A stretch of 36,322 bases of DNA from Oceanicaulis sp. GTDB lineage: Bacteria; Pseudomonadota; Alphaproteobacteria; Caulobacterales; Maricaulaceae. A model generated the notes under the pieces. That model ran no database searches. It saw nothing but the letters and a program-made list of their open reading frames with translations, and was not told the origin of the DNA. Positions within the stretch are counted from its first letter, which is position 1, and each line of letters begins with the position of its first letter. The translations under genes and the position numbers were made by a program. This document shows positions 1 through 36,322 of this stretch, one piece after another. Location: assembly GCA_022565365.1 (NCBI GenBank), contig JAIUMW010000007.1:1-36322 (forward strand), in the 5' to 3' direction.

Positions 1-145
1 CCTGACCGAAGCCGCTGAACGGCTCAAATCCGACGCGCCGGAAACGGCGGCGCGCCGCGACTGGGTGCTGATGCTGGCGATCGCCTCCACCACGCTTCTG
101 GGCTGCGCCATCGGCGCCTGGGCGTATGCGAGCCTTGCCACGTAA
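1..145 (+). CDS. ubiB: UbiB C-terminal end (ABC1/UbiB family, ubiquinone biosynthesis), partial
   Basis: An open frame enters from the left edge (codons in phase from base 2) and stops at TAA 143-145, giving 47 residues. The visible part is a charged stretch, then a hydrophobic helix (about residues 22-45) ending in ASLAT. A single C-terminal membrane helix is typical of UbiB, an atypical kinase/ATPase needed for coenzyme Q synthesis at the inner membrane. No catalytic residues are in view. The assignment rests on this tail and on the usual alphaproteobacterial order ubiE-ubiB-coaBC-dut, since coaC, coaB and dut follow here. Another single-pass membrane protein cannot be excluded. Confidence 0.6.
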   Translation, partial: LTEAAERLKSDAPETAARRDWVLMLAIASTTLLGCAIGAWAYASLAT

Positions 146-181
146 GCACGTCTGTGCTTAGATCCGATGTGGAGGTCTGAC

Positions 182-472
182 ATGCGTGAAATCGGCAATC
201 CTGCGTTCGAACACGAGCCCCAAACAGGCGGCGCCGAGCCATCGGTGACCGAGACCCGCAAGCTGCGCAAAACCGGCAACAGCTATGGCGTGACACTGTC
301 GCGCCGCGCGCTGGACGCCGCCGGGTTTTCGCCCGAGGAGCCCGTCTCGATCAGCGTATCGCCGGGCTGCGTGACCATCCGGGCCGCCGGCGGGGCCTAT
401 GACGCGACGGTCGAGGCCGGGCGCGAGGCGCTGGCGCAATACCGCTTCGCGCTGGAACGTCTGGGCGGATGA
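182..472 (+). CDS. AbrB/MazE-like antitoxin of a Doc toxin pair
   Basis: A 96-residue protein. The middle part (TRKLRKTGNSYGVTLSRRAL, then EPVSISVSPGCVTIRAA) has the swapped-hairpin AbrB/MazE/SpoVT pattern: a K-x-G-NS-x-x-V-x-L-x core followed by two short strands. Such proteins bind DNA as dimers and neutralise a partner toxin through their C-terminal tail. The start at 182 is chosen because GGAGG at 171-175 lies six bases before it; an in-frame ATG at 167 would precede this site. The stop overlaps the toxin start by four bases (ATGA, 469-472), so the pair is probably translationally coupled and autoregulated. Pairing of an AbrB-type rather than a Phd-type antitoxin with Doc is known in proteobacteria. 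The AbrB call is strong; its specific pairing is inferred from position. Confidence 0.8.
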   Translation: MREIGNPAFEHEPQTGGAEPSVTETRKLRKTGNSYGVTLSRRALDAAGFSPEEPVSISVSPGCVTIRAAGGAYDATVEAGREALAQYRFALERLGG

Positions 473-888
473 GCACGCCGGTTTTACCGGATTATGCCGG
501 CTTTCTGGCGGTGACGGCGGACATTCTGACGGAGACAGCCGGAACGCCGCTCCAGCTGCGCGATGAAGGCCTGTTGCGCTCCACCTTCGCCCGTCCCGAT
601 CATCTGGCCGCTTACGGGCCGCCGCTTCACCCGTGCGAGGCGGCGGCTGCGCTGGCCTACGGGATTGCGCGCAATCATCCTTTTGTGGACGGCAACAAGC
701 GCGCGGCCGCCACGGCCTTCCTGATCACCCTCTTGCTCAACGGTATGCGCCTCGACGTCACCCAGACCGATCTGGCCGAGCGCTTTGAAGCGCTGGCTGG
801 CGGCGCGCTGGACGAGGCGGCGCTGGCGCGCTGGGCGCAAGATCATACGGTGAGCGATCCGCGTTTCGTGAAAGCTCCGGGGACGTGA
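469..888 (+). CDS. doc: Doc-type (death-on-curing) Fic-fold toxin
   Basis: A 139-residue protein with the Doc variant of the Fic motif at residues 70-80 (HPFVDGNKRAA): catalytic H70, F72, D74, N76, K77 and R78. In Doc toxins the lysine in place of the usual Fic glycine goes with phosphorylation of elongation factor Tu, which stops translation; that activity is inferred from the family. The length is close to the usual ~125-140 residues and all motif residues are present, so the toxin looks intact. It overlaps the antitoxin gene by four bases. The pair sits between ubiB and coaC, genes that are neighbours in many relatives, so it looks like an inserted module. The base composition does not differ from the surroundings. 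Confidence 0.88.
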   Translation: MSTPVLPDYAGFLAVTADILTETAGTPLQLRDEGLLRSTFARPDHLAAYGPPLHPCEAAAALAYGIARNHPFVDGNKRAAATAFLITLLLNGMRLDVTQTDLAERFEALAGGALDEAALARWAQDHTVSDPRFVKAPGT

Positions 889-932
889 CCCCGGGCGCGG
901 TCCGTATTATGGACTTGCAGCAGGAGGCTGGC

Positions 933-1475
933 ATGAAAACCCCGCGCATACTTCTGATCATTGGCGGCGGCATCGCGGCCTATAAGTCGCTGGAGCTGAT
1001 CCGGGTGCTGAGCCGCGCCGGGGTGGGGTCGCGCTGCATCCTGACGCGCGCGGGCCATCATTTCGTGACGCCCATGAGCGTGGCGGCCCTGTCGGGAGAG
1101 AAGGTCTATGACGATCTGTTCTCCCTGACCGACGAGGCGGAGATGGGCCATATCGAGCTGTCGCGCTCGGCCGATCTCGTTGTGGTGTGCCCCGCCACCG
1201 CCGATCTGATGGCCAAGGCGGCCCATGGGCTGGCCGATGATCTGGCGACGACCGCGCTTCTGGCCACGGACAAGCCGGTGCTGATAGCGCCGGCGATGAA
1301 TGTGCGCATGTGGCTGCACCCGGCGACCCAGGCCAATCTGGCCACGCTGCGCGAGCGCGGCGTCACTGTGCTGGACCCGGATGAGGGCGAGATGGCCTGC
1401 GGCGAGTTCGGCCCCGGGCGCCTGCCCGAGCCCGAGCGCATCGCAAAGGCCGTGCTTGAGGCGCTGAAAGCCTGA
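933..1475 (+). CDS. coaC: Phosphopantothenoylcysteine decarboxylase (CoaC), stand-alone
   Basis: A 180-residue flavoprotein of the HFCD family that decarboxylates 4'-phosphopantothenoylcysteine to 4'-phosphopantetheine in coenzyme A synthesis. Visible motifs: the flavin-binding GGGIAAYKSLEL near the N-terminus, the substrate-binding APAMNVRMW, and the clamp MACGEFGPGRLPEPE near the C-terminus. AGGAGG at 922-927 is five bases before ATG 933, which fixes the start; an in-frame ATG at 885 would add 16 residues unlike the family. The stop TGA (1473-1475) overlaps the ATG of coaB by one base. In most bacteria CoaC is the N-terminal half of a ~400-residue CoaBC fusion; here the frame ends exactly at the inter-domain linker. 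Confidence 0.9.
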   Translation: MKTPRILLIIGGGIAAYKSLELIRVLSRAGVGSRCILTRAGHHFVTPMSVAALSGEKVYDDLFSLTDEAEMGHIELSRSADLVVVCPATADLMAKAAHGLADDLATTALLATDKPVLIAPAMNVRMWLHPATQANLATLRERGVTVLDPDEGEMACGEFGPGRLPEPERIAKAVLEALKA

Positions 1476-2110
1476 TGCGCGCCGTCCTCACCGCCGGGCC
1501 GACGCTGGAACCGATTGATCCGGTGCGCTTCTTGTCCAACCGCTCGTCAGGGCGCCAGGGTTATGCGCTGGCCGAGGCGCTGGCGGCGCTGGGGTTTGAG
1601 GTGACGCTCGTATCCGGGCCCACCGCGCTCAATGACCCGCCCGGCATCGCCATTGTGCGCGTGGAGACCGCGCGCGAGATGCTGGCGGCGGTGGAAGACG
1701 CCCTGCCCGCTGACGTGTTCATCGCCGTCGCGGCTGTGGCCGCCTGGCGCCCGGCCGAGCCGTCCGCCATCAAGCTGAAACTCGACAAGTCCGGCCATGG
1801 CGCGCTGAAACTCGCCGAGAACCCGGACATCCTCAAGACCATCGCAGCGCTGGCTCCGCAAGTCCGTCCGCGCCTGGTGATCGGGTTTGCCGCCGAGACC
1901 CATGATGTCCTCGATCACGCACGGGCCAAGCGCATGCGCAAGGGCTGTGACTGGATCATCGCCAATGATGTCTCGGGCTCGGCCATGGGCGGCGCGGACA
2001 ACGCCGTCACGCTGATTACGCCCCAGGGCGAGGAGAGCCTGGGCCAGGCGCCCAAGACCGAGATCGCGCGCCAGATCGCACAGCGTATCGTGGCGGTGCT
2101 CACGGCCTGA
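1475..2110 (+). CDS. coaB: Phosphopantothenate–cysteine ligase (CoaB), stand-alone
   Basis: A 211-residue Rossmann-type ligase that joins 4'-phosphopantothenate to cysteine using CTP. Visible: TAGPTLEPIDPVRFLSNRSS at the N-terminus (nucleotide and dimer contacts), VAAWRP, KLKLDKSG, NPDILKTIA, GFAAETHD, and KGCDWIIANDVS. The usual VADYRP/VADWRP motif reads VAAWRP here, with Ala for the common Asp; I cannot say whether this matters. The frame begins one base before the end of coaC's stop (TGATG), so translation is probably coupled. There is no sign of decay in either half, which argues for a genuine split of CoaBC rather than a recent frameshift, although one base change would fuse them. Confidence 0.88.
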   Translation: MRAVLTAGPTLEPIDPVRFLSNRSSGRQGYALAEALAALGFEVTLVSGPTALNDPPGIAIVRVETAREMLAAVEDALPADVFIAVAAVAAWRPAEPSAIKLKLDKSGHGALKLAENPDILKTIAALAPQVRPRLVIGFAAETHDVLDHARAKRMRKGCDWIIANDVSGSAMGGADNAVTLITPQGEESLGQAPKTEIARQIAQRIVAVLTA

Positions 2111-2179
2111 TTTGCCTCCGGCGCTTTGGGCTTGTTAGGCTGGAGCTTCAATGATGAGCTATCGGAGCCTTGTGAACCT

Positions 2180-2626
2180 GTGAAAACTCTTGTGTCGTGC
2201 GCCGCCCTGTCGCTCGCCGCCACCGGCGCGGCGTCAGCGTCCTGCTACAGCCTTGACGCCGGGGGCGAAGCCGCCCTGATGGCGGGTTACTCGGTCACCG
2301 AGGCCGCCGCCGGGCCCGAGCTTATGGACCGCCCGCCCGTGGCCGATGACGCCATTGCGGTGCTGTGCGAGCGGCCCGCGCCGGAATTCCGCGAGAAGGA
2401 TTTCGAGCTCCTGCATCACGGCTTGGCCTTGTATGTACGCTCGGGGCCGGATGACGCCGCCACTGTCATCTCGTTGAGCTTGCGCGAGGGCAACGAGTAC
2501 GCTGTGCAGCTCCATGAGGGTGATCTGAGCGAGGATGATGTGGCCGCGATCACCGCGGTGCTCGAAGGCTTTGACGCGGGCGAGGCCGCTCTGGCGCGCC
2601 ACTACCAGGCGCAAGAGGACGGCTGA
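2180..2626 (+). CDS. Small secreted protein of unknown function
   Basis: A frame of 148 residues from GTG 2180 that opens with a clear signal peptide (KTLVSCAALSLAATGAASAS, then a Cys). The mature part is acidic and has two further Cys at most, with no motif I recognise. The start is a choice: the open frame extends upstream to 2126, but only the GTG at 2180 places a basic residue right before the hydrophobic core; GGAG at 2164-2167 is a rather distant ribosome site. It lies between coaB and dut in the same direction. Function unknown; probably periplasmic. Confidence 0.6.
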   Translation: MKTLVSCAALSLAATGAASASCYSLDAGGEAALMAGYSVTEAAAGPELMDRPPVADDAIAVLCERPAPEFREKDFELLHHGLALYVRSGPDDAATVISLSLREGNEYAVQLHEGDLSEDDVAAITAVLEGFDAGEAALARHYQAQEDG

Positions 2627-2701
2627 CGGGCCGTTCAGCGCGGGCTATGGGTCGGGAGCCTTCAACCGGCGTGAGTCGCGCCTTCAACGAGGATGTCCCC
2701 C

Positions 2702-3148
2702 ATGCAGCTGCGCGTCCGGACGCTGGATCATTTTGACGGGCTGGACCTGCCCGCCTATCAGACGCCGGGTTCGGCAGGGCTGGACCTGCCCGCCGCCGTG
2801 GCCGACGACGCGCCGGTGACCATACCCCCGGGCGAATGGCGCCTGATCCCGACGGGCCTCTGCATCGCGCTGCCTGACGGCTATGAGGCGCAAGTGCGTC
2901 CGCGTTCGGGCCTGGCGGCCAAGTTTGCCGTGACCTGCCTCAACACGCCCGGCACGGTGGACGCCGACTATCGCGGCGAAATCCGGGTCAATCTGATCAA
3001 TCACGGGCCCGAACCCTTCATCGTGCGCCGCGGCGAGCGGATCGCGCAGATGATCATCGCCCCGGTCACCCAGATCGTCTGGGCGCCGGTGGATGCGCTG
3101 GACGCGACCGCGCGCGGCGCGGGCGGGTTTGGCTCCACGGGACTGTAG
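2702..3148 (+). CDS. dut: dUTP diphosphatase (dUTPase)
   Basis: A 148-residue trimeric dUTPase that hydrolyses dUTP to dUMP and pyrophosphate, keeping uracil out of DNA and feeding dTMP synthesis. All five family motifs are present in order: [26 protein letters not shown] with the catalytic Asp, RGERIAQMI, and the C-terminal P-loop-like [13 protein letters not shown] 2702 is preferred over ATG 2693, because GAGG at 2689-2692 sits nine bases before 2702 and directly abuts 2693. It forms the end of the ubiB–coaCB–dut run. Confidence 0.95.
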
Positions 3149-3242
3149 ACCGCGTCTTAACGCTTCCCTAAGCCGGCCCGGTTTCAGGTGGCGCGCATGC
3201 CGCGCCTGACAGGCGCGCGATTCGCGTTTCAGGAGCTATCTC

Positions 3243-4022
3243 ATGGTCGAGGCCGGGATCGACGATATGGAGGCCGGGCCCGGCGAAGCGGGCTTCCTCA
3301 TGCAGCTGCGCCCGCCGCCGGCTGCCGATCCCGCCGCGCTGGCCGATCAGATTGACCGCTTCACCGCCCGCTTTCTGGCGCAACGCGAACCGGACGGTGG
3401 ACGCTATGCCCGGCTGGGTCCGCTGACCTGGGCGCTGGCGGCGCCGGAATCCGCTTGCGAAACCGTGCACGAAACCGCCCGGGCGCTGGGCGTGCTGCTG
3501 TTTGGAACCGATGACGACACGGTCTGGCTCATCGAGCGCGGGCCTGAAGCCGTCGAGGACGAGGATTCCGACGATGTCTGGGATATCGATGCCGGCCCCA
3601 GCCCTGATCCCGGCCCCGGCCCAGGCCCATGCCTTGACCTTGAAGCCCCGGCTTTTGATCTCGACAGCCTGACCGAGCCGCCCGTACGCGCCGGCGCGCC
3701 GGATATCACGGGCGAGCTGGCGGCGTTCCGCATCGAGATGCGCGCGATCGCCCGGACGATCCCCGATGCGGCCGACCGAGAACGTGAGGCGCTGGGCGCC
3801 TTCCGCGAAGAATTACAACAGCTTACCAGCGCAGCGGGCGACCGGTTCGACGCCGCGGCCGGGCGCATCGAAACCGCCACCGCCGCCCTGCCGGACGCCG
3901 CCGCACGGGTGGAAGCCAGCGCCACCCTCATGGAAACCAGCGTGCGCGAGGCGCTGGAAGCCCTGACGCGCGCCTGCGCCGCCATGGCCGCCAGCCGGGA
4001 TGGCGCCACCCGGGCGGGCTGA
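3243..4022 (+). CDS. Unrecognised acidic protein with predicted coiled coil
   Basis: A 259-residue frame with CAGGAG (3230-3235) seven bases before ATG 3243. Three parts can be seen. Residues 1-105 are a compact region (QLRPPPAADPAALADQIDRF, ALGVLLFGTDDDTVWLIERG). Residues 106-160 are acidic and Pro/Asp/Gly-rich, with a DPGPGPGPC run. Residues 160-259 are Ala/Glu/Arg-rich heptad-like helix, with repeated AAxRxExAxxxL units, probably a coiled coil. There is no signal peptide or membrane segment. I do not recognise a family. The codon usage is that of the genome, so it is probably a real, lineage-specific cytoplasmic gene. Confidence 0.7.
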   Translation: MVEAGIDDMEAGPGEAGFLMQLRPPPAADPAALADQIDRFTARFLAQREPDGGRYARLGPLTWALAAPESACETVHETARALGVLLFGTDDDTVWLIERGPEAVEDEDSDDVWDIDAGPSPDPGPGPGPCLDLEAPAFDLDSLTEPPVRAGAPDITGELAAFRIEMRAIARTIPDAADREREALGAFREELQQLTSAAGDRFDAAAGRIETATAALPDAAARVEASATLMETSVREALEALTRACAAMAASRDGATRAG

Positions 4023-4097
4023 TCCGCCCTGATTTCGCCTTGTTTGTTACATCGCGTTAATGTTACGCTTTCCGGGCAGCAGGCTGGGGAGGCGCAC

Positions 4098-4292
4098 ATG
4101 AAGCTCGCACTTGGCATTGCAGTAGCCGGCCTGCTCGCGGCCAGCGCCTGGCAGATCGGGCCGGAGCGCGCCGCGGCCCTGGCCCTTGAAGCCATGACCC
4201 CCGCCCCGGAAATCGTCCAGGATGTGCGCGACGCCATCGACGCCCTGATCGAGCATTTAAAGGGGCCCGGCGAGATCACGCCCGAGGCCTGA
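4098..4292 (+). CDS. Small membrane-anchored or secreted protein, unknown
   Basis: 64 residues: a hydrophobic N-terminus (MKLALGIAVAGLLAASAWQI), then an acidic helical tail (PEIVQDVRDAIDALIEHLKG). The ribosome site GGGGAGG (4086-4092) is five bases before ATG 4098, which supports a real small gene. The hydrophobic segment may be a signal anchor or a signal peptide. It follows the coiled-coil protein by 75 bases in the same direction. No family recognised. Confidence 0.6.
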   Translation: MKLALGIAVAGLLAASAWQIGPERAAALALEAMTPAPEIVQDVRDAIDALIEHLKGPGEITPEA

Positions 4293-4318
4293 CCTCACAC
4301 CCGCCGCCCCACCGTTCT

Positions 4319-4336
4319 GCGCCCGCATGCGGGCGC
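4319..4336 (+). terminator. Perfect 18-bp palindrome, possible terminator before rbfA
   Basis: GCGCCCGCATGCGGGCGC is a perfect palindrome downstream of the small gene at 4098-4292 and 101 bases before rbfA. It is followed by CTTGCTTTCG, a weak T-rich stretch. It could end the upstream transcripts; a protein-binding palindrome is the alternative. Confidence 0.4.
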
Positions 4337-4437
4337 CTTGCTTTCGCGCGGCCGCCCCTGTACACCGCGCACCCTTACGCGAAGAGGGTCTGTCCGGTTC
4401 AAGCCCGGCGGATCTGGCCGCAGAGAGGTTTTGTTCA

Positions 4438-4821
4438 ATGAAAGCGCAATCCCAACGCCAGCTGCGTGCGGGCGAACTTGTGCGCCGCGCCGTCGCCGAC
4501 ATTCTGCTGGAAGGTCATGTGCGCGAGCCCGCGCTGTCCGGCGTGCCCGTGACCATCAGCGAGGCGCGCGTCAGCCCCGATCTGCGCCATGCCACCATCT
4601 TTGTCTCCGGCCTGACCGTCGCTGACCCCGAGGCCGTGGCCGCGGCCCTGAACAAAGCGGCGGGCTTTCTTCAGAAAGAGCTGGGCCGGCGCGTCGAGCT
4701 GCGTTTCACGCCCAAGCTGCGCTTCGAGGCCGACCGCCGGTTTGATGACGCGGTGGCCGTCCCCGAGATGCTGGCCCGGCCGGGCGTCAAGCGCGATCTG
4801 ACCGGTCCGGGGAAGGACTGA
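4438..4821 (+). CDS. rbfA: Ribosome-binding factor A
   Basis: A 127-residue KH-fold protein that helps mature the 5' end of 16S rRNA and the 30S subunit. Recognisable: [17 protein letters not shown] at the N-terminus, the strand [20 protein letters not shown], the helix [16 protein letters not shown], and [20 protein letters not shown]. The start at ATG 4438 follows AGAGAGG (4422-4428) by nine bases; the frame stays open to 4327 without family similarity. Its TGA overlaps the ATG of truB by one base, so the two are coupled. infB, the usual upstream partner, is not present before it. Confidence 0.93.
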
Positions 4822-5786
4822 TGGGGCGGCGCAAGAAGGGCGACGCGGTTCATGGCTGGGTGGTGCTGGACAAGCCGCTGGACATGACATCCACGCAGGC
4901 GGTGTCGGTGGTGCGCCGCCTGTTCAACGCGCAGAAGGCCGGCCATGCCGGCACGCTGGACCCGCTGGCGTCGGGCGTGCTGCCGATCGCGCTGGGCGAG
5001 GCCACCAAGACCGTGCCGTTCGCTCAGGAAGCGGGCAAGATCTATCGCTTCACCCTGCGCTGGGGCCAGTCGACCACCACCCAGGACGCCGAAGGCGAGG
5101 TGATCGCGCAGAGTGATGTGCGCCCCGCTCCCGAGGCCGTGCGCGCCGCACTGGAAGCGTTTGTCGGCGATATCGAGCAGGTGCCGCCGCAATTTTCCGC
5201 CATCAAGGTGGATGGCGAGCGCGCCTATGATCTGGCGCGCGCCGGCGAGAGCGTGGAGCTGAAGGCCCGCCCTATCCGGATTGACGGCCTCACCTTGGTG
5301 GATGCGCCCTCAGGCGATTTGTGCGTCATCGAGATGTGCTGCGGCAAGGGCGCCTATGTGCGCGCGCTGGCGCGCGATCTGGCCGCTGCGCTGGGGGCTG
5401 AGGGCCATGTTGCGGCGCTGCGGCGCATGCAGGTGGGGCCGTTCAGCGCCGCCAACGCCGTCACACTGGACGCGCTGAAGGATTTGGTGCATAGAAGCGC
5501 CGCGCTGGAAGCCCTCAGACCGGTCGAGACCGCGCTGGACGACATCCCGGCCCTGGCCGTGACCGAGGACGAGGCATTTCAGTTGAGGCAAGGACGGCCG
5601 ATCGTGCTGCCTCCCCGGCGAGCTTCAGAGCTACGCGACCTTCGACGCCCCCGCGATATCGGGGGCAAGGACTATTCGAAGGCCGTTGTGGCGATGGGGC
5701 GTGACCGGGCGGTTGCGATCGGCGAGGCGCGCGCGGGGAAGCTGTCTCCGGTGCGCGTGTTTCAATGGGAACAGGAGCCCAGATAG
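4821..5786 (+). CDS. truB: tRNA pseudouridine(55) synthase
   Basis: A 321-residue enzyme that isomerises U55 to pseudouridine in the T-loop of tRNAs. Motif [14 protein letters not shown] and motif [18 protein letters not shown] are seen, with catalytic D47. Further on come [19 protein letters not shown], the [12 protein letters not shown] motif, and a basic C-terminal extension with a possible PUA-like region. Length is normal. It overlaps rbfA by one base and is followed by rpsO after four bases, as in most proteobacteria. Confidence 0.95.
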
Positions 5787-5789
5787 ACG

Positions 5790-6059
5790 ATGTCGATTAC
5801 GATTGAACGCAAGGCCGAGCTGATCAAAGAGCATGGCCGTACTGACAACGACACCGGGTCTGCCGAAGTCCAGATCGCCGTGCTCACCGAGCGGATTGCG
5901 AACCTGACCGAGCACTTCAAGACCCACAAGAAAGACAACCACTCGCGCCGCGGCCTCCTGAAAATGGTGTCGCAGCGCCGCCGTCTTCTCGATTATCTCG
6001 CGAATACGGAACGCGGTCGCTACACGGCGATCGTCCAGAAGCTGGGCCTTCGCCGCTAG
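5790..6059 (+). CDS. rpsO: 30S ribosomal protein S15
   Basis: 89 residues, the exact family length. The whole four-helix protein is visible: [20 protein letters not shown], the [20 protein letters not shown] motif that contacts 16S rRNA helices 20-22, and [12 protein letters not shown] followed by a basic C-terminus. S15 is a primary binder in the assembly of the 30S platform. GGAG in the end of truB (5773-5776) is a plausible ribosome site. A strong hairpin follows the stop. Confidence 0.97.
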
Positions 6060-6074
6060 GCGGGCCTGACGGAG

Positions 6075-6104
6075 CGCCGGCCGCCACAAGGCGCGCCGGC
6101 GTTT
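6075..6104 (+). terminator. rpsO–pnp intergenic hairpin
   Basis: CGCCGGC-CGCC (6075-6085), loop ACAA, then GGCG-C-GCCGGCG (6090-6101) gives an 11-bp GC stem with one bulged C, followed by TTT. It lies 15 bases after the rpsO stop. It could act as a partial terminator. In other bacteria the rpsO–pnp interval holds an RNase III processing stem used in PNPase autoregulation, and this hairpin may do the same. Confidence 0.65.
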
Positions 6105-6162
6105 CCATATTCAAGGCCTGTGCAATCCGGTGCAGGTCTCACCTACGTACGAATGCATAATC

Positions 6163-6228
6163 ATGTTCGATATACAGACCGAAACGATCGAATAGGAGGG
6201 CCGCACGCTAACCCTGGAAACCGGGCGC
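6163..6228 (+). other. pnp: Conserved pnp N-terminus interrupted by an amber codon
   Basis: In frame with the pnp gene, ATG 6163 opens MFDIQTETIE, then TAG at 6193-6195, then [11 protein letters not shown] running into the ATG at 6229. PNPases of relatives begin with MFDI followed by a few residues, then IEWGG and TL.LETGR. The stop therefore falls where a conserved Trp (TGG) is expected: a single G-to-A change. There is no good ribosome site before 6163. The string AGGAGG (6194-6199) overlaps the stop and lies five bases before an in-frame ACG (6205) and 29 bases before ATG 6229. It may be a true mutation with re-initiation, a readthrough codon, or a base-call error. Confidence 0.85.
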
Positions 6229-8286
<2,058 letters not shown>

Positions 8287-8314
8287 GGCGCACAATCACG
8301 CGTCAACTGACTGG

Positions 8315-8347
8315 AAAGCCCCGGCTGCACCGCAGCCGGGGCTTTTT
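8315..8347 (+). terminator. Rho-independent terminator after pnp
   Basis: A perfect 14-bp stem, AAAGCCCCGGCTGC (8315-8328) with GCAGCCGGGGCTTT (8332-8345), closed by a three-base loop and continued by TT, about 30 bases after the pnp stop. This is a textbook intrinsic terminator ending the rbfA–pnp operon. Confidence 0.93.
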
Positions 8348-8361
8348 CCATCCCGCCAGAC

Positions 8362-8393
8362 GCAAGAGGCCCCTTCTTGCTGCGGTTTTTTTT
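8362..8393 (+). terminator. Possible second, weaker terminator before dnaN
   Basis: A 6-bp stem GCAAGA (8362-8367)/TCTTGC (8375-8380) with a GC-rich seven-base loop, followed by TGCGG and eight Ts (8386-8393). It stands in tandem with the strong terminator and would further insulate dnaN. The stem is short, and the T-run could instead be an AT-rich promoter element. Confidence 0.4.
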
Positions 8394-8464
8394 GGTTTAT
8401 GGTGCGGTTTGATATTGAGGCGATTCTCATCTGATCGATTCGCCCTGCGGCATTGAGGCGAGAT

Positions 8465-9583
8465 ATGAAGCTGATCATTGAACGTGCGGCCCTGCTCAAA
8501 GCGCTCGGACATGTCCAGGCCGTGGTGGAGCGCCGCAACACCATTCCGATCCTGTCCAATGTGCTGGTCAAGGCCGAAGAGGGGTTCGTGCGCTTCACCG
8601 CCACCGATCTCGATATGGAGATCGTGGAGGAGGCTGAGGCGCGCACCGAACGCCCCGGCACGGTCACCGCGCCCGCCCACACGCTTTATGAGATCGCGCG
8701 CAAGCTGCCCGAGGGCTCTCAGGTGACGCTGGAGCTGGGCGGGGAAGACCCGCGCATGACGCTGTCAGCGGGACGCTCGCGCTTCAACCTGCCGGTCCTG
8801 CCGCCGGGCGATTTCCCGGTCATGCCCAGCGAGGATCTGGCGGTCAGCTTCGCCTGTCCGGCGGGAGAGCTGGCGCGGCTGATCGACAAGACCCGCTTCG
8901 CCATCTCGACTGAAGAGACGCGCTACTATCTCAACGGCATCCACATGCACGCCGCCGAGCGCGATGGCCGCAAGACCCTGCGCGCCGTCGCCACGGACGG
9001 TCACCGCCTGGCGCTGGCCGAAACCGATTTGCCTGACGGGGCCGCAGGCATGCCAGCGGTGATCGTGCCGCGCAAGCCGATCCAGGAATTGCGCCGTCTG
9101 CTCGAAGACCTCGACGGCGACGTCAATGTGTCGGTGTCCGACGGCAAGATCCGCTTCCAGCTGGGCGCCGCGGTGCTGACGTCCAAGCTCATTGACGGGT
9201 CCTTCCCCGACTATGAGCGGGTCATTCCGCGCGGTAATGACAAGATTTTGCGCGTCGACCGCGCCCCGTTTGCCCAGGCCGTGGACCGGGTGGCCACCAT
9301 CAGCCAGGAGAAATCCCGCTCGGTGAAGCTCGCCCTGTCCGATGGCCAGCTGGTGCTGACGGTGAACAATCCCGAAAGCGGCGCGGCCAGCGAGGAATTG
9401 TCGGCTGACTACAGCGCCGAGGCGATCTCCATCGGCTTCAATGCGCGCTATCTCCTGGACGTGGCCGGCCAGATCGAGGGCGATGAGGCCGTGTTCGAGT
9501 TCGCCGATTCCGGTTCGCCCACCCGGGTGACGGATTCGGGCGATCCCGACGCCGAATATGTGCTGATGCCGCTGCGGGTGTGA
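8465..9583 (+). CDS. dnaN: DNA polymerase III subunit beta (sliding clamp)
   Basis: A 372-residue protein of normal length. The ring-shaped dimer tethers DNA polymerase III and other repair proteins to DNA. The N-terminus MKLIIERAALLKALGHVQAV and the segment VVERRNTIPILSNVLV match the family closely, followed by ATDLDMEI, ATDGHRLALAE, SFPDYERVIPRGND, and the conserved C-terminal YVLMPLRV. The start at ATG 8465 follows GAGGCGAGAT; an in-frame TTG at 8453 lacks support. It ends GTG-TGA, where recF begins on the overlapping GTG. Confidence 0.97.
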   Translation: MKLIIERAALLKALGHVQAVVERRNTIPILSNVLVKAEEGFVRFTATDLDMEIVEEAEARTERPGTVTAPAHTLYEIARKLPEGSQVTLELGGEDPRMTLSAGRSRFNLPVLPPGDFPVMPSEDLAVSFACPAGELARLIDKTRFAISTEETRYYLNGIHMHAAERDGRKTLRAVATDGHRLALAETDLPDGAAGMPAVIVPRKPIQELRRLLEDLDGDVNVSVSDGKIRFQLGAAVLTSKLIDGSFPDYERVIPRGNDKILRVDRAPFAQAVDRVATISQEKSRSVKLALSDGQLVLTVNNPESGAASEELSADYSAEAISIGFNARYLLDVAGQIEGDEAVFEFADSGSPTRVTDSGDPDAEYVLMPLRV

Positions 9584-10755
9584 TCGGCGCGCCCGGCCCC
9601 CATCCCGCAGCCGGCAGTCCGGCGGTCACCCGGCTGAAGCTGACCGGGTTTCGTAATTATTCCGCGCTTGATCTGACGCTGGATGCGCGCCCGGTGGCGC
9701 TGTTCGGCCCCAACGGGGCAGGCAAGACCAATCTGGTTGAAGCGGTCAGCTTTCTGGGTCCCGGGCGCGGCGTGCGCGCCGCCGGAGCCGACGCCGTGCG
9801 TATGAAGACGGCAGACGGCCCAACCCCCGTCTGGGCGGTCTATGCCGAGGCCATGACCCGCGACGGGGCGGTCAGTCTCGCCACCGGCTCCGACCCGTCA
9901 GACCCTGCCCGTCGGCGCACACGGCTGGACGGCGCGGCGGCGACCCAGGGCGAGCTGGCGCGGCTGGTTCCCATGGTCTGGCTGACCCCGCGCGAGGACC
10001 GGCTATGGGCCGGACCGCGGGCTGACCGGCTGAAATTCCTGGACCGTCTGGTGCTGGCTGGCGCGCCCGATCACGCCGCAGCGGCCACCGCCTATGACAA
10101 GGCCCAGCGCGAGCGCCAGCGATTGCTGGACCGTATGGAGGACGGGGTGCGCGTGGATCCGGCCTGGCTGGACGCGCTGGAAGCGGAGATGGCGCAGCAC
10201 GGCGTTGCGCTGGCGGCCGCGCGCCTTGATGCGCTGGCGCGTCTGCAGGCCGAGATCGACGCCCGGCCCGACAACGCCTTTCCCAAGGCCGATCTGGCGC
10301 TGGACGGGGTAGTGGAGGCGCGCCTGGCGCAAGGCATGAAGGCGGGTGAAGCCGAAGACTGGTTCGCCGCCAGCCTGCAATCTGCGAGGCGGCGCGACGG
10401 CGCGGCCGGACGCGCGCTGACCGGCCCCCACCGCACCGAGCTGGCCGCGCGCCACCGGAGCAAGGATCAGCCGGCGGCCGATTGCGCCACCGGCGAGCAG
10501 AAAGCGCTGGTCCTGGGACTGGCGCTGGCGCAGGCGGGCGCGGTGCGCCGCAGCCTGGGGGCGGCGCCGGTGCTGATTTTTGACGAAGCCTGCGCCCATC
10601 TGGACGCGGCCCGGCGCGAGGGCCTCGCCGAGGCGATCCTGGCGCTGGAGGCGCAGGCCTGGCTGACCGGGGTGGAGGCGTCGCTGTTCGCCGCCTTCGG
10701 CGCCGGCGCCCAGCATTACCGCATTGAAGCGGGCACGGCGCGAGAGGCCGGGTAG
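9580..10755 (+). CDS. recF: DNA replication/repair protein RecF
   Basis: A 391-residue SMC-like ATPase that helps load RecA at gapped DNA. Seen: VTRLKLTGFRNYSALDL, Walker A GPNGAGKTN (residues 43-51), PREDRLWAGPRADRLKFLDR, the ABC signature region with ATGEQKALVLG, and Walker B VLIFDEACAHLD. The start GTG 9580 overlaps the end of dnaN by four bases (GTGA), indicating coupled translation; dnaN–recF is a common pair. gyrB, often next, is not here; a minus-strand kinase gene follows instead. Confidence 0.94.
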   Translation: MIGAPGPHPAAGSPAVTRLKLTGFRNYSALDLTLDARPVALFGPNGAGKTNLVEAVSFLGPGRGVRAAGADAVRMKTADGPTPVWAVYAEAMTRDGAVSLATGSDPSDPARRRTRLDGAAATQGELARLVPMVWLTPREDRLWAGPRADRLKFLDRLVLAGAPDHAAAATAYDKAQRERQRLLDRMEDGVRVDPAWLDALEAEMAQHGVALAAARLDALARLQAEIDARPDNAFPKADLALDGVVEARLAQGMKAGEAEDWFAASLQSARRRDGAAGRALTGPHRTELAARHRSKDQPAADCATGEQKALVLGLALAQAGAVRRSLGAAPVLIFDEACAHLDAARREGLAEAILALEAQAWLTGVEASLFAAFGAGAQHYRIEAGTAREAG

Positions 10756-10777
10756 GCGGGTCCGGTAAAGGCGCGAT

Positions 10778-12826
10778 CTAGCTGGCGGCGCGGGTCTCGG
10801 CCCGGGCCGAGCCGACCAGGCGGGCGCAGGTAGAGAGCAGCACATCCTTGCTGATCGGCTTGGCGACATAGCCATCCATGCCCATGGCGCGATAACGCTC
10901 CTCATCGCCCTGCATGGCGTCGGCTGTAAGCGCGATCACCGGGGCGTCGCCGCCGGGCAGACGGCGCAAACTGTGCAATGTCTCCTCGCCGCTCATCACC
11001 GGCATGTGGGCGTCCAGCAGCACCAGATCAAAGCGGCCCGCCGCGAAGAGATCCAGCGCCGCGCCGCCGCTTTCCGCTTCGGTCACTACCGCCCCGGTGG
11101 TTTCAAGGAAGGAGCGCGCCACCATGCGGTTGATGGCATTGTCATCGACCAGGAGCACAGATGCGCCATACAGGGCAACATGATCGGACGGTGCGCCATC
11201 GGCCGTCAGAGCGCCTGTATCGGCGGCGGCGAGGAATGAGAAGACAAAGCGCGCGCCGGCGCCCGGCGTGCTGTCGAGGCTCACATCCCCGCCCATGCGG
11301 CGCGCCAGTTCGCGCGCAATCACAAGACCCAGGCCAGCGCCGGCATGACGGCGGGCGGAGGTGTTGTCGGCCTGGCTGAAGCGCTGGAACAGGCGGGCCT
11401 GAACGTCGGGGGCAATGCCAGGGCCAGTATCGGTCACCGCCACCTCAATGCGCCAGCCATCAGCGCCAGCCGGCTGGGCGCGGGCCGCGACGCTGACTGA
11501 GCCATGGTTGGTGAACTTCACGGCGTTGGCGATCAGGTTGGATAGGCACTGGCGTACCCGCACCGGATCGAGCCGCACCCTGGTGGGTAGTGTTTCCAGA
11601 TCACACTCGAGACTGAGGCCCTTGGCCGCCGCACTGGCGCGGAACAGATCGCAGGTGGTGCTGACCAGCGCGCCCGGCTCGACCGGTTCAGGCGTGATAT
11701 CCACACGCCCGGCCTCGATCTTGGACAGGTCCAGCACGTCATTGAGCACGCCCAGCAATTGCTGGCCGGATTCGATGATCGTGCCGACTTTCTCCTGATC
11801 AGAATACGCCAGATGCGGGCCGGCCAGCGCCTGGGCCATGCCCAGCACGCCATTGAGCGGCGTGCGCAGCTCGTGGGACATGTTGGCCAGGAAAGCCGAT
11901 TTGGCCGCACTGGCGCTGCGCGCGTCCTTCAGGGCGGATTTGAGCTCCTGGGCCAGAGTCTCGGCGTCATCGGCCAGTTCGGAGACCGCAATATACTGCG
12001 CTACAGAGGCGGCCAGCGAGACCTCCTCCGGCGTCCAGGCCCGGGTCTCGCCCACATGCTCGCAGCAGAGAACGCCCCGGACCCCGCGCCCGGTGCGGAT
12101 CGGTGCGTCCAGCATGGCGCGCACACCGAGCGGCGCCAGATAATCATGCCCGAATGCGGCCGTCACCGGGTCGGACCAGGCGTCTTCCACACACACCGTG
12201 CGGCCGGTCATGATGGAGTCGAAATAGGCCGGGTTCAGGTCCCGCTCGATGCGCTTGCCCGGCGCCAGCGCGCCGCTCTGGGCGTCGAACATGTGCAGGC
12301 AGGTCAGCCCCTGACCGTCCTCATCCAGGCGCCAGACGCTGACGCGGCGCGCGCTCAGCAACCGGCTCAGCCGCTCGGTAGCCTCCGCCATCAGGCGCTC
12401 GGCGGACCAGTGCTCAACCATGTGGGCGCGGCCCAGCGCCTCGAGCCCGGCATTGAACTGGCGCGAGCGCTGAAGCGCGCTTTGCAGCCCGGCCTCGGCC
12501 TGGGTGCGGGCGGCGACTTCCTTGTCGAGGCGTCCCAGCAGCGGGATCCAGCGCAGGAACCCGACAATCAGAAAGACAAAGCTGATCGTGTATCCCACAT
12601 ACGCCGCCGTCTCGGTCTCGCTGACGGTGACGCCCAGCGCATCACGCAGCGGTCCGGCGAAATGTTCGCTGGCGTCAAGGAAGGCGGAGATCGCCACGCC
12701 GAGCTGGCCGATGGCGATCAGGCGCGGGCCGATATGCAGGCGCGCCATCTTGCGGGTGGCGCCCCAGAACACGCCCACCATGATGATCGCCACCACCATG
12801 ATTGTGAGATCGCCGATCATGGTCAT
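10778..12826 (-). CDS. Hybrid sensor histidine kinase with GAF and receiver domains
   Basis: 682 residues. In order: three probable membrane helices (about 5-23, 36-51, 75-94), a short helix, a GAF-like sensor domain (about 145-285, WSAERLMAEATERLSRLLSA to the GVRGVLCCEHVGE strand), HisKA with phospho-acceptor H318 in MSHELRTPLNGVLG, HATPase_c (N box NLIANAVKFTN, DTGPGIAP, GAGLGLVIA), and a receiver domain with phospho-acceptor D605 in LLDAHMPVMSG. The signal is unknown, and the partner (a phosphotransfer protein or regulator) is not nearby. Start ATG 12826 is preceded by GGAG eight bases away. It runs convergent to recF with 22 bases between the stops. Confidence 0.93.
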   Translation of the reverse strand: MTMIGDLTIMVVAIIMVGVFWGATRKMARLHIGPRLIAIGQLGVAISAFLDASEHFAGPLRDALGVTVSETETAAYVGYTISFVFLIVGFLRWIPLLGRLDKEVAARTQAEAGLQSALQRSRQFNAGLEALGRAHMVEHWSAERLMAEATERLSRLLSARRVSVWRLDEDGQGLTCLHMFDAQSGALAPGKRIERDLNPAYFDSIMTGRTVCVEDAWSDPVTAAFGHDYLAPLGVRAMLDAPIRTGRGVRGVLCCEHVGETRAWTPEEVSLAASVAQYIAVSELADDAETLAQELKSALKDARSASAAKSAFLANMSHELRTPLNGVLGMAQALAGPHLAYSDQEKVGTIIESGQQLLGVLNDVLDLSKIEAGRVDITPEPVEPGALVSTTCDLFRASAAAKGLSLECDLETLPTRVRLDPVRVRQCLSNLIANAVKFTNHGSVSVAARAQPAGADGWRIEVAVTDTGPGIAPDVQARLFQRFSQADNTSARRHAGAGLGLVIARELARRMGGDVSLDSTPGAGARFVFSFLAAADTGALTADGAPSDHVALYGASVLLVDDNAINRMVARSFLETTGAVVTEAESGGAALDLFAAGRFDLVLLDAHMPVMSGEETLHSLRRLPGGDAPVIALTADAMQGDEERYRAMGMDGYVAKPISKDVLLSTCARLVGSARAETRAAS

Positions 12827-12983
12827 GGCTGGTCTCCTTCACCTGAGACCAGTTTGCACCCGCATCGGTAAAGGCGGCGTTGACGGACGCTGAGACAAAG
12901 CAATTTCATGGCCGGGTCGTTGGCGCCGCCCGGCCGCGAGCCCGGCGGCATGGCCCGGGCGGTGATTGCGGACTGAACCGCGA

Positions 12984-13430
12984 TCAATCCGCCGCGTCTT
13001 CAATGGCGTGCATCGCCTCGTCCGACAAGCCGAAATGGTGGCCGATCTCATGCACCAGCACATGGGCGATCAGTTCGCGCAAGGTAACGTCGCCGCGCTC
13101 GCACCATTCCATCAGAATGGGCAGGCGGTAGAGGAAGACATGGTCTGGCCCGCCCATGGGGTCGGCGATGGACTTATGGGTCAGGTCAACGCCGTGATAC
13201 AGGCCGGTCAGCTCGTACGGGCTCTCCATGCCGAAATGCTTCAGCGTCTCTTCGTCTGCAAAATCAGTCACCTGGATGACCATATTGGCGCACATCGTCC
13301 GGAAGCCTTCGGGCAGGCCGGCAAACGCGTCCTCGGCGATGGCCAGGAAATCCTCGCCCGAGGGCGCGCAGGCCGGGGCGAAGCGGGCGGCGGATCCTGT
13401 CAGGACGGCGGGGTCATCGGCGTGTGTCAT
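12984..13430 (-). CDS. Zinicin-like metallopeptidase (DUF1025-type)
   Basis: 148 residues from ATG 13430, with HEIGHHFGLSDE (H127, E128, H131): a zinc-binding HExxH with the following Gly and Asp typical of minimal zincins (PF06262). The strand VFLYRLPILMEW and helix TLRELIAHVLVHEI surround it. The frame is open to a GTG at 13481, but the added 17 residues are Thr/Arg-rich and unlike the family; neither start has a good ribosome site. Substrate unknown; cytoplasmic, as no signal peptide is seen. It is divergent from mmcB with about 75 bases between them. Confidence 0.85.
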   Translation of the reverse strand: MTHADDPAVLTGSAARFAPACAPSGEDFLAIAEDAFAGLPEGFRTMCANMVIQVTDFADEETLKHFGMESPYELTGLYHGVDLTHKSIADPMGGPDHVFLYRLPILMEWCERGDVTLRELIAHVLVHEIGHHFGLSDEAMHAIEDAAD

Positions 13431-13505
13431 GCCAAGGCAGGTAAGGGCGCGGCGGGCCGGTGTCGAGGTGGTTTTTTCCACTTGCGCTGCGAATAAAAGG
13501 TGAAC

Positions 13506-14000
13506 ATGATGGCGGGCATGGCCTTGACCGACACCCAGGACAGCGCCGAGGCGCGCGCCCGTAACGCTTTGGCGCGGGCCGATAATCCGGCCATTGACGA
13601 CGCCCGCGCCCTGGCCCGGGGCGCGGCGCGCCTGCTGGCCGCTCTGGGGGTAGCGGCGATCGCGGAATTCACCCTGCCGTGCGGGCGCCGGGCCGATCTG
13701 GCCGGGCTGGGCCGCAAGGGCGAGATCGTGATCGTGGAGATCAAATCAGGCCCGGCCGATTTTCGCGCCGACGCCAAATATCCCGACTATTTCGCCTGGT
13801 GCGACCGGTTCTACTTCGCTGTATCTGAACGATTTCCAGCCTCGATCCTGCCTGAAGCCTGCGGGCTTGTCATCGCCGATCCCTTCGGCGGCGCGGTGGT
13901 GCGCGACAGCCCGGTCCACACCCTCGCCCCGGCCCGGCGCAAGGCCCTGACCCTGCGCTTCGCCCGCTGCGCAGCGGAAAGGGCGCTGCGCGCGCTTTAA
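13506..14000 (+). CDS. mmcB: MmcB family DNA repair protein
   Basis: A protein of 164 residues with a PD-(D/E)xK-like core: D64 in GRRADLAGLG, then E78 and K80 in IVIVEIKSG. These are followed by ADAKYPDYFAWCDRFYFAV and a conserved ADPFGG segment. This pattern matches MmcB, which in Caulobacter contributes to tolerance of mitomycin C and UV together with the ImuABC-type mutasome, though its exact activity is unsettled. The AAAAGG before 13501 points to ATG 13506; GTG 13500 and ATG 13509 are possible too. Confidence 0.87.
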   Translation: MMAGMALTDTQDSAEARARNALARADNPAIDDARALARGAARLLAALGVAAIAEFTLPCGRRADLAGLGRKGEIVIVEIKSGPADFRADAKYPDYFAWCDRFYFAVSERFPASILPEACGLVIADPFGGAVVRDSPVHTLAPARRKALTLRFARCAAERALRAL

Positions 14001-14277
14001 TCAGCCGCAGGCCACCCTGTCCCTGCGTTCAAGTCTGACTATTGCGGGGATAGCCGCCCACGCGCCGGGCGCGGCTATCCCGGGACAAGCGCGCGCCGCA
14101 CCCGCTCAAAAGCGCGTTTTCGGGAGTCAAACCGGCCGTCTGAGGGGTCGTGTGCGCCCGTTACGGGGTCATCCGGCGCCGCTCATGTGTCCGTGGGCGC
14201 GGTTTACGTGTCAAAGGCATCGAGAAGCCCTTTTTCCCGCCGTTCCGGCGCCCGGTCAGGGGCTCAGACGAGGGCCG
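14001..14277. other. Intergenic region with an 11-bp inverted repeat
   Basis: 277 bases between the convergent ends of mmcB and the restriction–modification gene. GGGATAGCCGC (14047-14057) and GCGGCTATCCC (14071-14081) form a perfect 11-bp stem with a 13-base loop. There is no T-run on either side, so it is a weak bidirectional terminator at best. The rest shows no gene or other structure I can support. Confidence 0.55.
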
Positions 14278-17200
14278 TCACGCCGCGCCCGGCAGGGGCA
14301 GTTCGATTTCGCCCATGATGCGGTGGGTCTCGCTGAGCACTTTGATGATGCGCTGGTAATGCTGGATGTCGGCGAAGGAGAGCGCGCGGCCCTTGCGGTC
14401 TTTCAGCCATTTCTGCGCCGGCTGGTAGCCGCCTATGTAGAATTGCCACGCAATCTCCGGCACGCCCTCAAAGCGCTGCCCGCCATTGATCCAGACCGAC
14501 CCGGCGTCGAAGTGCGGCTTGTCCACCACGCCGTCACACTCGCCCGTGAACGGGTAGGGCGCCGCGCCCACGGCGTCCGGCTCCATCAGGTGGAGGCGGC
14601 GCAGCGCCCCGCCCTTGTCGCTGACATGCCAGAACACGTCCGGCGAGGCGGGCCAGGGGATGCGCGGGAAGTCGGTTTTCAGAAACTCGGCGAAGGTCTC
14701 GCGGTAATCGGGGCTGTGCAGCACGCCATAGATGTAATCGAAAATCGCGATTTCATCGGGCTCGCCGCGGGCGGCGCCTTTGGCCAGCTCGCGAATCTTG
14801 CGCCAGATTTTCGGATCGAAATTGACCCGGCGGGTTTGATCGAGGGAGTCTTCTTCGGGGTAGAGGTAGAGGGGAGCGATATAATTTACCTCCTTCAATG
14901 ATAGAGAATGGTGCTGGATCATTTTGTCAAAAACAAAAACATCTGAATAGCCTCTATTTTGTTCAATTCTTTTATTAAATACGATTGATATGTTGTCCTT
15001 GTTGAGAACGCTCTTCATGAATTCGAATCTACCCCAATCCACCATATCTGGTCGATATAAAATCGCCCGCGTATCGAAAGGTCTATAATCGATAGCCGAG
15101 ATGTCAGAGCGCCACTCACTACCCTGAAGAGCAATCCGGGCCGCAGGCAACTTCCAGCATCTTGAATCCCCGGGTGGGTACTTGCCTGCCTTTTTACCCT
15201 GAAAAAACTCTGAGCGCACCTGAGCATCAGTTTTGCTCGGGTCAGCAAATTTTGCTATTTTATGTTCAAGATCTGGCCTATCCAAGCCAACAACCAAACT
15301 GTCTTTTGCAGTAACTATACCGGCTACGTAGGTTGGCATTAAATCCACTATCGAAAAGCTGCTTTCATATACCTCCATCAATCGATGATCACGCTCTCCG
15401 AACATGAATAAAGGCGCTGGTGTTTCAATGGATTTGAAAACCGCGCTCACTCTGCCTAAACTCGTCAGCGCGTCATACTTCTCATTACGGGTTCCCCACA
15501 GATCGCCGTGGAACACGCTGGCGAGCGGCTTGTCCTTACCCGCCTGCATCTTCTTCACGGCGATGATGATCGCCACGCCCTGCTGGATGTCGAACACGTT
15601 CTTGTCCGCCGAACCGTCGGGCGAGACTTCCTTCTTCTTGGCGTTGCCGTGCAGATCGAGCACGTAAATGGAATCAAACGTGTTCAGCAAATGCCAGCGC
15701 ATGCCCCGGAAGGTGGGGTTATCCAGATAGCCGTGATTGGTGATGAAGCCGAGCACGCCCTCGCCATTCTTTTCGATCATGTGCTCTGCGAAACGCAGGA
15801 ATTTCACATAATCATCGTGCAGCCAGTGCTTTCGTTCCCCGAAATGCTTTCCATCGACATATTTGTAATCGTCGATCAGCCCGCTGATCCAAGGCCCCAT
15901 ATTCTGCGAAATGCCCGAATAGGGCGGGTTGCCGATCACGCACATGATGGGCATGTCGCGCTTGATCTCATTGGCTCCCCTGGCTTCGTCCGACAGCCAT
16001 TGGGCGAATGGCAAAGGATGATTTATAGGATCACCCTCTTCCAGCGAGTTGGTGAGATAGACCGAAAAGCGCTTTTCCTTGCCGGTAGGCCGATAACCCA
16101 TATCGGTCAGGATCATGTCCAGCTTCATGTGGCACATGGCGTAGCTAGCCATCAAAAGCTCGAACCCGTGAATGCGCGGGATCAGCTCGGCCTCCACATA
16201 GGATGACCAGTGGCCGGGGGCGGAGGCCTTCACCCGATTTTCGATCTGCTTGATCACCTCGGCCAGAAACGTGCCGGTGCCGGTGGCGGGATCAAGAATC
16301 TGGACCCGGTGAACCTCGCGCTTTTCGGTGACGGGCTTGCTCTCCTTGTCCGTCTGGCCGGTGTCGAAATCGATGGTGATCTTTGAGGTGTCGGCCAGGC
16401 CATCGGGCAGGCCGAACTCGGTCTTGAGCACCTCGTCCACGGCGCGCACGATGAAATTGACCACGGGCTCTGGCGTGTACCAGACACCTCTGGCCTTGCG
16501 CTTGGCCGGGTTGTAGGCGGCCAGAAACGTTTCGTAGAAGTGCAGGAAGGGATCGTTCTGTCCGGTCAGCTGGCCGAAATCGGCCATGATCTCTGCAAGA
16601 TTGGACGCCAGAAATATCCGGGTAAGGCTGTCGATGAACCACTTTATCCGATCATCCAAGTCTGGCCCGGCGATATAGCTGAACAGCTTGCGCAGGAAGG
16701 GGTTGGATTTCGGCAGAAGCTCGAGCGCCTCTTGCCGGCTAAACGTGTCCAGCGTCTGGTCGTGCAAGCGCGCCGCGAACAGGCCGTAGGCGATTGTTTC
16801 AGCATAGATATCAGCAAAGTCCGCCGGTGTGATGTCATGTATTAGCACTTCCCGGAATGACTGAAATTGCGATACAAGTTCGGTGTTGGACTTCCGTTTC
16901 AGGTCCTCTACCAGCGCCCGGCCCATCACGTCCTTGATCAGCACCGCCTTGGCCGCCATCAGCTCGGCAAGACGTTTGGAGCTGGTGATGGTGCGCGGCG
17001 TCTGGGCGACGAAGTCTTTGAGCTGCGCCTCCAGAGCGCCAAATGTTTCGGGCTTCGGGTGCAGGCCCATCAGCATCTCGCCAATGGAAATGGAACGGAC
17101 CAGCTCAGCTTCTTTGTAGAACTCAAAGTCAATGCCGTTCGTATAAATCAGATTGGGCAAGGCTTTGAGATAGCGCTGCTTCTGCTCGACACTGTAGCCT

Positions 17201-17442
17201 TTGAGCGATTTCAGCTCGACACCGACATCCTTCGCCTCGCAATGACCGACCTCGACATCGCCGTCCATGAAAACAAAATCCGGCGCGCCAAATGAGCCGC
17301 GTTTCGGCTCGTTGATGAGCGTGATTTTTTCGCTGAGGCTGTTGAAAAGTTCATAGAGGGCCGGGCGGTAGCTGTGCTCGGTCGCCTGCCCGCCTCTGTA
17401 GGTGGCGGCAATGGCCTCGAAATAGGCGGCGATAAGGCTCAT
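14278..17442 (-). CDS. Single-chain restriction–modification enzyme (type IIG/ISP-like, no helicase)
   Basis: 1054 residues. The N-terminus carries a nuclease-like motif: D55 in GAPDFVFMDG and E69-A-K71 in GHCEAKD. A helical region follows (about 90-310), then a γ-type N6-adenine methylase: motif X GVWYTPEPVVNFIV (319-332), motif I ILDPATGTGTFL (382-393), and motif IV NPPY (505-508). The C-terminal ~450 residues resemble the specificity part of type ISP enzymes. There is no helicase block between nuclease and methylase, so it is closer to type IIG in plan. Bases ~14880-15480 (residues ~655-855) are much AT-richer than either side. A ribosome site GGGGG precedes ATG 17442. It stands alone between mmcB and the redox regulator gene, with no separate S or R subunit, which fits a self-contained mobile defence gene. 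Confidence 0.85.
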   Translation of the reverse strand: MSLIAAYFEAIAATYRGGQATEHSYRPALYELFNSLSEKITLINEPKRGSFGAPDFVFMDGDVEVGHCEAKDVGVELKSLKGYSVEQKQRYLKALPNLIYTNGIDFEFYKEAELVRSISIGEMLMGLHPKPETFGALEAQLKDFVAQTPRTITSSKRLAELMAAKAVLIKDVMGRALVEDLKRKSNTELVSQFQSFREVLIHDITPADFADIYAETIAYGLFAARLHDQTLDTFSRQEALELLPKSNPFLRKLFSYIAGPDLDDRIKWFIDSLTRIFLASNLAEIMADFGQLTGQNDPFLHFYETFLAAYNPAKRKARGVWYTPEPVVNFIVRAVDEVLKTEFGLPDGLADTSKITIDFDTGQTDKESKPVTEKREVHRVQILDPATGTGTFLAEVIKQIENRVKASAPGHWSSYVEAELIPRIHGFELLMASYAMCHMKLDMILTDMGYRPTGKEKRFSVYLTNSLEEGDPINHPLPFAQWLSDEARGANEIKRDMPIMCVIGNPPYSGISQNMGPWISGLIDDYKYVDGKHFGERKHWLHDDYVKFLRFAEHMIEKNGEGVLGFITNHGYLDNPTFRGMRWHLLNTFDSIYVLDLHGNAKKKEVSPDGSADKNVFDIQQGVAIIIAVKKMQAGKDKPLASVFHGDLWGTRNEKYDALTSLGRVSAVFKSIETPAPLFMFGERDHRLMEVYESSFSIVDLMPTYVAGIVTAKDSLVVGLDRPDLEHKIAKFADPSKTDAQVRSEFFQGKKAGKYPPGDSRCWKLPAARIALQGSEWRSDISAIDYRPFDTRAILYRPDMVDWGRFEFMKSVLNKDNISIVFNKRIEQNRGYSDVFVFDKMIQHHSLSLKEVNYIAPLYLYPEEDSLDQTRRVNFDPKIWRKIRELAKGAARGEPDEIAIFDYIYGVLHSPDYRETFAEFLKTDFPRIPWPASPDVFWHVSDKGGALRRLHLMEPDAVGAAPYPFTGECDGVVDKPHFDAGSVWINGGQRFEGVPEIAWQFYIGGYQPAQKWLKDRKGRALSFADIQHYQRIIKVLSETHRIMGEIELPLPGAA

Positions 17443-17525
17443 GCAGCGTCCCCCGGCAATGGCCGGGTCAGGCTAGCCGCATCTGCGACTTTCCGGCAAT
17501 CGGGCCGCGCATGGCGCGCGCCCCG

Positions 17526-18071
17526 CTATCTCGGCGCGCGCTTGGCCAGTATCCGCTGCAGGGTGCGGCGGTGCATGTTCAGGCGGCGGGCGGTTTCGGA
17601 GACATTGTGATTGCACAGCTCGAACACGCGCTGGATATGCTCCCAGCGCACGCGGTCGGCGCTCATCGGGTTTTCCGGCGGTTCGGGCTTGGCGTCGGGC
17701 AGGGCCAGCAGCGCCTTGACCACATCGTCGGCGTCGGCGGGTTTGGACAGATAGTCCACCGCCCCCGATTTCACCGCCGCCACGGCGGTGGCGATATTGC
17801 CATAGCCGGTGAGCATCACCACGCGGCAGTCGGGGCGCTCGGCATAGAGCGTGCGCACCACATCCAGCCCGTCGCCATCCTCCAGGCGCAGATCCACCAC
17901 GGCGAAAGCGGGCGGGGCGCTGCGGGCGCGGGCCTTGGCCTCGGCGACGGAGGCCACCGCCGTCACGTCGAACCCGCGCGCGGTCATGGCGCGGCTCAGC
18001 CGGTTGAGGAAGGGCGCGTCGTCATCGACGAGCAGCAAAGTGGCGTCGTCCGGCAATACCAGATCGGACAT
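17526..18071 (-). CDS. actR: Redox response regulator of the RegA/ActR/PrrA family
   Basis: 181 residues, normal for the family. The receiver domain has the acidic pocket D16-D18 in LLLVDDDAPFL, phospho-acceptor D60 in VVDLRLEDGDG, and the conserved T and K (LTGYGN, LSKPADADD). A Pro-rich linker follows, then the C-terminal Fis-type helix-turn-helix (VSETARRLNMHRRTLQRIL). RegA-type regulators control respiration, carbon and nitrogen fixation genes under low oxygen. The start at 18071 gives the family N-terminus; the upstream open frame (to 18245) is not conserved. It lies 115 bases downstream of its kinase gene on the same strand. Confidence 0.92.
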   Translation of the reverse strand: MSDLVLPDDATLLLVDDDAPFLNRLSRAMTARGFDVTAVASVAEAKARARSAPPAFAVVDLRLEDGDGLDVVRTLYAERPDCRVVMLTGYGNIATAVAAVKSGAVDYLSKPADADDVVKALLALPDAKPEPPENPMSADRVRWEHIQRVFELCNHNVSETARRLNMHRRTLQRILAKRAPR

Positions 18072-18186
18072 GGCGTGTGAGTCTCCGGTCAAAACACAGA
18101 TGTTGTGACCCATAACTAGACGATGCGCACCCGATTTCGAAGGCTTGAGGGTGAAAACGCCGCATGACGCGCGCCGCGCACGAGAC

Positions 18187-19524
18187 TCAGTCCTCGCTCT
18201 CCAGACCGCTGCGCGGCACGGTGATCTCCACCCGCGCGCCGCCACCGGGCGCGTTGGACAAGGTCACCTTGCCGTGCACGCGCTGGGTCAGGGTCATGGC
18301 GATGAACACGCCCAGCCCCAGCCCGCCATGACCCGGCTCGGCGCGTCTTGTGGTGACATACGGCTCGCCCAGCTTGGCCAGAATGTCCGGCGGAAAGCCC
18401 GGCCCGTCATCCTCCACGGTGAAGGTGACATGGCGCGCGGTCCAGGCGCCGGTGACGATGACGCGGGTCTCAGCGAAATCCACCGCGTTCTCGATGAAGT
18501 TTCCCAGCGCATAGATCAGCTCCACCCGGCGGCGCAGCACCGGCGCGCGCGCCTCGTCCACGGGGGCGGACAGGCGCACCGAGATGGGCGCGCCCACGCC
18601 CTGCAACGGCGCGGCGGCCTCCTCCATGGCTTCACTCAGACCCACCCGGTCATGCATGCGGTCGCCCGCATCGCGCATCTGGGACAGGCGCTGGAGAATT
18701 TCGCGGCAGCGCCGGGCCTGGGACACCAGCAGCTCGGCGTCTTCTTTCAGGTCCGGGTCGGTGGCGGCGCGCAGCATTTCCTTGGCGGTGAGCTGGATGG
18801 TCGCCAATGGCGTGCCCAGCTCATGGGCGGCGGCGGCGGCCAGGGCGCCCAGCGCCGACAGGCGTTGCTCACGCGCCAGCACGCCTTGCGTGGCGGCCAG
18901 CGCCGCGCCCATGCGCCGCGCCTCGCCCGCCACGCGCCAGGCATAGATGGCGGTGAACGCGATGGCGATCACCAGCGCCAGACCTGTGGCGGCCATGTAG
19001 AGCGGCGGCAGGGCGAACGCCTCTCCGGGAATCCAGGGCATGGGCAGATGCCAGACCCCCAGGGCCGTGGCGCCCGCCAGCGCCAGCGCGCCCAGCGCCA
19101 GCCACCAGCGCGGCGGCAGGGCCGCCACCGAGATCACCACCGGCCCCACAATCATCACCGCAAACGGATTGGACAGCCCGCCGGTGAGCGCCAGCAGCGC
19201 CATCAGCTGAATGAGGTCAAAGGCCAGCTGGGCGAACGCCTCGCCGTCGCGCGCCAGGCGCTGGGTGGAGACAAAGACCGGCAACAGGGCGTTGAGCGCA
19301 GCGCTGGCGGCGATCAGGGCGAAACAGGCCGCCAGCGGCAGTGCGAAGCCCAGCCCGAAATACACGCCCAGCACGGTGGCCGTCTGGCCCGCCACCGCCA
19401 GCCAGCGCAGGAAGATCAGCGTACGCAGGCGCACCTTGCCGAACACCGGCGCCAGATCGCCGCCATCCAAAGGATCGTCCGGCGCGCCGATGGCGCCGCG
19501 GGCGGGGCTGAAACGGTCAGTCAT
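18187..19524 (-). CDS. actS: Redox sensor histidine kinase of the RegB/ActS/PrrB family
   Basis: 445 residues: six probable membrane helices (about 35-200), with the quinone-site motif GGLSNPF at 115-121 between helices 3 and 4. The H-box AAAHELGTPLATI follows with phospho-acceptor H234, then Cys273 in RRCREIL, which matches the redox-active cysteine region of RegB, then ATPase boxes (NFIENAVDFA, DDGPGFP, GGLGLGVFIA). The kinase senses the quinone pool and phosphorylates the neighbouring regulator. The gene order senC / regB / regA, with senC divergent, is the classical alphaproteobacterial arrangement. Confidence 0.94.
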   Translation of the reverse strand: MTDRFSPARGAIGAPDDPLDGGDLAPVFGKVRLRTLIFLRWLAVAGQTATVLGVYFGLGFALPLAACFALIAASAALNALLPVFVSTQRLARDGEAFAQLAFDLIQLMALLALTGGLSNPFAVMIVGPVVISVAALPPRWWLALGALALAGATALGVWHLPMPWIPGEAFALPPLYMAATGLALVIAIAFTAIYAWRVAGEARRMGAALAATQGVLAREQRLSALGALAAAAAHELGTPLATIQLTAKEMLRAATDPDLKEDAELLVSQARRCREILQRLSQMRDAGDRMHDRVGLSEAMEEAAAPLQGVGAPISVRLSAPVDEARAPVLRRRVELIYALGNFIENAVDFAETRVIVTGAWTARHVTFTVEDDGPGFPPDILAKLGEPYVTTRRAEPGHGGLGLGVFIAMTLTQRVHGKVTLSNAPGGGARVEITVPRSGLESED

Positions 19525-20096
19525 GGACGGCGCGCTCCGTGCAGGCTGCGGGGTGGGCTGCGGGCAGGCGAGGCGTCAGCAAGCGGCAGCGCCCGGCGCG
19601 CGTCAAGCGGACCGGTGGCCGCACCGGCGGCGGGCGCGCCGGGGGATCGCCATTGGGCCGCGGTTACCGGATTGGTGCAAACCTGGTCCTGTCAGGCCCG
19701 CCGGGCGGAGGGGGCGATCGCATATGAGCATTGAGCATTTTCTCCCTCCCCTTGAGGGGAGGGCTGGGGTGGGGTGAAGCGCCGCGCGTGTAAGGTTCAA
19801 GCTGGCCGCCTTACGGCGGCGCCCCCACCCCGGCCCTCCCCCGGGGGGGGAGGGAGGACTGACAGATCCAAAGTCACCCCGATCTGACAATCCGGGCCCG
19901 AATGCGATAGTCCTCTCCTCAAGGGGAGGAAGCAAGCGCCCAAAGCCCAAATGCCATAGCCTGCTCTGACACGGGGCGCGGTCAGTGAGGCCAGCGGGTG
20001 CAGGACCTGCTGCACCCGGTCGCGATGAACCGGGGCGGGTCGGGTATAAAAGGCGGGCGCTGCGCGCGCTGACACACACGGACTCATGAGGACGCC
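19525..20096. other. Divergent intergenic region between the RegB-like kinase and senC
   Basis: 572 bases without a supportable gene. It contains the palindromic repeats listed separately (19741-19929) and a small stem GGGTGCAG (19996-20003)/CTGCACCC (20010-20017) upstream of senC. The string GGGTATAAAAGG near 20043-20054 could hold a -10-like element for senC. The remaining 19525-19735 shows only GC-rich sequence. Binding sites for the redox regulator would be expected here, but I cannot identify one by eye. Confidence 0.5.
19741..19929. repeat. Cluster of REP-like palindromic repeats
   Basis: Unit A: CCCTCCCCT (19744-19752), TG, AGGGGAGGG (19755-19763), followed by CTGGGGTGGGG. Unit B, inverted, at about 19828-19857: CCCCACCCCGGCCCTCCCCC followed by a G-run and GAGGGAGG, i.e. 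the same unit on the other strand. A third partial unit (CCTCTCCTCAAGGGGAGGA) is at 19912-19930. GCCGCCTTACGGCGGC (19810-19825) forms another small stem between A and B. The layout of facing palindromes resembles bacterial interspersed mosaic elements common in alphaproteobacteria; such units may stabilise or end transcripts. Confidence 0.7.
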
Positions 20097-20765
20097 ATGA
20101 ATTTCAAGACACGCCCTGTATGGTTCATTCCGGTGGTGGCGATCTCGCTGGCCCTGCTGGCCGCGGCGGTGATGGTGGGGGCGGCGCTGCTGCGCGGCCC
20201 GGCCCCGGTTGACCCGGACGCGCCGCCGCGCCCGGCGCCCGTGCGCTCCAGCGGCGAGGCGCAGATCGGCGGGCCCTTCACCCTCATCAACCACCATGGC
20301 GAGACGGTCACCGAGGCCGATTTCGCCGGCCGGCCCATGCTGATCTATTTCGGCTTCACCTATTGCCCGGATGTCTGCCCCGCCTCGCTGCAGGTGATGG
20401 GCGCGGCGCTGGACCAGCTCCCGCCAGAGCAGCGCGCCGAGTTCCAGCCCATCCTGATCAGCGTCGATCCCGAGCGCGATACGCCTGAATTGCTGGCCCA
20501 ATACATCACCGCGCCGGCCTTTCCCGAAAACCTCACGGGCTTGACGGGAACGCTGGATCAGGTACGCAATGCTGCACGTGCTTACAGGGTGTTTTTTTCC
20601 CGGGTGGAGGATGACGGCGTGTCGTCGGACTACACGGTGGATCACAGCTCGATCATCTATCTCATGGACCGCGAAGGGCGGTTTGTAGAGATTTTCCCCC
20701 ACGGCTCCGCGCCGTCGGTCGTGGCGGCACGTCTGCAAGCCTTTCTTGAGGCCTCTCCGGCATAA
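20097..20765 (+). CDS. senC: SCO1/SenC/PrrC family copper chaperone
   Basis: 222 residues: an N-terminal membrane anchor (about 8-32), then a periplasmic thioredoxin-like domain with the copper-binding pair C90 and C94 in FGFTYCPDVCPAS and H183 in VDHSSIIYLM, plus DPERDTPE. SCO proteins deliver copper to the CuA/CuB site of cytochrome oxidase and may relay redox state to the RegB kinase. It is divergent from the sensor kinase gene, the usual partnership. Ribosome site GAGG is six bases before ATG 20097. Confidence 0.95.
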   Translation: MNFKTRPVWFIPVVAISLALLAAAVMVGAALLRGPAPVDPDAPPRPAPVRSSGEAQIGGPFTLINHHGETVTEADFAGRPMLIYFGFTYCPDVCPASLQVMGAALDQLPPEQRAEFQPILISVDPERDTPELLAQYITAPAFPENLTGLTGTLDQVRNAARAYRVFFSRVEDDGVSSDYTVDHSSIIYLMDREGRFVEIFPHGSAPSVVAARLQAFLEASPA

Positions 20766-20821
20766 TCAAAGCCAGATTTTCCAGGCCGCATCACGCGGCG
20801 CTATGGAGCCCGTTCGCGTCC

Positions 20822-22114
20822 ATGTTCTATTCCTTCCTTGAAATGTCCCGCGCCGCCATGCTGCCCTGGCGCGCAGCGGCCAATATGACGCGGCAGTCTT
20901 TGCGCAATCCGCTCAATCCCGCGGGCGAGACGCTTGCCGGGCGCGCCATGGCGGCGTCGGCGGATTTGTTCGAGAGCCTGACGCGCCAGTATGGCAAGCC
21001 GGCCTGGGCGCTGGACGATCTGGTGATTGATGGCGACACCGTGCCGGTGGAGATCGAAACGGTCTGGAAAAAACCGTTTGCGAACCTCCTCCATTTCAAG
21101 CGCGACGCAGCCGCGCTGGCCAAAGCGCGCGGCGTGAAGCCCTCGGCGCTCAATGATCCCAAAGTGCTGCTGGTGGCGCCCATGTCGGGCCATTTCGCCA
21201 CGCTGCTGCGCGGCACGGTGGAAGCCTTCCTGCCCGATGCCGAGGTTTACATCACCGACTGGTCCGATGCGCGCATGGTCTCGCTCAATGAGGGCCGGTT
21301 CGATCTGGAAGACTACACGCTCTATGTGCGCGAGATGATCAGCGCCATCGGCGAGGGCGTGCATGTGGTGGCCGTGTGCCAGCCCGGCCCGCCGACCCTG
21401 GCGGCCATCGCCCTGATGGCCGAGGACGAGGATCCCCTGCGCCCGGCGAGCATGACCTTCATGGGCTCGCCCATTGATGCGCGCAAATCGCCCACCGTCC
21501 CCAACAAGCTCGCCGAAGAGCGCCCCTTCTCCTGGTTCCGCGACAATCTCATCCAGACCGTGCCGGTGATCTATCCCGGCGGGCTGCGCCGCGTGTATCC
21601 GGGCTTTTTGCAGCTCACCGGCTTCATCAACATGAACTACGAGCGGCACGTGGACGCCCACTACCGCTATTTCAACCAGCTGATCGATGGCGATGGCGAC
21701 AGCGCCGACAAGCACCGCGCCTTCTATGACGAATATCTCTCGGTGATGGACCTGACCGAGGAGTTTTACCTCCAGACCATTCGCGACGTGTTCCAGGAGC
21801 ACAAGCTGCCGCGCGGCCTGCTCACCGTCCATGGCCGCCCGGTGCGCCCCGAAGCCATCACCGACATCGCCCTGATGACGGTGGAAGGCGAGAATGACGA
21901 CATCTCCGGCATCGGCCAGACCCAGGCCGCCCACACGCTGTGCGCCAATATTCCCGACGCCATGCGCCTGGACCACGTCCAGCCGGAGGTGGGCCATTAC
22001 GGCGTCTTCAACGGCCGCCGCTTCCGCGAGGACATCGCCCCGAAAATGAAGGCTTTCATGGCCGAGCATGCGCGCGAAGCCGCGAAGCCTGTGCGCAAGG
22101 GGAAGGCAGCATAG
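20822..22114 (+). CDS. phaZ: Intracellular polyhydroxyalkanoate depolymerase
   Basis: A 430-residue α/β hydrolase of the native-granule PHB depolymerase family. The nucleophile is Cys, not Ser: C186 in VAVCQPGPPTL. Acid D359/D360 lies in VEGENDDISG and the His is H392 in EVGHYGVFNGR. The N-terminus MFYSFLEMSRAAMLPWRAAA is typical. No signal peptide is seen, so it acts in the cytoplasm on stored PHA granules, implying that the organism stores PHB. A ribosome site is distant (GGAG ~14 bases upstream). Basic C-terminal residues KPVRKGKAA may help granule or DNA contact. Confidence 0.94.
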   Translation: MFYSFLEMSRAAMLPWRAAANMTRQSLRNPLNPAGETLAGRAMAASADLFESLTRQYGKPAWALDDLVIDGDTVPVEIETVWKKPFANLLHFKRDAAALAKARGVKPSALNDPKVLLVAPMSGHFATLLRGTVEAFLPDAEVYITDWSDARMVSLNEGRFDLEDYTLYVREMISAIGEGVHVVAVCQPGPPTLAAIALMAEDEDPLRPASMTFMGSPIDARKSPTVPNKLAEERPFSWFRDNLIQTVPVIYPGGLRRVYPGFLQLTGFINMNYERHVDAHYRYFNQLIDGDGDSADKHRAFYDEYLSVMDLTEEFYLQTIRDVFQEHKLPRGLLTVHGRPVRPEAITDIALMTVEGENDDISGIGQTQAAHTLCANIPDAMRLDHVQPEVGHYGVFNGRRFREDIAPKMKAFMAEHAREAAKPVRKGKAA

Positions 22115-22139
22115 GGGCTGCTGGCCCCGGCGCCAGCCC

Positions 22140-23906
22140 TCACCCGATCTGAAACCGCCGCCGCAGAGCCAGCGCGGTGAGGAAAATGAGGATGAGGGAG
22201 ATCAGCCGTTGGGTCATGCGAAGGAACGCGAATAGCGCGCTCTGCCAGCTTTCCTGTTTCGATAGGTCCTTCGCCCAAGTGTGATGCCCCATCGGGTCGG
22301 ACACCGGGATGAAGCCGAGCTCGATGGCGAAGAGGAGGGGGCCTTTGGTCGTTGCTTCGGCGATCCGGCTCGCGCTCGCATTGGCCAGTGCGTTCAGCCG
22401 CTGCGACGGCCCATCCACGACCTGCGCCAAGATCAAGTCCTGCGCCGCCGGGACCTCCAAGTAATAGTGACCGGGCGCAATGGCCACCCTGACCGACTGC
22501 GATGCACCGGCCGGATCAAGCAAGCTAGCGGAGCGGGCGAGGCCGAAATAGGCTGTCGCACACAGCGCCCTGGTCACCACCAGGCATCCCAGCGGACGCG
22601 ATACCGACAGGCCATAATCGGCCAACCAACCGAACAGGCGAGAGGACACGCGCTCCGACCAATGCGTGGTCGATTGCAGGCGACGGGCGATCAGCTCGAA
22701 CCGATAGAAGCGCTGCTCGCGTAAAGGGTCTGAGGCCAAGCGCATCTGGTGTTTGAGAACTTGCGCGCCGTGTTCGACGGCCTTGAATGCCTCGTCGCGC
22801 TCAGTCTGTCCTTTCAGTGAAGTGATTGGCGCAATAACCTCATGGTCAAAAATATTTAAAGCATCGCCCTCTCCTAATTTTGGGAAATGAATACCAACAT
22901 CTAATCGCGCACCATCAAACATTGATATCAGCTTGTACGGACTTTTGCTAAAGTCAACAAAATCTTCGAACAGAGTTTTTTTGAATGCACCGCGCCAGAA
23001 AACTTCATTTTCGCTAAATTCTATTTTTGAAAACTCACAATTCGAATTGAAAACTGCTCGCTCAAAAATGCAGTTCCCCTGAAAAAGAACTTTTTGAAAT
23101 AATACGGAGTAAACAAATCTCGCCATGCTAAAATTAGTAGATTTGTAAAATCTAACCTTATTAAATCTTGTCGATCCGCTGAACATTACATTCGTAAAAT
23201 TAGCGCTTCCAAAGAAACAGGACCCTTCGAAGTTAACATAACCACCGAAACGCGCATTCTGAAATTCAGCCCCCGGGCCAAAGCTTCGCTCTTTATAGTC
23301 CACATGCATTAAATGCGCAGAATAGTTAAGACAAACATGCAATTGATTTGCGCTTTCATCCAAAATTGGGAGCTCTTCACATAAAACGGCCCCATTTAAT
23401 TGCGCGCGGAAGTCGATTTCCGAAACGCTCCCACTTTCATTTACTACCGTTTCAGATGCTGCTATTAATCTTTTTCTAATAATTAAATCAACTAATTTCC
23501 ATTTATCATGTGAGTAGTTTGATTTCCATTCAATTTCCTCGCCGTCTACATCATAGCTGGGCTGATGAATAATATGCCAATGCTCACCCTCTATGTTTTC
23601 CGAAGTCAGCTCACCTGAAATCCGAAGCTCATCATCGCTGCGTAGCATCCAGTTTTTCTCTGGGTCTGCCCGCCAGTAGTCTTGCAGGCTGGCTGGACGA
23701 TTCTTGATATTATTTGGCGCCTCACGCGCAACAGCACAGTAATGTCCTCCAGAATGCTCAACTACTACCCAACCTTGCCACGGCTTCTCCGGAGCACCAT
23801 CCGCATTAAGCTTGCCTAGGCCGTTCCAAGAAAAATCCTCCGAGTACCAGTTCAACCACCACAAGAGCGTATCAGCTTCGGCATCAAAGGTTCTAACTTC
23901 ACGCAT
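22140..23906 (-). CDS. Membrane-anchored pentapeptide-repeat protein, mosaic composition
   Basis: 588 residues from ATG 23906 (GGGGAG eight bases before; a TTG at 23924 would add six). Residues 1-190 form an unrecognised, Trp-rich domain (DTLLWWLNWYSEDFSWNG). About 190-330 are degenerate pentapeptide repeats, A/CxF-type, for example AEFQNARFGGYVNFEGSCFF and SANFTNVMFSGSTRFNKVRF, which fold as a right-handed square helix. The C-terminal ~200 residues contain a hydrophobic segment (GCLVVTRALCATAYFGLA) and a final membrane helix (LISLILIFLTALAL). Bases ~22805-23900 are much AT-richer than the genome, while 22140-22800 are GC-rich. Function unknown; such proteins can be membrane-linked effectors or scaffolds. 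Convergent with phaZ, 25 bases apart. Confidence 0.8.
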   Translation of the reverse strand: MREVRTFDAEADTLLWWLNWYSEDFSWNGLGKLNADGAPEKPWQGWVVVEHSGGHYCAVAREAPNNIKNRPASLQDYWRADPEKNWMLRSDDELRISGELTSENIEGEHWHIIHQPSYDVDGEEIEWKSNYSHDKWKLVDLIIRKRLIAASETVVNESGSVSEIDFRAQLNGAVLCEELPILDESANQLHVCLNYSAHLMHVDYKERSFGPGAEFQNARFGGYVNFEGSCFFGSANFTNVMFSGSTRFNKVRFYKSTNFSMARFVYSVLFQKVLFQGNCIFERAVFNSNCEFSKIEFSENEVFWRGAFKKTLFEDFVDFSKSPYKLISMFDGARLDVGIHFPKLGEGDALNIFDHEVIAPITSLKGQTERDEAFKAVEHGAQVLKHQMRLASDPLREQRFYRFELIARRLQSTTHWSERVSSRLFGWLADYGLSVSRPLGCLVVTRALCATAYFGLARSASLLDPAGASQSVRVAIAPGHYYLEVPAAQDLILAQVVDGPSQRLNALANASASRIAEATTKGPLLFAIELGFIPVSDPMGHHTWAKDLSKQESWQSALFAFLRMTQRLISLILIFLTALALRRRFQIG

Positions 23907-23975
23907 CACGCCTGCTCCCCACAACCTTCACCCGTCAGGAGAGCCGGACTCGCGTGCACGTGCAAGCGGGAACGC

Positions 23976-24007
23976 AAAACGCCCGCCTGGCGGTGGCCAG
24001 ACGGGCG
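23976..24007 (-). terminator. Rho-independent terminator after the lipoprotein gene
   Basis: On the minus strand, CGCCCGTCTGGC, loop CACC, GCCAGGCGGGCG, then TTTTGCG: a 12-bp stem with one mismatch and a short T-run, about 40 bases past the stop of the gene at 24050-25654. Good intrinsic terminator for that gene. Confidence 0.85.
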
Positions 24008-24049
24008 CTGCGGTGTCGTCTGAAAGCGAGGGCCTTGCGGCCCCGCCGC

Positions 24050-25654
24050 CTACTCCGCCGGGATGTGGCGGACGGAGAGGCCGAGATCTCTGAGCACGCT
24101 CATGTCTTCAGCGACATTCATCAGCCGGTCCATGCCCACGGGAGAGGCGGGGTTGAGGGTGATTTCCACCGCGCCGCCCTGATTGATGAAGGCGCTGAGC
24201 GCGGCGCCGATCTCGATGGCCACGCCTTCGGGCAGCATGCCGCCGCCCATGGCGATGCCCAGGCCCAGCATGGTGGCGGCCTGCATGCGCGCCTCCTCGG
24301 GGCTGACGCCCTGCATCTGCGCGTTCAGGGTCATGGCCCGCTCCAGCAGGTCCAGATCGTCGATGCGGATGGTCATGGAATGCACCTGAAGCTCGCCATA
24401 GGCGTCCATCAAGCGCTCTTCCATCAGGGCCTCGGCGCCTTCGGGATCCTCTTCAATCGCGGCGAACACCCCGGACATCACAGCGGCCGTGGCGTCGGCA
24501 TAGGCCTGCAGCCCGGTCACGTCCTGGGCCATGGCGATGCGCAGCCCGTCTTTCATCTCGAACCAGTTTTCGTCGAGGGCGCCGGTGACACGATCCGTTT
24601 GCGGGTTGTAGTGCGAGCGGCTGTTGAACTCGAAATCCAGCGTCTCATAGCCGATCGAGGCCAGCATCTGGCCAGCCTGGGCCATCTCGGGATTGTCCGG
24701 CGAAAACGCCACGGTGAGGCTGGGCATGGCGGCAATGATGTCGACGGTGCCGTCACGCCGGGTCTCGTAGCGCGAGTCAAAGAGTGGCATGCCGACGCTG
24801 AGCCCGCTGGCGCGCATTTCCATGCCGCGCACGACAAAGGTCTCGTAGGCGCCCGTCGGCCGCATCAGATTGGCCATCGCGTCACCGAACCGGTCGCCCA
24901 TGGCGCTGAACCCGCCTTCTTCGTCCATGTTGAGCAGAACATCGACGAACAGGGCGTCCAGCCCGGTGAGCGCGAACTCGTCCATGCGCAGGACAAACTC
25001 ACCCGCATCGGGGTCCTGGCCGGTGATGGACAGGCCTTCAATCACGGCGCGGCCCAGCCGTTCGCCGTCAAAATCCTCCAGCGCCAGGCGCGCCATCTCG
25101 CCGCCGGCAGCCTCTCCATCGCCGACGCCGTCGGAAAAGCTCAGGCCCGACATCGACAACTCTGCGAAGGTGTAACCGGCCGAAGACCGCGAGGGCAGCT
25201 GATAATCAGAGCTGTCGGTACGGCCATTGATCACGTCGGAGATAAGCTGGGACAGGGCCGGGCCGGGCCGGTCGGCGCGCAGCCGGGCGATGCGGCTGAC
25301 GCCATCGCCGCCTTCGCCGCCCGCCAGCAGGTCTTCGGCTTCCAGCCAGTCAAAGCGCGTGACGCCGTCCTCGACCCGCGGCGCGCCAATGGACACGCGG
25401 CCCACCCGGCCGGGCGCGTCCTCATCGGTGCTGGTCAGGCCGGTATAGACCGCCACCCCGTCCTCGATCTCCACATCAGCCGCCGCGAACAGGTCCGAAC
25501 GTGCAACGCCCAGCGCGTCGAGGCCTTCCTCGATCTGGTCTTCGGTCACGGCGGTGCGCGTCCCCTCGCCGGCCCGGTCATCGCCACAGGCGGCGAGCGC
25601 CAGGGCCAGAGCGGCGGCGGAGGCAGTGGCGGACAAGCGGGCGAGTGATGTCAT
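24050..25654 (-). CDS. Large lipoprotein of unknown function
   Basis: 534 residues with a lipoprotein signal peptide, lipobox LAAC and Cys23, so it is probably lipid-anchored in the envelope. The mature part is very acidic and lacks other Cys. It is rich in β-prone, alternating segments with recurring ‘L-x-hydrophobic-x-D/E-F’ strings (ALEDFDGERLGRAVIEGLSI, FVLRMDEFALTGLDALFV, GMEMRASGLSVGMPL). This suggests a repeated β-fold, perhaps similar to large AsmA-like or lipid-contact proteins, but I do not recognise a family. It ends with a clear terminator; a separate 94-base gap divides it from the penicillin-binding protein gene upstream. Confidence 0.8.
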   Translation of the reverse strand: MTSLARLSATASAAALALALAACGDDRAGEGTRTAVTEDQIEEGLDALGVARSDLFAAADVEIEDGVAVYTGLTSTDEDAPGRVGRVSIGAPRVEDGVTRFDWLEAEDLLAGGEGGDGVSRIARLRADRPGPALSQLISDVINGRTDSSDYQLPSRSSAGYTFAELSMSGLSFSDGVGDGEAAGGEMARLALEDFDGERLGRAVIEGLSITGQDPDAGEFVLRMDEFALTGLDALFVDVLLNMDEEGGFSAMGDRFGDAMANLMRPTGAYETFVVRGMEMRASGLSVGMPLFDSRYETRRDGTVDIIAAMPSLTVAFSPDNPEMAQAGQMLASIGYETLDFEFNSRSHYNPQTDRVTGALDENWFEMKDGLRIAMAQDVTGLQAYADATAAVMSGVFAAIEEDPEGAEALMEERLMDAYGELQVHSMTIRIDDLDLLERAMTLNAQMQGVSPEEARMQAATMLGLGIAMGGGMLPEGVAIEIGAALSAFINQGGAVEITLNPASPVGMDRLMNVAEDMSVLRDLGLSVRHIPAE

Positions 25655-25748
25655 GATGGCGTCCCCTGAAGTGGCGTGTGTGGCGCAAGTCTAACGGGCG
25701 GGGCCTGCGCACGCACCCCCAAAATCGGCCCCTGTCAGTTCGCGCCTG

Positions 25749-27770
25749 TCAGTCCCCGCCCATTCTCGCCAGCCGCGCCGCGATGGGATCGGGCGCCGGG
25801 TCTTCCTCGCGCACAGGCCCAGAGGCAGGCCCAGAGTCAGGCGCAGAGTCAGGCGCAGAGGCGGGCGCAGAGGCGGGCGCAGGGTCCGCCGGCTCCAGCA
25901 GCGCCGCAATGGGATCATCGGGGCGGGCGGGCTGGACCAGCAGGGCGTCCAGCGGGGCGGGCCAGTGTGGCGCGGCGTTGATGAAGCGGGCGAAGATGCG
26001 CGCCGGCCCGGCGCCGCCAAGCGCGTCATCGGTGGGGGTGAAATCGTCATTGCCCATCCAAACCACCGCCGCCATGCCTTCCGACCAGCCCGCGAACCAG
26101 GCGTCGCGATGGCCGTTGGTGGTGCCGGTCTTGCCACGCACCGGACGGCCCGGCACGCGCGCGCCGCGCCCGGTGCCGGTCTCCACCGCCGCTTCAAACA
26201 CCCGGTCCATATCCATCACCACACGGCCCGCCAGAACCAGCGGCCCTTGCGTCTCCTCGCGGGTCCACAACACATCCCCGTCCGGCGCGGTGATGGAGGT
26301 GACGGCGTAGGGCGGTGCGGCGCGCCCGCCATTCATGAAGGGCAGATAGGCGCCGACCAGCTCCAGCGGCGTCACCTCATACGCGCCCAAAGCCGCCGAC
26401 GGCGTGTTGGCGATGGGGCTGGTCAGCCCCATGCGCGCCGCCGTGCGCAGCACCCATCCGCGCCCGGTGGTCTCCGACACCTGCACCGCCACCGAATTGG
26501 ACGAGCGGGCGAAGGCGGTCTCCAGGGTGAGCGCGCCTTCATAGCGGTTGTTGAAGTTCTCCGGCGACCAGCCGCCATAGCTCACCGGCTGGTCGATGAA
26601 CACATCATCCGGGGTCAGCCCGCCTTCAAACGCGGCGGCGTAGACGAAGGGCTTGAACGCCGAACCGGGCTGGCGGCGGGCGCTGACCGCGCGGTTGAAG
26701 GGGGAGCGGACATAGTCCGCGCCGCCGGCCATGGCCGCGACGCCGCCTGTGTGATCCAGCGCCACCAGCGCGCCTGTGCCCGCGCCGCGCGCCAGCTCGG
26801 GATCGGCGAGACCCTCGCTCAAGGCCGCTTCAGCGGCGCGCTGGGCGGCGATGTCCAGCGTGGTGTGAACAATCAGGTCGCCGGTATGGCCCGGCAGGCG
26901 CTCGCGCACCTGGGGCAGCACCCAGTCAGCAAACCAGCCCGCGCCGGGGCTGGCGTTGCCGCGCGACACCCGGATCGGCGCCTCGGCCGCCGCGATGCGT
27001 TCAGCCTCGGTGATGCGCCCGGTGGCCAGCATCAGGTCCAGCACCACGGTGGCGCGCACCGAGGCGCGCACGGCGTCCGACGTGGGCGCATAGCGCGACG
27101 GCGCTTTGAGCAGGCCCGCCAGCAGCGCCGCCTCGCCCAGGCTCAGCTCATGGGCGCCCTTGGAGAAATAGCGTCGCGCGGCGGCTTCCGCCCCCCAGGC
27201 GCCGGCCCCGAAATAGCCCCGGTTGAGATAGAGGGCGAGAATTTCATCCTTGGTGAAGCGCTGCTCCAGCCACAGCGCCAGCATCATCTCCTGCGCCTTG
27301 CGGCGCAATGTGCGGTCAGGGGTGAGGAACAGATTCTTGGCCAGCTGCTGGGTGATGGTCGAGCCGCCCTGCACCACCCGGCCGGCGCGCATATTGGCCA
27401 GCGCCGCGCGCCCCATGCCGATCAGGTCCACCCCGAAATGGCTGTAGAAACGCCGGTCCTCCACGGCCAGCACGGCCAGCGTCAGGGTTTCAGGCAGCGC
27501 CTCGGCCCGGATCGCGCCGTGGCTGACCTCGCCGCGCCGCGCAATCGTGCGCCCGCTGCGGTCCAGAAGAACAATCTCGCCGGTGCGCGGCGCCGGGTCC
27601 AGCGCCGACAGGTCAGGCAGGGTGCGCGCCAGCCCCGTCAACCACGCCCCGCCCGCCAGCACCGCCAGCACCATCGCGGCGGCGAGCAGCCTGAACATGG
27701 CCCCCCACGCGCCGCCCTTGCGTGGCGGACGCGCGCGCGAATACGGGCGCGGGCTCTGGTGCTGAGGCAT
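25749..27770 (-). CDS. Class A penicillin-binding protein (PBP1A-family transglycosylase/transpeptidase)
   Basis: 673 residues: a cytoplasmic basic tail, a membrane helix (about 27-47), the GT51 domain with catalytic E104 in AVEDRRFYSHFG and GGSTITQQLAKNLFL, then the transpeptidase domain with S370/K373 in RQPGSAFKPF, S423-S-N425 in ARSSNSVAVQ, and K547-T-G in RGKTGTTNG. It polymerises and cross-links peptidoglycan at the inner membrane. The start at ATG 27770 is chosen because the open frame further upstream (to 28457) has no family similarity and overlaps two small plus-strand genes; its ribosome site is weak. The last ~50 residues are an Ala/Pro/Ser/Asp-rich tail encoded by 12-base repeats. 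Confidence 0.93.
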   Translation of the reverse strand: MPQHQSPRPYSRARPPRKGGAWGAMFRLLAAAMVLAVLAGGAWLTGLARTLPDLSALDPAPRTGEIVLLDRSGRTIARRGEVSHGAIRAEALPETLTLAVLAVEDRRFYSHFGVDLIGMGRAALANMRAGRVVQGGSTITQQLAKNLFLTPDRTLRRKAQEMMLALWLEQRFTKDEILALYLNRGYFGAGAWGAEAAARRYFSKGAHELSLGEAALLAGLLKAPSRYAPTSDAVRASVRATVVLDLMLATGRITEAERIAAAEAPIRVSRGNASPGAGWFADWVLPQVRERLPGHTGDLIVHTTLDIAAQRAAEAALSEGLADPELARGAGTGALVALDHTGGVAAMAGGADYVRSPFNRAVSARRQPGSAFKPFVYAAAFEGGLTPDDVFIDQPVSYGGWSPENFNNRYEGALTLETAFARSSNSVAVQVSETTGRGWVLRTAARMGLTSPIANTPSAALGAYEVTPLELVGAYLPFMNGGRAAPPYAVTSITAPDGDVLWTREETQGPLVLAGRVVMDMDRVFEAAVETGTGRGARVPGRPVRGKTGTTNGHRDAWFAGWSEGMAAVVWMGNDDFTPTDDALGGAGPARIFARFINAAPHWPAPLDALLVQPARPDDPIAALLEPADPAPASAPASAPDSAPDSGPASGPVREEDPAPDPIAARLARMGGD
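25820..25879. repeat. Five tandem 12-base repeats in the PBP tail
   Basis: Units CAGAGGCAGGCC, CAGAGTCAGGCG (twice) and CAGAGGCGGGCG (twice) stand head to tail, plus a degenerate sixth unit. Read on the minus strand they encode PASA/PDSA/PDSG units of the C-terminal low-complexity tail. A multiple of three keeps the frame, so copy number may vary between strains. Confidence 0.85.
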
Positions 27771-27923
27771 GGATGGACGCTCGCCCTGTGGCCGTAATGC
27801 AGACCCTCCACAAAGCGCGCACGTGGTTAAGGGCGCGTGAAAGGGGGGCGAGCAAATCCCGCCTTGCCCGTACGCGCGCGGCGGGTGATCATGGGGTTCA
27901 AGCGATATGAGGGGATTGAGCGG

Positions 27924-28145
27924 ATGTGGGATGACCGGATGACGGGGCTGCGCACGCGCGCGGCTCTCATCGCAGCGGCGGGGTTCAGCATCGTGGCGCT
28001 GAGCGCCTGTGCGCTGATGCCCGAAGGCGAGAGCGTGTGTCCCGATCGCGGACCCAATACCGGCAGCTGGCCCTATTGCGGCTCGGCGCCGCCGGGCGGG
28101 CCGGGACCGGCGGATGATCCGATCAATCCGCGCGGCGGGCGCTGA
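27924..28145 (+). CDS. Small lipoprotein, unknown
   Basis: 73 residues from ATG 27924: WDDRMTGLRTRAALIAAAGFSI then the lipobox LSAC. The mature peptide of ~40 residues is rich in Gly/Pro/Asp and has two more Cys (ESVCPDRGPNTGSWPYCGSA), possibly a disulfide. ATGs at 27939 or 27894 are alternative starts; GAGGGG at 27909-27914 fits 27924 best. It is divergent from the penicillin-binding protein gene. No family recognised. Confidence 0.6.
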   Translation: MWDDRMTGLRTRAALIAAAGFSIVALSACALMPEGESVCPDRGPNTGSWPYCGSAPPGGPGPADDPINPRGGR

Positions 28146-28248
28146 GCGGATAAACCGGAGCTGAACGCCGCCTTCAGCATGCGTTCGCCCGGCGCCGGGC
28201 GTGATAGGCGCGAGGGGCCGTGATGGCCCGGACCTTGGGGAGGGCGTG

Positions 28249-28485
28249 ATGCTGGCGGCGTATCCTGCAGAGCTTGTAATGGTGGCCTTGGCCCTGACGG
28301 CCAGCCTGGTGATCGGCGTGCCGGTGCGCATCGCCGGCTGGCGCGCGACGCTGGCCGGCTTCACGCTGTTGCGGCGGGGCATTCGGGCCCACCGGTGGAA
28401 AATCCTTCTTGTGCTGATCCTCGGCGCCATGGCGGGATTGTGGAGCTTTGAAAGCATCCGCGATCTGGCGTTCTCGCTGTTCTAG
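28249..28485 (+). CDS. Small two-helix membrane protein, unknown
   Basis: 78 residues with GGGGAGG (28237-28243) five bases before ATG 28249. Two hydrophobic helices (AELVMVALALTASLVIGVPV, about 8-27, and ILLVLILGAMAGLW) are joined by a basic loop (RIAGWRATL…RRGIRAHRWK), a helical hairpin in the inner membrane. It overlaps in space the spurious upstream frame of the penicillin-binding gene. No family recognised. Confidence 0.6.
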   Translation: MLAAYPAELVMVALALTASLVIGVPVRIAGWRATLAGFTLLRRGIRAHRWKILLVLILGAMAGLWSFESIRDLAFSLF

Positions 28486-28594
28486 CGGCGCCCTGGGCGG
28501 ATCAAAGCCTGCGTCACGAAATCATCACGCGCGAAGGCGCGCCGGTTTGGCTAGTCTGCCCGAAGAGTCATCTGACCTGAGGGGGAATGCCATC

Positions 28595-29635
28595 ATGATC
28601 CGTATCCTGCTTGCCGCCGCCATTCTGCCCGTCCTGACCGCCTGCACAGAGCCTGCACCCGTTTCACAGGCGCCGGACGCCTCCACGCCGGACGCCGCGC
28701 CCGCCTGGGCGACGCTGACCGGACAGGCGCCGCGGGTGATCGCCCATCGCGGCGCGTCGGGCTACCGGCCTGAAAATGCCGAAACCGCCTACCGGCTGGC
28801 GTTTGAGCAAGGGGCGGACATTCTGGAACCCGATCTGATGATGTCGGCGGATGGTCAGCTGATCGTGCGCCACGACCCGTATCTGTCCACCTCCACCGAT
28901 ATCGCGGACCGGCCCGAATTCGCCGACCGGCGCCGCACCCTGATGGGACGCGAGGACTGGTGGGTGATGGATTTTACGGCCGACGAATTGCGCGCCCTGC
29001 GCGTGCGCCAGGTCTTCGAGGACCGTTCCTCAGACTACGATGATCGCGATCCGGTCCTGCCGCTGGATGATTTTTTCGATCTGGTGGACGCGCTGGAAGC
29101 GGCATGCGGCTGCACGATCACCACCGAGCCGGAGATCAAGCTGCCCGCCGAGCACGTGGCCATGGGCCTCGATCCTCTGCCCGCGCTGCTGGACGTGCTG
29201 GAGCGGCGCGGGCTTAACCGCGAGGGCGCGCCGGTGATCATCCAGTCCTTTGACGCGCCCTTCCTGCAGCGCCTGCGCCCGGTCACGCCGGTGACGCTGG
29301 CCATGCTCTATGGCGGTGGCGATGACCCGGCCTTCAATGCCGGCGGGCTGAGCCTGGAGGAGATCGCGCAGTTCGCCGATGCGGTGGGGCCGCACAAATC
29401 CGTGCTGCTGAACCCGGACGGATCGAGCACCGGCTATCTGGAGGCGGCCCGCGCGCTGGGGCTTCTGGTGCATACCTGGACCGTGCGCGATGACCGCCCG
29501 CCCCATGTGGGCGAGAGCGTCGAGGATGAGCTGCGCGCGCTCTACGCGCTGGGCGTGGACGGCGTGTTCACCGACCAGCCCGATACGGCGGTGGCGGTGC
29601 GGGCGGCGATGGCGGATGAGGCTGCGGCGGACTGA
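28595..29635 (+). CDS. Glycerophosphodiester phosphodiesterase, lipoprotein (GlpQ-type)
   Basis: 346 residues with a lipoprotein signal (LTAC, Cys17), so it is probably anchored in the envelope. The GDPD TIM-barrel motifs are present: H51-R52 in IAHRGASGYRPENA, E78 and D80 in ILEPDLMMSADGQLIVRHDP, catalytic H93, and TTEPEIKLP further on. It hydrolyses glycerophosphodiesters to glycerol-3-phosphate and an alcohol, salvaging phospholipid head groups. Start ATG 28595 follows GAGGGGGAA by about eight bases. It is convergent with the next gene, with 15 bases between the stops. Confidence 0.92.
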   Translation: MIRILLAAAILPVLTACTEPAPVSQAPDASTPDAAPAWATLTGQAPRVIAHRGASGYRPENAETAYRLAFEQGADILEPDLMMSADGQLIVRHDPYLSTSTDIADRPEFADRRRTLMGREDWWVMDFTADELRALRVRQVFEDRSSDYDDRDPVLPLDDFFDLVDALEAACGCTITTEPEIKLPAEHVAMGLDPLPALLDVLERRGLNREGAPVIIQSFDAPFLQRLRPVTPVTLAMLYGGGDDPAFNAGGLSLEEIAQFADAVGPHKSVLLNPDGSSTGYLEAARALGLLVHTWTVRDDRPPHVGESVEDELRALYALGVDGVFTDQPDTAVAVRAAMADEAAAD

Positions 29636-29650
29636 TCCCTCAAAGAGCGA

Positions 29651-30208
29651 TCAGCGGCACAGCTCGCCGACCTGACGCAGGGCGGCGGTGACGCCTGACA
29701 GCGAAAATTCATACACCGTCGCGGTGCCGCGCTCGCTGGTGGCCTCCACCCGCATCACCGCGCCCTGACGCATGGCGGTGACCAGCCGGGCGGAATCGCG
29801 CTCCAGCTCGACAAAGCCTTCGCTCTGGGACACGAACATGGTGAAGCGGTCCGAGCCGACGCGGGCGCGCGGCGGGCTGTCAGGACGCAGGGGATAACCG
29901 GCCAGGAAGCTGGGCTGTTCGCGCGCGGCGCCGGACGCCCAGCTGGAGACAAAGAAGAACACCTCGCCATGGGCTACATTGGCGGGCAGGGATTCGGTGG
30001 GCCGGCTGACCGCATAACAAATGCGCTCATTGCCCTCGCCGCGTGTGAAGACGCGCCAGGCGTTGTGGGCGTTGCGGAACACCGGCTCGGCGCTGAACGA
30101 GGCTTCAACAGACGCCCCTTCGACAGAAGAGGCCCCGGCAGGCGCGGGCGCGGCGGCGAAGGCGGCGAGGCTGAGAAGGCTGGCGCAAAGGGCGGCGGAC
30201 AGACGCAT
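29651..30208 (-). CDS. IalB-like (invasion-associated locus B family) periplasmic protein
   Basis: 185 residues with a signal peptide (MRLSAALCASLLSLAAFAAA). It carries the family-like pattern W-x-V near the start of the mature part (NAWRVFTRGEGNERICYAVS), a central FFFVSSW strand, GSDRFTMFVSQSEGFVE, and the C-terminal YEFSLSGVTAAL…LC. Members occur widely in alphaproteobacteria; in Bartonella one is linked to erythrocyte entry, but a general envelope role is more likely here. Start at 30208 chosen for the signal peptide; GAGAG lies just upstream. Confidence 0.75.
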   Translation of the reverse strand: MRLSAALCASLLSLAAFAAAPAPAGASSVEGASVEASFSAEPVFRNAHNAWRVFTRGEGNERICYAVSRPTESLPANVAHGEVFFFVSSWASGAAREQPSFLAGYPLRPDSPPRARVGSDRFTMFVSQSEGFVELERDSARLVTAMRQGAVMRVEATSERGTATVYEFSLSGVTAALRQVGELCR

Positions 30209-30366
30209 GGGAGCTCTCTTTGTCGATCGGCTGCGGCGCCGGTGGTGCTGGCGCGGGGTCATGTCCGGCTTTAGACCGGGGCTTAAGGGCGGATTCAAGG
30301 CCATGCGGGTTGATAAATCCTCTCCGACCCTGTGTGATGGCCTTACACTGAACAGTCAGGTGTTGC

Positions 30367-30948
30367 TTGCCCGATGCGCCCGCCACCACCGAGCCGGCCC
30401 TTGACCGGGATGCGCTCGACCATCTGGTCGAGGCCGTCGCCGCGCATGACCGCAGCGCCTTTGCATCTCTGTTCAATTTCTATGCGCCCCGGGTCAAAGC
30501 CTATCTCATGCGCCTTAACGCCAACGACTCGCTGGCCGAGGAGCTGACCCAGGAGGTGATGCTCACCGTCTGGCGCAAGGCGGGGCAGTTTGACCGGACC
30601 CAGGCGTCAGCCTCCACCTGGATTTTCCGCATCGCGCGCAACCGGCGCATTGATGCGGCCCGGCGCGCCGCCAAACCAGCGCTGGATGAAGCCGACCCTT
30701 CTCTGCATCCCACGTCTTTCGAGGCGCCCGACGAGGCCGCCCATGCCGGGGCGCGCGATGCGCGCGTGCGCGCAGCGCTGGCCGATCTGCCCGAAGAGCA
30801 GGTGGCGCTGTTGCGCCTGGCCTTCTTTGACGGCCTGTCCCACCGCGATATCGCAGAGCGCATCGGCGCGCCGCTGGGCACGGTGAAGTCGCGCCTGCGC
30901 CTGGCCTTCGACAAGCTGCGCCGCGTGCTGGATTCGGAGGCGTTGTGA
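30367..30948 (+). CDS. ECF-type RNA polymerase sigma factor
   Basis: 193 residues: sigma-70 region 2 (FNFYAPRVKAYLMRLNANDS to RTQASASTWIFRIARNRRID) and region 4 (ALADLPEEQVALLRLAFFDG, then SHRDIAERIGAPLGTVKSRL), with an acidic linker between. The start is a TTG at 30367, with AGG six bases before it; no ATG or GTG fits in frame. With the ChrR-like gene 118 bases downstream it matches the SigE/ChrR-type pairs that respond to singlet oxygen or related stress in other alphaproteobacteria. I could not identify its own promoter motif with confidence. Confidence 0.9.
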   Translation: MPDAPATTEPALDRDALDHLVEAVAAHDRSAFASLFNFYAPRVKAYLMRLNANDSLAEELTQEVMLTVWRKAGQFDRTQASASTWIFRIARNRRIDAARRAAKPALDEADPSLHPTSFEAPDEAAHAGARDARVRAALADLPEEQVALLRLAFFDGLSHRDIAERIGAPLGTVKSRLRLAFDKLRRVLDSEAL

Positions 30949-31072
30949 CTGGAATGCCTCACTGCGTGCCCGCCTGCCACACCCGTTCGATGCGCGCGCC
31001 CTTGAAGCGGGGCGATTGCGATCAATATGCACTCGCTAGCCGGCCCGATGCTGGCACGAGATTTGAGTGAAC

Positions 31073-31771
31073 ATGCCCATGACCAATCATCCTCTCGGTG
31101 ACGAGCTCTATGCCGCCCATGCCTCCGGCGCCCTGTCAGGCCCGATGGGCCTGCTGCTGGACGCGCAGGCGTGCGTGAACCCGGACGTGGCGCGCCAGCG
31201 CGCGGCGGCCGAGGCGGTGTCAGGCGTGATGCTGGAAACGGTGGCCCCTGTGGCGGTGCGCGACAATGCACTGAGCCAAGTTCTGGCGGCGATTGACGCT
31301 GAAGAGGCGGGCCTTGGCGAAGCGGCGCTGACGCCGGGCTTCAGCGATCAGGCGGCGCGGCGCGCGGCGCAAGCGGCGGGCAAGGGCCTGAATGAAATTC
31401 TGGGTCTGCCCGCCCCGGTGCGCGATCTGGCGCTGGATCGCGGCGCCAGCTGGCAATTCGCCGGCCCCGGCGTGCGCACCATGACGCTGATGGAGGATGG
31501 CGGGGCCAAGGCCGAGCTGATCCGTCTGGAGCCGGGCCGCGGCGTGCCGCGCCACGGCCATGACGGGCGCGAGTTCACCCTGGTGCTCAACGGCGCCTTC
31601 CATGACGGCATTGACCGCTACGGCACGGGCGAGCTGTGCGCAGCCGATCCTGGCACCGAGCACAAGCCCGTGGCCGAGCCCGGCGCGGTGTGCATCGCCC
31701 TGGCGGTCACCGACGGCCCGCTGGCCTTCACCGGCCCGCTGGGCTGGGTGCAGCGCGCGCTGGGCGGCTAG
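31073..31771 (+). CDS. ChrR-like cupin anti-sigma factor with an altered N-terminal zinc motif
   Basis: 232 residues. The N-terminal part (HPLGDELYAAHASGALSGPM, then DAQACVNPDVARQRAA) aligns in plan with the anti-sigma domain of ChrR, but the usual HxxxCxxC is absent: one Cys remains and the second is missing. A helical spacer follows. The C-terminal cupin domain is well formed: IRLEPGRGVPRHGHDGREFT with two His and a Glu, VLNGAFHDGIDRYGTGEL, and EHKPVAEPGAVC. Such proteins hold the ECF sigma factor inactive until a signal disrupts the complex. ATG 31073 or 31079 could be the start; the preceding ribosome site is weak. Confidence 0.82.
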   Translation: MPMTNHPLGDELYAAHASGALSGPMGLLLDAQACVNPDVARQRAAAEAVSGVMLETVAPVAVRDNALSQVLAAIDAEEAGLGEAALTPGFSDQAARRAAQAAGKGLNEILGLPAPVRDLALDRGASWQFAGPGVRTMTLMEDGGAKAELIRLEPGRGVPRHGHDGREFTLVLNGAFHDGIDRYGTGELCAADPGTEHKPVAEPGAVCIALAVTDGPLAFTGPLGWVQRALGG

Positions 31772-31789
31772 ACGTAGTTTTTGTCGTGA

Positions 31790-32530
31790 TTATTCGCCGC
31801 TTCCGGCGCGCACCCGCGCGGCGGCGATGAGGCGTCCGCCGGGACCAGCCTGGACCAGCACCGCGCTGGACTGATCGCCGCCCGGCGCCGGCGTGTGCAG
31901 CGTGGCGCGCCCGCCCGGCCACTCGCCGGCATGGGCGATGGCGCGCACGACGTTGAAATGCACCATCTCCACCCCGGCATTGCTGCCCGCTGAAATCAGG
32001 CGGCGCTCGGCGCCAGGCGAAAAATGCATCACCCAGACATCAGCCGGCGCGTCCAGCTGAGGCCCGTCAAGGCGGATGGCGATCGCCTCGCCCTCGATGC
32101 GCGCGTCCGGCGCAGAGAGGAAGGCGGCGGCGTCCAGCGCGGCTTCGGCGCGTTCGGGCGAAAAGCGCATGCGCTCCGGCCCGCCATTGATCACCAGATG
32201 CGGGGTGAACACCCGGCGCGCCTCGCCCGCATCCACATAGGCTTTCTGGCGCTCGACAAAGTCAGGCTGCGCATACTCGTCCGGCCAGTCATACATGGCG
32301 TCCCAATAGTCCACGCCATAGGCCAGGGCGAGCACATGATCGCGCTCACCCGCCACCGCCAGCCACTCATTGGCGGCGGGGCAGAAGCGGCAGGCCTGGC
32401 TGGTGAACAGCTCGGCCACCACCAGCCCTGCGCCGGGTGCAGGGGCCGCTTCGTCAGCGAGCGGGCGGGGCTGGCCGTTGGACTGGGACAACGCCAGAGC
32501 GATCAGGAAGGGGGCGAGCGCGTTGATCAT
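31790..32530 (-). CDS. DUF1223 thioredoxin-like secreted protein
   Basis: 246 residues with an N-terminal signal-like helix and the DUF1223 signature: VVAELFTSQACRFCPAANEW with CxxC, LALAYGVDYWD, WPDEYAQPDFVERQKAY, and FTPHLVINGG. Members are predicted thioredoxin-fold periplasmic proteins; their substrate is not established. The CRFC pair suggests a redox role. It is convergent with the anti-sigma gene (18 bases between the stops), a neighbourhood consistent with stress response. Confidence 0.88.
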   Translation of the reverse strand: MINALAPFLIALALSQSNGQPRPLADEAAPAPGAGLVVAELFTSQACRFCPAANEWLAVAGERDHVLALAYGVDYWDAMYDWPDEYAQPDFVERQKAYVDAGEARRVFTPHLVINGGPERMRFSPERAEAALDAAAFLSAPDARIEGEAIAIRLDGPQLDAPADVWVMHFSPGAERRLISAGSNAGVEMVHFNVVRAIAHAGEWPGGRATLHTPAPGGDQSSAVLVQAGPGGRLIAAARVRAGSGE

Positions 32531-32590
32531 GGCCTCTGTGCTAGCTCAAAGCACGCGCACATTGAAGTCACACCGCCGTGACGGGCTGCA

Positions 32591-33310
32591 TCAGGACGTG
32601 GCCTTGGCGCCCTTGGCTTCCGGCTCGCCAGCGTACTTCATCGTGATGGGCAGGTTGAGCAGCACGAACACGAAGAAGATCGGATACGTGCCCCAGAAGC
32701 GGAAATTCACCCAGAAGCCTTCGGAGATCTCGAAGCCTTCGATCCAGCGCGCCGCCTCCATGAAGGCGGGATCAGCCTCGGACCCCACAATATGGCGCCA
32801 GAGCAGCTCGTTGAGCAGCGCCAGGAAGGCGAAGAACAGCGCCCAGCGTATGTCCAGGATCTTCCAGGCGCGCTCGTGCATGGAGAAGATCGATCCGAAC
32901 AGCTCCGTCCAAACATTGAAGCCGAAGGCGATGGAGAACAGGATCGCCAGCGAAAAGATGAGGTTGATGATCGTCGGCTTGATGAAGACGAAGACCGGGT
33001 CCTGCAGATAGATGGTCATCGCGCCAAAGCCGGTCACGATCACGAAGGTGACCACGAGCATGGGCGGGAAACGCTTCTGGGTGATCAGGGCGTAGACCAG
33101 CGCAATGGCGGTGGCGGCCATGAACAGGCCGGTGGCCCAGTAGATCGCCCCGTCCTCCACCACACGCCGGGCGACGTTGTAGCTGATCATGAACACGGCC
33201 GCCGGGCCGATATCCACCAGCAGCTTGGAGCCCTGGCCAAGCGTCTTGCCATTGGACTGGGGGGCTTTGGCGCCGCCTGAATTCTCGCCGCCGGCCGGTG
33301 TCTCGCTCAT
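32591..33310 (-). CDS. Inner-membrane septation protein A (YciB/IspZ family)
   Basis: 239 residues with five or six membrane helices (for example ALFFAFLALLNELLW, FGTYPIFFVFVLLNLPI-type segments) and the family motifs KLLVDIGPAAVFMISY, YALITQKRFPPM, FIKPTIINLIFSLAIL, and FWVNFRFWGTYPIFF. YciB proteins take part in cell-envelope synthesis and division, interacting with elongation and division proteins. The start ATG 33310 has GGAG nine bases upstream; the frame open to 33532 is unrelated. The N-terminus carries a ~27-residue Gly/Ala/Glu extension before the first helix. Confidence 0.92.
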   Translation of the reverse strand: MSETPAGGENSGGAKAPQSNGKTLGQGSKLLVDIGPAAVFMISYNVARRVVEDGAIYWATGLFMAATAIALVYALITQKRFPPMLVVTFVIVTGFGAMTIYLQDPVFVFIKPTIINLIFSLAILFSIAFGFNVWTELFGSIFSMHERAWKILDIRWALFFAFLALLNELLWRHIVGSEADPAFMEAARWIEGFEISEGFWVNFRFWGTYPIFFVFVLLNLPITMKYAGEPEAKGAKATS

Positions 33311-33380
33311 GGATGATCGCTCCGCTGTGTGCCCGCCCCGTCTTGCCTCAATACGCGCGCCAAGGCCAGCCGGATCGCCG

Positions 33381-34424
33381 TCAGCTGGCAGGCCGGCCCC
33401 AGCGCGCGCGCCAGCCGCGCTCGTCCACATGCACGAAACCGCCGTGCACGCGGGTCGGTCCGTACTCGCCGAGCCCTCCCAGATGACGCGCGAAATCGGG
33501 GCTTTCGTCATACAGCTTTTCAACCAGATCATAGATCAGCGCCGCATCGCGCCGGTCGGTGACGCCGTCGCCATTGAGGTCGCTCATGCGGCCATTGCCT
33601 TCGAGATCAATGTAGATGTCCGCCGCCCCGCCGAAGATGTGGCGCGAATTGTCCCCGTTGCCGATGGCGCGGTTATAGGCCGGGGTGCGGAACCCGCTCA
33701 TCACGCCCAGCGTATCGACCCGCCAGCCCGCCGCGTTCACCGCTTCCAGGATATGCTCCAGCTTGACCATCAGCGCCTCGGTCACCAGCACATAGGGCGT
33801 GCCGTCATGGGCCTGCTTGCACAGGAACTGGCCCAGCGTGAAATGCGGGGTGATGCGCAGTCCGGCGAGGGCGCCGTTCACCTCCACCAGCGCCTCGGGG
33901 GCGCGATAGGCCGCCTCGCCGCGATAGGTCTCGGCCGGGTAGGCCCCGATGCGGGATCCGTTCAGCACGCCGTCCCGGGCCTCGGCCAGGGCGCGCATGG
34001 TGACGAGGTTGAGCGCCATGGGCGCGCCGCTCTCCGCCTGCAGGCTGAGCGTGGTCACATCCGGGCCGGACGGCGCCGTCCAGACATGGCGGCGCGCGGG
34101 CTCGGCCGCTCCCGGCCACAGCACCGGCTGATCGGTTTCCAGCGTGATGCGCTCTCCGGGCCGGGCGAAGACGGTGAACACCGCCAGATCGGTGACCAGC
34201 GCATCGCGTATGGTCAGGCTGAAGCCGGCGCTTTGGCGGGCGAAGGACGCCCGACCGGGCGTGTGGCGCGGCGACAGGCCGGGGACCGGAACAGCCTCAA
34301 AGCCCTCCAGCGCACCTGAAACATCAGCGCTGGCAGAGGCGGCCTGTGCAGTGGAAACCTGCGCGGCGGCGGTCAGGCCCAGCGCGCACATGGCGCTGGC
34401 CAGCGCCCTCAGACATGGGGTCAT
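33381..34424 (-). CDS. M15-family (DUF882-like) peptidase with a dockerin/EF-hand-like loop
   Basis: 347 residues with a signal peptide. The C-terminal zinc peptidase domain has SGFRTPAYNRAIGNGDNSRH with H262, D269 in GGAADIYID, and H332 in FVHVDERG, matching M15A D-Ala-D-Ala carboxypeptidases and related peptidoglycan hydrolases. Between them, DLNGDGVTDRRDA (282-294) is a canonical calcium-binding DxNxDGxxDxxD loop of dockerin/EF-hand type. The N-terminal half (~30-180) is an unrecognised β-rich region. It ends 6 bases from the end of the next gene upstream and so may share its transcript with the L,D-transpeptidase. Confidence 0.88.
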   Translation of the reverse strand: MTPCLRALASAMCALGLTAAAQVSTAQAASASADVSGALEGFEAVPVPGLSPRHTPGRASFARQSAGFSLTIRDALVTDLAVFTVFARPGERITLETDQPVLWPGAAEPARRHVWTAPSGPDVTTLSLQAESGAPMALNLVTMRALAEARDGVLNGSRIGAYPAETYRGEAAYRAPEALVEVNGALAGLRITPHFTLGQFLCKQAHDGTPYVLVTEALMVKLEHILEAVNAAGWRVDTLGVMSGFRTPAYNRAIGNGDNSRHIFGGAADIYIDLEGNGRMSDLNGDGVTDRRDAALIYDLVEKLYDESPDFARHLGGLGEYGPTRVHGGFVHVDERGWRARWGRPAS

Positions 34425-34430
34425 TCGGGG

Positions 34431-35990
34431 TCACTCCACGCGTGGCGCGGCTGCGTCCAGCGCCGCGATGAGGCCCCCGTCCCGGTCGTATAGATCGTCC
34501 ACGAATCGCACGCCAGACTCCGCATCAGTGACCGCCGTCAGGTACAGGATATGCACCATCACCGGCCGGCGCAGGGTGACCCGCGTCTCGGTTCCGCCCG
34601 CCACGATCTGGCGCAGGCGTTCGGGGGTGACGGCGGGCGTGTCCGCGGCCACCCAGTCGGCCAGCCGCATCGGGTCCTGCACCCGGATACAGCCTGACGA
34701 GAAATCCCGGCGCACCCGCGCGAACAGGCCGCGCGTGGGCGTGTCGTGGACATAGACATTGTGCCGGTTGGGGAACATGAATTTCACCACGCCCAGCGCA
34801 TTGAGCGGGCCTGGCGCCTGGCGCACCCGGTAGGGGAAGCTCTGCGCGGGCACGCTCTGCCAGTCGATGGTGGACGGATCGACCAGCTGGCCCTGGCGGT
34901 CAATGACCTGAAAGCCCAGCCGCTCCACCGATCCGGGATCGTCGCGGAAGGCGGGCAGCTTGTCGCGCACGGTCAGGCTGGCCGGGGTCTCCCACCACGG
35001 ATTGAGCACGAAATAGGTCATGGAGGCGGAGAAGACCGGCGTGCGCCGGAACAGCCGGCCCACGATCACATCATGGCGCTGCTCCACCTCGCCGCCGGCG
35101 CGGGCCTCCAGCGAGAAATCGGCGATATTCACCCGGATATGGCGCTCGCCCAGATCCTCCGGCAGCCAGCGCCAACGCTCCATATTGGCGCGGATCTGGT
35201 CGATGCGCTGCTGCGGGGTGACATTGAGCTGGGCCAGGGTGCGCGCGCCCACAATCCCGTCCGGCTCCAGGCTCAGCGAGCGCTGAAAGCGGCGCATCGC
35301 CGCGTCCATCGCGTCGTCGAACAGTTCAGGATCTTCGGCTTCAACCTCCGTCGCGGGCAGATGGCCCGTGGCGGTCAGGCGCGCGCGCAGCTGGGCGATT
35401 CGCGGGCCCCGATCGCCCTTTCGCAAGACCGGGCCGGCGTCCACGCCGGTCCATCCGCCCGCCGCCTCCAGCACACGATGGCGCTCCAGCGCGTCGACCA
35501 GGCGGCGATAGCTGTCTGACGCCGGGGCCAGCGCCTCCAGGCTGTCCTCCACCGCGTCCTGGGTCAGAGCTGCGTGCAGATAGGCGGCCAGATCGCGGTC
35601 GCGGCGGGCCGCCGTCCAGTCGGGTTCGATGCTGACCGGGTCCACCCGGCCCGACAGAAGGTGGGCGGCCAGCGTGATGTAGGCGTCGGTGGCCAGTCGG
35701 TCCATGCGCTCATCGGGGGTGCTGGCGTCGGCGGCGGAGAGCTCGGCCAGATGATAATCGCGACCGCTCAGACCGTGGCGTGGAGCCGCCTCGATGGCGC
35801 GCACCAGCGCGTCCAGATGATGGGCGTTGGCCGGCCCTGTCCAGGACAGCGCCTCGGCGCGCAGCTCATAAAAACGCTGCGAGGTTTCACACGCCCGGCA
35901 GTCGAATGCAGCGCTGGCGGACGCCGGCGCGCTCCACAGGCCCACGGCGAGCGCCGCGGACATCGCCAGACTGACAAGACGGGGGTGCAT
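34431..35990 (-). CDS. L,D-transpeptidase of the YcbB/LdtD type
   Basis: 519 residues with a signal peptide (LVSLAMSAALAVGLWSAPAS). The N-terminal YcbB-like helical domain is followed by a peptidoglycan-binding domain (RKGDRGPRIAQLRARLTATG, MRRFQRSLSLEPDGIVGART), then the YkuD catalytic domain with H415 in YVHDTPTRGLF and C434 in FSSGCIRVQDP. It forms 3-3 cross-links or attaches proteins to peptidoglycan. Ribosome site GGAGG lies five bases before ATG 35990, which fixes the start. It is 6 bases upstream of the M15 peptidase gene, a sensible partner in wall remodelling. Confidence 0.94.
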   Translation of the reverse strand: MHPRLVSLAMSAALAVGLWSAPASASAAFDCRACETSQRFYELRAEALSWTGPANAHHLDALVRAIEAAPRHGLSGRDYHLAELSAADASTPDERMDRLATDAYITLAAHLLSGRVDPVSIEPDWTAARRDRDLAAYLHAALTQDAVEDSLEALAPASDSYRRLVDALERHRVLEAAGGWTGVDAGPVLRKGDRGPRIAQLRARLTATGHLPATEVEAEDPELFDDAMDAAMRRFQRSLSLEPDGIVGARTLAQLNVTPQQRIDQIRANMERWRWLPEDLGERHIRVNIADFSLEARAGGEVEQRHDVIVGRLFRRTPVFSASMTYFVLNPWWETPASLTVRDKLPAFRDDPGSVERLGFQVIDRQGQLVDPSTIDWQSVPAQSFPYRVRQAPGPLNALGVVKFMFPNRHNVYVHDTPTRGLFARVRRDFSSGCIRVQDPMRLADWVAADTPAVTPERLRQIVAGGTETRVTLRRPVMVHILYLTAVTDAESGVRFVDDLYDRDGGLIAALDAAAPRVE

Positions 35991-36322
35991 GTATTCCTCC
36001 TGAGCGCGGCATAGCCGGTCGCTTGCCCGGGACACTCGCACGAAAAGCCTTAAGGGACACGCAGGCTTGATGGTGATGGCGCAGCATCAAGATTTGCGGA
36101 TGAGCATCCCGCCCCCCTCGCGAACGGGGAGACGGAGGCCAGCGGATTTGTCCTCCCCCGCTTGCGGGGGAGGTGGCCCGAAGGGCTGGAGGGGGGAAGC
36201 CGCCTCTGCGGAGTGGTCCTGCAGCGCCCCCCCCCCCGCGAAGCCGCCCGCCCCCCCCCCGGCGGGGGGGAGGAGCGGCGCGCGGCCCGAAGCCCCCCGC
36301 ACCCGCCCAGGGCCAGCCCCGC
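35991..36322. other. Non-coding end region with a REP-like palindrome and C/G runs
   Basis: No gene supported. CCTCCCCCGC (36152-36161), TT, GCGGGGGAGG (36164-36173), then TGGCCCGAAGGGCTGGAGGGGG: this unit recurs in many alphaproteobacterial intergenic regions and resembles the cluster at 19741. From 36227 follow 11 Cs, then 10 Cs (36251-36260) and runs of G. Bases 35991-36100 should hold the promoter of the L,D-transpeptidase, read leftward; I cannot define it. The homopolymer runs may be base-calling or assembly errors near a contig end. Confidence 0.6.
36152..36204. repeat. REP-like palindromic unit, second locus
   Basis: A 10-bp perfect stem with a two-base loop (36152-36173) followed by TGGCCCGAAGGGCTGGAGGGGGG and the small stem CCGCCTCTGCGG (36200-36211 nearby). 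Same general form as the repeats at 19741-19929: a C-rich arm, short loop, G-rich arm, and a GG-rich tail. Palindromic intergenic repeat of unknown role. Confidence 0.65.

Follow-up and report, generated by a model that had tools for sequence, protein, structure and literature searches.

Does an AT-rich patch within a restriction–modification gene record the replacement of its DNA-recognition module? This question is raised by a gene on a 36,322-nucleotide stretch of DNA from Oceanicaulis sp. (the window), in which a first-pass annotation had noted such a patch at positions 14880–15480 and had proposed that recombination swapped a recognition module into a resident enzyme. We addressed it by determining the class of the enzyme and by comparing base composition, identity, phylogeny, and genomic context of the gene among its homologs.

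Domain organization and enzyme class

The gene encodes nuclease, methylase, target-recognition domain (TRD), and guide in one chain (Table 1). The Pfam families matched were N6_Mtase, Eco57I, and the Type ISP C-terminal specificity domain (PF18135, 1.2e-83; PF02384, 1.2e-12), the last of which (Type_ISP_C) covers residues 700–1044 with 281.5 bits. None of the four Pfam matches with E up to 1 was to a helicase family, and the SF2 helicase-like ATPase by which Type ISP enzymes are defined was thus not detected with Pfam. The top PADLOC model was REase_MTase_IIG (Type IIG restriction enzyme–methyltransferase; 3e-290). A profile of 57 relatives matched DrdV (7lo5; 1.6e-66), LlaBIII (6.3e-65), and LlaGI (7e-59) in the PDB, with alignments to LlaBIII and LlaGI that were significant only over the coupler–methylase–TRD part. 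PMC11842806 describes 7LO5 as DrdV, a Type IIL enzyme, and the table of fold matches names it likewise.

Table 1. Positions of the enzyme gene, its parts, and its flanks in the window.
Feature	Position	Strand	Remark
Single-chain restriction–modification enzyme, 1054 aa	14278..17442	-	Nuclease, helical connector, gamma N6-adenine methylase, TRD, guide
PD-(D/E)xK nuclease core, P54-D55 ... E69-A70-K71	17230..17283	-	Conservation and fold match
Methylase motif I DPATGTG, residues 384-390	16273..16293	-	
Methylase motif IV NPPY, residues 505-508	15919..15930	-	
Segment 1, putatively exchanged, residues 510-543	15814..15915	-	Predicted counterpart of LlaGI loops I-II
Retained island, residues 544-649	15496..15813	-	Includes predicted loop III (about 598-617)
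Segment 2, putatively exchanged, residues 650-857	14872..15495	-	TRD core and jaw (predicted loops IV-VI); contains the AT-rich patch
Retained C-terminal part, residues 858-1054	14278..14871	-	Counterpart of the ISP 'guide'
Left flank, mmcB-like gene	13500..14000	+	dnaN/recF further left, 8453-10755
Right flank	17511..19524		ORF 17511-18080 (+); histidine kinase (HK2) 18187-19524 (-)

In the nuclease core, D55 was invariant among the 57 sequences, and P54, E69, and K71 were nearly invariant. Residues 1–149 of a structural model superposed on the DrdV nuclease (7lvv_C) with a Z-score of 17.1 and a root mean square deviation of 2.0 over 133. The model as a whole (mean pLDDT, 76.5) had a pTM of 0.39, a poorly modeled methylase core, and whole-chain fold fits with deviations of 14–37; therefore, we relied on it solely to judge the nuclease fold and overall class, and not to locate exchanged pieces in space. 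The N-terminal PD-(D/E)xK nuclease, together with a gamma-class N6-adenine methylase (motif I and NPPY) and a TRD in the same chain and with no ATP-dependent helicase family found, corresponds to the definition of single-chain Type IIG/IIL enzymes. On the basis of its sequence, we thus assign the enzyme to the single-chain Type IIG/IIL class, with no helicase and with a specificity domain of Type ISP. Members of this class cleave outside an asymmetric site and shield host DNA by methylation, on one strand in Type IIL, and the window enzyme would be expected to do the same. Two other assignments were rejected: the MmeI_Mtase Pfam score was 20.1 of 27 bits, below the gathering cut-off for the MmeI subfamily, and scores for BREX PglX were 12.8 of 400, 12.1 of 500, and 11.8 of 900 bits (NF033451, NF033452, and NF033455, respectively). 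Conservation of its nuclease residues and methylase motifs makes it likely that the enzyme is active.

Base composition of the patch and of TRDs across the family

The GC content of the patch was 0.434, compared with 0.556 for the whole gene and 0.670 for the remainder of the window; relative to 601-bp windows taken from beyond the gene, z was -4.4. GC content at third codon positions (GC3) was also low, and a two-breakpoint fit along the gene placed the low-GC3 segment at residues 661–856 (nt 14875–15462), with values of 0.429 inside and 0.779 outside (2lnL, 87.7; maximum of 21.0 in 60 codon-order shuffles). The patch is therefore real; its annotated limits agree with the GC3 change-points to within about 20 bp, and it sits within the TRD core and jaw, where the TRD had been expected. 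The annotation had also described the methylase and nuclease parts as host-like, which holds only for the C-terminal part (GC, 0.643; GC3, 0.848). The methylase and nuclease parts are intermediate (GC, 0.56–0.59; GC3, 0.73–0.79), the seven neighboring genes having GC of 0.64–0.73 and GC3 of 0.73–0.88. Likewise, the patch is downstream of NPPY, as had been stated, but begins about 150 residues beyond it rather than directly after it. Elsewhere in the window, positions 22502–23999 are more AT-rich than the patch (601-bp GC falls to 0.369) and coincide with an open reading frame on the reverse strand (22140–23924) that matches a pentapeptide repeat (PF13576, 9e-11).

To place the patch in the context of the enzyme family, we searched genome contigs for the enzyme and kept the best 80 of 149 loci. 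Among 103 open reading frames matching the query, 7 scoring under 700 bits and 5 duplicates were removed, resulting in an alignment of 91 sequences. Counts over 85 leave out the truncated rows L018, L044, L067, L076, L077, and L079, and counts over 79 omit the 12 of 91 sequences with too little flank. In the alignment of 91, the TRD was the least conserved long stretch, and the mean GC3 deficit of residues 661–860 relative to each gene's own mean was 0.12–0.18 per 20-residue window. Among other poorly conserved stretches, residues 121–140, 181–200, and 881–900 had no such deficit, and residues 1–20 had one of 0.075. TRD GC3 was lower than that of residues 21–440 in 77 of 79 genes. After control for amino acids, the observed value was 0.50 against an expected 0.705, and 83 of 85 homologs fell below expectation. 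The slope of GC3 on host GC was 0.60 ± 0.18 for the TRD and 1.09 ± 0.13 for the backbone, a weaker dependence such as a shared sequence pool would give. The two hosts of lowest GC (L114 and L072) had a large deficit, but it was nearly gone in three other low-GC hosts, L030, L045, and L010 (0.02, 0.04, and -0.02, respectively). AT-richness thus characterizes the TRD throughout the family, and TRD GC3 tracks host GC less closely than backbone GC3 does. Because nearly all homologs share this AT-richness, composition alone does not establish a swap in this one gene, and the argument from AT-richness in the first-pass annotation was insufficient.

Identity breaks and phylogenetic conflict

We compared the enzyme in 40-residue windows with its close relatives, namely two from the same genus (L083, from genome G010; L001, whose protein equals that of G006) and one from the same family (L089, from G023), and with more distant relatives from Haliea (L002), Minwuia (L003), Porphyrobacter (L005), and Sphingomonas (L006); the L091 column, taken from the wrong strand of that locus, was not used. 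Identity to the three close relatives was 77–97% for window starts 541–601, 17–45% for starts 661–801, and 77–95% at 861. In this check, which the annotation had put forward, similarity falls sharply at the patch edges, and it recovers at residue 857. The four distant relatives reached 52–75% in windows starting at 721–781, were little or no better than congeners at start 661, and gave 22–52% at residues 821–860 (L002 and L003, 22%), where L083 and L001 gave 75 and 65%, respectively. Over the whole of segment 2, amino acid identity was 0.41, 0.35, and 0.30 to L083, L001, and L089, respectively.

The codon alignment breaks at GDLWG (about residue 650) and at PLYLYP (857). Across the latter, all 18 compared residues at 841–860 are the same as in L083, yet just 5 codons match; at residues 861–880, 17 of 19 codons agree. 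The retained C-terminal part resembles that of L083 at both levels (residues 861–1040; amino acid identity, 0.93; synonymous identity, 0.86). Toward the N-terminus, identity to L083 was 0.80 (synonymous, 0.64) for residues 21–340 and 0.85 (synonymous, 0.86) for residues 341–500. The first 300 residues or so (16540–17442) are thus less like those of the congeners than is the middle of the chain, a hint that another mosaic boundary may lie around residue 300.

Quick trees were built from 34 of the 85 rows, chosen by us. In the backbone tree (residues 21–340), the window enzyme grouped with L083, L001, and L089 (SH-aLRT, 96.8), a group that was rejected by the TRD data (residues 661–850; lnL difference, 168.8; p-AU, 4.8e-5). 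The TRD tree contained many long branches and joined the window enzyme weakly (81) to L083. Considering this join and the congener match at residues 821–860, the window enzyme and a congener may have a portion of the TRD in common, and the TRD patch may, as far as these alignments indicate, derive from more than one donor. The gene thus combines the similarity break, conserved flanks, and tree conflict by which a TRD exchange is recognized. Together with the presence of the gene at the same locus in a congener, the identity breaks and tree conflict uphold the proposal that recombination swapped a recognition module into a resident enzyme.

Searches for the donor returned no close sequence. The nearest TRD among the 85 sequences was 49% identical. 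Of 385 genomes of the class, 17 contained a match to the patch, including the window's own, and the best of the others reached 38% identity over a portion of it. Among 26 plasmid records, the best match was 36%, and none of 8 pattern hits in viral contigs was confirmed. None of these sequences was close enough to display the exchange event directly. A silent cassette or phase-variable inversion was rejected, as the patch matched only itself in its own genome and no repeats were found at its edges with the settings used.

A second divergent piece and the DNA-reading loops

The swap as first proposed was incomplete in extent, since two pieces differ from the congeners: the TRD piece and residues 510–543. 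The latter (segment 1) begins at S509–G510, directly behind NPPY, and its amino acid identity to L083, L001, and L089 was 0.42–0.47; L002–L006 reached 75–87% in the windows covering it (501–540 and 521–560). Five other hosts (L002, L003, L005, L006, and L014) pair this loop type with the same TRD class. The block between the two pieces kept the ancestry of the genus: identity to L083 at residues 545–640 was 0.93, and synonymous codon identity was 0.84, compared with 0.45 for random pairs.

DNA-reading elements of LlaGI, as given by Kulkarni et al. (2016; PMC4872093), are loop I (1017–1027), loop II (1053–1062), loop III (1115–1138), loops IV–VI, and TRD helix H. When these were carried over by hand alignment, loop I corresponded to the NPPY loop (504–514) and loop II to about residues 538–543. 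By this alignment, loops I–II would lie in or at the edge of segment 1, loops IV–VI in segment 2, and loop III in the retained island. The equivalents of LlaGI Q1118 and K1131 would be A601 and N615. Residue 615 is Asn in 85 of 85 sequences, which is the residue of ISP enzymes that do not read the -1 base, and column 601 comprises Ala (40), Ser (30), and Thr (10) among the 85; Ala is consistent with no reading of this base, whereas Ser and Thr are small yet polar. The conserved Asn weakly suggests that loop III would not need to change with the other loops.

Covariation and close pairs across the family

Across the 85 full-length sequences, backbone and TRD identity were nearly uncorrelated (r = 0.13), which points to exchange among relatives so frequent that the descent of the recognition part has become separated from that of the remaining enzyme. 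Coupling of other regions to the TRD was calculated as partial r with the backbone controlled, using 500 permutations that did not keep the tree and thus overstate independence. No coupling was found for residues 341–440 (-0.051), 445–500 (0.009), and 861–900 (-0.047), and coupling was evident for residues 510–543 (0.327), 545–585 (0.255), and 586–640 (0.212), each with 0 of 500 permutations. Accordingly, coupling is absent up to residue 500, begins at NPPY, and is absent from 861. Of the 501 columns examined in residues 1–650, the 30 with the strongest coupling were all located in 510–646, the top three being 511, 529, and 538. By our count, 12 of the 30 were in segments tested as loops I–III, including 8 in the loop II segment (533–543). 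Loop III had a lower partial r (0.180; 1 of 500 permutations) than loop II (0.303; 0 of 500), and this family-wide coupling indicates that loop III is not exempt in general.

We also compared 25 non-overlapping pairs whose backbones had an identity of 0.80 or more; these pairs have no sequence in common but are not independent on the tree. TRD identity was less than 0.5 in 23 pairs, the exceptions being L019/L020 and L051/L045, and a separate dip at residues 510–543 was found in 14 of these 23. Twelve of the 23 had synonymous identity of at least 0.65 at residues 21–340; we classified them as TRD-only (three pairs), whole-tract 510–857 (eight pairs, including the ambiguous L094/L078), and two-piece (one pair, L001/L083). 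L091/L007 is an example of a change confined to the TRD, and L052/L043 of one over the whole tract. The two-piece state is therefore most evident within the genus of the window enzyme and is not the most frequent form of exchange; from these sequences, it may be special to the genus or a trace of successive events.

Genomic context and distribution in the genus

Six of 15 genomes of the genus contained any match to the enzyme, three of them near full length, including the window's own. In G010, the gene is in the same order as in the window, with about 5 kb extra on the kinase side, and in G006 it is located beside mmcB, the right flank being an inverted block. G011 has just a C-terminal remnant at the same locus (L141, 9647–9790), with mmcB and the right-side genes kept. 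In eight other congeners (G001, G003, G004, G008, G009, G012, G013, and G014; L146–L154), the interval between mmcB and the kinase ranges from 1.5 to 33 kb and contains differing open frames. Hence, the mmcB–HK2 interval looks like a variable site. At the threshold used, the window's neighbors were not found within the 8–20 kb fetched around the gene in G023, G024, G093, and G078.

Other degraded copies include a C-terminal stub in G027 (L142, 10031–10255) and a locus in G047 (L143, 10027–10613) where a match to the first 150 residues adjoins a match to residues 1000–1050, as after internal deletion. The G024 copy (L095 and L107; G024:C1:2568633-2571775) is 82% identical over residues 1–577 and 66% over 575–1053, with stops in the second piece, and has probably decayed.

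Origin of the mosaic

We consider it highly probable that homologous recombination replaced the specificity-bearing segments of a resident, helicase-less Type IIG/IIL enzyme with those of unrelated alleles from its own family. A history without recombination, in which diversifying selection drives fast change in the TRD and amino acid composition or relaxed codon use accounts for its AT-richness, would fit the rank of the TRD as the least conserved long stretch, the AT-rich TRDs of the two lowest-GC hosts, and the GC3 deficit of the poorly conserved residues 1–20. Such a history is very unlikely given that three other poorly conserved stretches have no deficit, that TRD GC3 remains far below expectation with amino acids controlled, and that the AU test rejects the backbone grouping; moreover, distant bacteria are closer than congeners in mid-patch, and synonymous codons shift abruptly at 857 though residues 841–856 are nearly identical. 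Recent acquisition of the entire gene as a unit, its mosaic having been built elsewhere, could explain the low GC of the gene relative to the rest of the window and its patchy presence in the genus. The shared site between mmcB and the 17511 ORF–HK2 pair in G010, the position beside mmcB in G006, and the remnant in G011 speak for residence instead, as do a backbone closest to congeners and G023 and the high synonymous identity of residues 861–1040 to G010, and we regard acquisition as a whole as unlikely. That reads of another strain's allele were joined into the contig is a concern in a genome of 419 contigs with 4.5% contamination. Such a chimera is hard to credit, since the frame is kept and the breaks are at family-conserved motifs, the loop type and TRD class are found together in five other hosts, and G010 and G078, both on single contigs, break likewise against their own close relatives; even then, the exchanged version would still be an allele of the population.

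The breaks lie in coding blocks of strong conservation, namely NPPYSG, DDYVKF, GDLWG, and PLYLYP, and as a result the frame stays open and the scaffold of nuclease, methylase, and guide is preserved. As judged from LlaGI and LlaBIII, the two pieces would hold DNA-reading loops I–II and IV–VI, and their exchange would lead to methylation and cutting of a different short asymmetric sequence; we thus infer a changed DNA target. A swap of this kind would be viable because a single recognition unit serves both methylase and nuclease, whose targets would shift in step. A broader reading seems possible to us, if rather doubtful: specificity would be a discontinuous exchangeable cassette, in which loops I–II and the TRD core and jaw form a co-selected matched pair, shuffled across classes (perhaps phyla) over a fixed scaffold and without loop III, since the clade would ignore the -1 base. 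The cassette would circulate as an AT-biased pool that only partly adopts host codon usage. The family-wide coupling of loop III, the frequent Ser or Thr at 601, and the weak AT bias in some low-GC hosts lower its odds.

Comparison with known systems and implications

DrdV (7LO5/7LVV), the best PDB match by both sequence profile and fold, is likewise a single chain (1029 aa) with nuclease, connector, gamma methylase, TRD, and C-terminal part, but shows only about 20% identity to the window enzyme. LlaGI and LlaBIII (Type ISP; 5FFJ and 4XQK) share the homologous methylase–TRD unit, PF18135, and, by the hand-carried alignment, the loop positions; unlike the window enzyme, in which none was found, they have their own SF2 helicase-like ATPase. 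Members of the MmeI family (Type IIL) have the same domain order, and methylase residues add minor-groove contacts, according to PMC4833311; they differ from the window enzyme, whose specificity domain is Type_ISP_C and whose MmeI_Mtase match is below cut-off.

Recognition-domain exchange has precedents in Type I and Type III systems and in a Type IIG system whose S subunit is separate, and domain movement and TRD exchange in Type I and IIG S subunits have been described in H. pylori (PMC3077401 and PMC3983042). There, too, recognition sequences move between alleles while the scaffold stays, but the S subunit is separate and contains two TRDs flanked by repeats, whereas the window enzyme is a single chain with one TRD and a second piece within the methylase domain. 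Movement of this type (DoMo) was rejected for the window enzyme, given that no flanking repeats were found at the patch edges with the settings used and no silent cassette in its own genome. Among the titles and opening lines of abstracts listed from the open-licence literature, no paper on exchange in the single-chain class was found. TRD exchange is thus a known process, and what is new is its two-piece form in a single-chain ISP-like Type IIG/IIL clade.

These results caution against taking an AT-rich patch in a gene of this kind as proof of a recent event, since recognition domains are AT-rich as a rule. They also provide natural, sequence-defined boundaries for retargeting single-chain restriction–modification enzymes, and suggest that transfer of the TRD alone may not suffice where the matching methylase loops differ. 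In 23 of the 25 natural pairs examined, nearly the same scaffold bears different recognition parts, and methylome sequencing of such pairs could allow a recognition code to be read.
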